From assembly GCA_913052575.1 (NCBI GenBank), contig CAJXFK010000007.1, positions 1 through 60,207 of the forward strand: a stretch of DNA of 60,207 nucleotides, given 5' to 3'. The notes beneath the pieces were generated by a model. That model saw only the letters and a list, made by a program, of their open reading frames with translations. It was not told where the DNA came from and made no database searches. The position numbers and the translations under genes are program-made. Numbering within the stretch: the first letter of the stretch is position 1; every line of letters begins with the position of its first letter. Shown piece after piece: positions 1 to 60,207 of the stretch. The DNA comes from an uncultured Planctomycetaceae bacterium. Its GTDB lineage: Bacteria > Planctomycetota > Planctomycetia > Pirellulales > UBA1268.

Positions 1-622
1 CGTCATGGCAGTGAACACTTAAGACAGCCTTGTCGATATTTGGAACCCTGCTTTTAATCGCATGTATCACATCAAACATTTGTTGAGGCGTCGCGTAACC
101 AACTGTGTCAGGAATATTGACCGTAGTCGCTCCAGCATCGATCACCGCTTCGACGACTCGGCAAAGAAAATCTATTTCTGTGCGAGCAGCATCCTCCGGT
201 GAAAACTCAATGTCTTCACAGCAGCCTCTCGCCCGGCGAACACCTTCGACTGCTCGTCGAACAACCTCATCTTCGTCCATGCGAAGTTTGAACTCACGAT
301 GTATAGCACTTGTTGCCAAAAAAACGTGAATCCGCGGACGCGCTGCTTCAGAAAGCGCTTCCCATGCACGGTCTATGTCCTTGTCACTACACCGAGCAAG
401 ACCACAGATAACTGGCCCTTTTACAGCGCGAGCAATTTCACGAACTGACTCAAAATCACCTGGTGAAGCAATTGGGAAACCAGCCTCAATAATGTCTACG
501 CCTAGTTGAGATAGAGCATGCGCTATCTCAATTTTTTCGGTGAGATTCATGCTCGCACCTGGAGACTGCTCTCCGTCTCGAAGCGTAGTATCAAAAATAC
601 GAACTGATGGATGGGCAGGCAT
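1..622 (-). CDS. leuA: 2-isopropylmalate synthase, N-terminal part (truncated by window edge)
   Basis: Reverse-strand translation from ATG at 622 reads [60 protein letters not shown]..., the classic LeuA/HMGL-like start ([12 protein letters not shown]); open to the window edge. Confidence 0.95.
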
Positions 623-886
623 GATTCGTGTAAACGCTCACTTTTCTTGAATATTCAATATGCATCAAAGGAAAATACAACCTCAGAGCCTCAGAGGTAA
701 TTTAGCAGACCTCCTCCATTTTCCACCCTCTGAAACTCCCTCCACCAAAGAAACCTATTACGATCATACGCGAATTTTGCTGAAAACTGTGGCTGCTACT
801 CAATATCGGCTTCTTACCGGCAGCTCCGGACTTCGCCGGAGATCTGCATGCCAATAGAGTTTGGCTCTGGTATCATCACAGAGGAG

Positions 887-924
887 TTTCACCGCACACA
901 ATATATTTCACCGCACACGATATA
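887..924. repeat. 19-nt tandem duplication upstream of mazG-like gene
   Basis: tttcaccgcacacaatata / tttcaccgcacacgatata (one mismatch). Confidence 0.9.
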
Positions 925-935
925 GAAGATGCCAC

Positions 936-1235
936 ATGACACTTCGTGAGTTCCAACAACTCATTCGCAACATGTACCACGACAAAGATGCTGCACGTGG
1001 CGTCGAGGGAACATTCATGTGGCTGACTGAGGAAATCGGTGAGCTTGCGACAGCACTTCGGAGCGGTTCACCGGAAGAACAAGCTCTCGAGTTTGCCGAC
1101 GTCCTCGCATGGCTCGTAACCATTGCAAATGTTGCCGATATAGACCTCGAGAAAGCAGTGGCAAAAAAATATGGGCAGGGTTGTCCCGGCTGTGGACAAA
1201 CATTGTGTACCTGCCCGGATGCGGAGAAGCCATGA
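936..1235 (+). CDS. MazG-like nucleotide pyrophosphohydrolase with Cys-rich C-terminal tail
   Basis: MTLREFQQLIRNMYHDKDAARGVEGTFMWLTEEIGELATALR...EFADVLAWLVTIANVADIDLEKAVAKKY: MazG EExxE/ExxD-type pattern; tail CPGCGQTLCTCP. Start chosen at internal ATG of the 861 ORF. Confidence 0.82.
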   Translation: MTLREFQQLIRNMYHDKDAARGVEGTFMWLTEEIGELATALRSGSPEEQALEFADVLAWLVTIANVADIDLEKAVAKKYGQGCPGCGQTLCTCPDAEKP

Positions 1236-3430
1236 TGTACATGCGGATGGCCTTCGTCCCTCTTTTACTGTTTCTAACTGTGCCGGCAGTTGTAAAAGCG
1301 TCAACTGAAAATGAAGGCATATCAGCTGATGTTGGCCTCAACAATATGACGCGTGCGGGCCACTGGAACCCGGTAACGCTGCACCTCCCAAAAGCTCTTG
1401 TAGAGTTGCCAACGCGTTATGTTGCAGTTGAAGCCATGGATCCTGACGGACAATGGCTCCGATCACCACTCGTGCGCCCTGTTTCAATCAACGACACACG
1501 TTGGTCAGCTAGTCTTCTTGTAAAGCTCGGTAGTCGAAACACAACTATCCGGGCTGTTGTCATCGACCAAGAGAACCCTGACACCAGGAGCGTGGCCTCG
1601 CCTCAAGAGCAGGTGATCGAGTCAACAATATTGCGAATTCCGCAACCATTGGAATCGAACCAGGAAATCCTGCTCCTTCTTGGCGACCTTGTAAATGCAA
1701 AAAGGGTGTCTCGTCTTGCTGCTCGGGAAGACGGTTCACGCATGCTCGTAATTTCTCCGAATCCAGAGACCTCATCAATTCCGGTCTCACCCGTGTTTGG
1801 TCCTGCGGGCCTGATGTTCGACGGAGTTGATAAAGCAATCATTTGCGGAAACGCAATCGAGCAGGGCATTTCTGATGAACAACTCCTCCAGCTCGATGCC
1901 TGGATACGACAGGGGGGGGACCTTCTGTTTATGGCAGGCATGTCACTTCCCTCTGCCTTGTCAGCTTCACCAGTTATAGAATCATGGCTTCCCGGCACGT
2001 TTGATCGGATGATTCCATTACGTCGAGCTGCTGCTTTAGAGACTTACGCACGAGCGAATCGACCACTCGCCCGGCGCGCTCTTGAAACATTACAGATTCC
2101 AATTTTTGATGATCCTGCTGATATTGATGGAATCATCGAGGCTTCCGTTGGTAGTGCGGAAAATGATCCACCACTTGTTGTACGGCGGGCGTACGGCTTT
2201 GGGCAAATAACATGGATCGGTGTTGATCTCGACACCCAAACGTTTCGTTCCTGGTCCGGCACTGACTCGCTTTTACTGAACCTGCTCGACATCCAGAACA
2301 GTGGTGACTCAGACGGAAGGGCAGGGGAGGTACGGCGAGGCGGCCTCGACCTCGCCGGACAATTGAGACTTGCTATCGATCATTTTATTGGTGTGTCTGT
2401 GATTCCATTTGAGCTCATCGCACTCATCGGCTTGCTCTATGTCTGTGCAATATATCCACTCGATTGGTGGATTGCCCGCCGAAGCGAGCGTTTTCGATGG
2501 GTAACGTGGCTTGCTTTGCCACTGATCGTCCTTGGATTCACTGGAATTACATGGTCGACGTCGCAACAATTCAAAGCCGATGGATGGCAGATTCACACTG
2601 CTGGACTTTTTGACATTGATCAGGCGACACAGACGTGTAGGGCAAGTAGCTTTGCTGGCATCTGGGCATCTAGCAATGGCCAATTTGATCTGTCTGTCAG
2701 TCCAGTTGAAGCCACTATGGAGAATGATCTTCATTCAGTTGTGAGCTGGTTTGCAGCAGCTGGCCGAAATATCGGTGGGCCTGACGCCTTGGCTCCACAC
2801 GCTTCGCTCGCTGGAGCACCGTATCACTATGGCCCTGCTGCATCAGAACTCCAAGACATTTCTATTGCCGCTGCTTCGAGCCAACTTTTTGAAGCCAACT
2901 GGATCGGACGACTACCCACTGATCCCATACAATCGACACTTGGAAGAACCGGGCAGGGAACGTTGCGTGGAACACTCACGAGTCAGCTGCCGACACCACT
3001 CCAAGACTGCGTCCTGATGCACGCCGGCTGGCTCTATAATGTTGGCACATTGCATCCCGGCGAAACCTTCGACCTCGATGCCGGACGAGGCCCTCAATCT
3101 TTAGGGGCATTTCTCACGAAAAAACGTGCTGTGAAGGACCGCAATGTCTCGGCTCGTTGGAAATCAGACGATCGTGACATTCTGCGAATTCTAGAAGTGG
3201 CTGGCATGCATCGGGCGACCGGTGGACCAGAGTACACTGGCCTGCGGTCAGGACGGCTTGAGAATATCGACATGACTCGACTTCTCGTTTTGAATCGCAT
3301 CATCCTTGTTGGAAAGGGGCCACCTGCCACAAAATGGATGCCACAAAAAAAAGCTGAATCAAAAGGTGACGATTTTAAAAACGCAGGAGACACAACTCTT
3401 TGGAGAATTGTCCTCGAAGTCCGCAACTAA
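1232..3430 (+). CDS. hypothetical exported/membrane protein (~730 aa)
   Basis: Long ORF; ATGA overlap with the upstream gene; N-terminal signal-like segment and internal TM helices (FELIALIGLLYVCAIYPLDWW, WLALPLIVLGFTGITW). Confidence 0.8.
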   Translation: MMYMRMAFVPLLLFLTVPAVVKASTENEGISADVGLNNMTRAGHWNPVTLHLPKALVELPTRYVAVEAMDPDGQWLRSPLVRPVSINDTRWSASLLVKLGSRNTTIRAVVIDQENPDTRSVASPQEQVIESTILRIPQPLESNQEILLLLGDLVNAKRVSRLAAREDGSRMLVISPNPETSSIPVSPVFGPAGLMFDGVDKAIICGNAIEQGISDEQLLQLDAWIRQGGDLLFMAGMSLPSALSASPVIESWLPGTFDRMIPLRRAAALETYARANRPLARRALETLQIPIFDDPADIDGIIEASVGSAENDPPLVVRRAYGFGQITWIGVDLDTQTFRSWSGTDSLLLNLLDIQNSGDSDGRAGEVRRGGLDLAGQLRLAIDHFIGVSVIPFELIALIGLLYVCAIYPLDWWIARRSERFRWVTWLALPLIVLGFTGITWSTSQQFKADGWQIHTAGLFDIDQATQTCRASSFAGIWASSNGQFDLSVSPVEATMENDLHSVVSWFAAAGRNIGGPDALAPHASLAGAPYHYGPAASELQDISIAAASSQLFEANWIGRLPTDPIQSTLGRTGQGTLRGTLTSQLPTPLQDCVLMHAGWLYNVGTLHPGETFDLDAGRGPQSLGAFLTKKRAVKDRNVSARWKSDDRDILRILEVAGMHRATGGPEYTGLRSGRLENIDMTRLLVLNRIILVGKGPPATKWMPQKKAESKGDDFKNAGDTTLWRIVLEVRN

Positions 3431-3457
3431 ACACTCTGACTAAAAAAAGTATTTTTC

Positions 3458-4441
3458 ATGATCGAAACTGTTGACCTCACAAAAAAATATGGTGACTTTT
3501 TTGCACTCGAGTCTCTGACCTTAAAACTTGAGCAGGGGGACTTATTTGGATTTATTGGTCCGAATGGTGCCGGCAAAACAACAACAATTAGAATCTTATC
3601 GACGCTCCTCTCGCCGTCTTGGGGTGAAGCTTCTGTGTGTGGGTATTCTATCTACACACATCCGCGTGAAATCCGCCGGGCCATCGGTTACATGCCTGAT
3701 ATTTTCGGGGTATACGATGACATGACCGTCATTGAATACCTGGAGTTTTTTGCGGCTGCGTATCGTATCGATGGACATGCCCGCCGGAAAGTAGCCGAAC
3801 GCTCGCTCGATCTCGTTGATCTTGGCGTGAAGAGAGATGAACTTGTAACCAGTTTATCTCGTGGCATGACACAACGCCTCGGCCTAGCGCGAGTCCTGTT
3901 ACACGACCCCCAAGTGCTTCTTCTTGATGAACCAGCAAGCGGCCTTGACCCACGTGCTCGAATCGAAATGAGAAGCCTGCTTAAACGGCTCCAAGAGCTA
4001 GGCAAAACAATTCTCGTATCCAGCCATATCCTTCCGGAACTTGCCGATATTTGCAATCGCGTTGGCATTATCGAATACGGACAACTCCTTGCTCATGGTG
4101 ACGTAACAGATCTCCTTGCTCAGGTTCGTGGACGACCTATTATCTGCATTGAAGTGCAGGGTGACCCAGAGAAATCAGCTCGCCTTCTTGAAGACTGCCC
4201 TGGCATCGCTGAAGTAGAGGTAAACAATGGAACGATTCGGGCAACACTCAACGATCGCACAGTAGACACATCACTCCTTCCTGCAAGGATTATCGCCGGC
4301 GGCGAACGCCTGATTGGAATGAGGGAAGAGGAAATTAATCTTGAAACCGCCTTCCTGGAACTCACAAAGGGCTCCCTAGGAAGACAACCAGACAGTGCTC
4401 CGCAAGGCTGGGGCAGACTTCAAGACGAGCGATCGGCATAA
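3458..4441 (+). CDS. ABC transporter ATP-binding protein
   Basis: Walker A GPNGAGKTTT, signature LSRGMTQRLGLAR, Walker B VLLLDEPASGLDP, H-loop SSH. Confidence 0.95.
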   Translation: MIETVDLTKKYGDFFALESLTLKLEQGDLFGFIGPNGAGKTTTIRILSTLLSPSWGEASVCGYSIYTHPREIRRAIGYMPDIFGVYDDMTVIEYLEFFAAAYRIDGHARRKVAERSLDLVDLGVKRDELVTSLSRGMTQRLGLARVLLHDPQVLLLDEPASGLDPRARIEMRSLLKRLQELGKTILVSSHILPELADICNRVGIIEYGQLLAHGDVTDLLAQVRGRPIICIEVQGDPEKSARLLEDCPGIAEVEVNNGTIRATLNDRTVDTSLLPARIIAGGERLIGMREEEINLETAFLELTKGSLGRQPDSAPQGWGRLQDERSA

Positions 4442-4447
4442 AGCATA

Positions 4448-5716
4448 ATGTGGCGAAATTTAAGAAACGTGTGCCTTTATGGGCTGCTTGGAGTGTTCGG
4501 CAGTGGAATTTTCCTACCCGCGACAGCAAGACAGCCGAACGCACCACTGCATGGCAGAAAACTTCAGAGTGACCAGTACACAATCGCCCGAGAGCGAATG
4601 GTTCGTGAAGATATAGCAGAGAGCGGGGTTACCGATGTTCGCGTGCTTGAAAGCATGCGCATGACACCTCGTCATGAGTTTGTATCTACTTCGCAATGGC
4701 CACTCGCATACTTTGACATGTCTTTACCAATTGGAGAACGCCAGACGATTTCGGGGCCGTTTGTTGTTGCTTATATGACCGAACAACTTGACCCCAAGCC
4801 TACCGACAGAGTTTTAGAAATAGGTACGGGCAGTGGATACCAAGCGGCAGTCCTTTCACCACTGGTAGGAACCGTTTATTCGATTGAGATCCATGAGGCT
4901 CTTGGAAGACGCGCACGTACAACTCTTCGGCGGCTCGGATATACAAACGTCATTACAAAAATTGGTGACGGCTTTGTGGGCTGGAAAGAAAAGGGGCCTT
5001 TTGACAAAATTATTGTCACCTGCTCACCCGAAAAAATTCCGTTACCTCTTATCGATCAGTTGGTTGAAGACGGCATTATGATTATCCCCGTAGGCCAACG
5101 GTACGAGCAGACATTAGTACGACTTCAAAAAAAAGCGGGGAAGCTAGAGCGAAGCGATCTTGTACCAAGCCTCTTCGTCCCAATGACAGGACACGCCGAG
5201 GAACGCCGCGAAGTCCTTCCAAATGGAGAAAATCCCAGCCTGGCGAACCAGGGTTTTGAAACGTGCCTTCCAGACAGCCAAACACCTTCTGCCTGGTACT
5301 ATGGACGCCAAGAGACACTTCTTGAAAACGGTGAAGCGCCGCTGGGGCAACGACACTTGTTGCTTCAAAACAGTGAACCCGGACGTCCAGCCCATATCTT
5401 TCAGGGATTTCCACTTGATGGTCGCGCGGTACGCGAAGTCACAATTTCATATCACGTACGAGCGCAACGTCTCGGAAAAGGCCGAATACCCGAGGCAACA
5501 CCAGGCGTGGCAATCCGTTTTTTCGACGAACGCCGAGTCCGTTCAACTCGGCTCGCTGCTCCCCTCCGAATAAACAGCAGCGAATGGCAACGCGTTACGA
5601 GCTCGATTTTAGTGCCGAACTGGTCAAGAGAGGCGATCTTACAGATCGGACTCATGGGAGCCACCGGGCAGATCGAAGTTGACCAGATTGAAATCATGCC
5701 AGCTGACAGATCTTAA
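4448..5716 (+). CDS. protein-L-isoaspartate O-methyltransferase-like protein with N-terminal signal segment and C-terminal extension
   Basis: PCMT motifs VLEIGTGSGYQAAVLSPLVGTVYSIEIHE, DGFVGW..GPFDKIIVTCSPEKIPLPLIDQL..DGIMIIPVG; N-terminal hydrophobic signal; about 190-aa C-terminal beta-rich extension. Confidence 0.88.
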   Translation: MWRNLRNVCLYGLLGVFGSGIFLPATARQPNAPLHGRKLQSDQYTIARERMVREDIAESGVTDVRVLESMRMTPRHEFVSTSQWPLAYFDMSLPIGERQTISGPFVVAYMTEQLDPKPTDRVLEIGTGSGYQAAVLSPLVGTVYSIEIHEALGRRARTTLRRLGYTNVITKIGDGFVGWKEKGPFDKIIVTCSPEKIPLPLIDQLVEDGIMIIPVGQRYEQTLVRLQKKAGKLERSDLVPSLFVPMTGHAEERREVLPNGENPSLANQGFETCLPDSQTPSAWYYGRQETLLENGEAPLGQRHLLLQNSEPGRPAHIFQGFPLDGRAVREVTISYHVRAQRLGKGRIPEATPGVAIRFFDERRVRSTRLAAPLRINSSEWQRVTSSILVPNWSREAILQIGLMGATGQIEVDQIEIMPADRS

Positions 5717-5945
5717 AAACATGAAAAACAGCAGGAAAACAATGTTTTCTTGGGAGAAACCAGCATGATGGTCCCCAGGAATTCCTTGCAAACTCATCCC
5801 ACTCGACGTATTCCTTATTTTTTGCCATTCCTTCTTGATTTACCCAGCCGTCAAACTATTCTAATTCAATAGTTGGCTCTGCTCTCGGCTTCTTCGATCG
5901 GCGAACTCCCGAGACATCTGTAATACCTTTAACTCCCAGTGGAGA

Positions 5946-7088
5946 TTGCCCTACATGTTGGCTCACCGATTCATCCGCTCAATTGGATTTTTCACCGTTC
6001 TTTCAATTGTGGCGTCAGCCTGCTGCGAAGCACAGGCTGGATGGCACCAACGTTACGCTTCTGCTTATGGCTCTTCAGGTGGATCGAGCTCAAGCGGCGG
6101 CAGTAGTTCATCAGGTGGATCATCCTCTTCCTACGGTGGCTCGTCTTCCTATGGTGGTTCCTCGTCGTCATATGGTGGTAGCAGTTCATCAGGTGGGCAC
6201 AGAATGACTCATTGGGAGCGAAAGGCGTCTCGCCGGGCGTACCGTCACGCTGCACATTCAAGCTACGGCAGTTCAGGCGGAAGCCACTCCTCGTTCTACG
6301 GTTCCTCAGGCGGCTCCAGCTCCAGTGGCGGTAGTTCTGGTGGTAGTTCTGGTGGTTCTTATGGGTACTACGGATACAGCTACGGATACGCTGCTCCAGC
6401 AGCAAGTGTTGGATATTCCTCAATGTCACCAATGACCTCTAGTATGCCGGTCGATGCTTATCGCGTCATAACCGACGAACCTGTAGGCGATGTCGCAGGT
6501 GACTCTGGCGAGGAAGTTCAGACACCTGCACCGAGCGACTCAACAGAAGTCATTCCAAAGGACGGTGTTCTTCTTCTTGTCTCAGTTCCAGATGATGCCA
6601 AAGTGCTTGTGAATGGATCTGCAACAACATCAACAGGCAAGCTTCGACGATTCGTTTCCCGAGGCCTCGAGGAAGGCGCAACGTATGACTACAAGGTTAC
6701 GATGGTAGTCAATGAAAACGGGAAACCTGTCGAAGAGACACAAATTGTGAGTGTTATGGCTGGTGAACTTAGTAAAGTTTCTTTCGAGGAAACTCTACAA
6801 CTCACGACAAGCCTCACTGTTCATGTTCCAGAAGAAGCAACTGTTTGGCTGGCAGGCAACATGACAGACTCGTCTGGAACCACACGAACCTTTGAAACCT
6901 CATCTTTGCCAGTAGGGTCTACCTGGGATGATTATGAGATTCGGGTTGTAACGAAGCACGATGGCCATGAAAATGTGTCCTCAAAAGTGATCAAACTTGC
7001 AGCCGGTGATACGGTTGAATTGTCCTTCGAAGCAAGCGACTCAATCGCCGATGCTCGTCTTATTGAAAAGACTGCATCAATCCAGTAG
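5946..7088 (+). CDS. secreted Ser/Gly-rich protein with two TIGR03000-like domains
   Basis: Signal peptide, SGGSSSSGGSSSSYGGSS low-complexity region, then VLLLVSVPDDAKVLVNGSATTSTGKLRRFVSRGLEEGATYDYKV... and a second similar copy. Confidence 0.85.
   Translation: MPYMLAHRFIRSIGFFTVLSIVASACCEAQAGWHQRYASAYGSSGGSSSSGGSSSSGGSSSSYGGSSSYGGSSSSYGGSSSSGGHRMTHWERKASRRAYRHAAHSSYGSSGGSHSSFYGSSGGSSSSGGSSGGSSGGSYGYYGYSYGYAAPAASVGYSSMSPMTSSMPVDAYRVITDEPVGDVAGDSGEEVQTPAPSDSTEVIPKDGVLLLVSVPDDAKVLVNGSATTSTGKLRRFVSRGLEEGATYDYKVTMVVNENGKPVEETQIVSVMAGELSKVSFEETLQLTTSLTVHVPEEATVWLAGNMTDSSGTTRTFETSSLPVGSTWDDYEIRVVTKHDGHENVSSKVIKLAAGDTVELSFEASDSIADARLIEKTASIQ
6060..6360 (+). repeat. low-complexity coding repeat (Ser/Gly/Tyr-rich)
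   Basis: Repeated ggtggatcgagctca/ggtggttcctcgtcg-type units encoding (S)nGG(SY) blocks. Confidence 0.8.
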
Positions 7089-7124
7089 CACCCTGAGTCT
7101 GTTATAGGATCTGAAAATATTCAC

Positions 7125-7163
7125 AGTCCCCCGCGGTTCCATTGAGCCGCGGGGACTTTTTTT
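7125..7163 (+). terminator. Rho-independent terminator
   Basis: GC-rich stem agtcccccgcgg...gccgcggggact followed by a T run (ttttttt), about 37 nt downstream of the 7088 stop. Confidence 0.85.
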
Positions 7164-7253
7164 GGCCTTGTCAGAAAAAGCTAAGTAACGACCATAGATG
7201 AAATATTTATTGCTGAGCGCCTCGACAAGCCGATGGGTTCTTTAAGTAGTACG

Positions 7254-7301
7254 AGAACTCCAGCACGGACCCCTGCAAGGACTCCAGCCGGGACTTCAGA
7301 A
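7254..7301. repeat. four imperfect 12-nt tandem repeats
   Basis: agaactccagca / cggacccctgca / aggactccagcc / gggacttcagaa immediately upstream of the 7318 start. Confidence 0.6.
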
Positions 7302-7317
7302 AACCTGCAAAACTATC

Positions 7318-7926
7318 ATGTCAAAAGAATTACAACCTGCACCTCACAAAGAAACCAAGTGCCACTGGCCGGTTGCCGTGCAATTATTTGTATCTTCTCT
7401 TATCGCAGTATACATTCTTGCAGTGGCCCTACCCCCACTTGCAGGACCGCCTCCCGCAAGTGAATTAGCGAACGTTGTCTTGCAGCCATTCCGTCCACTT
7501 GTTGGTGCCTTCAGTTTAAGTCACGGATACCGCTTTTTTGCCCCAAACCCCGGGCCAGGCCATTCCATCAGCTGGACACTCACCACTGACGAAGGCACCG
7601 TCTTCAAAGGCTCGCTTCCTGATGCCAATTCTGACTGGCCGCGACTTCTTTACCACCGCCGCTTTATGATTCCAGAAAAAATTTCTGCGATGATACCACC
7701 ACCACAGGCACCCGCAGAAATCCGCCGTACAGCAACCCGTGACTGGCAACCTTTTGCTGAGGATATTGCAACACGCTTACTCACTGAACATAACGGGCAA
7801 ACAATCACGCTCAAACTCATTGAACATTATTTGCCAGATACCTTTGAAACAAGGGAGGGCAGGGTAGGGGACGACACAACAACTCCACTCGGCACTTATA
7901 TGTGGCGAAAGCGGGTGTCCAGATGA
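7318..7926 (+). CDS. hypothetical membrane-anchored protein, partner of HTTM protein
   Basis: ORF with one N-terminal TM (VQLFVSSLIAVYILAVALPP); ATGA overlap with downstream HTTM gene. Confidence 0.75.
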   Translation: MSKELQPAPHKETKCHWPVAVQLFVSSLIAVYILAVALPPLAGPPPASELANVVLQPFRPLVGAFSLSHGYRFFAPNPGPGHSISWTLTTDEGTVFKGSLPDANSDWPRLLYHRRFMIPEKISAMIPPPQAPAEIRRTATRDWQPFAEDIATRLLTEHNGQTITLKLIEHYLPDTFETREGRVGDDTTTPLGTYMWRKRVSR

Positions 7927-8852
7927 AAAACAGCTCCGTTGTAAAAAATCTTGGCAACGCAACCAAAGAATGGCTCATCTCTTGGTGGACAGCGTGGGCA
8001 GCATTCTGGTTTACACCTTCGGATCCTGCACTTCTCGGTATCCTTAGAATACTTACCGGTGCTCTCTTAGCGTGGTCGAGTGCTATCTGGCTTTATGACC
8101 AAGATGGTTTCTTTGGGCAGACCGCCTGGCAATCAGCAGGAAATGTCTGGCGACTCAACGACCAGCCATGGCATTGGAGCTGGTATTTCGTGGCAGAGAC
8201 ACCAGCAACAAGCTGGCTTCTTGCAGCCGTAAGTCTTCTTGCAGCTCTTTCGCTAAGCGTCGGGTGTTTTACCCGCGCTGCGGCTTGTATTGCGTTCGCT
8301 GGATACGTGAGTGCTGTAAATCGTGCACCCCTGAACACCTTTGGTTTTGATGACGTTTTGGGGATCATGCTGGTACCTATGATCATTGGCCGTGCAGGAG
8401 CCAGGTTCTCTGTCGACAGCATGTTTAGAAAGGGGCACTCTGTTCCGAATATCGAAACAACGATTGCAATAAGACTAATCCAAGTCCACCTCTGCATACT
8501 CTATTTCTTTTCCGGGTGTGGCAAATTACTTGGAGCAAGCTGGTGGGAAGGCACTGCACTCTGGGGTGCAGTCGCAAATATTCAATACCGTACAATTGAC
8601 CTTACGTTTCTGGCCTGGCACCCGCTGATTGTCAATGCACTTACACTTGGCGCATTGTTTTGGGAAATTTCCTATGCGGCATTAATCTGGCCTCGATTAA
8701 CAAGACCACTCTATTTAGTGATGGCCATGTTTGTGCACTTAGGCATTGGCCTTACGATGGGCATGATGGAATTCGGAATTGCTATGCTTATTGCTAACAT
8801 GGCGTTCCTGCCCCAATGCTTGAACACTATGCCCAAGAACTCAAATCCTTAA
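7923..8852 (+). CDS. HTTM (vitamin K-dependent carboxylase-like) domain membrane protein
   Basis: Multi-TM protein with DPALLGILRILTGALL, LYDQDGFFG, AVNRAPLNTFGFDDVL patterns typical of HTTM proteins. Confidence 0.78.
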   Translation: MKNSSVVKNLGNATKEWLISWWTAWAAFWFTPSDPALLGILRILTGALLAWSSAIWLYDQDGFFGQTAWQSAGNVWRLNDQPWHWSWYFVAETPATSWLLAAVSLLAALSLSVGCFTRAAACIAFAGYVSAVNRAPLNTFGFDDVLGIMLVPMIIGRAGARFSVDSMFRKGHSVPNIETTIAIRLIQVHLCILYFFSGCGKLLGASWWEGTALWGAVANIQYRTIDLTFLAWHPLIVNALTLGALFWEISYAALIWPRLTRPLYLVMAMFVHLGIGLTMGMMEFGIAMLIANMAFLPQCLNTMPKNSNP

Positions 8853-8872
8853 CTCGCCATAGGACAGAATCC

Positions 8873-9880
8873 ATGATCCACACGCTTGCTATCGTCGGCG
8901 CTACTGGTGCTGTTGGAAAAATTATCCTTGATCAACTTGTGAGTCGAAAATTCCCAACGAAAAACATCAAATTGCTTGCCTCTGAGCGATCCGCAGGTAG
9001 GACCATTGAATGCGGGGGGAAACAGCTTGTTGTTGAAGCCCTGACCCCAGAAGCTTTTCAAGACGTACAAATAGCAATCGGAAGCACGCCAGATGACGTA
9101 GCCGCAGAATTTGTGCCGTGGGCAGTAGAACAAGGCACGGTTGTTGTTGATGAAAGTGCTCATTTCCGTATGCGCCCAGACGTTCCTCTCGTTGTTCCTG
9201 AAATCAATCCAGAATCAATCCGTCTTCATAACGGAATCATCGCAAGCCCGAATTGCTCGACAACACAAATGGTGATGGTCATGAAGCCACTCCATGACGC
9301 GGCCCGCGTTCGACGCGTCCTTGTGAGCACGTACCAAGCGGTCAGTGGCGCTGGCATAGCAGCAACGCAGGAACTCAAGCAGGGGCTGCAAGCCTGGCTC
9401 AGCGGGTCGCCTGAGGAAGCAAAGATTTTCACTCACCCAATTGCAGGAAACCTCATCCCTCAAATTGGTTCAGAGAAGGAAGGGGGAAGCACGAGTGAAG
9501 AAATGAAAATGGTTCAGGAAACCCAGAAAATTTTTAATGACAACACGATTGGGGTGTGTGCCACGTGTGTTCGTGTACCCGTTGCCGATGCCCATAGCGA
9601 AAGCCTCATCATCGAAACAGAAAAGCCGCTTTCACCAGAGGAAGCATCTCGTCTTTTATCGACTTTCCCTGGCATTACAGTCAACGACAACCTTGCTGCC
9701 TCCAGCTACCCAATGCCACGAGATGCGGGAGGTCGAGATGATGTCTTCGTTGGTCGTATTCGACAGGACACATCAAACCAAAACTCACTTGCAATGTGGT
9801 GCGTATCGGACAACCTCCGAAAGGGCGCTGCGACCAATGCCGTACAAATCGCCGAGCACCTCGCAAGAGAAATGAATTGA
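8873..9880 (+). CDS. asd: aspartate-semialdehyde dehydrogenase
   Basis: IVGATGAVGKIILDQL, LLASERSAGR, ASPNCSTTQMVMVMKPLHDAA (catalytic Cys), CVRVPVADAHSESL. Confidence 0.95.
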   Translation: MIHTLAIVGATGAVGKIILDQLVSRKFPTKNIKLLASERSAGRTIECGGKQLVVEALTPEAFQDVQIAIGSTPDDVAAEFVPWAVEQGTVVVDESAHFRMRPDVPLVVPEINPESIRLHNGIIASPNCSTTQMVMVMKPLHDAARVRRVLVSTYQAVSGAGIAATQELKQGLQAWLSGSPEEAKIFTHPIAGNLIPQIGSEKEGGSTSEEMKMVQETQKIFNDNTIGVCATCVRVPVADAHSESLIIETEKPLSPEEASRLLSTFPGITVNDNLAASSYPMPRDAGGRDDVFVGRIRQDTSNQNSLAMWCVSDNLRKGAATNAVQIAEHLAREMN

Positions 9881-9884
9881 TTTC

Positions 9885-10682
9885 ATGAGCCAAAGACTGC
9901 AACTTCGTCTTGCCTATAATGGTGAGCGTTTTAGCGGGTGGCAGATTCAGCCCGACAAAAGAACGGTGCAGGGTGTCCTAAGTGATGCCATCAGAGGTGT
10001 TTGCGGTGAATCAATTATACCTAAAGGGAGTAGCCGTACTGACGCTGGCGTTCATGCAGCAGATCAGGTTGCAAGTTTCACAACAACAAAAAAATTCTCA
10101 CCGGATGTCTGGCGAAGGGCAATCAACGCGCATCTTCCAAATGATGTCGTGGTGCTCCGATCGAGTGAGGCTGACCCCTCATTCAACCCGATCACTGATG
10201 CTGAAAAAAAAAGGTACCGTTATCGCATTCATGACGGAGAAGTTCGTCCTGTTTTGGCTCGGCCATTCGTCTGGCAATGGAACTCCCGACTCAGTGTTTC
10301 TGCCATGCAGAATGCTGCCTCTTTTCTAATCGGTGAACATGACTTCAGCAGTTTCGAAAACCCGTCCTCTCCTCGTGCATCGAAGGTACGAACAATTCAT
10401 GATATTACTATCCAGAGGCACACCGGAGGTGAGTATGAGGCTGATAACGAAGTCTGGATCGAAATTGAAGGAAACGGATTCCTCTACAATATGGTGAGGA
10501 TCATTGTCGGCACGCTCCTTATGGTTGGTAGTGGCAAGCGACCAGAAATATGGGCCAGCAGAGTGCTCGCCGACAAACAGCGAACATCCGCAGGCCCAAC
10601 TGCACCAGCCCACGGCCTTTTACTTTTACAAATCACCCTCAAACCACAACTGGCAGCCGCTCTTCATGCCCCGTCCTCCTGA
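9885..10682 (+). CDS. truA: tRNA pseudouridine(38-40) synthase
   Basis: LRLAYNGERFSGWQIQPDKRTVQGVL, GSSRTDAGVHAADQVASF (catalytic Asp motif), NGFLYNMVRIIVGTLL. Confidence 0.95.
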   Translation: MSQRLQLRLAYNGERFSGWQIQPDKRTVQGVLSDAIRGVCGESIIPKGSSRTDAGVHAADQVASFTTTKKFSPDVWRRAINAHLPNDVVVLRSSEADPSFNPITDAEKKRYRYRIHDGEVRPVLARPFVWQWNSRLSVSAMQNAASFLIGEHDFSSFENPSSPRASKVRTIHDITIQRHTGGEYEADNEVWIEIEGNGFLYNMVRIIVGTLLMVGSGKRPEIWASRVLADKQRTSAGPTAPAHGLLLLQITLKPQLAAALHAPSS

Positions 10683-11535
10683 ACAACTTGGTTCCCTCAG
10701 ACTCGTCCGACAACTTGGCGTGGGCCGTAAATGTCAAATCTGGGAGGCTTCAGATGAAAGCCAGTCAAAACGCGTTGCTGTCAAACTGGCGTCTCCTGAG
10801 TTCGCCTCCGACAAGGACATCCGTCAACTCCTGAAACATGAACTCTTTGTAAGCCGATCACTCGATCATTCCGGAATTATTCGTATCGATCGATATTCAA
10901 CAACTGGTCGACTACCACACCTTGTCATGGAATTGTTCCGTCATCCGAATCTGAAAATGCACCTCGCTTCCAAGGCAGAGTCGATTCCAGCTCAAGCACA
11001 GTCGATTGCACAAAAAGCAGCTGATGCGATGAGTCACCTACACGCGAACCGCTGGGTTCATCGGGACATCAAGCCAGAAAATATTCTTGTTGATGACTCA
11101 GGTGACGTTCGTTTAATTGATCTTGCTATTGCTGCACGACCGCCAAGCTTTCTTTCTCGTCTCGTACCAATCAAAGTGACCGTCCAGGGTTCACCGAGCT
11201 ACATGTCACCCGAACAGATTCGAGGACATCGTGTTGGGTACGCTGGTGACATCTACTCATTCGGCTGTCTTCTTTACGAACTCGTGACGGGACACCCTCC
11301 ATATACTGGCTCTACTCAACAGGAACTTCTCAGCAAACACCTCTACACAAGCCCACCCTTCGCGTCAGCAATGAATCCCTCGGTCACACCACAGTTGGAC
11401 CGCTTTATTCGTGATCTTCTTGCGAAGCAAACGAAGGAAAGGCCGTCTTCCATGGTCGAAGTTGCTGCACATCTCCGTAATGCACCATTCCTGACGCCAC
11501 AGGGCCGCTCTGCGGCATCTAGAAAAGCCGATTGA
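10666..11535 (+). CDS. serine/threonine protein kinase (compact, no sensor domain)
   Basis: VAVKLA, WVHRDIKPENILVDDSG, LIDLAIA (DLA in place of DFG), GSPSYMSPEQIRG. Start at the MPRPPEQ Met; overlaps truA end by 17 nt. Confidence 0.9.
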   Translation: MPRPPEQLGSLRLVRQLGVGRKCQIWEASDESQSKRVAVKLASPEFASDKDIRQLLKHELFVSRSLDHSGIIRIDRYSTTGRLPHLVMELFRHPNLKMHLASKAESIPAQAQSIAQKAADAMSHLHANRWVHRDIKPENILVDDSGDVRLIDLAIAARPPSFLSRLVPIKVTVQGSPSYMSPEQIRGHRVGYAGDIYSFGCLLYELVTGHPPYTGSTQQELLSKHLYTSPPFASAMNPSVTPQLDRFIRDLLAKQTKERPSSMVEVAAHLRNAPFLTPQGRSAASRKAD

Positions 11536-11596
11536 CGGCAGTTCGGTTCAGTGGTGACAATACACCCGTCGTTTTTGTAACTTCAGGAATATCACA

Positions 11597-12556
11597 ATGG
11601 CTCGCGGACTTCATCGTTTGCCCCTCGAGAAACCTATTTATGAGCTCGAGGATAAAATTGCCGAACTCGAGACGGCACCACTTGGTAAGCAATCTCAAGA
11701 TGAGGTTCAACAACTTCGTCGCGAATGTGCCGATCTCCAAAAACAAATTTTCGGGAATCTCGATCCTTGGCAGACCGTTGAGGTTGCTCGGCATCCAAAT
11801 CGACCAAAAACCAGCGACTATCTAAGCCTTGTTTTTGACGAATTTGTCGAACTTCACGGCGACAAGGCTTTTGGTGATGACCCAGCTATGCTCACTGGGT
11901 TTGCCAAAATTGATCGTCACAAAGTTCTCGTCGTTGGTCACCAAAAGGGAAAAACCCTTGCAGAGAAACAGGCATGCCACTTCGGCTGCGCTCACCCCGA
12001 AGGATATCGAAAAGCAATGGGGAAGATGCGAATGGCAGCAAAATACGGTCTGCCTGTGATCTGCCTTATTGACACACCGGGCGCCTACCCAGGGATTGGT
12101 GCCGAAGAACGAGGACAGGCCCAAGTGATCGCTGAAAGTATGTTTTTAATGGCTTCGCTGAAGGTACCGATTATCTGTGTTGTAATCGGTGAAGGAGGGT
12201 CCGGAGGGGCATTAGGGATCGGAGTTGGAGATCGTGTCGCAATTCTTGAACATGCCTACTACAGCGTCATCAGCCCAGAGGGCTGTGCTGGTATTCTTTG
12301 GAAAAGTGCTGATTTCAAGGCCGATGCTGCTCGGGCGTTGCGAATGAGAGCCTGGGATCTCAAGGAATTTGGTGTCATTGATAAAGTTATCGATGAACCT
12401 CGAGGAGGCGCTCATCGTGACCCACGCTTAATGGCAGCTCGACTCAAAACATTTCTTGAGCGAACACTCAGAGAATTGGTGAAACAGCCGATTGAGGAAC
12501 TCGTCGAAAGTCGTTACACAAAGTTCCGCCAGATGGGCACGTTTCTGGAAGACTAG
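11597..12556 (+). CDS. accA: acetyl-CoA carboxylase carboxyltransferase subunit alpha
   Basis: LPLEKPIYELEDKIAELE, HPNRPKTSDYL, GDDPAMLTGFAKID, PVICLIDTPGAYPGIGAEERGQAQ, GEGGSGGALGIGVGD, SPEGCAGILWK. Confidence 0.97.
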   Translation: MARGLHRLPLEKPIYELEDKIAELETAPLGKQSQDEVQQLRRECADLQKQIFGNLDPWQTVEVARHPNRPKTSDYLSLVFDEFVELHGDKAFGDDPAMLTGFAKIDRHKVLVVGHQKGKTLAEKQACHFGCAHPEGYRKAMGKMRMAAKYGLPVICLIDTPGAYPGIGAEERGQAQVIAESMFLMASLKVPIICVVIGEGGSGGALGIGVGDRVAILEHAYYSVISPEGCAGILWKSADFKADAARALRMRAWDLKEFGVIDKVIDEPRGGAHRDPRLMAARLKTFLERTLRELVKQPIEELVESRYTKFRQMGTFLED

Positions 12557-12780
12557 CAAACCGATGCCCGAAACGACGAACGCCTGAAGACCAACTCGCT
12601 ACGACACAAAGCAGGGCAGAAGGAACTCAGAAAAGTGTCTTTCATGCGTGTTTCTACCCCTTCTGCAACGTCCGATAATGTCTGTTATGTCCGGTTTGAA
12701 CCCTATTTTCAAGGCATTTCCTGACGTCACTCCCCTTCGCACCCTTCCATCCGGTCGATCTGGCTCACAGTCGATCTGGC

Positions 12781-13665
12781 TCATGGTCGAACTGGCAGTG
12801 GAGTCTGCGAACCCACCGGAAACCTCTGCGGAACATTTCCCTGCCATTGATTTTGCGGCGGCAGAACTGACACTGGCGATGGCGCGGTACTACCACCAAA
12901 TGCAGAATTCTGATTGAGATAGCGACCAGCAGCATCTACAGCATTTCCTGTCGAACTTTCTGGAGTCATCCATGCCGCAGCCGCTTTCACAGGAGATGAA
13001 GATTCTCCCCTTCCAGCAGACTCATCGCCTGCTTCGACACCCGCCCAGGCGGCAACTGACGTCACACCCTCAAGGACACTCTGCCACGAGGCACCATCAT
13101 TCTGGCCCGACTGAGCAGCAACCACACCTTGCGAAGAACTGACGTCACCCTCATCGAACTGCTGCTGAAACTGTTGTAGGAACGGATCGACTGTCTCGTG
13201 GATGTCTGCTGGTAGAAACTGATCTGCTTCACCTATTAACTTCGCAACAATCTGGCCGCTTTGACTCCCTGTTATTTCACTGCGGTAAGCCGGCATCATC
13301 GTAACCGCGAAAAACGTTACAACCACGCAAATGAGAGCTCCTTTTGCGAGACCGAATACCAAACCTAACTGATGATCAAATGCCGAGAGGTGCACTGCAT
13401 CAATTAATGAAGATACAAAGCGGAATGTGACCCAAACAACTAATGACGTTCCGACATATAAAGCCAGCATTGCAAGCAGCCTGTTCCACGGTGGCGGCTG
13501 ACCTGTGAGCGAAGAAAGCTCACCACTGAAACGCAGTGAAACATAGGAACTCAGGCAGATTCCGGCGATCCACGCTATCTGCCAGACGATTCCTTTGAAA
13601 TAGCCGAGAACTCCTGCCGTTGCCAGCAGCCCAAGCATCACCATGTCATAGCTATCAATCGCCAC
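12781..13665 (-). CDS. CvpA family membrane protein
   Basis: DMVMLGLLATAGVLGYFKGIVWQIAWIAG..., DHQLGLVFGLAKGALICVVVTFF; CvpA pattern; Gln/Ser-rich tail. Confidence 0.8.
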   Translation of the reverse strand: MAIDSYDMVMLGLLATAGVLGYFKGIVWQIAWIAGICLSSYVSLRFSGELSSLTGQPPPWNRLLAMLALYVGTSLVVWVTFRFVSSLIDAVHLSAFDHQLGLVFGLAKGALICVVVTFFAVTMMPAYRSEITGSQSGQIVAKLIGEADQFLPADIHETVDPFLQQFQQQFDEGDVSSSQGVVAAQSGQNDGASWQSVLEGVTSVAAWAGVEAGDESAGRGESSSPVKAAAAWMTPESSTGNAVDAAGRYLNQNSAFGGSTAPSPVSVLPPQNQWQGNVPQRFPVGSQTPLPVRP

Positions 13666-13690
13666 GCACGCTCTCCTTACATTGCCTTAC

Positions 13691-13721
13691 GATTCACCTG
13701 CATACGACAAGCAGGCGAATC
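13691..13721. other. imperfect inverted repeat / hairpin upstream of cvpA-like gene
   Basis: gattcacctgc - atacgacaa - gcaggcgaatc, 11-bp arms with one mismatch, 25 nt upstream of the minus-strand start. Confidence 0.5.
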
Positions 13722-14095
13722 CTCGGGACTGTAGAAGGTATCGCATTGGCCAAGAAGTCCAGTTTCCAGAGGAAATACGACTGAACTGAACTAGCCAGAA
13801 GCCCGCATCTTTCCCGCATTGCCTAACCACCCCTTCCTTCCGGGTGCTCTTTTCTGAAAAACCCGTTCTTAACAGTCAGGCAGGATAAACCACTTCGGCA
13901 GTGTAGGGGGTGCAAAAAAAAAGGCTCTCTGCATCAAAGGGCAAAGAAGCCGAAGTTCCTTTACACAGCGGTGTTGTTTGAGGGTGCAATGTGCGCCTGG
14001 TGATTGAGGGAACAATTTCCAACAACGGCGTAGGGTTGCTGTAATCTTCAGCAATCCTTTTACAGAGCAACGCCTCTCGAGGAGGGATTCGCAGA

Positions 14096-14818
14096 GTGCC
14101 GGGATTCCGTGAGCACATTACCGGTTCAACGATCGTTGGGATCGGTTATGGGACAGCCGCTTGGTATGTCGGTGAGATTCCTCCACTGACATGCCTCCTT
14201 GGTGCTGGCCTGTGCTCGGTTGCAGGCATGCTCCCTGATCTTGATAGTGGACCAGGCATTCCCCTGAAAGAAAGCGTTGCGTTCGCTGCAGCTGTTGTAC
14301 CTGTCATGCTGCTACCTCGCCTTCAACAGATCAGCATGCCTGCAGAGGCACTTATCCTCATTTGCGCAGCAATTTATCTTACGATTCGATTTGGAGTTAC
14401 TTTTCTTCTTAAAAAGTTTGCTGTCCACAGAGGAATGTTCCACAGCGTCCCGTCAGCAGCCATCGCCGGCCTCAGTGCTTTTCTGATTTTTTCATCTGAA
14501 GAACCAATGCGCCGATATTTCGTAGCCAGTGCTGTTGTCCTTGGATTTTTGACTCACTTGATTCTTGATGAAATCTGGTCTGTAAAACTAGGCATGTTCG
14601 GGCCCAAAATAAAAAAGTCATTTGGAACAGCTGTAAAATTCATGGGCAACGAAGCGTGGGCCAATATTGTGACGTACCTCCTTGTCATTATTCTTGGAGC
14701 CTTGGCTGCGAGTGACGCCGCTGTCAATGAGAATCTATCTGTGGTTCGTCAACAGGTGGAACAGGCCGCCATTCAATATCCTACCTACCCTTCAACTCAA
14801 CCGGTCTATAGACGGTGA
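14096..14818 (+). CDS. YdjM/DUF457-type membrane-bound metal-dependent hydrolase-like protein
   Basis: GTG start; FREHITGSTIVGIGYG, AGMLPDLDS, VHRGMFHSVPSA, LTHLILDEI: His/Asp pattern of the YdjM family. Confidence 0.8.
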   Translation: MPGFREHITGSTIVGIGYGTAAWYVGEIPPLTCLLGAGLCSVAGMLPDLDSGPGIPLKESVAFAAAVVPVMLLPRLQQISMPAEALILICAAIYLTIRFGVTFLLKKFAVHRGMFHSVPSAAIAGLSAFLIFSSEEPMRRYFVASAVVLGFLTHLILDEIWSVKLGMFGPKIKKSFGTAVKFMGNEAWANIVTYLLVIILGALAASDAAVNENLSVVRQQVEQAAIQYPTYPSTQPVYRR

Positions 14819-14947
14819 ATGGCCACTTTCTGCACTGGGCGTTACGAGGACGTCCTCTTGCTTGTCTCCTGATCCTGTTAGATCATGCACAGCGTGTGAA
14901 ATCCCATGCTGCTAGAGACCCTACTATTTCAGAAAGAATTCAGCCCC

Positions 14948-15895
14948 ATGGCTCCTTCAATAAATGAAATAGGCCTCACCGGTTCAGGCGTGCAACCACT
15001 GCTTGTTGTATACCTCGCCCTCATCAGCATTGCAGCATTTGCAGGCGGCGTTTCTGTCAGCTTCCTGACACTTGGCCACCGTAGACTACAAGTTTTACTC
15101 TCCTTCACTGGTGGCGTCTTACTTGGAGTCGGAATGCTACATATGATCCCTCACGCATACCTCGAACTCGATCAGCGAATTGACAGGACAATGAGCTGGG
15201 TTCTATTTGGTTTTTTCGTCATGTTTCTGCTTGAGCGAGCATTTCATGCGCATTCGCACCATACTGCCGATGGCTGTGAAAGCAGCACCACATGCCTCCA
15301 TGATCCCACTGAGCATGATCGCTTGCATGGGCATGCTCCTGACCCGAGGCACCACAAACAAGGTGTAAGCCAATGGGGATGGAGTGGCGCTTTTATTGGG
15401 CTCGGACTTCACAGCCTTGCCGATGGCGCCGCACTCGCTGCAGCCGTTAACTCAGACATCGGACACGGCATTACCTGGCTCGCCGGACTCGCAACCTTCC
15501 TTGCAATTTTACTTCACAAGCCTTTCGATGCTGGGATCATTGCAACGCTCATGATTGGCTCAGGGCTATCCAAGAATGCTCGACTCGGGCTGAACTTTTT
15601 CTATGCTCTTGCAGTCCCCGTGGGCGCGATCATCTTTTTATTAGGAATTAACGTGTTTGGTGATTTCCAGTCAACGATTACTGGTGCATCACTTGCATTG
15701 GCGGCGGGTGCATTCCTTTGCATCGCTGCTGCTGATTTGCTACCTGAGGTGCAATTTCATAGTCACGATCGCATTCTTCTGACTATCGCTCTTGCAATTG
15801 GAATTGCCTTGGCGTGCGTAATAACTCAACTCGAACAAACAAGCCATCCGCATAATCTAGTCACGACGAGTAATGTTCTTATTGATTCGCGATAA
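14948..15895 (+). CDS. ZIP family metal transporter
   Basis: FTGGVLLGVGMLHMIPHAY, His-rich loop HAHSHHTADG, GLGLHSLADGAALAAAV, HKPFDAGIIATLM. Confidence 0.88.
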   Translation: MAPSINEIGLTGSGVQPLLVVYLALISIAAFAGGVSVSFLTLGHRRLQVLLSFTGGVLLGVGMLHMIPHAYLELDQRIDRTMSWVLFGFFVMFLLERAFHAHSHHTADGCESSTTCLHDPTEHDRLHGHAPDPRHHKQGVSQWGWSGAFIGLGLHSLADGAALAAAVNSDIGHGITWLAGLATFLAILLHKPFDAGIIATLMIGSGLSKNARLGLNFFYALAVPVGAIIFLLGINVFGDFQSTITGASLALAAGAFLCIAAADLLPEVQFHSHDRILLTIALAIGIALACVITQLEQTSHPHNLVTTSNVLIDSR

Positions 15896-15909
15896 AAATT
15901 GAAAGTCAC

Positions 15910-16491
15910 TCATAAGGTTGATGAAGCCACAGCAGGCTCCTCGAGATCAACATCTAAACCACGGGCTTGTCGGACTGCCCGTACCTCTCCAAGAACATCT
16001 TCGATAAGCAATTGCTGTTCAGAAATTTTTGCACGCTGGGCCTGAAAACAAAAAGCAATAAAGGCTGCTAAGCCTATTCCTCCAATAAGATGCGGTGTCA
16101 CCCACGCCTCACTTCCACTTCGACCCGCAGCAGGATCTGCTGCACCACCCAACGCTACGATACCGATAATGCTGAGCATCCCAAATAACGCAAACGGAAA
16201 GGAACGCCGTTTTATTGCTTTACTGCGAAGAATGAATATATCCGGCAGACGGTACGTCTCCACAACCTCTCGGCACCAGCGACCAGTGCCAATAAAATAC
16301 GTCACCGACATGCTATTCACGAGCACAACCACTAACGCGGCTAGGATACCGGAAAGCCGATGCACCGTGCCCCATCGAAGAATTGCTTGGTCTGTTTGCC
16401 CATGAAGATCACCCAGCCACAAGCCAAGCCCGGCAGTGGCGAGCATGAGTGCGACAGCGAACATGGCTACAGATGAAAATATCTTCTCCAT
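15910..16491 (-). CDS. hypothetical membrane protein
   Basis: ORF with 4 predicted TM helices; convergent with the ZIP gene (14-nt gap). Confidence 0.7.
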   Translation of the reverse strand: MEKIFSSVAMFAVALMLATAGLGLWLGDLHGQTDQAILRWGTVHRLSGILAALVVVLVNSMSVTYFIGTGRWCREVVETYRLPDIFILRSKAIKRRSFPFALFGMLSIIGIVALGGAADPAAGRSGSEAWVTPHLIGGIGLAAFIAFCFQAQRAKISEQQLLIEDVLGEVRAVRQARGLDVDLEEPAVASSTL

Positions 16492-16626
16492 TGATTCTCC
16501 TTAAACATGATGCGGCTCCACCGATACTTCAAACGGACCGAACTCTACTTAAAGGATAGGCCGGTTCTCCATAACGCAACAGCAACACGAGGTTATTCAC
16601 GCCCTAATTCACGATGAAAATCGACT

Positions 16627-17682
16627 CTACTGCCGAAGTGGTTGGATCTGTTGAACGACCTGCTCCGTCTTATCAACGAGACCCTCTGATGAAGGCTTAT
16701 ACACAAAGGCAGCTGAGTCTATAGATCCCTCTAGTCTTACTTCATAAAGTTCTAATATCGACATCGGTTCAATCTCGCCTCTGTCGCCTAAAGCATTCCA
16801 CGTTATTCGGAATGGAAACAATTGTTCGCTTCCTATGATCAGCTCTACTGAGCAGGGCATACCGTCAGGCACCTTCACGACGCCACCCTCTAAAGCGTCT
16901 GGTGGCATTATGTGTTGCGGAAGTATCGATGCTAAGACGGTTGTATTCCATTGACCGGCCACTCGCCAAACCGGCAGACCCTCAAGTGAATCTTTCTCAG
17001 CTGATTCAAATCGAAAATAGCGTCTAAGAAGTGCAAGTGATCGCTGCAATCCTCCTAGATATGGTGCAACCGCTTGATCTTTCTCGATACCAAAATCTTC
17101 AAGTTTTGTGCGGACTTGCGAAATATCTACTCGTGCCAACTGCACCGGATTGTCCGCATTCTTCCTAAACTGCCAAAAAGAAAGCCCATCAGAGACTTCT
17201 AAAAACTCAAATGTTTCTGTGTCCGCCTTATTGACGACCTCAAAACGAAATTGTTGATCTATCCCCCTGCCCTGCTGCAAGTACCGCCCTGTTCCAACAA
17301 CGACCATGTCTTTTGATCGAGTACGCTGCCTGATTCGAGCCGACACGGATTCCACACGACCAAGCCGCGAAAGCATTGTAGAAACCAGCCTCTCGGCCTG
17401 CTTCTTGGACGACACGGATTCCGTACCTTGGCTGAAGCCCGGACTCATTGGCTGCTGATAGACGCTATTCCCTGCAGTCTCCTGAGACATGCAATTCCCA
17501 CCAAAAGGCGAAAACGTTCCCAGGGCTATCAGCAAGACAACTCTTCGTACAAAGCGTTTAGGTTCTGAGTAAAACACCTGGGAACTTCGGGCAAAATTTA
17601 CCAATTTCGTAATTTCTACGGGTTTTTCCAAAGATTTCGGTATTGGAAAGTCGAACAAACAAAAAGCACTGATTATCAACAC
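16627..17682 (-). CDS. hypothetical exported protein, LolA/DUF1571-like (true start uncertain)
   Basis: Long ORF; RLVSTMLSRLGRVESVSARIRQRTRSKDMVVVGTGRYLQQGRGIDQQFRFEV resembles outer-membrane lipoprotein carrier-like folds; signal-like RRVVLLIALGTFSPFGGNC suggests an internal start. Confidence 0.65.
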   Translation of the reverse strand: MLIISAFCLFDFPIPKSLEKPVEITKLVNFARSSQVFYSEPKRFVRRVVLLIALGTFSPFGGNCMSQETAGNSVYQQPMSPGFSQGTESVSSKKQAERLVSTMLSRLGRVESVSARIRQRTRSKDMVVVGTGRYLQQGRGIDQQFRFEVVNKADTETFEFLEVSDGLSFWQFRKNADNPVQLARVDISQVRTKLEDFGIEKDQAVAPYLGGLQRSLALLRRYFRFESAEKDSLEGLPVWRVAGQWNTTVLASILPQHIMPPDALEGGVVKVPDGMPCSVELIIGSEQLFPFRITWNALGDRGEIEPMSILELYEVRLEGSIDSAAFVYKPSSEGLVDKTEQVVQQIQPLRQ

Positions 17683-17815
17683 ACAGAAATTCTCTGTTGT
17701 CGAGATATCGGGAGTCTATGAAAAGAAAAACAAAAGGCACATGCCGAAATTTTCGGCTACTACAAAACAACGATAAACACCAACTCACCCGGTTCGTAAA
17801 GCTGGAGACTCTGAA

Positions 17816-19072
17816 GTGAAATTCAATATCTGTGCTACAAAATTCATTGGGCTTTCTTTGGCAACAGCATTGGCTGGCTGCCATATACCGGCGAATTCCC
17901 CGCTCTCTGGGATAGCGAACGTCGGAGTTGGTCCTCAGCCACAGACTAATATCCTGCCTCCACCTCAAATGCTTGCACACCCCGGACCTGGGGTTGATGG
18001 CCCTGGACCAGGAATTATTGCACCTGTCGGTTATGAAGAATACATGGCTGGCGGTGGTGTCACCGGGCCACTACCAGATGGAATGACGCCTCTTATCGGA
18101 ACCGGGTTGCCGCTGTCCCAGGTAGGCTTCTTGGGACCAGATGGCATGCAGGTTCGCTGGGATGTTGCAACTGCGGGAGGCTTTGACTCCAGCCCACTGG
18201 TTGCACCTGGCCGATACGATTTTCCACAGGGCGCTATCTATCGATTGAAGCTCACAAATATTCCAGGTAGAGAAGGAACTGAATTATATCCAACGCTCGA
18301 GGTTGCACCGACAACTCCAAGAACTTCAGCATTTATTGCACACAATACGGTTCCTGTTCAACTCACTGATGAAGACCTTGATCAGGTAACCACAGGAAAC
18401 TTTGTCACGAAAGTTGTCTATCTACCCGACCCGGATTATCAAGAACTGGCTGTTGCAGGTGTAGAAACCCTTGTGAGCACACGCCTCGATCCAGGGATTG
18501 ACCCTGTCGTCGAAGCCGATCGCCGAGGCTCAATCTTGGCAATCATTCGAATTGGCAATAAAGACTTAGAGTCTGTCGTGATGCAAGGAGCCGTACCAGT
18601 CAGTGGAGTTCCTCAAGCCGTAGCAGGGATTCCATTAGGAAAACCTTGTGGTGACAATTCTGGGCGTTTACCACCTGCTTTTGTTGCAGGAATGACGGCA
18701 CCAAGCTACGGGATGCCCATCACTGGGACACCCATAGGACTGCCAGGTCCTCCACATATTCCTCTAGGTGGTCCGGCCGGTCTTCAGAAGCACACGATTA
18801 CCAATCACACTCGTACGAGTATTCCGGGGCCAACAAAACAGCTGAAATTACATGTGCAGCAGGCTCCTGGGCTGAGTTATCCAAAACCTGCCTCCCGTGC
18901 CTACATTTCGGAGCGATCGGATGTCCCGCATATACAACTCAAGCAACCTCGTGAAGATCGCACTCGCTGGGTCGATAACGGTGGTCCAGATCCAGATGCT
19001 AGAGCAGCAGCCATCTGCAGCGGATGTGGCCGCCATGATTGTTCCTGCCCTCCAGCACCACCGAATTTCTAA
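17816..19072 (+). CDS. hypothetical lipoprotein/exported protein with Cys-rich C-terminus
   Basis: Signal peptide with lipobox-like LATALAGC; Pro/Gly-rich; C-terminal CSGCGRHDCSCP. Confidence 0.78.
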   Translation: MKFNICATKFIGLSLATALAGCHIPANSPLSGIANVGVGPQPQTNILPPPQMLAHPGPGVDGPGPGIIAPVGYEEYMAGGGVTGPLPDGMTPLIGTGLPLSQVGFLGPDGMQVRWDVATAGGFDSSPLVAPGRYDFPQGAIYRLKLTNIPGREGTELYPTLEVAPTTPRTSAFIAHNTVPVQLTDEDLDQVTTGNFVTKVVYLPDPDYQELAVAGVETLVSTRLDPGIDPVVEADRRGSILAIIRIGNKDLESVVMQGAVPVSGVPQAVAGIPLGKPCGDNSGRLPPAFVAGMTAPSYGMPITGTPIGLPGPPHIPLGGPAGLQKHTITNHTRTSIPGPTKQLKLHVQQAPGLSYPKPASRAYISERSDVPHIQLKQPREDRTRWVDNGGPDPDARAAAICSGCGRHDCSCPPAPPNF

Positions 19073-19167
19073 TAACCAAACTTCTAATAACTAGAAAAGA
19101 TGCAAGAGACAGCCTGTTCGACAAAGCACTCGATTCGGTAGACAGACAAAGAATTTACAAAAAAGTC

Positions 19168-19851
19168 ATGTTCAAAATTGATACTTCCATCCAGACAGGG
19201 TCCGCGCTGCGGAAATTTGGCGGAATGCCGGCGATTGCCACAGTAGTCCTGACAATGACAGTAGCCCAAGCTGATGACATTGAAGGCCTACAGTTGGAGA
19301 AACCAATCGCCGTGTTGGCAGAACCGGGAGCGATTGGCAGTCACCGCCCCCCGCAGTTCGGTCCCCGTCTGGAAGGAGTATCATCTCAACAACAGCCTGT
19401 CGAACTACGAGGCCCTGAAGGCCTTGTTGTTTCAGTTCAAACGGAAGCTGGTTGGGCGGCAGCCTATCCACTCCCGGTACGACTCGGTTTACTACCGGGA
19501 GAGACCTATCGACTGAAAATTTCGGGGCTACGTCACCGCCCTACAGACGAGCTTTATCCATCTCTTCGAGTTTTATCATCACTGGTGACACCACGGGGAC
19601 AAAAATGGCGATTCCCGATCGAGATTGTGATCGATGAAGATGATCTGATTCAGGCCTTCTCGGGCAACCATGTCCAACGTGTTGTATATGTCTCAAACGA
19701 ACCTGAATCTTCTGATGTTTTCGCAGACAGGTGGTTCGATATAAAGCCTGGCGACAGTTGCTTATCCGTTGCAAGCACTCTTGGCCAACCGGTTGCCGAA
19801 TTGCGGATTGGCAATCGCCTACCTTTTAATTCATTGCAGAAATACAAATGA
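19168..19851 (+). CDS. hypothetical exported protein, divergent paralogue of 17816..19072
   Basis: Shares GPxGxxV...YRLK(L/I)...(T/D)ELYP(T/S)L(E/R)V...DEDDL/DEDLDQ...VVY...RIGN pattern with the upstream protein; start at MFKIDTS. Confidence 0.72.
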   Translation: MFKIDTSIQTGSALRKFGGMPAIATVVLTMTVAQADDIEGLQLEKPIAVLAEPGAIGSHRPPQFGPRLEGVSSQQQPVELRGPEGLVVSVQTEAGWAAAYPLPVRLGLLPGETYRLKISGLRHRPTDELYPSLRVLSSLVTPRGQKWRFPIEIVIDEDDLIQAFSGNHVQRVVYVSNEPESSDVFADRWFDIKPGDSCLSVASTLGQPVAELRIGNRLPFNSLQKYK

Positions 19852-20969
19852 CTTTTTTGTATCGAAATCATCTCTGGTCAATTCCGAAAAAAGTGTCTGC
19901 ATTTTTTTTAGTTTTAGGGCTCACACCGACTCTGATCCCGGCCGCCCCCCCTTCGAGCTCTGCACATTCATTACCCGACATTGCATGTGAGTGTGTTGAG
20001 TATCAGGTCCGTCCATATGCCGTAAACACTCCAGCAATCTTGCCTCCACTCATTTGTAATGGAGGAGATTCTTTTGAGCCTGCAAAGGCGATTGGTCGCA
20101 CTGAATTCGAAGGCCTCTCGGCTGGCGACACCGTAGCACGTTACCGAAGAGACGATGGCGTTGACATCGATGACACTCGTGCTGCTTCTTCATCATGCGT
20201 CACTCATTCCAACTGTCAGTGTATTTATGCTCCACGATTTGGAAGTGTTCGGAACATCACCCAGATACACGAAGAGTCACTTCCTCAGGGACCGGCTGGC
20301 CTTTCAAATGATAGAAGTCTGGCAAGCCAAGTCACGCAACAGCCCACAAGCAACACAGCCCAGTTAACAAGTTTACACATGGCTAGAAAATCAAACTCTG
20401 GCATTGCAGTCGAGGAGCGCTCCGGTCCACTCGGTGTGGATGCTGCCATGCTACCCAACCAATCACTCGGCCAAGCAAAGCCTGGTGAAAGCATTTACGA
20501 CACTCACATCAATGCTGCAAAAAGAAAGGAAGCAATTGCAGAGTCTGTTGGTGTCGACATCCCAATCGCCTGGACTCGACTGACCGCGGCCAACGCGGTG
20601 TTCAATGATCAGCAGGCCGACGTTACGTCCTCAAGCCAAGGCATTGCGATACTTCGCGTTGAGTCACTGGGACGAGCTGAACTGGCTTTATGCAAAAGGT
20701 CTGGAAGTGATTCAGCACGAATTGGTGAGGAAATCGATTTCACCATTGCTTTTTTAAATTCGGGAGATGTACCGCTCACTGATATCGTAATTATGGATGT
20801 CCTACCGCAACGTCTGCAACTCATTGAATCCTCAGCCGCTTCGAGCATTCCCGCTGAGATAAAAACGACCCAAGAAGATGACGGAACGACATCAATATCG
20901 TGGCAGCTAAGTTCCACTCTTGGCTCCGGAGAAAGTGGCTTTGTTCGCATACGAACAATTCTTCGATAG
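19848..20969 (+). CDS. exported protein with C-terminal DUF11-like domain
   Basis: C-terminal GRAELALCKRSGSDSARIGEEIDFTIAFLNSGDVPLTDIVIMDVLPQRLQLI...ISWQLSSTLGSGESGFVRIRTIL typical of DUF11; 4-nt overlap with upstream stop. Confidence 0.75.
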   Translation: MTFLYRNHLWSIPKKVSAFFLVLGLTPTLIPAAPPSSSAHSLPDIACECVEYQVRPYAVNTPAILPPLICNGGDSFEPAKAIGRTEFEGLSAGDTVARYRRDDGVDIDDTRAASSSCVTHSNCQCIYAPRFGSVRNITQIHEESLPQGPAGLSNDRSLASQVTQQPTSNTAQLTSLHMARKSNSGIAVEERSGPLGVDAAMLPNQSLGQAKPGESIYDTHINAAKRKEAIAESVGVDIPIAWTRLTAANAVFNDQQADVTSSSQGIAILRVESLGRAELALCKRSGSDSARIGEEIDFTIAFLNSGDVPLTDIVIMDVLPQRLQLIESSAASSIPAEIKTTQEDDGTTSISWQLSSTLGSGESGFVRIRTILR

Positions 20970-21113
20970 GCTTTTTGAAGTTCCTGACGCAATCTTTCCA
21001 GTATCAATTGCCGAAGCGGACAGTCTCGGAGTAGGCTAGGCGGTGTCAGGATTGTCATCTAGCCAATCCTTTTGCACAGCAACCCCTTTTCAGACTCAAA
21101 AGAGGCTCCTCTG

Positions 21114-22292
21114 ATGACTCGTTTTTTCAGCGTACTTAGTCTTTCGATATTATTGCTACTCGTTTCAGGAAACCTCAGCAGCTTCGCTTTATCAGCTGAG
21201 CCAGAGACAGGCAAACAGCCAGAGACAGTCGCGGCAGGAATTCCACCTGTGCCGGAAGGAACTCCTGAAGAGATGCTCGACTACATCCGAACGATTAGAC
21301 AAGTCGCTGCACAACCTTCGTCTCGTGAAGAAATGATGAAATCAATGCAGGCAATTGCAACTGCTACGGCAGAAGCTGCCGACCGAGCGCTTTCGCAACT
21401 AAAAAGTTCTGATGATCTTTTTGATGAAGCTGCAAAAGCAAAGCTACAAAGCCTTATGATGCTTAGTCGACTCGGTGATACAACTGCTTCTTCGAATCTG
21501 CAGACATTCGCTACAAGCCTGATCGAGGGGCCCTCCCCTGCCCTGGCGACAGAAGCAAAACGTCTTCTACTCGTGCAGGAGGCACAAGAACTCTTCACAA
21601 CGCGAGACCTTGCAAAGGCACCGGCTGTTATTCAACAAGCTGGCGCACTTCTAGCTGCCAATCCAAACGATACCGCAACGGCTGGTCTTGCCATGCAACT
21701 CGCAAGCGCCTTTGAGCACCTGCCGGGTGGTGAGGCTTTGTCAAAACAGGCTTACGAAACATTCGGCCCTCTTTTTCAAAAGAGTGAAAACGAGAGTATT
21801 CAGCAAATGGCAGAAAGCTTCCAGGGAACACTCCGTCGACTTTCTCTTCCGGGAAACCCAATGGAGATAACTGGCACTTTACTCAACGGAAAACCGTTTG
21901 ACCAAAGCACACTTGCTGGAAAAGTTGTTCTGGTCGACTTCTGGGCAACCTGGTGTGGCCCTTGCATTGCAGAAATACCAAACGTCCTTGAGGCATACGA
22001 AAAATATAGTTCGCAAGGCTTTGAAGTTGTTGGAGTTAGCTTAGACCAAGACCGAGACGCTCTTGAAAAATTTGTTAATGACAGGAACATCCCATGGCCA
22101 ATTCTTTTTGAGACCTCAGAGGGTTCGGATTGGCAGCATCCCCTTGCAACATATTATGGAATAAGTGGTATCCCTACCGTAATCCTCATTGGCAAAGATG
22201 GTAATGTCGTGAGCCTTAATGCCCGCGGTGAACGACTCGGCGAACTACTGGACGAGTTGTTTAAAAATTCTTCAAGTACGAGAGGCAATTGA
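21114..22292 (+). CDS. TlpA/ResA-like thioredoxin-fold protein
   Basis: Signal peptide; GKVVLVDFWATWCGPCIAEIPNV...FEVVGVSLDQDRDALEKFV...YGISGIPTVILIGKDG. Confidence 0.9.
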   Translation: MTRFFSVLSLSILLLLVSGNLSSFALSAEPETGKQPETVAAGIPPVPEGTPEEMLDYIRTIRQVAAQPSSREEMMKSMQAIATATAEAADRALSQLKSSDDLFDEAAKAKLQSLMMLSRLGDTTASSNLQTFATSLIEGPSPALATEAKRLLLVQEAQELFTTRDLAKAPAVIQQAGALLAANPNDTATAGLAMQLASAFEHLPGGEALSKQAYETFGPLFQKSENESIQQMAESFQGTLRRLSLPGNPMEITGTLLNGKPFDQSTLAGKVVLVDFWATWCGPCIAEIPNVLEAYEKYSSQGFEVVGVSLDQDRDALEKFVNDRNIPWPILFETSEGSDWQHPLATYYGISGIPTVILIGKDGNVVSLNARGERLGELLDELFKNSSSTRGN

Positions 22293-22298
22293 CTTTCG

Positions 22299-23432
22299 GT
22301 GAACGATTCTTCTGGAGATGATCGACCACTTATTTCGCGTCGAGCGGCCCGTTTTGACTCGTCTGGAATTAGACGTGTTTTCGAGTTGATGCAGACACTC
22401 GAAGATCCAATCAATCTCTCAATCGGTCAGCCTGACTTCGAGATGCCGGAGGTCGCCCGTAAGGCTGCATGCGAAGCCACAATCAGTGGCAAAAATGGCT
22501 ACACTGCCACTCAAGGAATACCAGAACTTCGTAGACTCATAGCGAATGAGGTGCAGAAACAAAGTGGCCAAAATGATCGATCACTGTGCGTCACGAGTGG
22601 ATCAAGTGGAGCATTAGTTCTCGCACTTATGGCGATTATTGATCCTGGTGATGAAGTCATTATTTTCGAGCCGGCATTCGTGATGTACCGACCGCTTATA
22701 GAATTTCTAGGGGGACATTGTGTCGCAATCGACACCGCTCCAAGTTTCGAAATAGACATTGATGCAGTTGCCTCCCGCATCGGACCTAAGACTCGTGCGG
22801 TCCTGTTGAATAGCCCAAACAATCCAACAGGTTTAGTTATTTCACCCGAGACTCTGAAGAAACTTGCGGCATTAGCAGACACCCATAATATCACGCTTAT
22901 CAGCGATGAGCTTTACCGCGGGTTTTGCTACGACCGTCCCTTTATTTCTGCAGCATCATGCAGCCAGAATGCGGTCATCCTCGACGGATTCTCAAAGACG
23001 CATGCGATGACTGGATGGCGAGTCGGTTACATGCATGGTCCAGCGGAAATAATTGATGCTTGCATCACACTACAGCAATACACGTTCGTCTGCTCGCCAC
23101 AGGTCGGTCAATGGGCGGCACTAGCTGCAGCCGATTGCGACATGTCAGAAGCCTTTGATACTTGCCGAAAAAAAAGGGACCGCCTTATTGAGGGCCTTCG
23201 GGGCCACTATGATTTCATCCATCCCGGAGGAGCTTTTTACCTTTACCCGAAAGCACCGGGCGGTTCAGCAACAATGTTTGCCGAAAATGCTGTTGAACAA
23301 GAGCAGCTTCTTGTTGTACCGGGAACTGTTTTCGGCAGTGCTGATACTCACTTTCGTATTTCATACACCGTTTCAGACCACATGCTTGAGCGAGGCATCG
23401 AAGCACTTATTCGACTCGCTGAAAAGCACTAA
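22299..23432 (+). CDS. pyridoxal phosphate-dependent aminotransferase (class I/II)
   Basis: NLSIGQPDFEMP, YTATQGIPELRRLIA, LNSPNNPTGLVIS, SDELYRGFCYD, LDGFSKTHAMTGWRVGY (PLP Lys). Confidence 0.93.
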   Translation: MNDSSGDDRPLISRRAARFDSSGIRRVFELMQTLEDPINLSIGQPDFEMPEVARKAACEATISGKNGYTATQGIPELRRLIANEVQKQSGQNDRSLCVTSGSSGALVLALMAIIDPGDEVIIFEPAFVMYRPLIEFLGGHCVAIDTAPSFEIDIDAVASRIGPKTRAVLLNSPNNPTGLVISPETLKKLAALADTHNITLISDELYRGFCYDRPFISAASCSQNAVILDGFSKTHAMTGWRVGYMHGPAEIIDACITLQQYTFVCSPQVGQWAALAAADCDMSEAFDTCRKKRDRLIEGLRGHYDFIHPGGAFYLYPKAPGGSATMFAENAVEQEQLLVVPGTVFGSADTHFRISYTVSDHMLERGIEALIRLAEKH

Positions 23433-23440
23433 GTCCTCAG

Positions 23441-24730
23441 TTATGCACTTTTCGGGCGTGCCTCAGGTGATGGAAGAATCGGCTGTTTCTTATCAACATG
23501 TCCCGCTTCAATGAGATACCGACTTCCTCTATTGTCCGGAAGATCGAACATGACGTCGAGCATTACATCTTCCATTATTGATCGCAGCCCACGTGCTCCA
23601 GTTTCTTTCTTAAGAGCTCGGCGAGCTATTGCAAGCAATGCATCGTCGGTGAACTCAAGCTTGCAATCCTCCATTTCAAAGAGTTTTTGATACTGCTTCA
23701 CTAACGCATTCCGAGGTTCCTGCAGCACTCGAACAAGAGCTTCTGCGCTTAATGGCCCTAGCGAAGAAATCACAGGAAGCCGGCCAACCAATTCAGGTAT
23801 TAAACCAAATTCTAAAATATCATCCGAATCAATCTGCGGTAGCAACTCTGCAACATCTGGGTCAGCAGCAATACTGCTTGACTGGCCAAAACCGATAGTC
23901 CGCTTCCCAAGCCGACCAGCAATAATTTTTTCCATACCGACAAACGTTCCACCGCAAATGAATAAAATGTTTGAGGTGTCTATCTGTAGGTACTGCTGCT
24001 CAGGATGCTTGCGCCCACCCTGCGGTGGAACATTTGCTACTGTTCCCTCCAACATTTTAAGAAGCGCCTGCTGCACGCCTTCTCCAGACACGTCACGAGT
24101 TATCGAAACGTTCTGACTTGTTTTGCCAATCTTATCAATTTCATCAATGTATAAAACACCTCGCTGAGCAGCTTCGACATCAAAGTCGGCGGCGCTAAGC
24201 AATTTCAGCAAGAGATTCTCTACGTCTTCACCAACATAGCCAGCTTCTGTCAAAGTAGTTGCATCACCAATGGCAAACGGAACATCGAGAAGCTTGGCAA
24301 GAGTCTTTGCAAGAAGCGTTTTCCCGCAGCCTGTTGGCCCCATGAGCAAGATATTGGATTTTTCAACATCAACGTCGCCTCCTTCAGCTCCAATCATCAG
24401 TCGCTTGTAATGACTGTGCACAGCTACAGAGAGAACTCTCTTTGCGTGATGTTGTCCAATAACATACTGGTCGAGATGGCTTACGATTTCTCGTGGTGCC
24501 GGAATTGATGTGAAGAGTTGTTTGCTAGTCCCTCTCCTGCGTTTCTCTTGATCTAAGATAGATTGGCATAACTCAATACACTCGCCACAGATGTAAACAT
24601 CTCCGGGACCTTCAACAAGCGGCCCTACATCGCGATAGCTTTTCCTACAGAATGAACAGAAGGCATTTTTTTTTGTCGTACCGCCGGCCCCGCGACGTCC
24701 AATTCCATTTGCATCTTTTCCGGTCGGCAT
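23441..24730 (-). CDS. clpX: ATP-dependent Clp protease ATP-binding subunit ClpX
   Basis: N-terminal zinc finger [68 protein letters not shown]. Confidence 0.97.
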
Positions 24731-24734
24731 CTAT

Positions 24735-25034
24735 TTAAATTCTCCTGTCCTCTCCTGTTGCTCGTTTTGATATGACGGGCAACGTCTTGGGTATATTCTC
24801 AGCGTCCTTAGGAAAAGGATCGTTGAGTGTTCTTATTCTTCGGTATTCATCTTCTTCCAGCACACCTCTATCCAGCAGTTTTTTATATTCAGCCAGCTTT
24901 TGCTCCCAAGTTTCGTCGCAATCGCCACGACCGGTACCAGTTCCTTGGAGTTTTTCACGGATCAGAACGATAACAACGATCCCACTGACAACAACAGCCA
25001 GAAGAATCAACGAATTAATCAGCAACGAAACCAA
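24735..25034 (-). CDS. small membrane protein with SHOCT-like C-terminus
   Basis: One TM (SLILLAVVVSGIVVIVLI) then EQKLAEYKKLLDRGVLEEDEYRRIR. Confidence 0.65.
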   Translation of the reverse strand: MVSLLINSLILLAVVVSGIVVIVLIREKLQGTGTGRGDCDETWEQKLAEYKKLLDRGVLEEDEYRRIRTLNDPFPKDAENIPKTLPVISKRATGEDRRI

Positions 25035-25126
25035 AAAAACTACCTTTTTGTCGAATTACAAATTTCACCCTAAACCAGTACGTCTTACATATTCATATCG
25101 ACCGCAGAATGTTCACCACTGTTCTC

Positions 25127-25156
25127 TCCTAGCTCTCACCCTCCTAGCTCGCACCC
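25127..25156. repeat. 15-nt tandem duplication in intergenic region
   Basis: tcctagctctcaccc / tcctagctcgcaccc, followed by further related CCCTCACC units to about 25180. Confidence 0.75.
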
Positions 25157-25350
25157 TACCCTCACTCTGCCCTCACCCTCCTAGTCGCCCCTGCCGCCGC
25201 GGACCAACTGTCCTGCCCAGGCTTCGACGACTACGGCTTCGAGTACGAGAAGTCGATGCTCCTATCCATTTGTATCGGAAAAGCACGATTTTCGGAAACA
25301 AATGGCCGATATCGATTGTGAGGCCAATGTACGGAGATTTGGAAAGATTC

Positions 25351-27084
25351 ATGAAATCTATGAATACATCTCGTTTAAGCGTGTTGTTATTCCTCTTTTG
25401 CTGTTTAAAAGGAGGTTTTTCTGAGGCTTTTTCGGCTACCAGACCAGAAAACGCAGCCTCACTTCCGGAACTGGTTCGAACAACCCAACGGCAGTTTGCT
25501 ATCCCATTCCGCCTGCCAAAACCAGATACTCCCGACGCCACCGTAGAAAAAGTGGAAATGAATGTCTCCACTGATTTCGGCCTTTCCTGGAGGGCAGCGG
25601 GCTCCACATCTCCACCCAACGCATCGATCCCATTTAAAGCTGATACCGATGGAGAGTATTGGTTTCGCATTCGCGCAATTGATCGTAAAAATAGATCTCG
25701 TGGTAGCGAGGGACCGGACGCGAGAGTTCTTGTCGATGCAGCAGCACCTCGCCTGACGGGACGTGCTTGGAAAGGATCTGATGGTGAGATACTTTGCCGC
25801 TACGCCGCCGTAGATGACTCCATTAATCTTGATTCTATTCTGTTCCAATACCGTCAACTTGATGGTGATTGGAAAACAATTGCCACGGAACCAGTCCTTT
25901 CAAGAAGTTCCCCCGCCCATCTGATCGGTGAAGAAATCTGGTGGGCTGGACAGGATGTTAGCAACCTTACAGTGAAGATTTCTGTTGCAGATGCTGCTGG
26001 CCATCGCACAACCCAGCAATTCTCAATGCTCCCTAGCGACCCGCAGGTATCACAAGCAGATCTTGCAAATGAAATAACAGCGCCAGCACTCCCATCACCA
26101 CTAGCCGGATCAAGACTAGCCGGATCAAGCCCCAGCAATAATCACCAAACAAAGTCTGTAATGCTGCAGAATCGTCCACAGGGCAAGAAATCAGACATGA
26201 GTTGGGAGCCTACCCTTGGCACATCATGGTCCGGCGGTGAACCTGTTGGCTCTGCTCAACCTTCGCCCACACAATCCGGCACAATAAAAACCAACACAAC
26301 AAAAAATACAACCGAAGTTGCTAAGAAAAACCCTCTTCTTACAATATCATCACCAACACTGGCAGCTGCTATAAAAGAAAAACTGCGACATCCGGAGTTA
26401 TCACAAAACCAAGAAACAGGGTTTGTTGCAGAATACCGAGGCAGCCCACTTCATCTCATGCGGGTACAGAGCTTTAGCTGGGAGTACAGTTTTAACGTCC
26501 CCGAAGATTTGCAAGGTCCTTTCCGGGTTGAACTTTGGAGTACACAAGATGGGGGACACTCTTGGGAACGACTCGCGGTCGACAAAGACACCACGAGCCC
26601 AATTGATGTCAAGTTTTCTGGGGAAGGGCTTTTTGGATGCCGCTTAGAGATTGTTCGAGACGTTCCCGGTACACCGATCCCTCCACGGGCAGGTGCGTCA
26701 CCGTCAACCTGGATTGGAATTGATTCGACACCACCTCAGGCTACAAGCCTAGATGTCGTAACGGTTAAAAAGAGTGCTTCTGATGCTTTTGAAATTCATT
26801 ATTCATTCGAAGACCCCTTAGCAATTCCAGACCGCGTTCGGCTTTCTTATTCTCCTCATAGATCGGGCCCTTGGGCAACTATTGCGTCTGACCAAGCTGC
26901 CAGTGGACATTACAACTGGAAGCCACATCGCTCTTTACCAAGCCGTGTCTATGTGCGAATTGAAATGCCTGATGCAGCCGGAAATGTGGGTGAAAGCATC
27001 ACACAAGAGCCGATTACTCTTCGAACTGCCCGATTTGTTGGCACACTTGGGAGCCCACGAGCCACTACAGGCAAGGCCCCCTAA
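25351..27084 (+). CDS. hypothetical exported protein (Ig-like/beta-rich)
   Basis: Start at MKSMNTSRLSVLLFLFCCLKGGFSEAFS (signal peptide); upstream part of the 24772 ORF is low-complexity and unlikely coding. Confidence 0.75.
   Translation: MKSMNTSRLSVLLFLFCCLKGGFSEAFSATRPENAASLPELVRTTQRQFAIPFRLPKPDTPDATVEKVEMNVSTDFGLSWRAAGSTSPPNASIPFKADTDGEYWFRIRAIDRKNRSRGSEGPDARVLVDAAAPRLTGRAWKGSDGEILCRYAAVDDSINLDSILFQYRQLDGDWKTIATEPVLSRSSPAHLIGEEIWWAGQDVSNLTVKISVADAAGHRTTQQFSMLPSDPQVSQADLANEITAPALPSPLAGSRLAGSSPSNNHQTKSVMLQNRPQGKKSDMSWEPTLGTSWSGGEPVGSAQPSPTQSGTIKTNTTKNTTEVAKKNPLLTISSPTLAAAIKEKLRHPELSQNQETGFVAEYRGSPLHLMRVQSFSWEYSFNVPEDLQGPFRVELWSTQDGGHSWERLAVDKDTTSPIDVKFSGEGLFGCRLEIVRDVPGTPIPPRAGASPSTWIGIDSTPPQATSLDVVTVKKSASDAFEIHYSFEDPLAIPDRVRLSYSPHRSGPWATIASDQAASGHYNWKPHRSLPSRVYVRIEMPDAAGNVGESITQEPITLRTARFVGTLGSPRATTGKAP
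26100..26129. repeat. 15-nt perfect in-frame tandem duplication
   Basis: actagccggatcaag x2 (LAGSR/LAGSS) inside the exported protein. Confidence 0.85.
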
Positions 27085-27183
27085 AGATCAATGCTCTCAA
27101 TCTGAGGCGGATTACTTCCTTGGCAGACTTTAACTGCTGTAGTGGGTTTTTTTCGTTCAATCTCGCTACAATACGTGAGTTAA

Positions 27184-27219
27184 TTTTCTGACGATCCCAA
27201 GTTTTCTGATGATCCCAAG
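27184..27219. repeat. 18-nt tandem duplication upstream of holA
   Basis: ttttctgacgatcccaag / ttttctgatgatcccaag (one mismatch). Confidence 0.85.
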
Positions 27220-27230
27220 GGAGACCGCCA

Positions 27231-28337
27231 GTGGCGAAGAAAAAAGCAGGAGTGCTAGGACTCGACCTGCTCCTCGACAAAAAGAGTCTGAAAGGCCTCA
27301 TCGTCGAGCCAGAAAACAAGCCCTCAATGGTTGTCTTGGTTGGTGATGATCAGTTTGTGAATCGGCATATTTTGTCCCGTCTGCGGAAATGCATTCATTC
27401 GGAAGAAGATGATGAATCTTGGGCTTGGCGAGAATTCTCGGGAGAAGACCAGCCCGACCCGAGAGATATTCTTGACGAAGTAGCAACCGTTCCAATGTTC
27501 AGTACGGCAGCAAGAATCGCTACCGTTCGACGGGCTGATAGCTTTGTCTCGTCACATCGAGAAATTCTTGAAAACTTTGCGGGTCGAAGTCCTGGGAATG
27601 GTGGGTTTCTTGTGTTGGAAGTTCGAAGCTTTCCTTCGAACACACGACTAGCTAAAGCTGTTCAACAACATGGCTTAATTATTACAACTTCTACACCACC
27701 CCGTTTTGACCTGACTGGTTGGCTCCAAAAATGGGCTGCGCAGATTTACTCTATTCAATTACCTGCTGTCACAGCGAGTACAATACTAGAACGACTCGGT
27801 AATGAACTAGGCCAGATAGATCAGGCGCTCTCAACCTTTGCTGCAGCTTTGCCACTGGATGGCAAGCGGTCGCTTCCTCCTGAGATGGTCGATTCACTTG
27901 AGGGCATGGGGCACCAAAGAACTGTTTGGGAGATGGTTGATGCAGCAGCAGCAGGTCGCACCACCGAAGCTATTTCTCTACTCAACGGTCTACTTGATGC
28001 TGGCGAAAGCCCCATAGGCTTGACCGCCCAGGCGGCTACCGTACTCCGACGTTATTCGACTGCGGCACGATTACTGAGAGGACCTGATCGTCCAACGAGC
28101 CTTGGGGCAGCACTCAAGGAAGCTGGGGTCGCAAGTTGGCCAAAAGCCCTAAGCCAGGCTGAGTTTGCGTTACGGAATCTTGGCAGTCACCGATGTCAGG
28201 AACTTCCAAAGTGGCTGGAGTCTCTGGATCGCTCCCTGAAAGCAGAATCTTCTCGAGGCCTGCGAGCAAGGCTAGCTATTGAGCGTTTCTTCTGCCTGAT
28301 GTCGACATCGGCTGGAAAGCAGTTAGAAAATAAATAA
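27231..28337 (+). CDS. holA: DNA polymerase III subunit delta
   Basis: MVVLVGDDQFVNRHILSRL...DILDEVATVPMFSTAARIATVRRADSF...ERLGNELGQIDQALSTFAA...RTVWEMVDAAAAGRTTEAISLLNGLLDAGESPIGL. Confidence 0.85.
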   Translation: MAKKKAGVLGLDLLLDKKSLKGLIVEPENKPSMVVLVGDDQFVNRHILSRLRKCIHSEEDDESWAWREFSGEDQPDPRDILDEVATVPMFSTAARIATVRRADSFVSSHREILENFAGRSPGNGGFLVLEVRSFPSNTRLAKAVQQHGLIITTSTPPRFDLTGWLQKWAAQIYSIQLPAVTASTILERLGNELGQIDQALSTFAAALPLDGKRSLPPEMVDSLEGMGHQRTVWEMVDAAAAGRTTEAISLLNGLLDAGESPIGLTAQAATVLRRYSTAARLLRGPDRPTSLGAALKEAGVASWPKALSQAEFALRNLGSHRCQELPKWLESLDRSLKAESSRGLRARLAIERFFCLMSTSAGKQLENK

Positions 28338-28362
28338 CAAAACGTATTCCCAATGAAAGTGA

Positions 28363-29817
28363 ATGATGTCTGAAGATTCAAAACATGAGCAAGCTGACGA
28401 AGTTGAACGCTGGAGTAATCCACTTGCCGATCGTTACGCCTCAAAAGAAATGGCCTATATATGGAGTGATAGGCATCGATACGGCCTCTGGCGCAGAATG
28501 TGGCTAGCACTCGCTGAGGCTGAAGCTGAGATGGGGCTACCAATAACACCATCGCAGCTTCATGAGATGAGAGCGCATCTCGACACTATTGATTTTGTAA
28601 AAGCAGCCGCCTATGAAAAGCAGACCCGTCACGATGTCTTTGCGCACCTTCATACTTTCGGAGACGATTGCCCTGAAGCCAAGCCGATCATGCACTTGGG
28701 AGCAACGAGTGCTTACGTGACAGACAATACAGACCTCTGTTTAATTCGTGAATCACTCGATCTTACAGCGGGCCGGTTAGCCGGTGTTATTGAAAAATTA
28801 GCGAGTAAAGCTCGGGAAACAAAGGCGGTGATTTGTCTTGGTCGTACGCACTTACAACCAGCCCAGCCAACTACCATAGGAAAGAGAATCTGCCTCTGGA
28901 TTCTCGACCTCCTACTCGATCTTGAGGAAATTAACCATCGACGTTTACTTCTCAGTGCACGCGGTGTGAAAGGAACAACTGGCACTCAAGCCAGTTTTCT
29001 CGAATTATTCAATGGCGATCATGCAAAAGTAAGACAACTTGATGAACTTGTTTCAAAAAAAATAGGTTTTGACAAATCATTTCCTGTGACTGGGCAAACA
29101 TATCCCAGAAAAATTGATTCCCAGGTTCTAACAACTCTTGGTGGAATTTCAGAATCATCTCATAAAGCTGGAAATGACCTGAGGATTGCAGCAGCTTGGG
29201 GTGAACTTGAAGAACCCTTTGAAACTGATCAAGTTGGATCATCCGCAATGCCCTACAAGAGAAACCCAATGAGAGCTGAACGAATGTGCGGCTTGAGTCG
29301 TTTCGTCATGGGTCTTCAACAGACGGCAAGCCAGACTGCCGCGGTGCAATGGTACGAGAGAACGCTCGATGACTCAGCCCCTCGTAGGCTCGTACTCCCA
29401 CAGGCTTTCCTGGCCACAGACGCAGTGCTCTTAATATATTCAAACATTGCCGGTGGACTTGTTGTCCTCCCTGGAGCCATTCGTCGCAATCTTGAACAGC
29501 ACGTTCCCTTCCTAGCAAGCGAACGGCTCTTAATGGCTGCTACAACAGCAGGAGGTGATCGGCAAGAATTACACGAAGCCATTCGCCGCCATAGTCATGC
29601 AGCAACCGCAGGTATTCGTGATGGCCGCGACAATGATCTCGTTGAGCGACTTGCTGCAGACCCACTTTTCAAAGACGTTGACTTGCACGCTGCGCTCACA
29701 ATCGAGGGCCTTGAAGGACGTGCTCGTGTGCAAGTTGAAGAGTTTCTTGACGGCCCAGTCGAAGAAGCACTGAAGAATTGCCCCGAGCGAACTGGCGATA
29801 GTGAATTGCGAGTTTAA
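28363..29817 (+). CDS. purB: adenylosuccinate lyase
   Basis: MHLGATSAYVTDNTDL, GRTHLQPAQPTTIGKR, KGTTGTQASFLELFNGD, GSSAMPYKRNPMRAERMCGL signature. Confidence 0.95.
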   Translation: MMSEDSKHEQADEVERWSNPLADRYASKEMAYIWSDRHRYGLWRRMWLALAEAEAEMGLPITPSQLHEMRAHLDTIDFVKAAAYEKQTRHDVFAHLHTFGDDCPEAKPIMHLGATSAYVTDNTDLCLIRESLDLTAGRLAGVIEKLASKARETKAVICLGRTHLQPAQPTTIGKRICLWILDLLLDLEEINHRRLLLSARGVKGTTGTQASFLELFNGDHAKVRQLDELVSKKIGFDKSFPVTGQTYPRKIDSQVLTTLGGISESSHKAGNDLRIAAAWGELEEPFETDQVGSSAMPYKRNPMRAERMCGLSRFVMGLQQTASQTAAVQWYERTLDDSAPRRLVLPQAFLATDAVLLIYSNIAGGLVVLPGAIRRNLEQHVPFLASERLLMAATTAGGDRQELHEAIRRHSHAATAGIRDGRDNDLVERLAADPLFKDVDLHAALTIEGLEGRARVQVEEFLDGPVEEALKNCPERTGDSELRV

Positions 29818-29820
29818 TAC

Positions 29821-30534
29821 TCACCTTCCATTACGCTGCCACCGAACTTTGGGATCAGAACGCAAACCCCGCAACTCCTCCCGCAACTCACTTGGGGTCA
29901 TTCGAATTTTTCTTTCGAAACGGAATCGTTGAAGCCACCAATCTGCGGCAGCAACAATACCTGCAACCATCAGCATACCCCACAGGTAATTTACTGCTGT
30001 AAATAAGAGCCCACTACCCTGCCCTTCATCAGCACCAGGCTGCACTACAAAATCACCCAGAACAACAACGACCGAGCCTGATAATAACCAAGCAGCCGAT
30101 GCGAGAATTGCTAAACCAGCAAAAGATGTCACGGCCCGAACAACAGTCCCTTTGGATACAATACGTTGCAAACCGACCTTCGGATCAATCCGTTCGAACC
30201 GGAATGCCAAACGGTCGAGCCGCCATGCAGCTCCATCAAAAAACGTGCGAACCATGATCAAAACTCCGAGAGCAAGCATGACCACGACAACCGTGGGAAA
30301 AATGATCGGCAACAACTCATACGAACTTCCTCCCTTCCCTGTCATTTGAATATTTTCAATTGCAGAAACAGTAGCTGAAGCAGTCGTGCGATACCAAACT
30401 GGCATCACTGCCAAGACCACTACTGCCATCGCAGGCCAACCCAATGCAGTAGCGTTTGGAGCAAGCCCCTTATTACGAGCACTTTCTCTTCGTCGTGGCG
30501 TAGCTGGCAGGGTTCGATCTTGGCTTTCACTCAT
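29821..30534 (-). CDS. flhB: FlhB/SctU-like export protein lacking the C-terminal autocleavage domain
   Basis: PATPRRRESARNKGLAPNATAL (FlhB N-terminus), four TM helices, RFRFERKIRMTPSELREELRGLRSDPKVRWQRNGR*; stops before any NPTH motif. Alternative start at 30546. Confidence 0.82.
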   Translation of the reverse strand: MSESQDRTLPATPRRRESARNKGLAPNATALGWPAMAVVVLAVMPVWYRTTASATVSAIENIQMTGKGGSSYELLPIIFPTVVVVMLALGVLIMVRTFFDGAAWRLDRLAFRFERIDPKVGLQRIVSKGTVVRAVTSFAGLAILASAAWLLSGSVVVVLGDFVVQPGADEGQGSGLLFTAVNYLWGMLMVAGIVAAADWWLQRFRFERKIRMTPSELREELRGLRSDPKVRWQRNGR

Positions 30535-31429
30535 CGATCTGCCCATCTTCCTTCAGATCAAATAGTGTGCCACGAAGGACTACAGGATTTGATAATTTAA
30601 AGGCAGCCTCAAACGGTGTACGCAGGTACTCCCCTGAATTGCCTGCCCACTGCTGACTTCCAACGATTAGTCCACCGAGCATTACAGCAGCAGCAATACC
30701 TTGAAGAACTCCAGGTCCGGGCGAGGTATCAACTGAACGCATACAGATTGTTGCAGTGAGGTGCGCTGTCATTACGGCAACAAGAAGTGGAGCAGCGATC
30801 ATGAGCACCATGTGCAAACAAAGCGATGGCAACTCAATCAACCTCAACACAACTGGTAGTCCTAACAAGTCACTTGATTGAGCAAGTGCTCCTACTGGAA
30901 GTTGGAGGAAGCTATCAACAAGTCCAGCAACTACCAACTGCTGACCACCGGCAACAACAAATGAAGCAAGGCCCATCCATCCGCAAAGACGCGCGACACC
31001 AGGACCACCACTGCCACCTGGGGTAAAAGCATCTGCCCAGTTAAGCCCTGCAACGCTCGCAAGCACACTTCCGGAAGCCTCGAAAACGCCCACGAAAAAA
31101 CTGACCGTGATACCAAGGCAACAACCAACGAGCAACTCTGAAAATACCATTGGTACAAACGATTGCTCAACGACACCATGAATTTGTGACACTGAAATTG
31201 CTACTGGTGCAGCAGCAAAACCGAGAACAAAAAGTAGTGCAAGCCTGAGATGGACCGTTCCACCCGGAAACATCCGTAAACCACCACTCAGCAGAACACC
31301 TGCTATGCGGGCCAGCACACCAATAGAAACAAATATCGATGATTCTGTAAACAAGGCAAGGAGCCCAACAGTGCTTGGAGTTTCAGCAACGAGCAAAACA
31401 CACTCCGAGAATACAGGGAACAGGAACAC
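30527..31429 (-). CDS. fliR: FliR/SctT-like export apparatus membrane protein
   Basis: FVSIGVLARIAGVLLSGGLRMFPGGTVHLRLALLFVLGFAAAP...FSELLVGCCLGITVSFFVGVFEASGSVLASVAGLNWADAFTPG...VARLCGWMGLASFVVAGGQQLVV. Confidence 0.85.
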   Translation of the reverse strand: MFLFPVFSECVLLVAETPSTVGLLALFTESSIFVSIGVLARIAGVLLSGGLRMFPGGTVHLRLALLFVLGFAAAPVAISVSQIHGVVEQSFVPMVFSELLVGCCLGITVSFFVGVFEASGSVLASVAGLNWADAFTPGGSGGPGVARLCGWMGLASFVVAGGQQLVVAGLVDSFLQLPVGALAQSSDLLGLPVVLRLIELPSLCLHMVLMIAAPLLVAVMTAHLTATICMRSVDTSPGPGVLQGIAAAVMLGGLIVGSQQWAGNSGEYLRTPFEAAFKLSNPVVLRGTLFDLKEDGQIDE

Positions 31430-31431
31430 TG

Positions 31432-31686
31432 TTAGGGCGAAAGAACACTGACCTGAAACAGGCTGACAAACCTGTCAATCATCCACCCTCCAGTCAAGAA
31501 CATGACGGCCACCATGACAACAAGCCGAGGAACCATACCAATAAGCGGTTCATGAATTCCTGTAGCCGACTGCAAAACCCCAACAACCAAGGCTACTAGC
31601 AAGCCGGCCAAGAGAGCTGGAGCTAGCAGCAACCCACCTTCAAGAAGTGAAGATCGAACGAGTGGAACAAGATCAAAGTCTGCCAT
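31432..31686 (-). CDS. fliQ: FliQ/SctS-like export apparatus protein
   Basis: 84-aa two-TM protein LVRSSLLEGGLLLAPALLAGLLVALVVGVLQSATGIHEPLIGMVPRLVVMVAVMFLTGGWMIDRFVSLF; between fliP and fliR. Confidence 0.85.
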   Translation of the reverse strand: MADFDLVPLVRSSLLEGGLLLAPALLAGLLVALVVGVLQSATGIHEPLIGMVPRLVVMVAVMFLTGGWMIDRFVSLFQVSVLSP

Positions 31687-31743
31687 GCAAAATATTTCCT
31701 CAAACCTCTGGCTCACAAAGAGAACATAAAAACCAAACTTGAA

Positions 31744-32622
31744 CTATGACGTGTTGAGGCACACCCCGTCTAGCAAACCACGAACAACCAGAGACCAGCC
31801 ATCCGCCATTACAAACACCAGCAACTTCAACGGCAAGGACACAATAGTAGGAGGCAACATGACAAGGCCCGTTGAAACCACAAGAGTCGCAACAACACAG
31901 TCCAACACGAGAAAAGGAAGCAGGATTCGAAAGCCGATCATAAACGCGACCTCCAGTTCACTCACAAGAAAAGCAGGCAAAAGCACTTCTGTAGGAATTT
32001 GGTCGTAACTATCGACTTGATTTATACCGTCTGGATGTCGGCGGAGAAATAATGCAACGGTATCACGGTTACCCGCCTCCTCTATCTGATGAGACATCCA
32101 GCGACGGATAGGTAGACTCCCACGATCGAAAGCCTCCTGCAAAGAAACCTCTCCAGCCTGGTAAGGCTCAACCCCTGCTTGATAGGCCGTAGTCCAAACT
32201 GGCCACATCACAAGCGCAGACAAAAAAAGTGCCAGTGATGTAATAATTTGAGTGGATGGCAAATTTGCAGTACCAATGGCTTGCCGCGTAAGTGACAAAA
32301 CAACCGACATTCGTACAAAGCATGTTGTCATGAGCAGCAAAGCTGGCGCAAGACTCATCACGCCAAAAGTTATTGCTGCCGGCAACAGACGATCAGCCCA
32401 CCGCCGATCCAAAATATCAGAAATACTATCTGGCAACTCAACTGCCTTTGGGGTCAAAACACGTGCGTCAGTGTCTTCTTCAAGGACTGAACGACCGTCT
32501 TCGGCACCTGGAGCAACCTTCCCTCCTTCAAGCTGAACGTCCTGAGCATGGATCGCTGAAGCACTCATAGCCAGCCCTATGACCAATACCAGTCTTTTCA
32601 ACGCGGAGGTCGAGGTAGTCAT
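31744..32622 (-). CDS. fliP: FliP/SctR-like export apparatus protein
   Basis: LAPALLLMTTCFVRMSVVLSLTRQAIGTANLPSTQIITSLALFLSALVMWPV...LLPAFLVSELEVAFMIGFRILLPFLVLDCVVATLVVSTGLVMLPPTIVSLPLKLLVFVMADGWSLVV. Confidence 0.95.
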   Translation of the reverse strand: MTTSTSALKRLVLVIGLAMSASAIHAQDVQLEGGKVAPGAEDGRSVLEEDTDARVLTPKAVELPDSISDILDRRWADRLLPAAITFGVMSLAPALLLMTTCFVRMSVVLSLTRQAIGTANLPSTQIITSLALFLSALVMWPVWTTAYQAGVEPYQAGEVSLQEAFDRGSLPIRRWMSHQIEEAGNRDTVALFLRRHPDGINQVDSYDQIPTEVLLPAFLVSELEVAFMIGFRILLPFLVLDCVVATLVVSTGLVMLPPTIVSLPLKLLVFVMADGWSLVVRGLLDGVCLNTS

Positions 32623-33254
32623 TACGCCACCTCTGAATGAGTCGTACTGGCAGAGTTTGTCATATCTTGCTTTCTGCCCGACTCAACAACTTGGGAGCCA
32701 CTTGGATCTTTGGAATTATTGTCAACTGACAGGCGATTGGCCGAAGACCGCAAAGTCTGCTCTCCACGACAGGCAGCAGCAATCCACTCTGTGGCCAAAG
32801 GATCGTCTAGTTCTGAAAGTGTCTTTGGCCCACCACTTCCCACACTCACCAAGAGGGTCTTAGGGCCGAAACGAACAATTCGCACAGCTTGGCCATTGCC
32901 TAACGTTGATTCTCCAAGCAACTCAAACACATCACTCGGTATTTTAAATTCAGTTCGTCGATTAAACAGCCGGACGCCAACCAATATCACTCCCGCAATA
33001 CCCACAATGGCCCATGCCTTCCAATCAAAAGCTATGTCGTTGCCAAACGACAATGCATTCGATTCGCCAGAAGGCTGAGTTCCTGAAGTCTCTTCCAAAG
33101 ACAGGGCAACGCTAGGAAAATTGCTATGAAAAGGAGTTTCGGCATCTTGCTCATCTGCAAGGAGCAAAGCATGCGAAGAGATACACAATGCCAGTGAAAA
33201 AATGACTTTGCACAACAGCATATTGTAGGATAGAAAATTTCTCATAGAGCTCAC
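32622..33254 (-). CDS. fliO: FliO-like bitopic protein
   Basis: Signal/TM, AIVGIAGVILVGVRLFNRR, VFELLGESTLGNGQAVRIVRFGPKTLLVSVGSGGPKTLSEL; position between fliF and fliP; GTG start overlapping FliF stop (TAGTG). Confidence 0.75.
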   Translation of the reverse strand: MSSMRNFLSYNMLLCKVIFSLALCISSHALLLADEQDAETPFHSNFPSVALSLEETSGTQPSGESNALSFGNDIAFDWKAWAIVGIAGVILVGVRLFNRRTEFKIPSDVFELLGESTLGNGQAVRIVRFGPKTLLVSVGSGGPKTLSELDDPLATEWIAAACRGEQTLRSSANRLSVDNNSKDPSGSQVVESGRKQDMTNSASTTHSEVA

Positions 33255-34693
33255 TACGCCTTCGCTTGCTCTTCATGCTGATGCGGACGTCGAATCGCTG
33301 CCCAATTAATCAACTTGCGACCAGCATCAGACATATCCGACTGCTGTTCCGGCATTCGCCACCTCGGCCACCACATAAACACCACAGACAAACCAAGCGC
33401 CAAGCAGCCATACAGCGCGATCAGCTTCCCTTTCATCAGGGATCGAATCACCAACTCCGAACCAATTGGCAAAAACATTGATAATGAATATGTTGGTGCA
33501 GGAGAGGCTTCTTCTTCACCAGCACTCGATTGATTCGACGCACCTTGCACACCTTGAGCACTAGCAGCGCTAAGTCCGGGATATCGAGTTATTGTGACCA
33601 CAGCACGACCCCAAGGTTCCGTTGCAGGAACAAGCCCAACAACGAGCGCCCGGAGTCTTTCAATTTCAGCACTCGCGGCGTCTTCCACGTTTGCGTAAAT
33701 CTCTTCACGCAAACGGTCAATGTACGTTTCCGGAATTGCCACAGAAACGTAGACGACTTGTCCAACATCGGTGGCACCCTGATCACTACCTAATCCAACA
33801 CCCACAATTGCAGGCACGTTAGCAGCCGCTCGTACATCACGAACTATCGTTTCTTTTTTACCGTCAGCTACTTGCTCAATAGCGGAGGCATTCACCTCAA
33901 CAACAACTCCAGCAATAAAAGCCAACGCCTGACGTATTTTTAAAGTTACATGCTGCTCGTACGCAACAGCTCGTGCTCGATTTGGATCGGTAGTAATGAA
34001 CTCAGCATCGGATAACAACGGACCATCGAACACTTTTCCACTTCGAAGATCAGTCAGAGCCACCTGCTCTACGCGAAGACCTGCAATCGAAGCCGCGACA
34101 AGGACCCGAATTGCCTCGACACGATGCCGATCAAGCTCTAACTCAGGTTGTGTACGAATACTCACACTTGCCGTTTGCGCACGGGCATTACCCTCACGAA
34201 ATAAACTACCCGCATTACTCCCCGAATAAAGTACTGCAGCCTGTTCGATACCTGGCATGGTCCGAATCACCAGTGACAATTCCTCCTGGGTCGCAACTCG
34301 CACCAACTCAGCCTGAGTCTCCTTACTCCGCCAAGGGCTGTCGCTCTCAACGGCTCGCCGCAGGCTGCCTCCAAATTCTGGAGGCAGAGCACCCGCATCA
34401 ACAACCGCCCTTAAATAACTGCTCTGCTGGCCCCGATCTACATAGAGCCGACCATCATCCACACGATATGAATTAAGGCCGGAGCGATCAAAAACAGCCT
34501 CGATAACGGCAAGGTCTGCCGGACCAAGAACCGCTCCAACCAACAACTCAACCTCACCGCCTGCTTTTTTTTCCGGAAACTCAATAAGCAGGCCACCTGC
34601 TACCGCAGCGAGCAACAAAAGACAGAATCCAACAACCTGAATCGGCCGGACTCCAGAATGAATTTTTGACACATTTTCGATTGCTGCATCCAT
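33254..34693 (-). CDS. fliF: FliF/SctJ-like MS-ring protein
   Basis: N-terminal TM; RBM1-like GAVLGPADLAVIEAVFDRSGLNSYRVDDGRLYVDRGQQSSYLRAVVDAGALP; RBM2-like QAELVRVATQEELSLVIRTMPGIEQAAVLYS...ASVSIRTQPELELDRHRVEAIRVLVAASIAGLRVEQVALTDLRSGKV; C-terminal TM. Confidence 0.82.
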   Translation of the reverse strand: MDAAIENVSKIHSGVRPIQVVGFCLLLLAAVAGGLLIEFPEKKAGGEVELLVGAVLGPADLAVIEAVFDRSGLNSYRVDDGRLYVDRGQQSSYLRAVVDAGALPPEFGGSLRRAVESDSPWRSKETQAELVRVATQEELSLVIRTMPGIEQAAVLYSGSNAGSLFREGNARAQTASVSIRTQPELELDRHRVEAIRVLVAASIAGLRVEQVALTDLRSGKVFDGPLLSDAEFITTDPNRARAVAYEQHVTLKIRQALAFIAGVVVEVNASAIEQVADGKKETIVRDVRAAANVPAIVGVGLGSDQGATDVGQVVYVSVAIPETYIDRLREEIYANVEDAASAEIERLRALVVGLVPATEPWGRAVVTITRYPGLSAASAQGVQGASNQSSAGEEEASPAPTYSLSMFLPIGSELVIRSLMKGKLIALYGCLALGLSVVFMWWPRWRMPEQQSDMSDAGRKLINWAAIRRPHQHEEQAKA

Positions 34694-34720
34694 GCAGGAA
34701 TCTCCATTTCAAGCAAAAAA

Positions 34721-35224
34721 TTAAGCAACCATACGCTGTGAAATCACCTTTGGAAGCCGTAACGTCACCGCTACGCCACCCTCAGCACAATCATCAAGCC
34801 GTATGTCACCATGAACCTGATCAAGCAAATTCTGCTGGGCAACTGTATGCACACGACCAACAACACCCCCACTAAGCTTTTGGCGATCTACAAGAGAGGG
34901 ACCGCTGTCGGCAATTTCTATCTCAATGCAATCTGCATACTCAACACTCGTGATGAGAACTTCTGCGGTACGTGCCATTGCAGCACTCCCAGCGGCAGCA
35001 CGAACCGCATCGCAGAGCCACACGTTGAGCAACTGATCCAGAACAACAACATTTCCTTCAAACCTATGAGCATCAGGAACGTCAACTGACACATGAGGCA
35101 AAGGCACACCTGAATCGGCATGCTGACGCTGCAAGCCACTGACTACTTTTTCGACAATTCCTCGTAAGACTGGTGACTGACCACACTCGCCTGTGGATTG
35201 TTCTGCCGAGATGGATTTTTTCAT
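34721..35224 (-). CDS. degenerate histidine-kinase-type (GHKL) ATPase-like protein
   Basis: VVVLDQLLNVWLCDAVRAA (N-box-like), IEIEIADSGPSL (G1-like), GGVAVTLRLPKV; no HisKA or sensor region; start at MKKSISAEQ. Confidence 0.6.
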   Translation of the reverse strand: MKKSISAEQSTGECGQSPVLRGIVEKVVSGLQRQHADSGVPLPHVSVDVPDAHRFEGNVVVLDQLLNVWLCDAVRAAAGSAAMARTAEVLITSVEYADCIEIEIADSGPSLVDRQKLSGGVVGRVHTVAQQNLLDQVHGDIRLDDCAEGGVAVTLRLPKVISQRMVA

Positions 35225-35256
35225 CGTAAAGCCTTTATTCTTTGAGCCTATATTCA

Positions 35257-35973
35257 CTAGACGAGAGCAGTCATCTGACCCTCTGGAACGCGACAAACCT
35301 CGTCCATAATCCACCGATCAATATCACCAACCATATCTCCCAGGGACACCTGCTGAGTCCCATCAGTGCTTTTATTTCGATAGACACGCATCGAGAGCAG
35401 TCCACCGGCAGCATGAAATAGTCGCAGTGTCTGATTTACATCACGATCATTCAGCAACTCACCCGTTTTTGTTTTTTCATCACAACAAAGCATCATCGGG
35501 AGTGAACGAACACGATCAAACTGCCCGAGCAGTCCCTCGCGTAGAGGAAATTGTCCATTCACTGAGACGACCCCGGCAAAGGACTCTGGATTTTGGCAAG
35601 CGTAACGAAAGGCATTCCCTCCACCTTCCTCAACACCAATAAGATAAATTCTGCGAGAGTGAACGCTATACCGACTCATTGTTAGGTCAATAGCTTCAAA
35701 GCAACTCTCCAAATCAGATGGGTCAGCAGGTACTACTGCAATGTAATTTCTTAAACTCATTCGCATCATCGTGCGACCTAAGTCAAAGTGAGCATCGTCC
35801 GACTGTGGAAGCCACACGAGGAGTGGGTAATCGTATCCCGACTCATACCCTCTTGGTAAAAACAGTTGCTCTGGTTCACTTGAAGGGAGATTCACCTCGT
35901 TGCACAAAGAGCCTCTACTGCTTGGTGAACAATGATTGGATTCATAATGAAATACTGTCGACTGATGCACCAT
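35257..35973 (-). CDS. alpha/beta-hydrolase-like protein with altered nucleophile motif
   Basis: YDYPLLVWLPQSDD...SRRIYLIGVEEGGGNAFRYACQNPESFAGVVSVNGQFP: esterase nucleophile-elbow context with Glu where Ser is expected. Confidence 0.65.
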   Translation of the reverse strand: MVHQSTVFHYESNHCSPSSRGSLCNEVNLPSSEPEQLFLPRGYESGYDYPLLVWLPQSDDAHFDLGRTMMRMSLRNYIAVVPADPSDLESCFEAIDLTMSRYSVHSRRIYLIGVEEGGGNAFRYACQNPESFAGVVSVNGQFPLREGLLGQFDRVRSLPMMLCCDEKTKTGELLNDRDVNQTLRLFHAAGGLLSMRVYRNKSTDGTQQVSLGDMVGDIDRWIMDEVCRVPEGQMTALV

Positions 35974-36148
35974 TCCAGATCCTCCGCGTAACCTTTTGCA
36001 AAAATACACAGCGTGATTGCTAACGCATTGCCACAAGGTATTCGACTTATGGCAATACGTCGAAGGTTTCTAACGCAGTCACACACTCCGGGCAATGGCA
36101 GCATTTCCGTGTGAAAATGAAGAGTTTTCGCGAAGCTAGCCGGCAGAG

Positions 36149-36166
36149 GAAGGCTGGGAAGGCTGG
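36149..36166. repeat. 9-nt tandem duplication
   Basis: gaaggctgg x2 just downstream of mdh stop. Confidence 0.6.
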
Positions 36167-36175
36167 GGGCTTCTG

Positions 36176-37141
<966 letters not shown>

Positions 37142-37203
37142 CTAGTACCTGCTTTGATCAAAAAGATGCTCCTCTGAGGACCTTGTCCATGACGAAAATC
37201 TCG

Positions 37204-37239
37204 GTGAATTCCACGGGCAATCAAGCCCGTGGAATTCAC
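37204..37239. other. perfect 15-bp inverted repeat (hairpin) with 6-nt loop
   Basis: gtgaattccacgggc-aatcaa-gcccgtggaattcac; no adjacent T run on either strand. Confidence 0.9.
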
Positions 37240-37362
37240 TGAAGACTTACGGAATAGCATCTCCCGTGCAATAAGTGTTGCGAATCTGAAAGAATCAACA
37301 ACCGCATGTCAATTCCTTCGAGAAATCCTGCGATCTTTAGTCGCAACCTTTCGTCAAAAGTG

Positions 37363-38697
37363 CTACGGGAGTTCGATCTGATCAGGAAGACTCTCTCTTA
37401 ATGGAGAACGATGCCTACTTTGACAAAACCCTTTCACGATCCAGCCAACAAGAGCGACTGCAGTGAGCACCGGCAACCAGGTCATTCCACGAGGAAGTTT
37501 GGGGGACTCCTTTGCTACCACCCAAAATGGATTTTTACCGACAAGCAGCGGAGACTCCTGAGGCCTTCCCTCCTTTGTCGCCTTTCCAGAATAATTTAAA
37601 CGACGCGTGATATATCGGTATCTCTTAAAAAGAAAACCTGCAACCTTCAATCTTTCGTTCACCTCTTCACCGACAGGCATTCCTTCAGGTAATTTTGTGC
37701 AACAGAAAACAACTGGGTAGGTTTCCTGAAACTCGTTATGAATCTGCAAAAGAGGTGTCGACACAAATAAGAAAATTTCCCAGTAGTGATCGCTACCAAG
37801 TATTTCCCGATCACGCTTTGAATCCACAGTAACTTTCACAATACGGCGAGCTGTGCCATCCAAGACTATCTGATGCCCCCGGTGCAGCCGTAGCCAATCA
37901 CTAGCAGGATCGAGTAATGCAACAAGCGACTTGTCGTCTATAGGCGGACCATTAGGAATTTCCTTTTGTCTTGCACTTACAAAAAGACTGGAATAAAAAG
38001 CCTCGGATTCCAATGCTCTTAAGGAATCACCATCAACAACTGATGGGAACAAGCCATAATCCATACCTAACTTCCCAAACAGTGTCTGCGGCCACCACTG
38101 AAGCCTCGCTGCCACTGCAAGAATTGACCCCTTACGCCTTTCCATCGACTCGTTACTTGGAGCATGAAGCAGTATTGCTGTTGCCCCGCCAGACTGGTTA
38201 AGAGCCTGCCCAACGGGTAGACCGACCGGAACCTTAGGCACGACTACCCATACCTTCTGGGAATCTTCCAAAAGTAATTGTACTACGTAGATATCCTGCG
38301 CGTTCGTTATCGCTGCCACATTTCTTGGCGCTTTTATACGATCGACTCTCAAGATTTTCCCACTGAACTCAATCGAGCGGCACTCTTGCTGATATGTCCT
38401 CGCCAGACTGCTGTCAAATTCAGCTGAATCGTCGGCCCACTTCTGAAGCCATTGACTCGGAGCACCTTGTAAACGATTGAAGATTCGTGCCATTAATTGG
38501 AATTCGTCATTCGACAGTATGACCTTGTCACCCTCTACCACCGCCCCGAATTGTTTCTGCAGGTACGATGGAGCGAGGTCCCACGTCCTAAAATATTCCT
38601 CGGGCGACTGGATTGCAGATGATGCATTTGCCGCTGTAAAAAAAAAGGCAACTAATAGTGCCTTTCCGACATGTGCAAAAGCATGACGTAATTTCAC
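37363..38697 (-). CDS. hypothetical exported/membrane protein
   Basis: Likely GTG start VKLRHAFAHVGKALLVAFFFTAANASSA (signal peptide) 4 nt after the upstream stop; C-terminal TM LPVLTAVALVGWIV. Confidence 0.68.
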   Translation of the reverse strand: MKLRHAFAHVGKALLVAFFFTAANASSAIQSPEEYFRTWDLAPSYLQKQFGAVVEGDKVILSNDEFQLMARIFNRLQGAPSQWLQKWADDSAEFDSSLARTYQQECRSIEFSGKILRVDRIKAPRNVAAITNAQDIYVVQLLLEDSQKVWVVVPKVPVGLPVGQALNQSGGATAILLHAPSNESMERRKGSILAVAARLQWWPQTLFGKLGMDYGLFPSVVDGDSLRALESEAFYSSLFVSARQKEIPNGPPIDDKSLVALLDPASDWLRLHRGHQIVLDGTARRIVKVTVDSKRDREILGSDHYWEIFLFVSTPLLQIHNEFQETYPVVFCCTKLPEGMPVGEEVNERLKVAGFLFKRYRYITRRLNYSGKATKEGRPQESPLLVGKNPFWVVAKESPKLPRGMTWLPVLTAVALVGWIVKGFCQSRHRSPLRESLPDQIELP

Positions 38698-38701
38698 GTA
38701 C

Positions 38702-39046
38702 TCAGGTCGCTGCTGTTGGCATAGGCGTTTCATGCGACCGTTCCGAAGACTCATCTCTTGCATTTGACTTACTAGGTGCAGAACTTCCTGCTCCCCTGCC
38801 ATCACCATCATTGGCTTGCTGTTGTCGTCGTGTTTCTCGCCAGACATAAAGACCAAATGATCCTGCAAGCGTAAACGGCATGGCCATCATCAAAAGGATA
38901 CTATAAAAATATCCACGGGCTATGTTTGCGCCCTCACTGTCAGCTGCCGCCAGCCCATCTTTACAGGTTGGACAAGCCAATACGTCACTACTTATTACAA
39001 GGCATGCAACAAGTAGGATTGAACAAAGTATGACACGTCTTTTCAT
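38702..39046 (-). CDS. small membrane protein of the oxidase cluster (unknown function)
   Basis: MKRRVILCSILLVACLVISSDVLACPTCKDGLAAADSEGANIARGYFYSILLMMAMPFTLAGSFGLYVW. Confidence 0.72.
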   Translation of the reverse strand: MKRRVILCSILLVACLVISSDVLACPTCKDGLAAADSEGANIARGYFYSILLMMAMPFTLAGSFGLYVWRETRRQQQANDGDGRGAGSSAPSKSNARDESSERSHETPMPTAAT

Positions 39047-39613
39047 ACACAAATTATATACGATTCGTTGTACCGAGACAGTACGAATCGTTTCCGAAGA
39101 AAAGCACGTTCGAAACAGAGTTCCGATTCGACGGCTTGATTCAAGCACCGCATCGTGCTGCTTCACTGATCTGTCATCCGAAAAGGCATTTTCAAGGCTA
39201 ATAGTAGGAATTCCGTACTTTTACCCGCATGCCCAAAACGAGTACAAGCCACTCCCAACTGTGGGCGCCACCTTGCAATTCAGGATCTAGAATTAAAAGA
39301 CGCTTTACTCAGCCGTCACCTTACACGAGAAACATGTTATCAGCCTCACGGCACGAGAAAAACTCATCGACCATAAATCGTATGACTTAAGAGCGAGCTA
39401 GCCGAAAAAGGTACAGCCAGAATACACGAAGAAAGCAAGTTGGCTTTTTGAAAAGCAATCGGAGACAGATTCATCTCATACTGGATCAAACAAACCGTAT
39501 TTGGGTCGATCTGCCCTTCTCTAAATCTCTAGGCGGCAATGACTTTCCTTTTAAATTTCTCAACAAACCTGCTGACTCTGACGTAAAGCAATTGTAGAGA
39601 AACGACAAGCAAC

Positions 39614-40111
39614 TCATACGAGGGCGCGACATGAGATATTCTCATAGATTGCCGCTTCAATATGCTTGTCCGTGTTAGGGAAAAAAATATAGACCATGAA
39701 ATAGATAATGACTCCGGTTACTGACACATACAACCAGATTGGCATGGTAATTTTTCCAAGTTGCCGATGCCGATGCCACTTCCCACGAAACGCGAGAACA
39801 AACATGGAAATCGCCAACACTGGGACCGCAACTGCCAGCACAATATGAGACGCAAGAATGCAAAGATACACAGTACGTATCACACCCTGGCCACCAAACG
39901 TGACATGACCTACCAGATAGTGATAGGTCAGATACGACACAAGAAAGATCGCTGATACCAAAAAAGCAGCGACCATAACCGCGCGATGTGCTTTCCAATT
40001 GCCTTGTGCAATCAGGACCCAGCCCGCAACAAGTAATACTGCTGAAATCGCATTAAGTACCGCATTGACTGTCGCAAGCGGATGAATTGCTAACGGGAAA
40101 CCATATTCCAT
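39614..40111 (-). CDS. DUF420 family membrane protein
   Basis: LATVNAVLNAISAVLLVAGWVLIAQGNWKAHRAVMVAAFLVSAIFLVSYLTYHYLVG...KWHRHRQLGKITMPIWLYVSVTGVIIYFMVY. Confidence 0.88.
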   Translation of the reverse strand: MEYGFPLAIHPLATVNAVLNAISAVLLVAGWVLIAQGNWKAHRAVMVAAFLVSAIFLVSYLTYHYLVGHVTFGGQGVIRTVYLCILASHIVLAVAVPVLAISMFVLAFRGKWHRHRQLGKITMPIWLYVSVTGVIIYFMVYIFFPNTDKHIEAAIYENISCRALV

Positions 40112-40803
40112 CAGTCAGTTTCCTCAGTATCTGCCGCCACATCTTCCTCTGCAAGGACATCACGGATGAGTTTTTTGAGCCGATTCACTCTGTCTTCTTG
40201 CAGAAGATGATAACTACCGCGAAGCCTTCCCTGCCGATCAAAGACAGCACCTCGCTCCGAATGAACTCCTATTTCGACCGGTAACAAAAATGTTTTCGTG
40301 CCAACTCTTTTGATAACGTCCATATCTCCAGTAAGAAATTTCCACCGTTGTGGATCTGCCTCAAAACGATCTGCGTAGTGAGCGAGTGCAGCAGGAGTAT
40401 CGTTGTCAGGATCACAAGTAAGACTTACCGCAATGAAATTCGGGTCGTCTATTTCTCGTAAAATATCAGCGATTGCCTGATTTTCCCGAAAACAAGGCCC
40501 CGGACAGTTCGCAAAAAAAACACTCCCCATCCACACCTTGCCTTTTAAGGTTGCCGAATCAAATTGATTCCCCTCTTGGTCAGTGAGTTGAAATCTCGCT
40601 GCAGGCTCCCCTTTTTGAATTGTTGGTGATGTCGCATCACTCACTTTTACAGTGTCACCAGCGTCAGTCGAATTCGGGGAGACTTTCCTATTTGTTGAGT
40701 CACCGGATGTTCCACAACCAATGAGACACAACGTCAGCAGCGGCACTGTGACTCGGAATACAACATAACCCAATTTCTTAATGTTCATGTTTCCCAACTT
40801 CAT
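40111..40803 (-). CDS. SCO1/SenC family copper chaperone-like protein
   Basis: GKVWMGSVFFANCPGPCFRENQAIADIL (CxxxC), FIAVSLTCDPDNDTPAALAHYADRF, VHSERGAVFDRQGRLRGSY. Confidence 0.88.
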   Translation of the reverse strand: MKLGNMNIKKLGYVVFRVTVPLLTLCLIGCGTSGDSTNRKVSPNSTDAGDTVKVSDATSPTIQKGEPAARFQLTDQEGNQFDSATLKGKVWMGSVFFANCPGPCFRENQAIADILREIDDPNFIAVSLTCDPDNDTPAALAHYADRFEADPQRWKFLTGDMDVIKRVGTKTFLLPVEIGVHSERGAVFDRQGRLRGSYHLLQEDRVNRLKKLIRDVLAEEDVAADTEETD

Positions 40804-41290
40804 CCGATGAATCAGAAGATGCAGCTTTTTCTAAAAGCAAAACATCAGAATTACGAGCCATATGAAGCGCTCGTTCTTGCGAAACCATACGATTCCGGAG
40901 ACCGATGTCTGGTATCAGCATGATTGCAAGAAAAATTGCCATCATAGCTGCTGGAATTGTCAGGACATACTTCCAGTTTGCCTCCTGAAGAACGTGCATA
41001 AAAAAGAGGACAACCAGCAGGGCCTTGGTACATGAAACTGCCATCATGAAAGCCCAGCCAACCTGAGGCTCATCTTTCCACGGCCAATACGATGAGTATG
41101 TCAAGAAAGACATTGTTGTTAAGAAACAAAGAGCAGCAAATACAGCCATGTATTGCATAATCCCACTGTGCTCTTCGTGCGACTGCTGGCCATCTTCTCC
41201 ACGAGCATCAATTTCTTCAGGCAACCTACCGGGTGACGTGACTGGGCCATGGGTGACATTCGAACTGTTGTCAGCTTCTGGATTATTCAT
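40778..41290 (-). CDS. cytochrome c oxidase subunit IV family protein
   Basis: Three TM helices; MAVFAALCFLTTMSFLTYSS...CTKALLVVLFFMHVLQEANWKYVLTIPAAMMAIFLAIMLIPDIG. Confidence 0.85.
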   Translation of the reverse strand: MNNPEADNSSNVTHGPVTSPGRLPEEIDARGEDGQQSHEEHSGIMQYMAVFAALCFLTTMSFLTYSSYWPWKDEPQVGWAFMMAVSCTKALLVVLFFMHVLQEANWKYVLTIPAAMMAIFLAIMLIPDIGLRNRMVSQERALHMARNSDVLLLEKAASSDSSDEVGKHEH

Positions 41291-41335
41291 AATTGCTTTC
41301 TTACAACGCTCGTAAAATACTTTCAGGAAATAAAT

Positions 41336-42277
41336 TTAAAACAGGTAGAGAAGTGGAAAGAGAAAAATCCAAACGAGATCGACAAAATGCCAATAAAGAC
41401 CTGCGTTCTCAATCATACCGGCTCTTTGAGGGCCCAATTCATAAAGAAGTATGATGCCAAATACAATTAAGCCAACGATGACATGAATTGCGTGGAATCC
41501 GGTGAGGAAGAAATAGGTGCTCGCCCACATATTTCCTCCTGGTATGACTGCTGGCAATTGAAGCCATGCAAACGTGTCATTAAGACCACCGCCATGACCG
41601 TGGCCATCTGCGCCATCTCCTGGCAACGGCATAATCTGATCCGCGACCACCGCTAAGTCAAATGCCTGTTGGTCCGGGTTAGCTACCATCTCTCGGACTT
41701 GCTTGAGTCTCCGGCGACCTGTTAACTCGGCCTCTGAAAGCTCCCCTTCGGGCCGCGCATCGAGCTCCTTTATTTTAGCTAGGATAGCTGGATCACTCAG
41801 TCTTGCCCGCACAGCCGAGCCGTAATACAGATCAGGCCGCTCATATATTCGACCACGTGGAGCCCAAGGATAAATGCCGTGATCGAATTTTGATGAATAC
41901 TCGTAGGCTTTCACGCCAAGGAAAAGAGACCCAAGCACAAGCGTGACAAGCATCCAACCTTTTGCAAGTGATCGCTTGTTTGCCCTCGCCGCTTCAAGCG
42001 CTAGCACAACGGTGACACTTGAACAAATAAGCACAAATGTATTGAACGCACCGATCGGCTCACTGAGATGAACATGGTGGGGTTTCGGCCATACCGCTGC
42101 ACCGAAGCGCAAAACAACATAACTGCCAAGCAAGGCCGCAAAAAACATGATTTCTGTTGACAGAAATAGCCACATAATGAGCTTACCACGAGAAAGTGGC
42201 AGACCTGGCTGATACTGAAGGACTGGTCCATGATGTCCGTGACTTTCATGTCCAATCGATGCAGCTGGTGAATTCAT
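41336..42277 (-). CDS. ctaE: cytochrome c oxidase subunit III
   Basis: [26 protein letters not shown]...[25 protein letters not shown]...[23 protein letters not shown]. Confidence 0.93.
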
Positions 42278-42331
42278 AGAACCTGTAGGATGTTGAAAGA
42301 CTTGGGAAGTAAATTTGAAGCCAAAAAAACA

Positions 42332-43324
42332 TTAACCGGACAATACTTTTGGGATGCTGAAGGCAATTGCCGACGTCATAAGGATCAAAAGTACACCAAG
42401 CGAAGCGAACAAGAGTATACGAGCGGATCGATCATCCCGCCGAAAGGCAAAGTTTATGGAAACAAGTACATAGATAGTAGATGCCAATGCTGCAGCAAGA
42501 AACATACGAATACTACCTGAAGGCACTGCCATCGACAGACTCACGGGAACCATAGCGAGAGATGCTGCCAATGATTGGCCTGCTGCTCGTAAGCCACTTG
42601 GGTCGGTGACCGTGAGCATTTTGAGACCAGCACGACGGTATTGATCACGATAAAGCCAGGCGATTGCCATGAAATGCGGGAATTGCCACAAATAAAGCAC
42701 TGTACCGAGAGCCGCTACTGCCAGCGTGGCTGAAACATTCCCTGTGAGAAATTGCTCCTGGCCATCAACAGCAAACCAACCAATTGCTATCGGAAGGCTT
42801 CCTGCCACCGCACCAACCGCCGTATTGAGTGGCGTAATTTTTTTAAGCGGTGTGTAGACAGTCACATACAGTATCCACGTGAGTATCGCCGCACCGGCAG
42901 CCTGCCAATTTCCTGCCAACCACACGCACCCACTACCCCCCAGAAAACTTACGGCAACAAGCATCCAGGCAGATCGTTGTGATAGGCGACCAGCGGCAAG
43001 AGGGCGTGTCTCGGTACGAGGCATCAGCCTGTCTGTACGTCTCTCAAGAATCTGATTGGCAATACTCGAACTCGCTGCTACTGCAGCCGTGCCAACTAGA
43101 ACTCCAACAACGGACACCCAATTCAATTCTCGTGAACCTGATGTAAGCCACATGGCAGCGAACACGGTCACAAGTACCATCATCGCGATACGCGGCCTAA
43201 CAAGTTGAGAGGCATCAGCAACCACCGAGTAGTTTGTTGCAATGCGAGGCATAGCTGAAGTATCGGTCATGACCGTTACGTGCCCAGAACCTTCAAGATG
43301 GTGATGAGTAGCAAGCCGGTTCAT
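42332..43324 (-). CDS. ctaB: protoheme IX farnesyltransferase
   Basis: SIANQILERRTDRLMPRTETRPLAAGRLS; YTPLKKITPLNTAVGAVAGSLPIAIGW; LYLWQFPHFMAIAWLYRDQYRRAGLKML. Confidence 0.95.
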   Translation of the reverse strand: MNRLATHHHLEGSGHVTVMTDTSAMPRIATNYSVVADASQLVRPRIAMMVLVTVFAAMWLTSGSRELNWVSVVGVLVGTAAVAASSSIANQILERRTDRLMPRTETRPLAAGRLSQRSAWMLVAVSFLGGSGCVWLAGNWQAAGAAILTWILYVTVYTPLKKITPLNTAVGAVAGSLPIAIGWFAVDGQEQFLTGNVSATLAVAALGTVLYLWQFPHFMAIAWLYRDQYRRAGLKMLTVTDPSGLRAAGQSLAASLAMVPVSLSMAVPSGSIRMFLAAALASTIYVLVSINFAFRRDDRSARILLFASLGVLLILMTSAIAFSIPKVLSG

Positions 43325-44373
43325 GCAATCACCCTCTGCCTAGAAACGAATGAAGCACCAGCTGCATTCGGCAATCCACCACTCAGAATACACAAGACCA
43401 CACTTGCTCCAAGGATCATCATTCCAAGGACTACATGACCTGTCACAATGAGTGATGACAGGCCACTTCTAGCAACAACTACGGTCGATGTCTCGGGTAC
43501 TCTACTGGCAATGGAATCTGGCAACAATCCAAGCGGCAGACCCCAGCTCACAACCCACGCCGCGAACCCGAGAAGAACTTGCATGCACACGAAAAAAAGT
43601 ATTGTTGATGACAAAAGCCGTCGTCCAGAACCACGAGTGTAGACAGAGGGCAGCAGACCAAATGATTCACCAACTGCAGCCAGACTTAATACCGCAACCG
43701 TTGCAGCACCTACAAGATGAAATGCCACAAGCCAGCGAAAAGCGTTTGGACCAATTGCTGGATCCAAGTGCCGCAGTTGCGCTCCTGCTACCAGTTGCAT
43801 ATATGAGGCAAACATAAGACCGGTTGCCAGCCAACTACCAATCGCCATTCCTCCATGAACTTCGCCTTCCTTGGACGACCTTGTTTGAAACCGACGTGAT
43901 GTCAATGTTGCTGTGGCCACAGCAACTGAAAAAAATAGCGGCCCCGTACACGCATGAATCTTTGCAACCGTCTTGTCATCAAGTAACACACGAAGCCCAC
44001 CGAGCAATCCCTGGAGTACCACAAGAAAAACTGCCGCGACAACCAACCAGCGAACCGCAGGAGACTGCCTTGTTTTCCAGGCAACAGCTGCGAGAACAAG
44101 CGAAATGACACCGACAGAGGCTCCAAGAAGTCGGTGACCGTGCTCTAAAAAAAGATCCCAAGGCCCGTAAAACCACTCAGCAAAAGGAAATAGGAACATG
44201 TTGTGTCCGTATGTCCCTGGCCAATCAGGCACAGCCATCGCTGCCTCATAGGTCGTTACGAGTGCACCAAATGTCAGAAGGACACCAGTCACAGCAACGA
44301 GGCAGCAAGCAATCCAATGGGCCACATTCGGACCTCTGACTGCGATGGATTGCGAACTCGTGATTTCTTGCAT
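43321..44373 (-). CDS. ctaA: heme A synthase (CtaA/Cox15)
   Basis: GALVTTYEAAMAVPDWPGTYG, FLEHGHRLLGASVG, LQGLLGGLRVLLDDKTVAKIHACTGPLFF, LVGAATVAVL. Confidence 0.9.
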   Translation of the reverse strand: MQEITSSQSIAVRGPNVAHWIACCLVAVTGVLLTFGALVTTYEAAMAVPDWPGTYGHNMFLFPFAEWFYGPWDLFLEHGHRLLGASVGVISLVLAAVAWKTRQSPAVRWLVVAAVFLVVLQGLLGGLRVLLDDKTVAKIHACTGPLFFSVAVATATLTSRRFQTRSSKEGEVHGGMAIGSWLATGLMFASYMQLVAGAQLRHLDPAIGPNAFRWLVAFHLVGAATVAVLSLAAVGESFGLLPSVYTRGSGRRLLSSTILFFVCMQVLLGFAAWVVSWGLPLGLLPDSIASRVPETSTVVVARSGLSSLIVTGHVVLGMMILGASVVLCILSGGLPNAAGASFVSRQRVIA

Positions 44374-44401
44374 GACATCAAATGAACAAAGGGATGACTA
44401 C

Positions 44402-46237
44402 TTAGTGAGCGGCGGCAGCGGCGGCCGTTGCCGCTGAATTAGGAGGATCCGTCTGCATGAGATGATCAGATTCAATTCCCGGAACGGAATACTCGTACGG
44501 CCCACGATGAACAATCGGTTGAAAGTCGAAGTTTCCATGGCCCGGCGGACTTGGAGCAGTCCATTCTAGCGTATTTGAATTCCAAGGATTTCGACCAGCT
44601 ATCGGTCCATAAAACATGCTCCAGAAAAAATTCACAGCAAAAATAATCTGAGTCGCAACCATACCCATAGCGCAATATGTCATGAACGCATTGAGCGGCT
44701 GTAGATGATGGAAGGTTTCATAGTGATAGGCATCTGCGAGCCTTCGGGGAAAACCGACCGCTCCCAAGATATGCATCGTGAAAAACGTACCGTTCAGGAA
44801 AATGAATGTGAGAAAGAAATGCACCTTCCCCCAGAACTCATTCATTGTTCGCCCAAACATTTTGGGAAACCAGAAATAAATGGCGGCCCAGACACCCATT
44901 GCAGTCCCTGCGAAGAGGACATAATGAAAATGAGCCACGATGAAATATGTATCGTGAATGAAAATATCAACCGGCGTGGCTGCCATGAAAATACCAGACA
45001 AACCACCAATAATGAACATTGAGACGAACGACAACGCAAACAGCATCGACGTCGTAAATTGAATCTTTCCACCCCAGATTGTTCCGAGCCAATTAAATGT
45101 TTTTACAGCACTCGGTAGAGCAATCATCATCGTGGAGACCATAAAGGTAACCCCGAGAGCTGGATTCATACCCGACATGAACATATGGTGCCCCCACACT
45201 ATAAATCCTAGACCAGCTATACCCGCTACCGAATAGACCATCGGGCGGTAACCAAACAATGGCTTTCTCGCGAAGCACGTCAGAATGTCTGAGACCATTC
45301 CCATTGCTGGCAAAATCATGATGTACACGGCCGGGTGGCTGTAAAACCAAAACAGATGCTGCCACAAAAGCGGCTGCCCACCCCCTGCTGTCGCAACGGC
45401 GTTGTTTACGATGTTGCCCTCGGGAGTGAAAAAACCTGTTCCAAGAGATCTATCAGCCAACTGCATAAAACCAGCTGCGGTGAGAACAGGTAGTGCAAAA
45501 GCCTGCAAAATAGCCGTAATAAACATTGACCAAATAGTCATTGGCAGGCGGAACATCGTCATGCCTGGTGCCCGCATCAGAATTATTGTGGTCATGTAAT
45601 TCACACTTCCAAGCATCGAGGACACACCAACGAAAGTAAGTCCAATAAGCCAAAGTGTTTGGCCCCACCCAGCACCGGGAGACGAATTCACGTTTGTTGA
45701 AAGCGTAGGATAACTTGTCCAGCCACTTGAAGCCGCCCCGCCCTCAACAAAGAAACTGGCTCCGAACGCAATAAACGCTGGCCACATGAACCAATAGCTC
45801 AGCATGTTAAGCGTAGGAAATGCCATATCATCCGCGCCAATCATGAGCGGGATAAGAAAATTTCCAAATGCACCGGCGAGTATTGGGATGATCACGAGGA
45901 AGATCATGACCGTCGCATGCATCGTGAACAGCATGGTATAAAACTCTGGCGCCATCTGGCCCCCTTGTTGAGCAAAAAGTTTGCCAACAACAGGAACATC
46001 AGACCATGGCCAAGCAACTTGCCAACGAACAGCAAGCGCCAGCAATCCGCCAATAAGAAACCACAGGAGCGTTGAAAAAAGAAACTGCAAACCGATCACT
46101 TTGTGATCTTTTGAAAAAACATAGGTCGAAAGAAAAGTTGACACCTTGCTGGCCGTAGACGGCTGGGCATGAACTATGGCTTCATGCTTCTGCGGCGAAT
46201 CTTGGACGCTTGTTGGTTTCGTATCTGCGGTACTCAC
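44402..46237 (-). CDS. ctaD: cytochrome c oxidase subunit I
   Basis: MHATVMIFLVIIPILAGAFGNFLIPLMIGADDMAFPTLNMLSYW, WQHLFWFYSHPAVYIMILPAMG, GHHMFMSGMNP, DTYFIVAHFHYVLFAG. Confidence 0.98.
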   Translation of the reverse strand: MSTADTKPTSVQDSPQKHEAIVHAQPSTASKVSTFLSTYVFSKDHKVIGLQFLFSTLLWFLIGGLLALAVRWQVAWPWSDVPVVGKLFAQQGGQMAPEFYTMLFTMHATVMIFLVIIPILAGAFGNFLIPLMIGADDMAFPTLNMLSYWFMWPAFIAFGASFFVEGGAASSGWTSYPTLSTNVNSSPGAGWGQTLWLIGLTFVGVSSMLGSVNYMTTIILMRAPGMTMFRLPMTIWSMFITAILQAFALPVLTAAGFMQLADRSLGTGFFTPEGNIVNNAVATAGGGQPLLWQHLFWFYSHPAVYIMILPAMGMVSDILTCFARKPLFGYRPMVYSVAGIAGLGFIVWGHHMFMSGMNPALGVTFMVSTMMIALPSAVKTFNWLGTIWGGKIQFTTSMLFALSFVSMFIIGGLSGIFMAATPVDIFIHDTYFIVAHFHYVLFAGTAMGVWAAIYFWFPKMFGRTMNEFWGKVHFFLTFIFLNGTFFTMHILGAVGFPRRLADAYHYETFHHLQPLNAFMTYCAMGMVATQIIFAVNFFWSMFYGPIAGRNPWNSNTLEWTAPSPPGHGNFDFQPIVHRGPYEYSVPGIESDHLMQTDPPNSAATAAAAAAH

Positions 46238-46309
46238 GGCTAACCTCGTTTGTGAAGCGATTTTCTACGTATGTCTGTTTCAGTGTGTAATTCTTAACTC
46301 ATGCAAGAA

Positions 46310-47089
46310 CTAGGTTTTGGTGCCACTCTCCTGAGTAGCCTCTTGCTCCTGATATTTAATTTCAAGCCATTCTTCAAAACGTTCTCGTGACTCAAACGTC
46401 ACCCTACCCTTCATTTTGTAGTGCCCCCAGCCGCAGAGTTCCGCACAAACGATGTCAAACACACCTTCTTCACGCGCTTTGAACCACACTGGGATTTTCA
46501 TGCCGGGGACTGCATCCTGCTTGATACGCACATTTGGCAGAAAAAAACTATGAAGTACATCCATGCTTTTCAATTGGATCAGAATGTCCTCATCAATAGG
46601 TAAATGCAGATCATTCACAAGATGAAGATCATCCGGAGTCCCAAGAACTCCATCTCGGCCAGGATATCGAAGTCTCCACTCAAATTGCCGGCCAATAACT
46701 TCAACTGTGGGAGCCATGTTGGGCCTGCGCATTTTCACATCTGCCCAAGTATTCATCTGATAGATAGCAAGAAACAACAAAACTGCAGCAGGAATAATTG
46801 TCCACACCACTTCGAGTGCATGATTTCCATGACGATATTGAACTTCTGCCTTTTTATTATTCGCATCGTACTTCCAGATGAACCAAAACAAGGCGACCTC
46901 AGTCACTATGAATACAGCACCAGTAAGCCAAAGAATGAAGTAAAACAGACCATCTACAGCAGCACCATGCTCTGAAACATCTTTGGGCAGCCAGATGTCG
47001 TAAGCAGGCGCAACAGCAAAAGTAATGACTCCCAAAATAGGGACAGCCAGAAAAAGCAGACTCCAAAAAAGACCTGCGAAACGCTTCAT
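46310..47089 (-). CDS. ctaC: cytochrome c oxidase subunit II
   Basis: Two TM; ALEVVWTIIPAAVLLFLAI; QFEWRLRYPG; DVLHSFFLPNVRIKQDAVPGM; CuA motif CAELCGWGHYKM. Confidence 0.95.
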   Translation of the reverse strand: MKRFAGLFWSLLFLAVPILGVITFAVAPAYDIWLPKDVSEHGAAVDGLFYFILWLTGAVFIVTEVALFWFIWKYDANNKKAEVQYRHGNHALEVVWTIIPAAVLLFLAIYQMNTWADVKMRRPNMAPTVEVIGRQFEWRLRYPGRDGVLGTPDDLHLVNDLHLPIDEDILIQLKSMDVLHSFFLPNVRIKQDAVPGMKIPVWFKAREEGVFDIVCAELCGWGHYKMKGRVTFESRERFEEWLEIKYQEQEATQESGTKT

Positions 47090-47140
47090 TCCATAGCCTC
47101 CATCATTATGAACATCACTTGCCTTGAGGGTTTCTCCAAC

Positions 47141-48430
47141 TCACATGCGGTCCCGAGCCACCATCGGACGATCTGCTCCGAGCGTCCCGTTGAAGTCATA
47201 CGGGAGCGACCGAATATAATTCACAATGTCCCAGATTTCTTCGGGTGGAACTGTGCCTTTGGCTGCCGGCATTGGAGCACCATTTATTCCGGCGTGGATT
47301 CTGTAATACAAATCAAGCGGACGCATTCCCCCACGATAAACACCTTGCCGTAGATTTCTTGGCCGTATTGTGCGGGGACGCAAGGCATTTCCATCGAGCA
47401 CCGTCTCAAAGCGATCAAGCCATGCAAGTTCTCCCCGGTACTCATCTCGCTCTTCAGCAGACATCTCCCATGTCGATGCTTTTCCTGCTTGCTCAGCAGC
47501 ACCTTCCACAGTCTTGTGAGCCTGGAAAACTACTTTGTTCCAATCGTCATAATCATTTGCCTGACCATCACCGAGACCACTAACACCATGACATTTCACG
47601 CAATTCGCTTTATTGCCATAGAACAGTTCTTTGCCTTTCGCAATCGACGCGACCATATCGAGACCGGATGGCATATCAGGCACATCGATGACCGCATCAT
47701 CTGCTACCGCCCACATCTCCGAAACCGGATCAATGATTTCTTCGAACAGAAACTCCCGAGACTGTGGCAGAACACCTTGATCCTCATCATCAAGCTCGAA
47801 ATAGGCTCGCATTAACGCCAACTCAACCTCACCTCGAATGCTTAAATATTTTACATACTCTGCAAGTGCTTCAATCTTGGCATCACTCAATAATGCGAAA
47901 GATGGCATAGAACTACCTGCCAGCCCATTTCGCAACACCATGACAAGATCATCGTGAGTAGGCTTATCCGCACGCTCTGTGCTTTTAAATTTAAAAACGC
48001 CCGGACGGTAATCTCGCGGGTACGGATTGAGAAATGCCGCAGTTGGACCCATGCCATCACCAGTGACACCGTGGCAATGAGCACAATGCTCTCTGTACAA
48101 ACCATTTTTTCGACCAACAATATCACTGCGAACCGGACCCGCAGCAAGCTTAAGCTTCGCACCATCAAGGCCAATTTCTGGTGGAGCGAGTGGCTCATCC
48201 GGAGTTCCAAAAAGTGCGGTGAGAATCGTAGCGACTTGCTGCTCTTGGGAGGAAGTGAGCCGCTGCTTGGAGGATTCAACAAGGTTGAGACGAAACGAAG
48301 CTGCTGGCGTTTGACCGCAACCTGCAGCCAGAAACGGAATACAAATACCGCATAGGACAGCCAGTACGTTGCTGGTTTTTGTCCTTACTAATGTGGATGT
48401 CACACTACGACATGCGATCACGTTGTTCAC
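47141..48430 (-). CDS. dihaem c-type cytochrome (two CxxCH)
   Basis: Motifs CAHCH and CVKCH each in class-I cytochrome c context (HCHGVTGDGMGP; KCHGVSGLGDG); export signal/lipobox-like LAAGCG. Confidence 0.87.
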   Translation of the reverse strand: MNNVIACRSVTSTLVRTKTSNVLAVLCGICIPFLAAGCGQTPAASFRLNLVESSKQRLTSSQEQQVATILTALFGTPDEPLAPPEIGLDGAKLKLAAGPVRSDIVGRKNGLYREHCAHCHGVTGDGMGPTAAFLNPYPRDYRPGVFKFKSTERADKPTHDDLVMVLRNGLAGSSMPSFALLSDAKIEALAEYVKYLSIRGEVELALMRAYFELDDEDQGVLPQSREFLFEEIIDPVSEMWAVADDAVIDVPDMPSGLDMVASIAKGKELFYGNKANCVKCHGVSGLGDGQANDYDDWNKVVFQAHKTVEGAAEQAGKASTWEMSAEERDEYRGELAWLDRFETVLDGNALRPRTIRPRNLRQGVYRGGMRPLDLYYRIHAGINGAPMPAAKGTVPPEEIWDIVNYIRSLPYDFNGTLGADRPMVARDRM

Positions 48431-48551
48431 AACGATTCACTCCATTTTTAAATTAATTCTGTGTTTTTACTCTAATAAAAGAATAGACCTGCACCAGACT
48501 CCTGGAACCCACTACCCTTCTTTGGAGGGGATCCAGCCGCCAGCTATCAAC

Positions 48552-49433
48552 TTACCCACTAATTGCATCTGCCGGTATTTCAAGCGTTCCAAGATCTCGC
48601 TCTTCATTTTCTTTAAGCGTAATCTTAAACCGCCCTTTCGAATTCCATTGTAACTTTGGCTGATCAAGATTTAAGGCACCACTTCGCCCAGTAGCACGTT
48701 CGTGCCAAACTTGAAACTCAAGCGGCTCTCCGGCAGGAAGATCTGGGATTTCAAACATTCCAGTGGCAGATGAAACAGCTACATAGCCATCCTCACGAAA
48801 AACCGCATATGCCTTCATCCACGGATGAATATTACAGGTCACTGAAACAGGCAGACCCGTTTCCCGACCGGGTGTAAAAACAGTCGAATCACCAGCAGGA
48901 ATAAGTTGGTTAAAACTGCTTCCTGAGATATTCGTGTTATGGCCAATTGGATCGCTGTTCTTCACATCGATATCCTGACCGACTCGGGCCGCAAAAACAG
49001 GCGTCATAAATTCGCAATTCTTCTGATCAAAAACCAGCTTTTCAGCTGACTTTTCATTTTTCACACGGCTCGACTTTCTCAGAAAAATAACGACATTTGC
49101 CAGCCCCTTGCTCGAATCATCAACGACGAGGCTTTGCTCGAAAAGTTGCATGCCATCCTTCGAACACACTGCCATGTCTTTATCGACAACAAGTGCCTTC
49201 GGAGTTCCGACAGTTCCGGTGAATACAAACTGCCCTTTCAGGGATGCCCACCCAGTTCCAACTGCTTTTTCCTCGACCTTCTCATCCGAACTCGACTCTT
49301 TACCAAGAGCTTCTCGTAGTTCGCGGACAGCAGCCATGTCCGGCCCGGGACTTGCAACTCGTTCCCTACCACAGCCAAGGCACAATGTTACTGACCCCAG
49401 CAGGAACAACATTTCAAAACAGCGTTTCAGCAT
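48552..49433 (-). CDS. cupredoxin-like lipoprotein
   Basis: Lipobox LCLGC; SDPIGHNTN ... CNIHPWM (type-1 copper-like His, Cys-x2-His-x2-Met); C-terminal carboxypeptidase-regulatory-like MFEIPDLPAGEPLEFQVWHE. Confidence 0.82.
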   Translation of the reverse strand: MLKRCFEMLFLLGSVTLCLGCGRERVASPGPDMAAVRELREALGKESSSDEKVEEKAVGTGWASLKGQFVFTGTVGTPKALVVDKDMAVCSKDGMQLFEQSLVVDDSSKGLANVVIFLRKSSRVKNEKSAEKLVFDQKNCEFMTPVFAARVGQDIDVKNSDPIGHNTNISGSSFNQLIPAGDSTVFTPGRETGLPVSVTCNIHPWMKAYAVFREDGYVAVSSATGMFEIPDLPAGEPLEFQVWHERATGRSGALNLDQPKLQWNSKGRFKITLKENEERDLGTLEIPADAISG

Positions 49434-49492
49434 CTCAGTCGATTCTCATCCTCTTCAAAAAACAGCCCAATCAATCAGGATTGGTTATTAAA

Positions 49493-50308
49493 TTAGTTAA
49501 ACACTTTGCCATCTACAACAATATCACCAAGGTCAGTCCCACCTTCTTCAACGGTGAAATCTATTCGGCCTCTTTTTGCAGAAGTCTTTTTACCGCCAAG
49601 GGTGAACTCATCGAGGTAGCCACCCTTTTCGTGCCACAGTTGGAATTCAAGTTCCTCCCCAACTGGCAGGTTTTCGATTTCAAAACTTCCGTCGGCAGCA
49701 GTAACCACGCCATAGGGATTCGGGCGAATCACGAGGTACGCTTTCATCCAAGGATGAATGTTACATGTAACTGAGGCCGGGATCGCTTCATCACGACTGA
49801 ATGTGACATCTGATGAGCCATTACTGGGAACAAGACTGTTGCTCGGCGAATTCTTCATTGTCGCAATATTGCTGTTATGACCAACTGGGTCAGAATTTTT
49901 AATTGTCAGCGTCTGTCCGGTTTGAACAAAACCTACATGAGGCTGAAAGCGACAGTCTTTATTATCAAGAACAAGCGGATCTGACTTCGAACCATCCTCA
50001 AGGTCAGGATGAACAGTCACTCCCTTTGAACGGACAAATAACACTACGTTAGCTATCCCCTTGTCGTCGGAAACAACAAGTTCTTCATTGACGAGTTTAT
50101 GCTTCCCGCACACCTCAACATCCTTGTCTGCGGTGATTTCAACTGGAGCAGGTGGCTCGCCATCAAATACGAACCTGCCTTTTAAACTCGCCCACTCAGC
50201 CGCCTGAGACTGTCCCGTGACCGCAACAAGAAGCAGGCCAAGAAAAACAATATTAACGACAGGAACCAAACTTCGATTGATGACTGTGGAAATGTTACTA
50301 CGAACCAT
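49493..50308 (-). CDS. cupredoxin-like exported protein, paralogue of 48552..49433
   Basis: Signal peptide; SDPVGHNSN ... CNIHPWMKAYLVI ... SFEIENLPVGEELEFQLWHEKGG. Confidence 0.84.
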   Translation of the reverse strand: MVRSNISTVINRSLVPVVNIVFLGLLLVAVTGQSQAAEWASLKGRFVFDGEPPAPVEITADKDVEVCGKHKLVNEELVVSDDKGIANVVLFVRSKGVTVHPDLEDGSKSDPLVLDNKDCRFQPHVGFVQTGQTLTIKNSDPVGHNSNIATMKNSPSNSLVPSNGSSDVTFSRDEAIPASVTCNIHPWMKAYLVIRPNPYGVVTAADGSFEIENLPVGEELEFQLWHEKGGYLDEFTLGGKKTSAKRGRIDFTVEEGGTDLGDIVVDGKVFN

Positions 50309-50320
50309 ACTGAAACCCTT

Positions 50321-53300
50321 TCAGAGAGGAGATTGTACCTGAGGAACGCTACCGTTAGCCCTTGAGCCCCGAGGTGGCTCTAGCACAACGTTCGCTTGTT
50401 TTACATACACTGCACCTGTGCGGACCGGCTTGTCACGACCAACTTTGGTAACGTCGTTTGACGCCGGACTGTCTATTTTCACTTGCTCACCAGAGGCCTC
50501 CGAGCCATCCGCTTTTTGAGGTACTGTCTCTTCAACCGCTTGGCTGTCAGCTGGCTGGGACGCCGCCTGAGGAAGATATGGCTCAAGTGAAAATTGACGT
50601 TTCGTGAATTCATCGTAGTGCATAAGCAGATCTGTGAGAGCACCAACCTGTTGCTCGCTATCACCGACATAAAGATCTTGGCTTACTGGCTTGTCGTGGG
50701 GAATATTTACAGGCATGCCCGTGTACGGAAGGAGCCTTTTTGGATTAGCTATCCAGTCATGCACATAATCCGGACGTAGCCGCTCATGAACACGTTCAAG
50801 TTGAGGAGCAAGAGCTTTGAGACTACCTGGCGGCGAGTAGTCACCAACCAGGTGGCATTTCACACAGTAATTATTATTAGTTACTATTTTCATTGCTCCA
50901 TCAAGATGGCCTGGATGCCGCTGCTCGGCAATATCAACGGACGATTCATCAAGGCGAGAGTCGTAGACATACGGATACTCAGCTCCATCTACCGCAGAGA
51001 AATAATCAACGAGCGCTGCTGCCTGACTCGATTGAAGGTTAAATTTCGGCATTCTCAATACAGCCGAAGGTCGAATCGGATGAGGGTTTAGGAAGAACTT
51101 ATGGAGCCATGGAGACTGCACCTTCCTGCCTTCACCAACAAGTGGTGGTGGAAGCCACCCCCACGCATCACTCGGCTTCACATTCGGATTAATTTCTTTT
51201 TCATCTTCAATAACAATCGGAAAAAGAAGCCTCGCGAGATCCCCACCCTTTGCTGGATAGTGTTTCCCAGCCTGGATCGCATCTTCGGGAACAAAGACAT
51301 TCGGCCCACCTACAAGCCTCGCTTCGCCGTCAATGAGGGCATCTTTCCAAAGCATTACAGGACGATGGAAAATAACGTCTTCTTCATCTCGCTCAACCGG
51401 TATTCCATCTTCGTCAACAAGTTGTGGGTTGCCTGTTTCAGGATCAAGAATAGGCATCCCAACCAGCGACGTGTGCCTCCTGCCAACGGTGTCGATGTCG
51501 AGAGAATCCTGCACTTGATCCGGGGTGAAATGCCCCCGAAAGAATGGGTAATCACGAAAAACGGGCGGTTCGCCCATTGTCTCGGGCTCATACGCAAGGT
51601 CCCAACGATCCATTTGCAAAGCATGGCAGCCAGAGCAGTTGAATCGCTCGGCAACAACAAGACCATCAAGCCGTGCCTTTTCACGGGGCGTTGCATGGTA
51701 CACAAATTCCGTTGCTGGCGGTTCAGCAACAAGCCCAAGAACAAACGTCATCACCTCTTCCCGCTCTTTCGAATCAAACGGGAATTGCGGCATTCGATAA
51801 CGTTCGTTGTATGATTTATTTTCAACTTTTTTGTAATCGTAACTACGTGGACGCCGTAACTTCTGCCAAAGGAATCCTTCTCGCTCGTGCGCGAGCAGTT
51901 TTTCAAGGAAGTACCCGGTATCAGAATCAACACTTTCCGGCGAAACATGATCGTGTTCATCATTTACGCCGTAAGCAAGGTCGGTCGCAAATGTGTCGTC
52001 ATCCTCAAAGACAACATTGTTGCTCACGTGCTCCTCTGAACCATGATCGGTGTCCGCATGATCAGCGTCGGAATGATCTGCAACAGAACTGCCATGCGAA
52101 GACATCATTCCCTTGTGCGGATCGTCGTGATGACCGCCATGCGAAATATCGTTCATGACAAACTGAACAACCTGCTCGAAAGCAATCCGCGACGGGTCTT
52201 TCCTGCCCCAATCCGCAAGCGCTGCACCAGCAGGCTTCGCATCTTCAAAGCCCGGAATATCATGACACGAGTAGCAAGCGAGTTTTCCTATGGTTTTTTT
52301 GCCAACGTAATTTAGAAGCACTTCATCCCGCTCGGCAGTTGCCAACCCGACAAATACATTCTCATCACCGCGAATAATCGTGCCTTCAGGAAGCCCACTA
52401 CGGAGAACCTTTTCTGCTTTTTGTGATGGAAACCGACTTTCTAAGTACAGAATCGCAAGTTCCTCGAGTGCCGTCCGCTCGTCCCCGGACATTGACGCAG
52501 AAGGGATATCTTGTGGACTCCAGCCCTCTGTCGACTGCAGGAGATAAGCGACCGCGTCGGCTGCCGGATCACTTACCGACCCGTCGCCATGAGTGACAGG
52601 CTCGAGCAACACGTTTGGCATAATGGTCCGAGGATGGTAGGCAGCTGGATTACGAAGCCAACTATAAAGCCAACGAACGCCATTCGGCTGACTCGCCACC
52701 TTGGCCCCAATTCGAGATAGATCTGGGCCATGATTGCTTTTTGCTGCTGGGAAATCTTCATGCTGATGGCATGCAAGACATCCTCGCACCTCAACCACTT
52801 TTTTTCCGCGAGTAGCATCAGCGGATGCTGTAATCCCATCATATGGAGCTACGTACGTAAATGGCTGGCTACTCGAAGTCAGGTAAGCGATCATCGAGCG
52901 TATTTCCAGAGGCTCGTAGCGTTCTGATTCCTCAAGCCCTGCTCCCTCAAGGTGCTCCCAGAGCCCGAAGAACCGCGGCATCTTGGTTGACGGACGAAAG
53001 TCCATGGGATTACGAAGCCAAGCATACAACCAATCGAAACCAACTTTCGATGCTACGTGCCGAAGACTTGGCCCCACCTTTGGAAACATGCCTGGAGTCT
53101 CAGGCGTTTTAAGAAGAGCTGAAAGAACATGCGTTCGATCAGATAGCTTCGCATCATCACCGAGTGACGCATCAGCATCTATCGCCTCACGAAGTCGCTG
53201 CCTCGCATTATTGCCATCTGGGCTAGAGACAACGTCTTGAACCCATCCGTTGAAGGTTTTGCTCATATCTTGAGTACCCGGGTCAACAGCTACCGCCTGA

Positions 53301-55009
53301 GCAACCTCATGGTAGTTTGGCTCCAGACGCAGATCAGGACCAACCCGTTGGTCGGGACCTGACCAACCATTGATTTCATGGCACCCGTAACAACCATATT
53401 GACGAATCAAGTGATACCCGGCAACAACTTTGGGTGCAGGGGGCTCAGGAAATCTATCACTCGGCTCAAGATCAACCACTTGGTGATGGCACTTCAAGCA
53501 ACTTGATTCCTCAAATCGCTCCGGCAACATCGGGTAAATCCAGTGGTGATTATTGAACCACCCGTACTCATCATGCCAGACATGAGACTGCTTTGGAGTG
53601 TTCGGTGTATGAGAGGACCACTTGAAACTCGTTGCACTACCCTGCCCTTGATGGCAAATCGTGCAACCAAAAGTCTTCATCGAATGAGGGCTTGAATCAC
53701 TCACAAAAAGATCAAGCCGTGGGTGTGTAGCGTAGGGCTGAGGAACACCACGCTGAATATCGAGCCGCAGAGGCGAGCCCCACGACACATTCTCCAGCAA
53801 TGCAGTGACTGCTAACGCACGCACGGAAGTTCGCCCACCACCGACTGCCGTAATAACATCACCACTCTGAAGACCCGCAATTGCTGCTGGAGATTCAGGC
53901 AAAACCACACTAATCGTCGGCGATTCCTCACTAAAGAGCCCTTTCGACGCAAGCTGAAAGCCGAAAACATTTTCCATTTTCTGCAATTCGCTTTCACCTT
54001 CTTCAAATACTGGCGGCTTCTCAGGTGTTGGAATAACAACCTCCATGTTTGCAACTTCCGGATACGCTGGCTCAGACGGCGACCCTGCCGCAGATTTATC
54101 CATACCCTGATGGCACGTGGTGCATCTATCAAAACGAGCAACGTCACGAAAATTATTGTTCAGAGTCAGTTTTGGAAGCCAAATCTGGTCAACCCGCAGT
54201 GGCCCATTAAATGCATCCAGTACCGGCAGTTCAAGCACTGTCTTGCCAAGATTCGGCGCCCGATCGCTCAGTGTCTTTTTCAGCAGTGCCAACGACTGCC
54301 GGTGACTCGCAAGATTTTTCGCTGCAGCGTCTTCTGTTGCAGTGATCTCCCGGAGCGTGCCAGCAAGCTGCTTTCGATGCGTGTTGGCCTCCTGAAAAGC
54401 AAGCGTTGCATCCTTAACTTTTTTCCTCTCTTGATCAGCAAGCAACAACAGTTCTTTCTGCTTTGACGGAGCAGCCTCACCAGAAACTGCCAGCTCATAA
54501 TCCGCCCGCCGTTTATCCAAGTTCGCTTTACACAATTTCAAACTGCCAGCGCTGTTGTCCTCACGAAACTTTGATCTATTCACAATATCTTCAAACCGCT
54601 GCAATAAATCTCCTCGAAGCCGAAACCGCTCATCCGAGTCCGAGACATCCTTCAACCGAGCAACATCTTCTTTCGCGAATGCTGCCGCTTCAGCATCCTC
54701 TTTCACCGTTTCAGCCTGGACAAGAAACTTCGAAACGAGTGATGGCTCCAGGTCAGCCCTTCGCACCTCTGCCAAGGATGACTCAAGCTCCGCTGTCTGG
54801 GCAGCAAACGCCCGAGAATCCTCAGCGTCCACATCCGCTGAGGCTGACCAGGTTTCCAGAGCACGGAATGTTCGTTGGTACTTCTTCCAAGGACGATTAT
54901 GGTCGGCCGTTAACATCACCAATGTTGCGATGAAAAGAACGATAGCTACCACACAAAATGAAATGTGTAGCACCTTCATGTCCCACCAAGTTTGTTCAGT
55001 TGCAGGCAT
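50321..55009 (-). CDS. giant multihaem c-type cytochrome (8 CxxCH) with embedded PDZ-like domain
   Basis: CTTCH, CTICH, CLKCH, CYGCH, CLACH, CYSCH, CSGCH, CVKCH; N-terminal TM and coiled coil; PDZ-like SVVLPESPAAIAGLQSGDVITAVGG. Confidence 0.9.
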   Translation of the reverse strand: MPATEQTWWDMKVLHISFCVVAIVLFIATLVMLTADHNRPWKKYQRTFRALETWSASADVDAEDSRAFAAQTAELESSLAEVRRADLEPSLVSKFLVQAETVKEDAEAAAFAKEDVARLKDVSDSDERFRLRGDLLQRFEDIVNRSKFREDNSAGSLKLCKANLDKRRADYELAVSGEAAPSKQKELLLLADQERKKVKDATLAFQEANTHRKQLAGTLREITATEDAAAKNLASHRQSLALLKKTLSDRAPNLGKTVLELPVLDAFNGPLRVDQIWLPKLTLNNNFRDVARFDRCTTCHQGMDKSAAGSPSEPAYPEVANMEVVIPTPEKPPVFEEGESELQKMENVFGFQLASKGLFSEESPTISVVLPESPAAIAGLQSGDVITAVGGGRTSVRALAVTALLENVSWGSPLRLDIQRGVPQPYATHPRLDLFVSDSSPHSMKTFGCTICHQGQGSATSFKWSSHTPNTPKQSHVWHDEYGWFNNHHWIYPMLPERFEESSCLKCHHQVVDLEPSDRFPEPPAPKVVAGYHLIRQYGCYGCHEINGWSGPDQRVGPDLRLEPNYHEVAQAVAVDPGTQDMSKTFNGWVQDVVSSPDGNNARQRLREAIDADASLGDDAKLSDRTHVLSALLKTPETPGMFPKVGPSLRHVASKVGFDWLYAWLRNPMDFRPSTKMPRFFGLWEHLEGAGLEESERYEPLEIRSMIAYLTSSSQPFTYVAPYDGITASADATRGKKVVEVRGCLACHQHEDFPAAKSNHGPDLSRIGAKVASQPNGVRWLYSWLRNPAAYHPRTIMPNVLLEPVTHGDGSVSDPAADAVAYLLQSTEGWSPQDIPSASMSGDERTALEELAILYLESRFPSQKAEKVLRSGLPEGTIIRGDENVFVGLATAERDEVLLNYVGKKTIGKLACYSCHDIPGFEDAKPAGAALADWGRKDPSRIAFEQVVQFVMNDISHGGHHDDPHKGMMSSHGSSVADHSDADHADTDHGSEEHVSNNVVFEDDDTFATDLAYGVNDEHDHVSPESVDSDTGYFLEKLLAHEREGFLWQKLRRPRSYDYKKVENKSYNERYRMPQFPFDSKEREEVMTFVLGLVAEPPATEFVYHATPREKARLDGLVVAERFNCSGCHALQMDRWDLAYEPETMGEPPVFRDYPFFRGHFTPDQVQDSLDIDTVGRRHTSLVGMPILDPETGNPQLVDEDGIPVERDEEDVIFHRPVMLWKDALIDGEARLVGGPNVFVPEDAIQAGKHYPAKGGDLARLLFPIVIEDEKEINPNVKPSDAWGWLPPPLVGEGRKVQSPWLHKFFLNPHPIRPSAVLRMPKFNLQSSQAAALVDYFSAVDGAEYPYVYDSRLDESSVDIAEQRHPGHLDGAMKIVTNNNYCVKCHLVGDYSPPGSLKALAPQLERVHERLRPDYVHDWIANPKRLLPYTGMPVNIPHDKPVSQDLYVGDSEQQVGALTDLLMHYDEFTKRQFSLEPYLPQAASQPADSQAVEETVPQKADGSEASGEQVKIDSPASNDVTKVGRDKPVRTGAVYVKQANVVLEPPRGSRANGSVPQVQSPL

Positions 55010-55064
55010 CGACTAACTCTTACGGGTCGGGTTTACAAAAACAACTCATACGGAAACAAGAAAC

Positions 55065-56390
55065 TCAAAAATTCAGTGAAAACTCGGGGATGCTGATAAT
55101 GTATTTTAGGTTCAACGTCCAACGCAGGGCCATTTTTAAAGGTAGCGTCAACATCAAGAGCATCAGATTTGACATGACCATGTACCGAATAAAGCCCATT
55201 TTCGCGTAAAAGCGACGGAAAATGGTAACCGCCATAAGAGGCGGCAAGACAACCAGGTACGCACCCATAATGAGTAAACCGGGCGCCTCTCGGAACAGGA
55301 TGTAACCAATTTGCGACAGAACCCCTGCATCCTGGGGTGCCCGTGGCAGTGGTTGATCCATCCACTGAACCCAGAACATTTGGGGAAGATCAACATTATT
55401 GAGCACCTCAACCTTGTACGGCGTCCAATATTCAAACGGACCAAAGAAATTCCAATTCGGACCTCTTAGAAATGTGCCGAGAATAATCAGCGTGATCCAC
55501 AGTTCAAAAAAACCAAACTGCCACACGAGATAGCTAAACTTCCGCTCTTCAATGGAATAATACCCATTCCCTTTTTTGTTGAAATCAAGATAAGGCATCG
55601 CCATCAAGCCAAACACAACCAGACTCGGCAGAACAACTCCTGCATACCAAGGATCGAAATACACCAGCATTTCTTGAAGACCAAGAAAATACCACGGTGC
55701 TTTCGAAGGATTTGGAGTCTTTACGCTGGACGCCGGTTCTTCGAGTGGGGCAGGAAGAAAAATCGCCCACACAAGCAGAAGCGCGGAGACCGCAATCATG
55801 CAAATGAGTTCTGTGTACACAAGATCCGGCCAGACGAGTACTTTTTCATCATTGACTTTCTCCATGACCGGCAGACCCTGCTTAATCCTCTCGTCATTCA
55901 CAACTGCCTGCTTTGTCGCAACCCATGTGAAAAATGCCAAAAGATACACAAGCCCTACGATAGGAACGTTATCCGGTTTCATCACGATCGCAGCGAAATT
56001 TTCATCAGCCATTGAAAGACCGAGCAACAACAAGGAAACATTCAGTACCGTCCAGGCAACCATCGGTTGGACGAAGAATTTCCTGAAGACGTAAAGAACT
56101 ACGAGAATGCCCGTTGTCCCAAGTGTGTATAAAACTGGGCCGGAAAGATTGTTCACAAGCCCGCGAATCGCCTCAGGCAGAATGGGAACCATTGACTTCG
56201 AACCAGACAACGCAAGACTGGCAAAAATCATCATAACGCCTGCAAACACAGACCACACAAACGCCCATGTACCTGCGTCTTTCTTCCGCCACAAAACGAG
56301 AGCGGCAATACCGTTCATGATTGCTATGAAGGCGTAGTATCCACCCAGAAATCCAGCGACGTCGTTAAGGAAAAAACCGTTTGAATGCAT
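55065..56390 (-). CDS. cytochrome b/b6 C-terminal domain (subunit IV-like) protein with N-terminal multi-TM extension
   Basis: WPDLVYTELICMIAVSALLLVWAIFLPAPLEEPASSVKTPNPSKAPWYFLGLQEMLVYFDPWYAGVVLPSLVVFGL (PEWYF-like region); about 190 aa of additional TM helices N-terminal. Confidence 0.85.
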   Translation of the reverse strand: MHSNGFFLNDVAGFLGGYYAFIAIMNGIAALVLWRKKDAGTWAFVWSVFAGVMMIFASLALSGSKSMVPILPEAIRGLVNNLSGPVLYTLGTTGILVVLYVFRKFFVQPMVAWTVLNVSLLLLGLSMADENFAAIVMKPDNVPIVGLVYLLAFFTWVATKQAVVNDERIKQGLPVMEKVNDEKVLVWPDLVYTELICMIAVSALLLVWAIFLPAPLEEPASSVKTPNPSKAPWYFLGLQEMLVYFDPWYAGVVLPSLVVFGLMAMPYLDFNKKGNGYYSIEERKFSYLVWQFGFFELWITLIILGTFLRGPNWNFFGPFEYWTPYKVEVLNNVDLPQMFWVQWMDQPLPRAPQDAGVLSQIGYILFREAPGLLIMGAYLVVLPPLMAVTIFRRFYAKMGFIRYMVMSNLMLLMLTLPLKMALRWTLNLKYIISIPEFSLNF

Positions 56391-56465
56391 TGTGAACGAT
56401 TACTTTCGATCGTGACTTTCTTATCTATAAAAACCAATACGCCAAAACAAAAACTTATCACTCAA

Positions 56466-57239
56466 TTACAGCGGACCGCTAATACCGCCATCTTTGCGAA
56501 CCCGCCAAAAGTGAATGGCCAACAAAAGCGTCGTAGCGAGCGGAATAGCAATACAGTGCAGCACGTAAAATCTATTCAGCGTCTCTTCGCCAACAAACCT
56601 CGCTCCTAGCAAACCAAAGCGAGCATCAGATCCGTCCGTGATCATGTCGATGCCGCCAATTGTTAACAACTGTGAACCCGGTCCCTCATACCCAAGGATA
56701 GGCGTTGCACGGGCCATGTTTGAACCAACAGTGATCGCCCAGATAGCCAGTTGATCCCAAGGAAGCAGATACCCGGTAAAGGAAAGCAGCAGGGTAAGCA
56801 GAAGCAGAATGACTCCGATGACCCAATTAAATTCTCGCGGAGGCTTATAACTACCCGTGAGGAAAACTCGGTACATATGAAGCCATGTCGTAATGACCAT
56901 TGCATGCGCACCCCACCTATGCAACTCCCTGAGAATGCCGAGACTCGTAACATCGCGAAGTGCAAGAATGTCGTTATAGGCCCACTCGAGCGTTGGACGA
57001 TAATAGAACATCAAGAGTACGCCGGTTACCGTTTCAACAAGAAACAGGAAGAAAGTCACTCCGCCCATACACCATGTAAACGAAAGCGCGATACCCTGCT
57101 TCTTAATAGAAACCGGGTGAAGGTGCAGGAAAAAATTCGTCAGCATGACAACAATACGATTTCGACGATCCAATGGCATCGGGTGCCGAAAGATACTCTT
57201 CCAAATCTGCGAGTTCCGGATTGTTTCGCCAATAGCCAT
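56466..57239 (-). CDS. cytochrome b/b6 N-terminal domain protein
   Basis: [90 protein letters not shown] (haem b ligands). Confidence 0.95.
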
Positions 57240-57297
57240 TGCTTTGAGCCCAGTTAAAAAAGATTAAACAGATCGTGCGACTGCGTTGTGTTGTGCC

Positions 57298-58362
57298 TCA
57301 GGCGGTAACGTATGATGCCGGATCATTCCACTGACCGAGTTCTTCTTGGAATGATTTACTTTTGTCAATTTCGAGTTGTCCATCGTCGGCGATGCTTATC
57401 GCATATCGCTCAAGCGGCCGAGGAGCAGGTCCCTCAAAATTTATTCCATCCTTATAAAACCCACTCCCGTGGCAGGGACACTTGAACTTTTGTTCGGCCT
57501 CAAGCCAATTAGGAGTGCAGCCTAGGTGTGTACAAACAGTTTTGAGAGCGTATATCTGCTGGATGCCCTCGAAGTCAGCATTCACGACCCAGACACCATA
57601 TTGAGCGACGAATTTGGTTTCAACGACTCCAGAAGGAAAACCTTCTTTGCTACCAACCTTGAACCGACTCGGTGGTTCTGCCAGTACGTTTGGAAAGAAG
57701 AATCTTGCAAGTCCAAGGCTGAACAGGCCTCCCGTAGCTGAGAGTGCTGTAAACCCGACTGCCATAAACGAACCCACTGTGTAAGAAAGAAACCCTCGCC
57801 TGTCATCGGCAACAGCCGCCTTACTGGATTTCTCTTGTTTTTCGCGGATAGGCCGAGGCGGAACTGGCCGAGACGGCGCTTTAGTAACTTTTTTTGCTAC
57901 GGGCTTTGCAGTTGGCTTTGTCAGGGCTGGTGCTTCCGCCTTGCTCACTGGACCAGGCTTTGCTCCCGACCTTGCAGCAGCCAAAATACTCGCCGTATCT
58001 CGCTGAACGTTTTTTTTGGCACCGTCTACCGCTACAGGCTTCGCAGTCGCCGTCTTCTTTGCAGACGGCTGCTTGGCTGCTGGCTTCGGTGTCGCCTTCG
58101 GTTCTGAAGCAGGATTACCTTTGCCAGCCCTCGCCATAGCCAGCATTTCCTGGACGCTCGGTCGACCGGATGAAGCTGGCTTCGATGCTGCAGGCTTTGT
58201 CGCCGACGCAGGGGGCTCAGAGGCCGGCAATTCGTTAACACCGGCATCAGGTGCTTCAGTTTTGGATTCTGTTGCTGGTTTTTCAGACTCTGCGACAGAC
58301 TGCTTGTCAGCTCTCGCCGCAGCTAATATGTCCGCCACTGACATCTTTTTCTTTTCAGCCAT
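57298..58362 (-). CDS. Rieske [2Fe-2S] protein with ~187-aa Ala/Pro/Lys-rich N-terminal extension
   Basis: CTHLGCTPNWLEAEQKFKCPCHGSGF; twin-Arg-like DDRRGFLSYTVGSFMAVG before TM; start at MAEKKKMSVAD. Confidence 0.93.
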   Translation of the reverse strand: MAEKKKMSVADILAAARADKQSVAESEKPATESKTEAPDAGVNELPASEPPASATKPAASKPASSGRPSVQEMLAMARAGKGNPASEPKATPKPAAKQPSAKKTATAKPVAVDGAKKNVQRDTASILAAARSGAKPGPVSKAEAPALTKPTAKPVAKKVTKAPSRPVPPRPIREKQEKSSKAAVADDRRGFLSYTVGSFMAVGFTALSATGGLFSLGLARFFFPNVLAEPPSRFKVGSKEGFPSGVVETKFVAQYGVWVVNADFEGIQQIYALKTVCTHLGCTPNWLEAEQKFKCPCHGSGFYKDGINFEGPAPRPLERYAISIADDGQLEIDKSKSFQEELGQWNDPASYVTA

Positions 58363-58660
58363 CAAGCACCTTCGCCCAACTGCAATGCAACACCCTAAAA
58401 ACAGCGGCACAACACGGAGTATTTAAGAACTCAATGAACGTTTCCAACAAAACTCTCCTCTGCAAGGTTTTGCCAGACCCAGTTATTCCGTATAAAAATC
58501 CATTTTTACGGGCATTGGGCCACTTCGTGATTTTTTTCACGAACTCTACTTAACTTTATCTATCACAGCGTAGGTGTCAACGTCGAATGGAGGAGGATTC
58601 CTTTCTCCGAACCCTTCTTTTGGGCTGTTTTCAAAGCATTTTATAAAACCTTATCAAATC

Positions 58661-58700
58661 CCTAGATACTTTTTCGGAAACCTAGATACTTTTTCGGAAA
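58661..58700. repeat. perfect 20-nt tandem duplication
   Basis: cctagatactttttcggaaa x2. Confidence 0.97.
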
Positions 58701-58764
58701 TTAGTTCAGAATTGACGAACACCATCACGGTCTCACAATAACACGGGCCTTTGATTTCCTCACC

Positions 58765-58790
58765 AAAGACAGACAACAAAGACAGACAAC
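58765..58790. repeat. perfect 13-nt tandem duplication 6 nt upstream of purD ATG
   Basis: aaagacagacaac x2. Confidence 0.95.
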
Positions 58791-58796
58791 TTTTTC

Positions 58797-60152
58797 ATGC
58801 AAAGATCAAAAAACGTACTTATCGTAGGTAGCGGGGGACGAGAACATGCCCTTGCTTGGAAACTAACGCGTGACGGCGCCCGGGTTTTTACCGCGCCGGG
58901 AAATGCAGGCACGGCACAGGAGGCAACAAATCTGCCAATTAGCCCATCAGATAGTGATGCCGTCTTGCAAGCGGTCAAGCAACACGAGATCGACCTTGTT
59001 GTCGTTGGGCCCGAGGCGCCACTCGTTGACGGACTCATTGACAAACTCACCGAGGCAGGCATCCGCGCCTTTGGCCCAAGCGGCCAAGCGGCCCAGCTTG
59101 AGGGCAGTAAAATTTTCTGCAAAGAACTGCTTCACACCAATGACATACCAACGGCAACATACCGACAATTTAATTCCCTCGATAAAGCTCGGAGTTTTCT
59201 TGAATCCCGTGAAGATGAACCCGTTGTTGTGAAAGCCGACGGGCTCGCGGCAGGAAAGGGTGTTTTTGTTTGCAGTAACCGTGAGGAAGCTCTTGATGCG
59301 ATTGGCCAGTTGCAGCGTGATCCACAGTTTCGTGATGCCGCATCCGGAGTCCTCATCGAAGAACGTCTCGATGGCGTTGAAGTGAGCGTCATTGCCATAA
59401 CAGACGGTCGAACCATTGTGACGCTACCACCCCTCCAAGACCATAAAGCTGCACTCGATGGTGATCGTGGACCAAACACTGGTGGCATGGGTGCTTTCTG
59501 CCCTGCTCCCTTTGTCACGCAATCACTCATGACCGAAATCGAAGAGCAGATACTTGTCCCAACTGTTCACGGTATGCGTCGACGGCGAACACCATTTCAT
59601 GGGATTCTCTATGCTGGCCTCATGCTCACTTCACAAGGCCCAAAGGTTCTTGAATTCAACGTTCGTTTTGGTGACCCAGAGTGCCAAGCTCTCTGTATCC
59701 GGCTGGAATCGAGCCTCCTCGAACTTCTTGACGCTGCAGTTGATCGGCGACTCAATGAAGTACCTCCACCGACTTGGAAATCTGGTGCAAGTGTCACTGT
59801 CGTCATGGCTTCAGAGGGATATCCCGGAACCGTAGAAAAAGGACATGCGATCCGGGGTCTTGAAGAAGCTCGTCAACTTAACAATGTTGTTGTATTTCAT
59901 GCCGCAACAACGACAGACGCTGATAATCCAGAAACAATTCTTGCAGCCGGTGGCCGAGTATTGGGGGTTACAGCTCATGCAGAATCTCTGGCACGTGCCA
60001 AACTAAAAGCGTATGAAGGCGTCAAAGAAATTCGCTGGCGAGGTGCGTGGTGCCGAAAAGACATCGCTGACAAAGGTTTACGACACGAACACGAACAAGT
60101 TGCCGCGGAATCAGCAGAATCAAGTCCGTCGCTTCCTGAAGGCACAGCATGA
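58797..60152 (+). CDS. purD: phosphoribosylamine--glycine ligase
   Basis: VLIVGSGGREHALAWKL, VVGPEAPLVDGLIDKL, VVKADGLAAGKGVFVC, DHKAALDGDRGPNTGGMGAFCPAP, FNVRFGDPECQ. Confidence 0.97.
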   Translation: MQRSKNVLIVGSGGREHALAWKLTRDGARVFTAPGNAGTAQEATNLPISPSDSDAVLQAVKQHEIDLVVVGPEAPLVDGLIDKLTEAGIRAFGPSGQAAQLEGSKIFCKELLHTNDIPTATYRQFNSLDKARSFLESREDEPVVVKADGLAAGKGVFVCSNREEALDAIGQLQRDPQFRDAASGVLIEERLDGVEVSVIAITDGRTIVTLPPLQDHKAALDGDRGPNTGGMGAFCPAPFVTQSLMTEIEEQILVPTVHGMRRRRTPFHGILYAGLMLTSQGPKVLEFNVRFGDPECQALCIRLESSLLELLDAAVDRRLNEVPPPTWKSGASVTVVMASEGYPGTVEKGHAIRGLEEARQLNNVVVFHAATTTDADNPETILAAGGRVLGVTAHAESLARAKLKAYEGVKEIRWRGAWCRKDIADKGLRHEHEQVAAESAESSPSLPEGTA

Positions 60153-60207
60153 GACTAGGTGTTGCAATTGTTGGCCTTGGTGATCGCTGGGAAGCGCAAT
60201 ATCTTCC
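60149..60207 (+). CDS. start of a probable NAD(P)-binding oxidoreductase (truncated by window edge)
   Basis: ATGA overlap with purD stop; MRLGVAIVGLGDRWEAQYL (GxGxxx Rossmann-like start, Gfo/Idh/MocA-like). Confidence 0.5.
   Translation, partial: MRLGVAIVGLGDRWEAQYL

Follow-up and report, generated by a model that had tools for sequence, protein, structure and literature searches.

What is the use of a flagellar export gate in a bacterium without a flagellum? The question is raised by an uncultured planctomycete of the order Pirellulales (family UBA1268), whose genome is available as a 2.9 Mb draft (G000; 85% complete, 172 contigs). The window analysed here, the whole stretch of 60,207 nucleotides from one of its contigs, carries an operon of export genes that an earlier sequence-only reading had described as a stand-alone core with no ATPase, FlhA, rotor or filament genes, and as either a relict or a repurposed channel or ring. 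The operon was compared with its counterparts in related genomes, and its missing partners were sought outside the window.

An export operon between purB and mdh

Eight same-strand genes had been proposed, and all of them lie on the minus strand at 29821–35973, from an esterase-fold protein to a short FlhB, flanked by purB (28363–29817, plus strand) and mdh (36176–37120, minus strand). Their packing is as tight as had been reported, with overlaps or gaps of about 1–57 nt depending on the start codons chosen. The first gene, HYD (35257–35973; alternative upstream ORF start at 36036), encodes an alpha/beta-hydrolase (esterase) fold, and is followed by a GHKL-like gene (34721–35224; alternative upstream start at 35314; HATPase_c E 0.01), a putative remnant of a histidine kinase; the Pfam matches of both are weak. 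Next come fliF (33254–34693; PF01514, 56 bits), whose product, the MS-ring protein, has its ring domains as well as the two membrane helices, and fliO (32622–33254), encoding the export-gate assembly factor, which at 20.5 bits falls slightly under the PF04347 cut-off of 22 and is assigned by position and by conservation in relatives. The three genes of the export channel are all present with Pfam scores above cut-off, namely fliP (31744–32622; PF00813, 215 bits, supported by alignment and by matches to FliP structures in the PDB), fliQ (31432–31716; PF01313, 62 bits) and fliR (30527–31429; PF01311, 64 bits). The last gene, flhB (29821–30546; PF01312, 94 bits, above cut-off as is fliF), encodes the membrane half of FlhB, 241 amino acids that match profile positions 1–232 of 335 and stop before the NPT(H) autocleavage site.

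The order of the eight genes is kept in those family genomes whose contigs span the operon, which rules out a chance arrangement. Models of defence systems gave no match. A 501-amino-acid protein without a Pfam family (37363–38868, minus strand) adjoins mdh in most family loci. Judged by its sequence, the FliF-FliOPQR-FlhB core is a variant of the flagellar export apparatus and not a flagellum, and we found no earlier description of such a core in the openly licensed literature.

Conserved FliP motifs had been taken to speak against random decay, and comparison bears this out, as FliP is strongly conserved in the alignment and the dN/dS values are far below 1. In the nearest pair of genomes (G000 and G002), the eight operon genes have dN/dS of 0.12–0.32 at dS of 0.4–0.8, and the flanking mdh and purB have 0.03–0.06 (YN00 estimates, with NG86 for some pairs); none of the operon genes comes near 1, the value that decay would leave. 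The same operon with intact frames is found across 12 genera. Low dN/dS and conserved operon order together argue against decay. The gasket loop of FliP reads GLVMLPP in the family, replacing the Met-rich form.

Flagellar genes in the family and the order

Gene content was searched with curated profile cut-offs in 36 genomes of the window's family, representing 12 genera, including the window's own genome and mostly at least 90% complete. None of the 36 has a match for rod and hook proteins (Flg_bbr_C), for the flagellin filament (Flagellin_N) or for FliM and FliN (FliMN_C), and none exceeds the cut-off for FliE (one sub-threshold match) or for the export ATPase FliI (TIGR01026). The best FliI-profile scores in the family, about 209–219 bits, are like those of the second, F-ATPase-like matches of flagellated genomes. 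FliG_C has no match anywhere in the window's genome, and reading the operons of other family members reveals no fliG between fliF and fliO. Neither a secretin nor a needle subunit was seen in the fliF–flhB and flhA loci. The same searches detected rod/hook proteins, FliE and flagellin in 16–17 genomes of other families, so the profiles do work in the order. The lack of ATPase, rotor and filament genes first noticed in the window thus holds for the entire genome. A complete flagellum elsewhere in the genome was considered and rejected, because the rod/hook, flagellin, FliMN_C, FliI and FliE profiles are all negative, which agrees with the proposal of a repurposed locus rather than one that serves a flagellum. 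As regards freshwater planctomycetes, Andrei et al. 2019 (PMC6461901) assign a flagellar apparatus only to Nemodlikiaceae and three other MAGs, in passages that do not mention a retained export core.

Across the order, the operons form a graded series from G052 and G053 through to the family state (INTERMEDIATES). In G052 and G053 the arrangement is mdh-HYD-GHKL-fliFGHIJN-OPQR with a full-length FlhB. The operons of G069 and G082 have the same arrangement with a truncated FlhB, and G082 is without a GHKL match. G243 has HYD-GHKL-fliF-fliG-fliN-OPQR-flhB and no fliHIJ, and G037 and G078 have HYD-GHKL together with a fliF-fliG fusion (FliG_M 48.7 bits in G037). In these two non-flagellar operons, FliF and FliG lie in one open frame, at L144:7365–9260 in G037 and from position 2840 of L389 in G078. 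Read as gene orders, the series fits stepwise gene loss. In a free FlhA tree, G052 is nested within flagellates (100/96), and a single clade of non-flagellar loci was not rejected (p-AU 0.06), with long branches present in the tree. The FlhA tree is compatible with a single origin of all non-flagellar loci and also with loss on several occasions.

The gate proteins and their accessories

The short FlhB had already been noticed and its truncation is real, but the earlier reading did not say that the autocleaving switch domain is gone in its entirety. FlhB was found in 32 of the 36 family genomes, and the family's own FlhB is always without about the last third of the profile, with matches ending at positions 223–244 of 335. 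Extrapolated from the alignment, the window's FlhB reaches to about residue 247 of a reference FlhB of 383 residues, some 20 residues short of the cleavage site. Family FlhB tails contain no NPT and stop 25–60 residues past a conserved MTPxE motif, except in G015, where the frame continues into another protein; the FlhB of flagellated G036 reads ITNPTE at the cleavage site. The rod-less G052 and G053 keep the C-terminal domain but have lost the cleavage dipeptide, the site reading TNQAE and TDAEG. A frameshift or assembly error was rejected as the source of the short FlhB, since the truncation recurs throughout the family and the flhB stop lies right against purB; a separately encoded FlhB C-terminal protein was also rejected, as no PF01312 match for it was found. 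G001 (73% complete, 5% contamination) carries an extra full-length FlhB and an FlhA on one contig (C272); this FlhA sits on a very long branch of the tree, and the contig is probably foreign contamination.

A wider survey of 248 genomes of the order found FlhB in 42 of 46 family genomes, all low-scoring. Outside the family, 42 genomes have low FlhB scores and the match ends at profile position 221–248 in 37 of these. With G037, G040, G047 and G055 added, about 41 non-family genomes, in families f2, f3, f6, f13, f15 and f17, have an FlhB without the C-terminal domain, a count in which the 37 are judged on the FlhB match alone and include some matches that extend past a stop codon. Two FlhB-family matches each, possibly reflecting a second export system, are present in G130, G144, G153, G164, G166, G171, G202, G208, G220 and G257.

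FlhA had been thought absent, but this part of the description was wrong: one complete FlhA is encoded elsewhere in the same genome (G000:C9:28100–30049, 557 bits). It covers positions 2–653 of 657 in the FHIPEP profile, so that membrane and cytoplasmic domains are both present, and with it the genome encodes the full membrane gate of FlhA, the N-terminal part of FlhB and FliPQR. FlhA was found in 34 of the 36 family genomes. The protein scores 536 bits with the flagellar model vs 409 bits with that of injectisome SctV, yet lies below the NCBIfam FlhA equivalog cut-off; for FliP and FlhB, too, flagellar models outscore Sct models. Downstream of flhA are genes for a sigma factor of the FliA/WhiG subfamily (sigma-28, FliA; above the TIGR02479 cut-off) and then for a FlgM homologue (above the curated PF04316 cut-off), and the FlhA-FliA-FlgM-Fur block is kept in those family loci that extend far enough. 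The Fur-like regulator (G000:C9:31911–32417) lies downstream of flgM, as it does in the family loci reaching that far and in G037. Second matches that stand by themselves and cover only the C-terminal half of FlhA occur at G049:C10:357603–358631 and G040:C1:2744771–2745808, and each of these genomes has a full FlhA elsewhere.

Conservation of the FlhA membrane part is 81% in the family vs 83% in flagellates, and that of the cytoplasmic part is 61% vs 78%; the cytoplasmic docking domain is much diverged, with 24% identity to flagellates. Among 14 aligned family FlhAs, residues R94, D249, D45, R85 and R270 are retained, D208 is replaced by Glu and K203 by Arg in all 14, and R206 is altered in two. 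In Salmonella FlhA, D208E was the sole functional replacement among the D208 changes tested, with slower export (PMC3139655).

The hydrolase-like and GHKL-like proteins had been proposed as accessories, and both are indeed conserved in place, but they look like degenerate enzymes. The core of the HYD model has pLDDT above 90 and its Foldseek matches are esterases; of 17 family members, 13 have another residue in place of the nucleophile Ser and none has a residue aligned with the His of G053, and HYD is probably catalytically dead. GHKL aligns with an intact kinase encoded next to fliF in flagellated G036, and its key motifs are degenerate in the family. FliF keeps its ring domains, with Foldseek matches to MS-ring structures from a model of low overall pLDDT (64), and among the 17 family FliFs of sufficient length, a simple pattern search found 11 with a tail motif that reads (I/L)(D/N)W or resembles it. 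A further protein, with TPR-like repeats and a lipobox-like GCRL at its N-terminus, has its gene 1–3 kb from flhB in most of the family loci that belong to other genera than the window's, and near flhA in G009 and in the window's genome (G000:C9:34727–35527). In G015 it shares one open frame with FlhB (L133:11909–13729), a fusion read in that genome only; the FlhB frames of G024 and G032 are similarly long. Its location near flhB or flhA and the G015 fusion link this lipoprotein to the export system, of which it is a candidate extra part, perhaps a periplasmic partner.

Possible functions and known systems

Of the two fates first suggested, repurposing is favoured by the family-wide conservation, the purifying selection and the lack of a flagellum elsewhere, and a relict does not agree with dN/dS so far below 1. 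Our preferred reading, tentative and with a probability of roughly 0.4, is a flagellum-derived export core that operates without a flagellum, in late mode and on proton force, with FlgM export as its likeliest role. The FliF ring in the inner membrane would enclose the FliP-FliQ-FliR channel, with FliO aiding assembly, and the membrane half of FlhB and the FlhA ring would serve as gate and proton coupler. Because rod, hook, filament, C-ring and export ATPase are gone, export would be powered by protons and end in the periplasm. Since the FlhB domain at which early substrates dock and by which the early mode is maintained is missing, the gate should be fixed permanently in late mode, and no recognisable early substrate remains in the family, FliE, rod and hook being absent. 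FlgM is the sole recognisable late cargo and is encoded with FliA beside flhA, so its export, which would set sigma-28 activity, is the likeliest role; lineage-specific cargo may perhaps also be carried.

A parallel is offered by Chevance et al. 2026, who studied Salmonella without rod/hook genes and Fluke: with an flhB stop at codon 258 or loss of residues 270–383, FlgM-Bla reached the periplasm and FlgE was not passed, and export there is locked in late mode once FlhB loses its C-terminal domain (PMC13344023). That strain retained FliE and needed overexpressed basal bodies (PMC13344023), and it may have kept FliHIJ. From the same combination in the family, of FlhB truncation, absent rod and hook, and FlgM-FliA beside flhA, we infer a late-locked FlgM gate. 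A sigma-28 promoter pattern derived from the relatives' flagellin promoters showed no excess over control, and the specificity may have changed. No sigma-28 regulon was found with this pattern, and the sites common to G000 and G002 fall within a coding sequence. FlgM and FliA could also work without export. That gate and ring, devoid of ATPase, C-ring and FlhB switch domain, are a proton-driven anti-sigma pump only, with nothing built, is doubtful.

Could the cargo be something else? The core may export lineage-specific late-type proteins, whether periplasmic, envelope or secreted, that are unrecognisable by sequence, with FlgM and FliA only regulating their genes. The complete membrane gate is consistent with such clients, as are the FlhA cytoplasmic domain, present but diverged as if clients had changed, and the linked TPR lipoprotein gene; however, neither a substrate nor a chaperone candidate gene was identified at the two loci, and we consider this explanation somewhat unlikely. 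A further step away, the FliF ring and gate might no longer export and might instead act as an envelope scaffold, landmark or ion conduit, binding HYD, GHKL and the FliF tail. This would suit the loss of ATPase, C-ring, FliE and FlhB switch domain, the seemingly dead enzymes conserved in place, the FliF tail motif in most members checked, the altered gasket loop of FliP and the influence of flagellar export proteins on twitching in non-flagellated Lysobacter (PMC7277350). Yet conserved proton-coupling residues in FlhA and a conserved FliP core are unexpected for a passive scaffold, FlgM is kept with FliA beside flhA, and we regard a non-exporting ring as clearly improbable. A decaying relic of a flagellum would explain the many missing genes and the lost catalytic motifs of GHKL and HYD, but is very improbable for an operon whose frames stay intact across 12 genera at such low dN/dS. 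That a complete flagellum has fallen into the assembly gaps of a fragmented draft is barely conceivable, given identical absences in 36 genomes and profiles that find the parts in other families.

If the core does work only as such an anti-sigma pump, the family would possess a secretion-based gene switch in which no structure gets built. These uncultured planktonic bacteria offer a natural test of a type III gate acting alone, retained although ATPase and rotor are lost, and with them the part of FlhB to which control of substrate order is ascribed; other families of the order have lost this FlhB domain too. Two ideas thereby become testable. One is that in nature the gate can export with proton force as its only drive. 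The other is that evolution has fixed a step which work on Salmonella mutants proposed in 2026 to be the specificity switch itself, namely the removal of the C-terminal domain from FlhB (PMC13344023).

Among known systems, the flagellar type III export apparatus (FlhA, FlhB and FliOPQR in the FliF ring) shares all membrane components with the family core, and FliA and FlgM are kept, whereas the family is without FliHIJ, C-ring, FliE, rod, hook, filament and the autocleaving C-terminal domain of FlhB, and its FlhA carries D208E and K203R. The non-flagellar T3SS of Myxococcales (Abby and Rocha 2012, PMC3459982), whose function was argued from conservation, likewise has a conserved core without rod, hook, secretin and needle genes; those systems keep the ATPase, whereas the family core is flagellar-type with FliA and FlgM and without ATPase and FlhB switch domain. 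The FT3SS of Lysobacter enzymogenes (PMC7277350) and the basal bodies of Buchnera (PMC8109811) resemble the family in that export genes are kept without flagellar motility; unlike the family, L. enzymogenes keeps FliI and can export flagellin, and Buchnera keeps basal-body structural genes. The Salmonella flhB-deltaCCD, flk, rod-hook-minus mutant (PMC13344023) is like the family in its FlhB state, in its lack of rod and hook and in having FlgM as the late cargo left. It is, however, a laboratory strain with FliE and overexpression, whereas the family state is natural and fixed and extends to the loss of FliI, FliE and C-ring genes.
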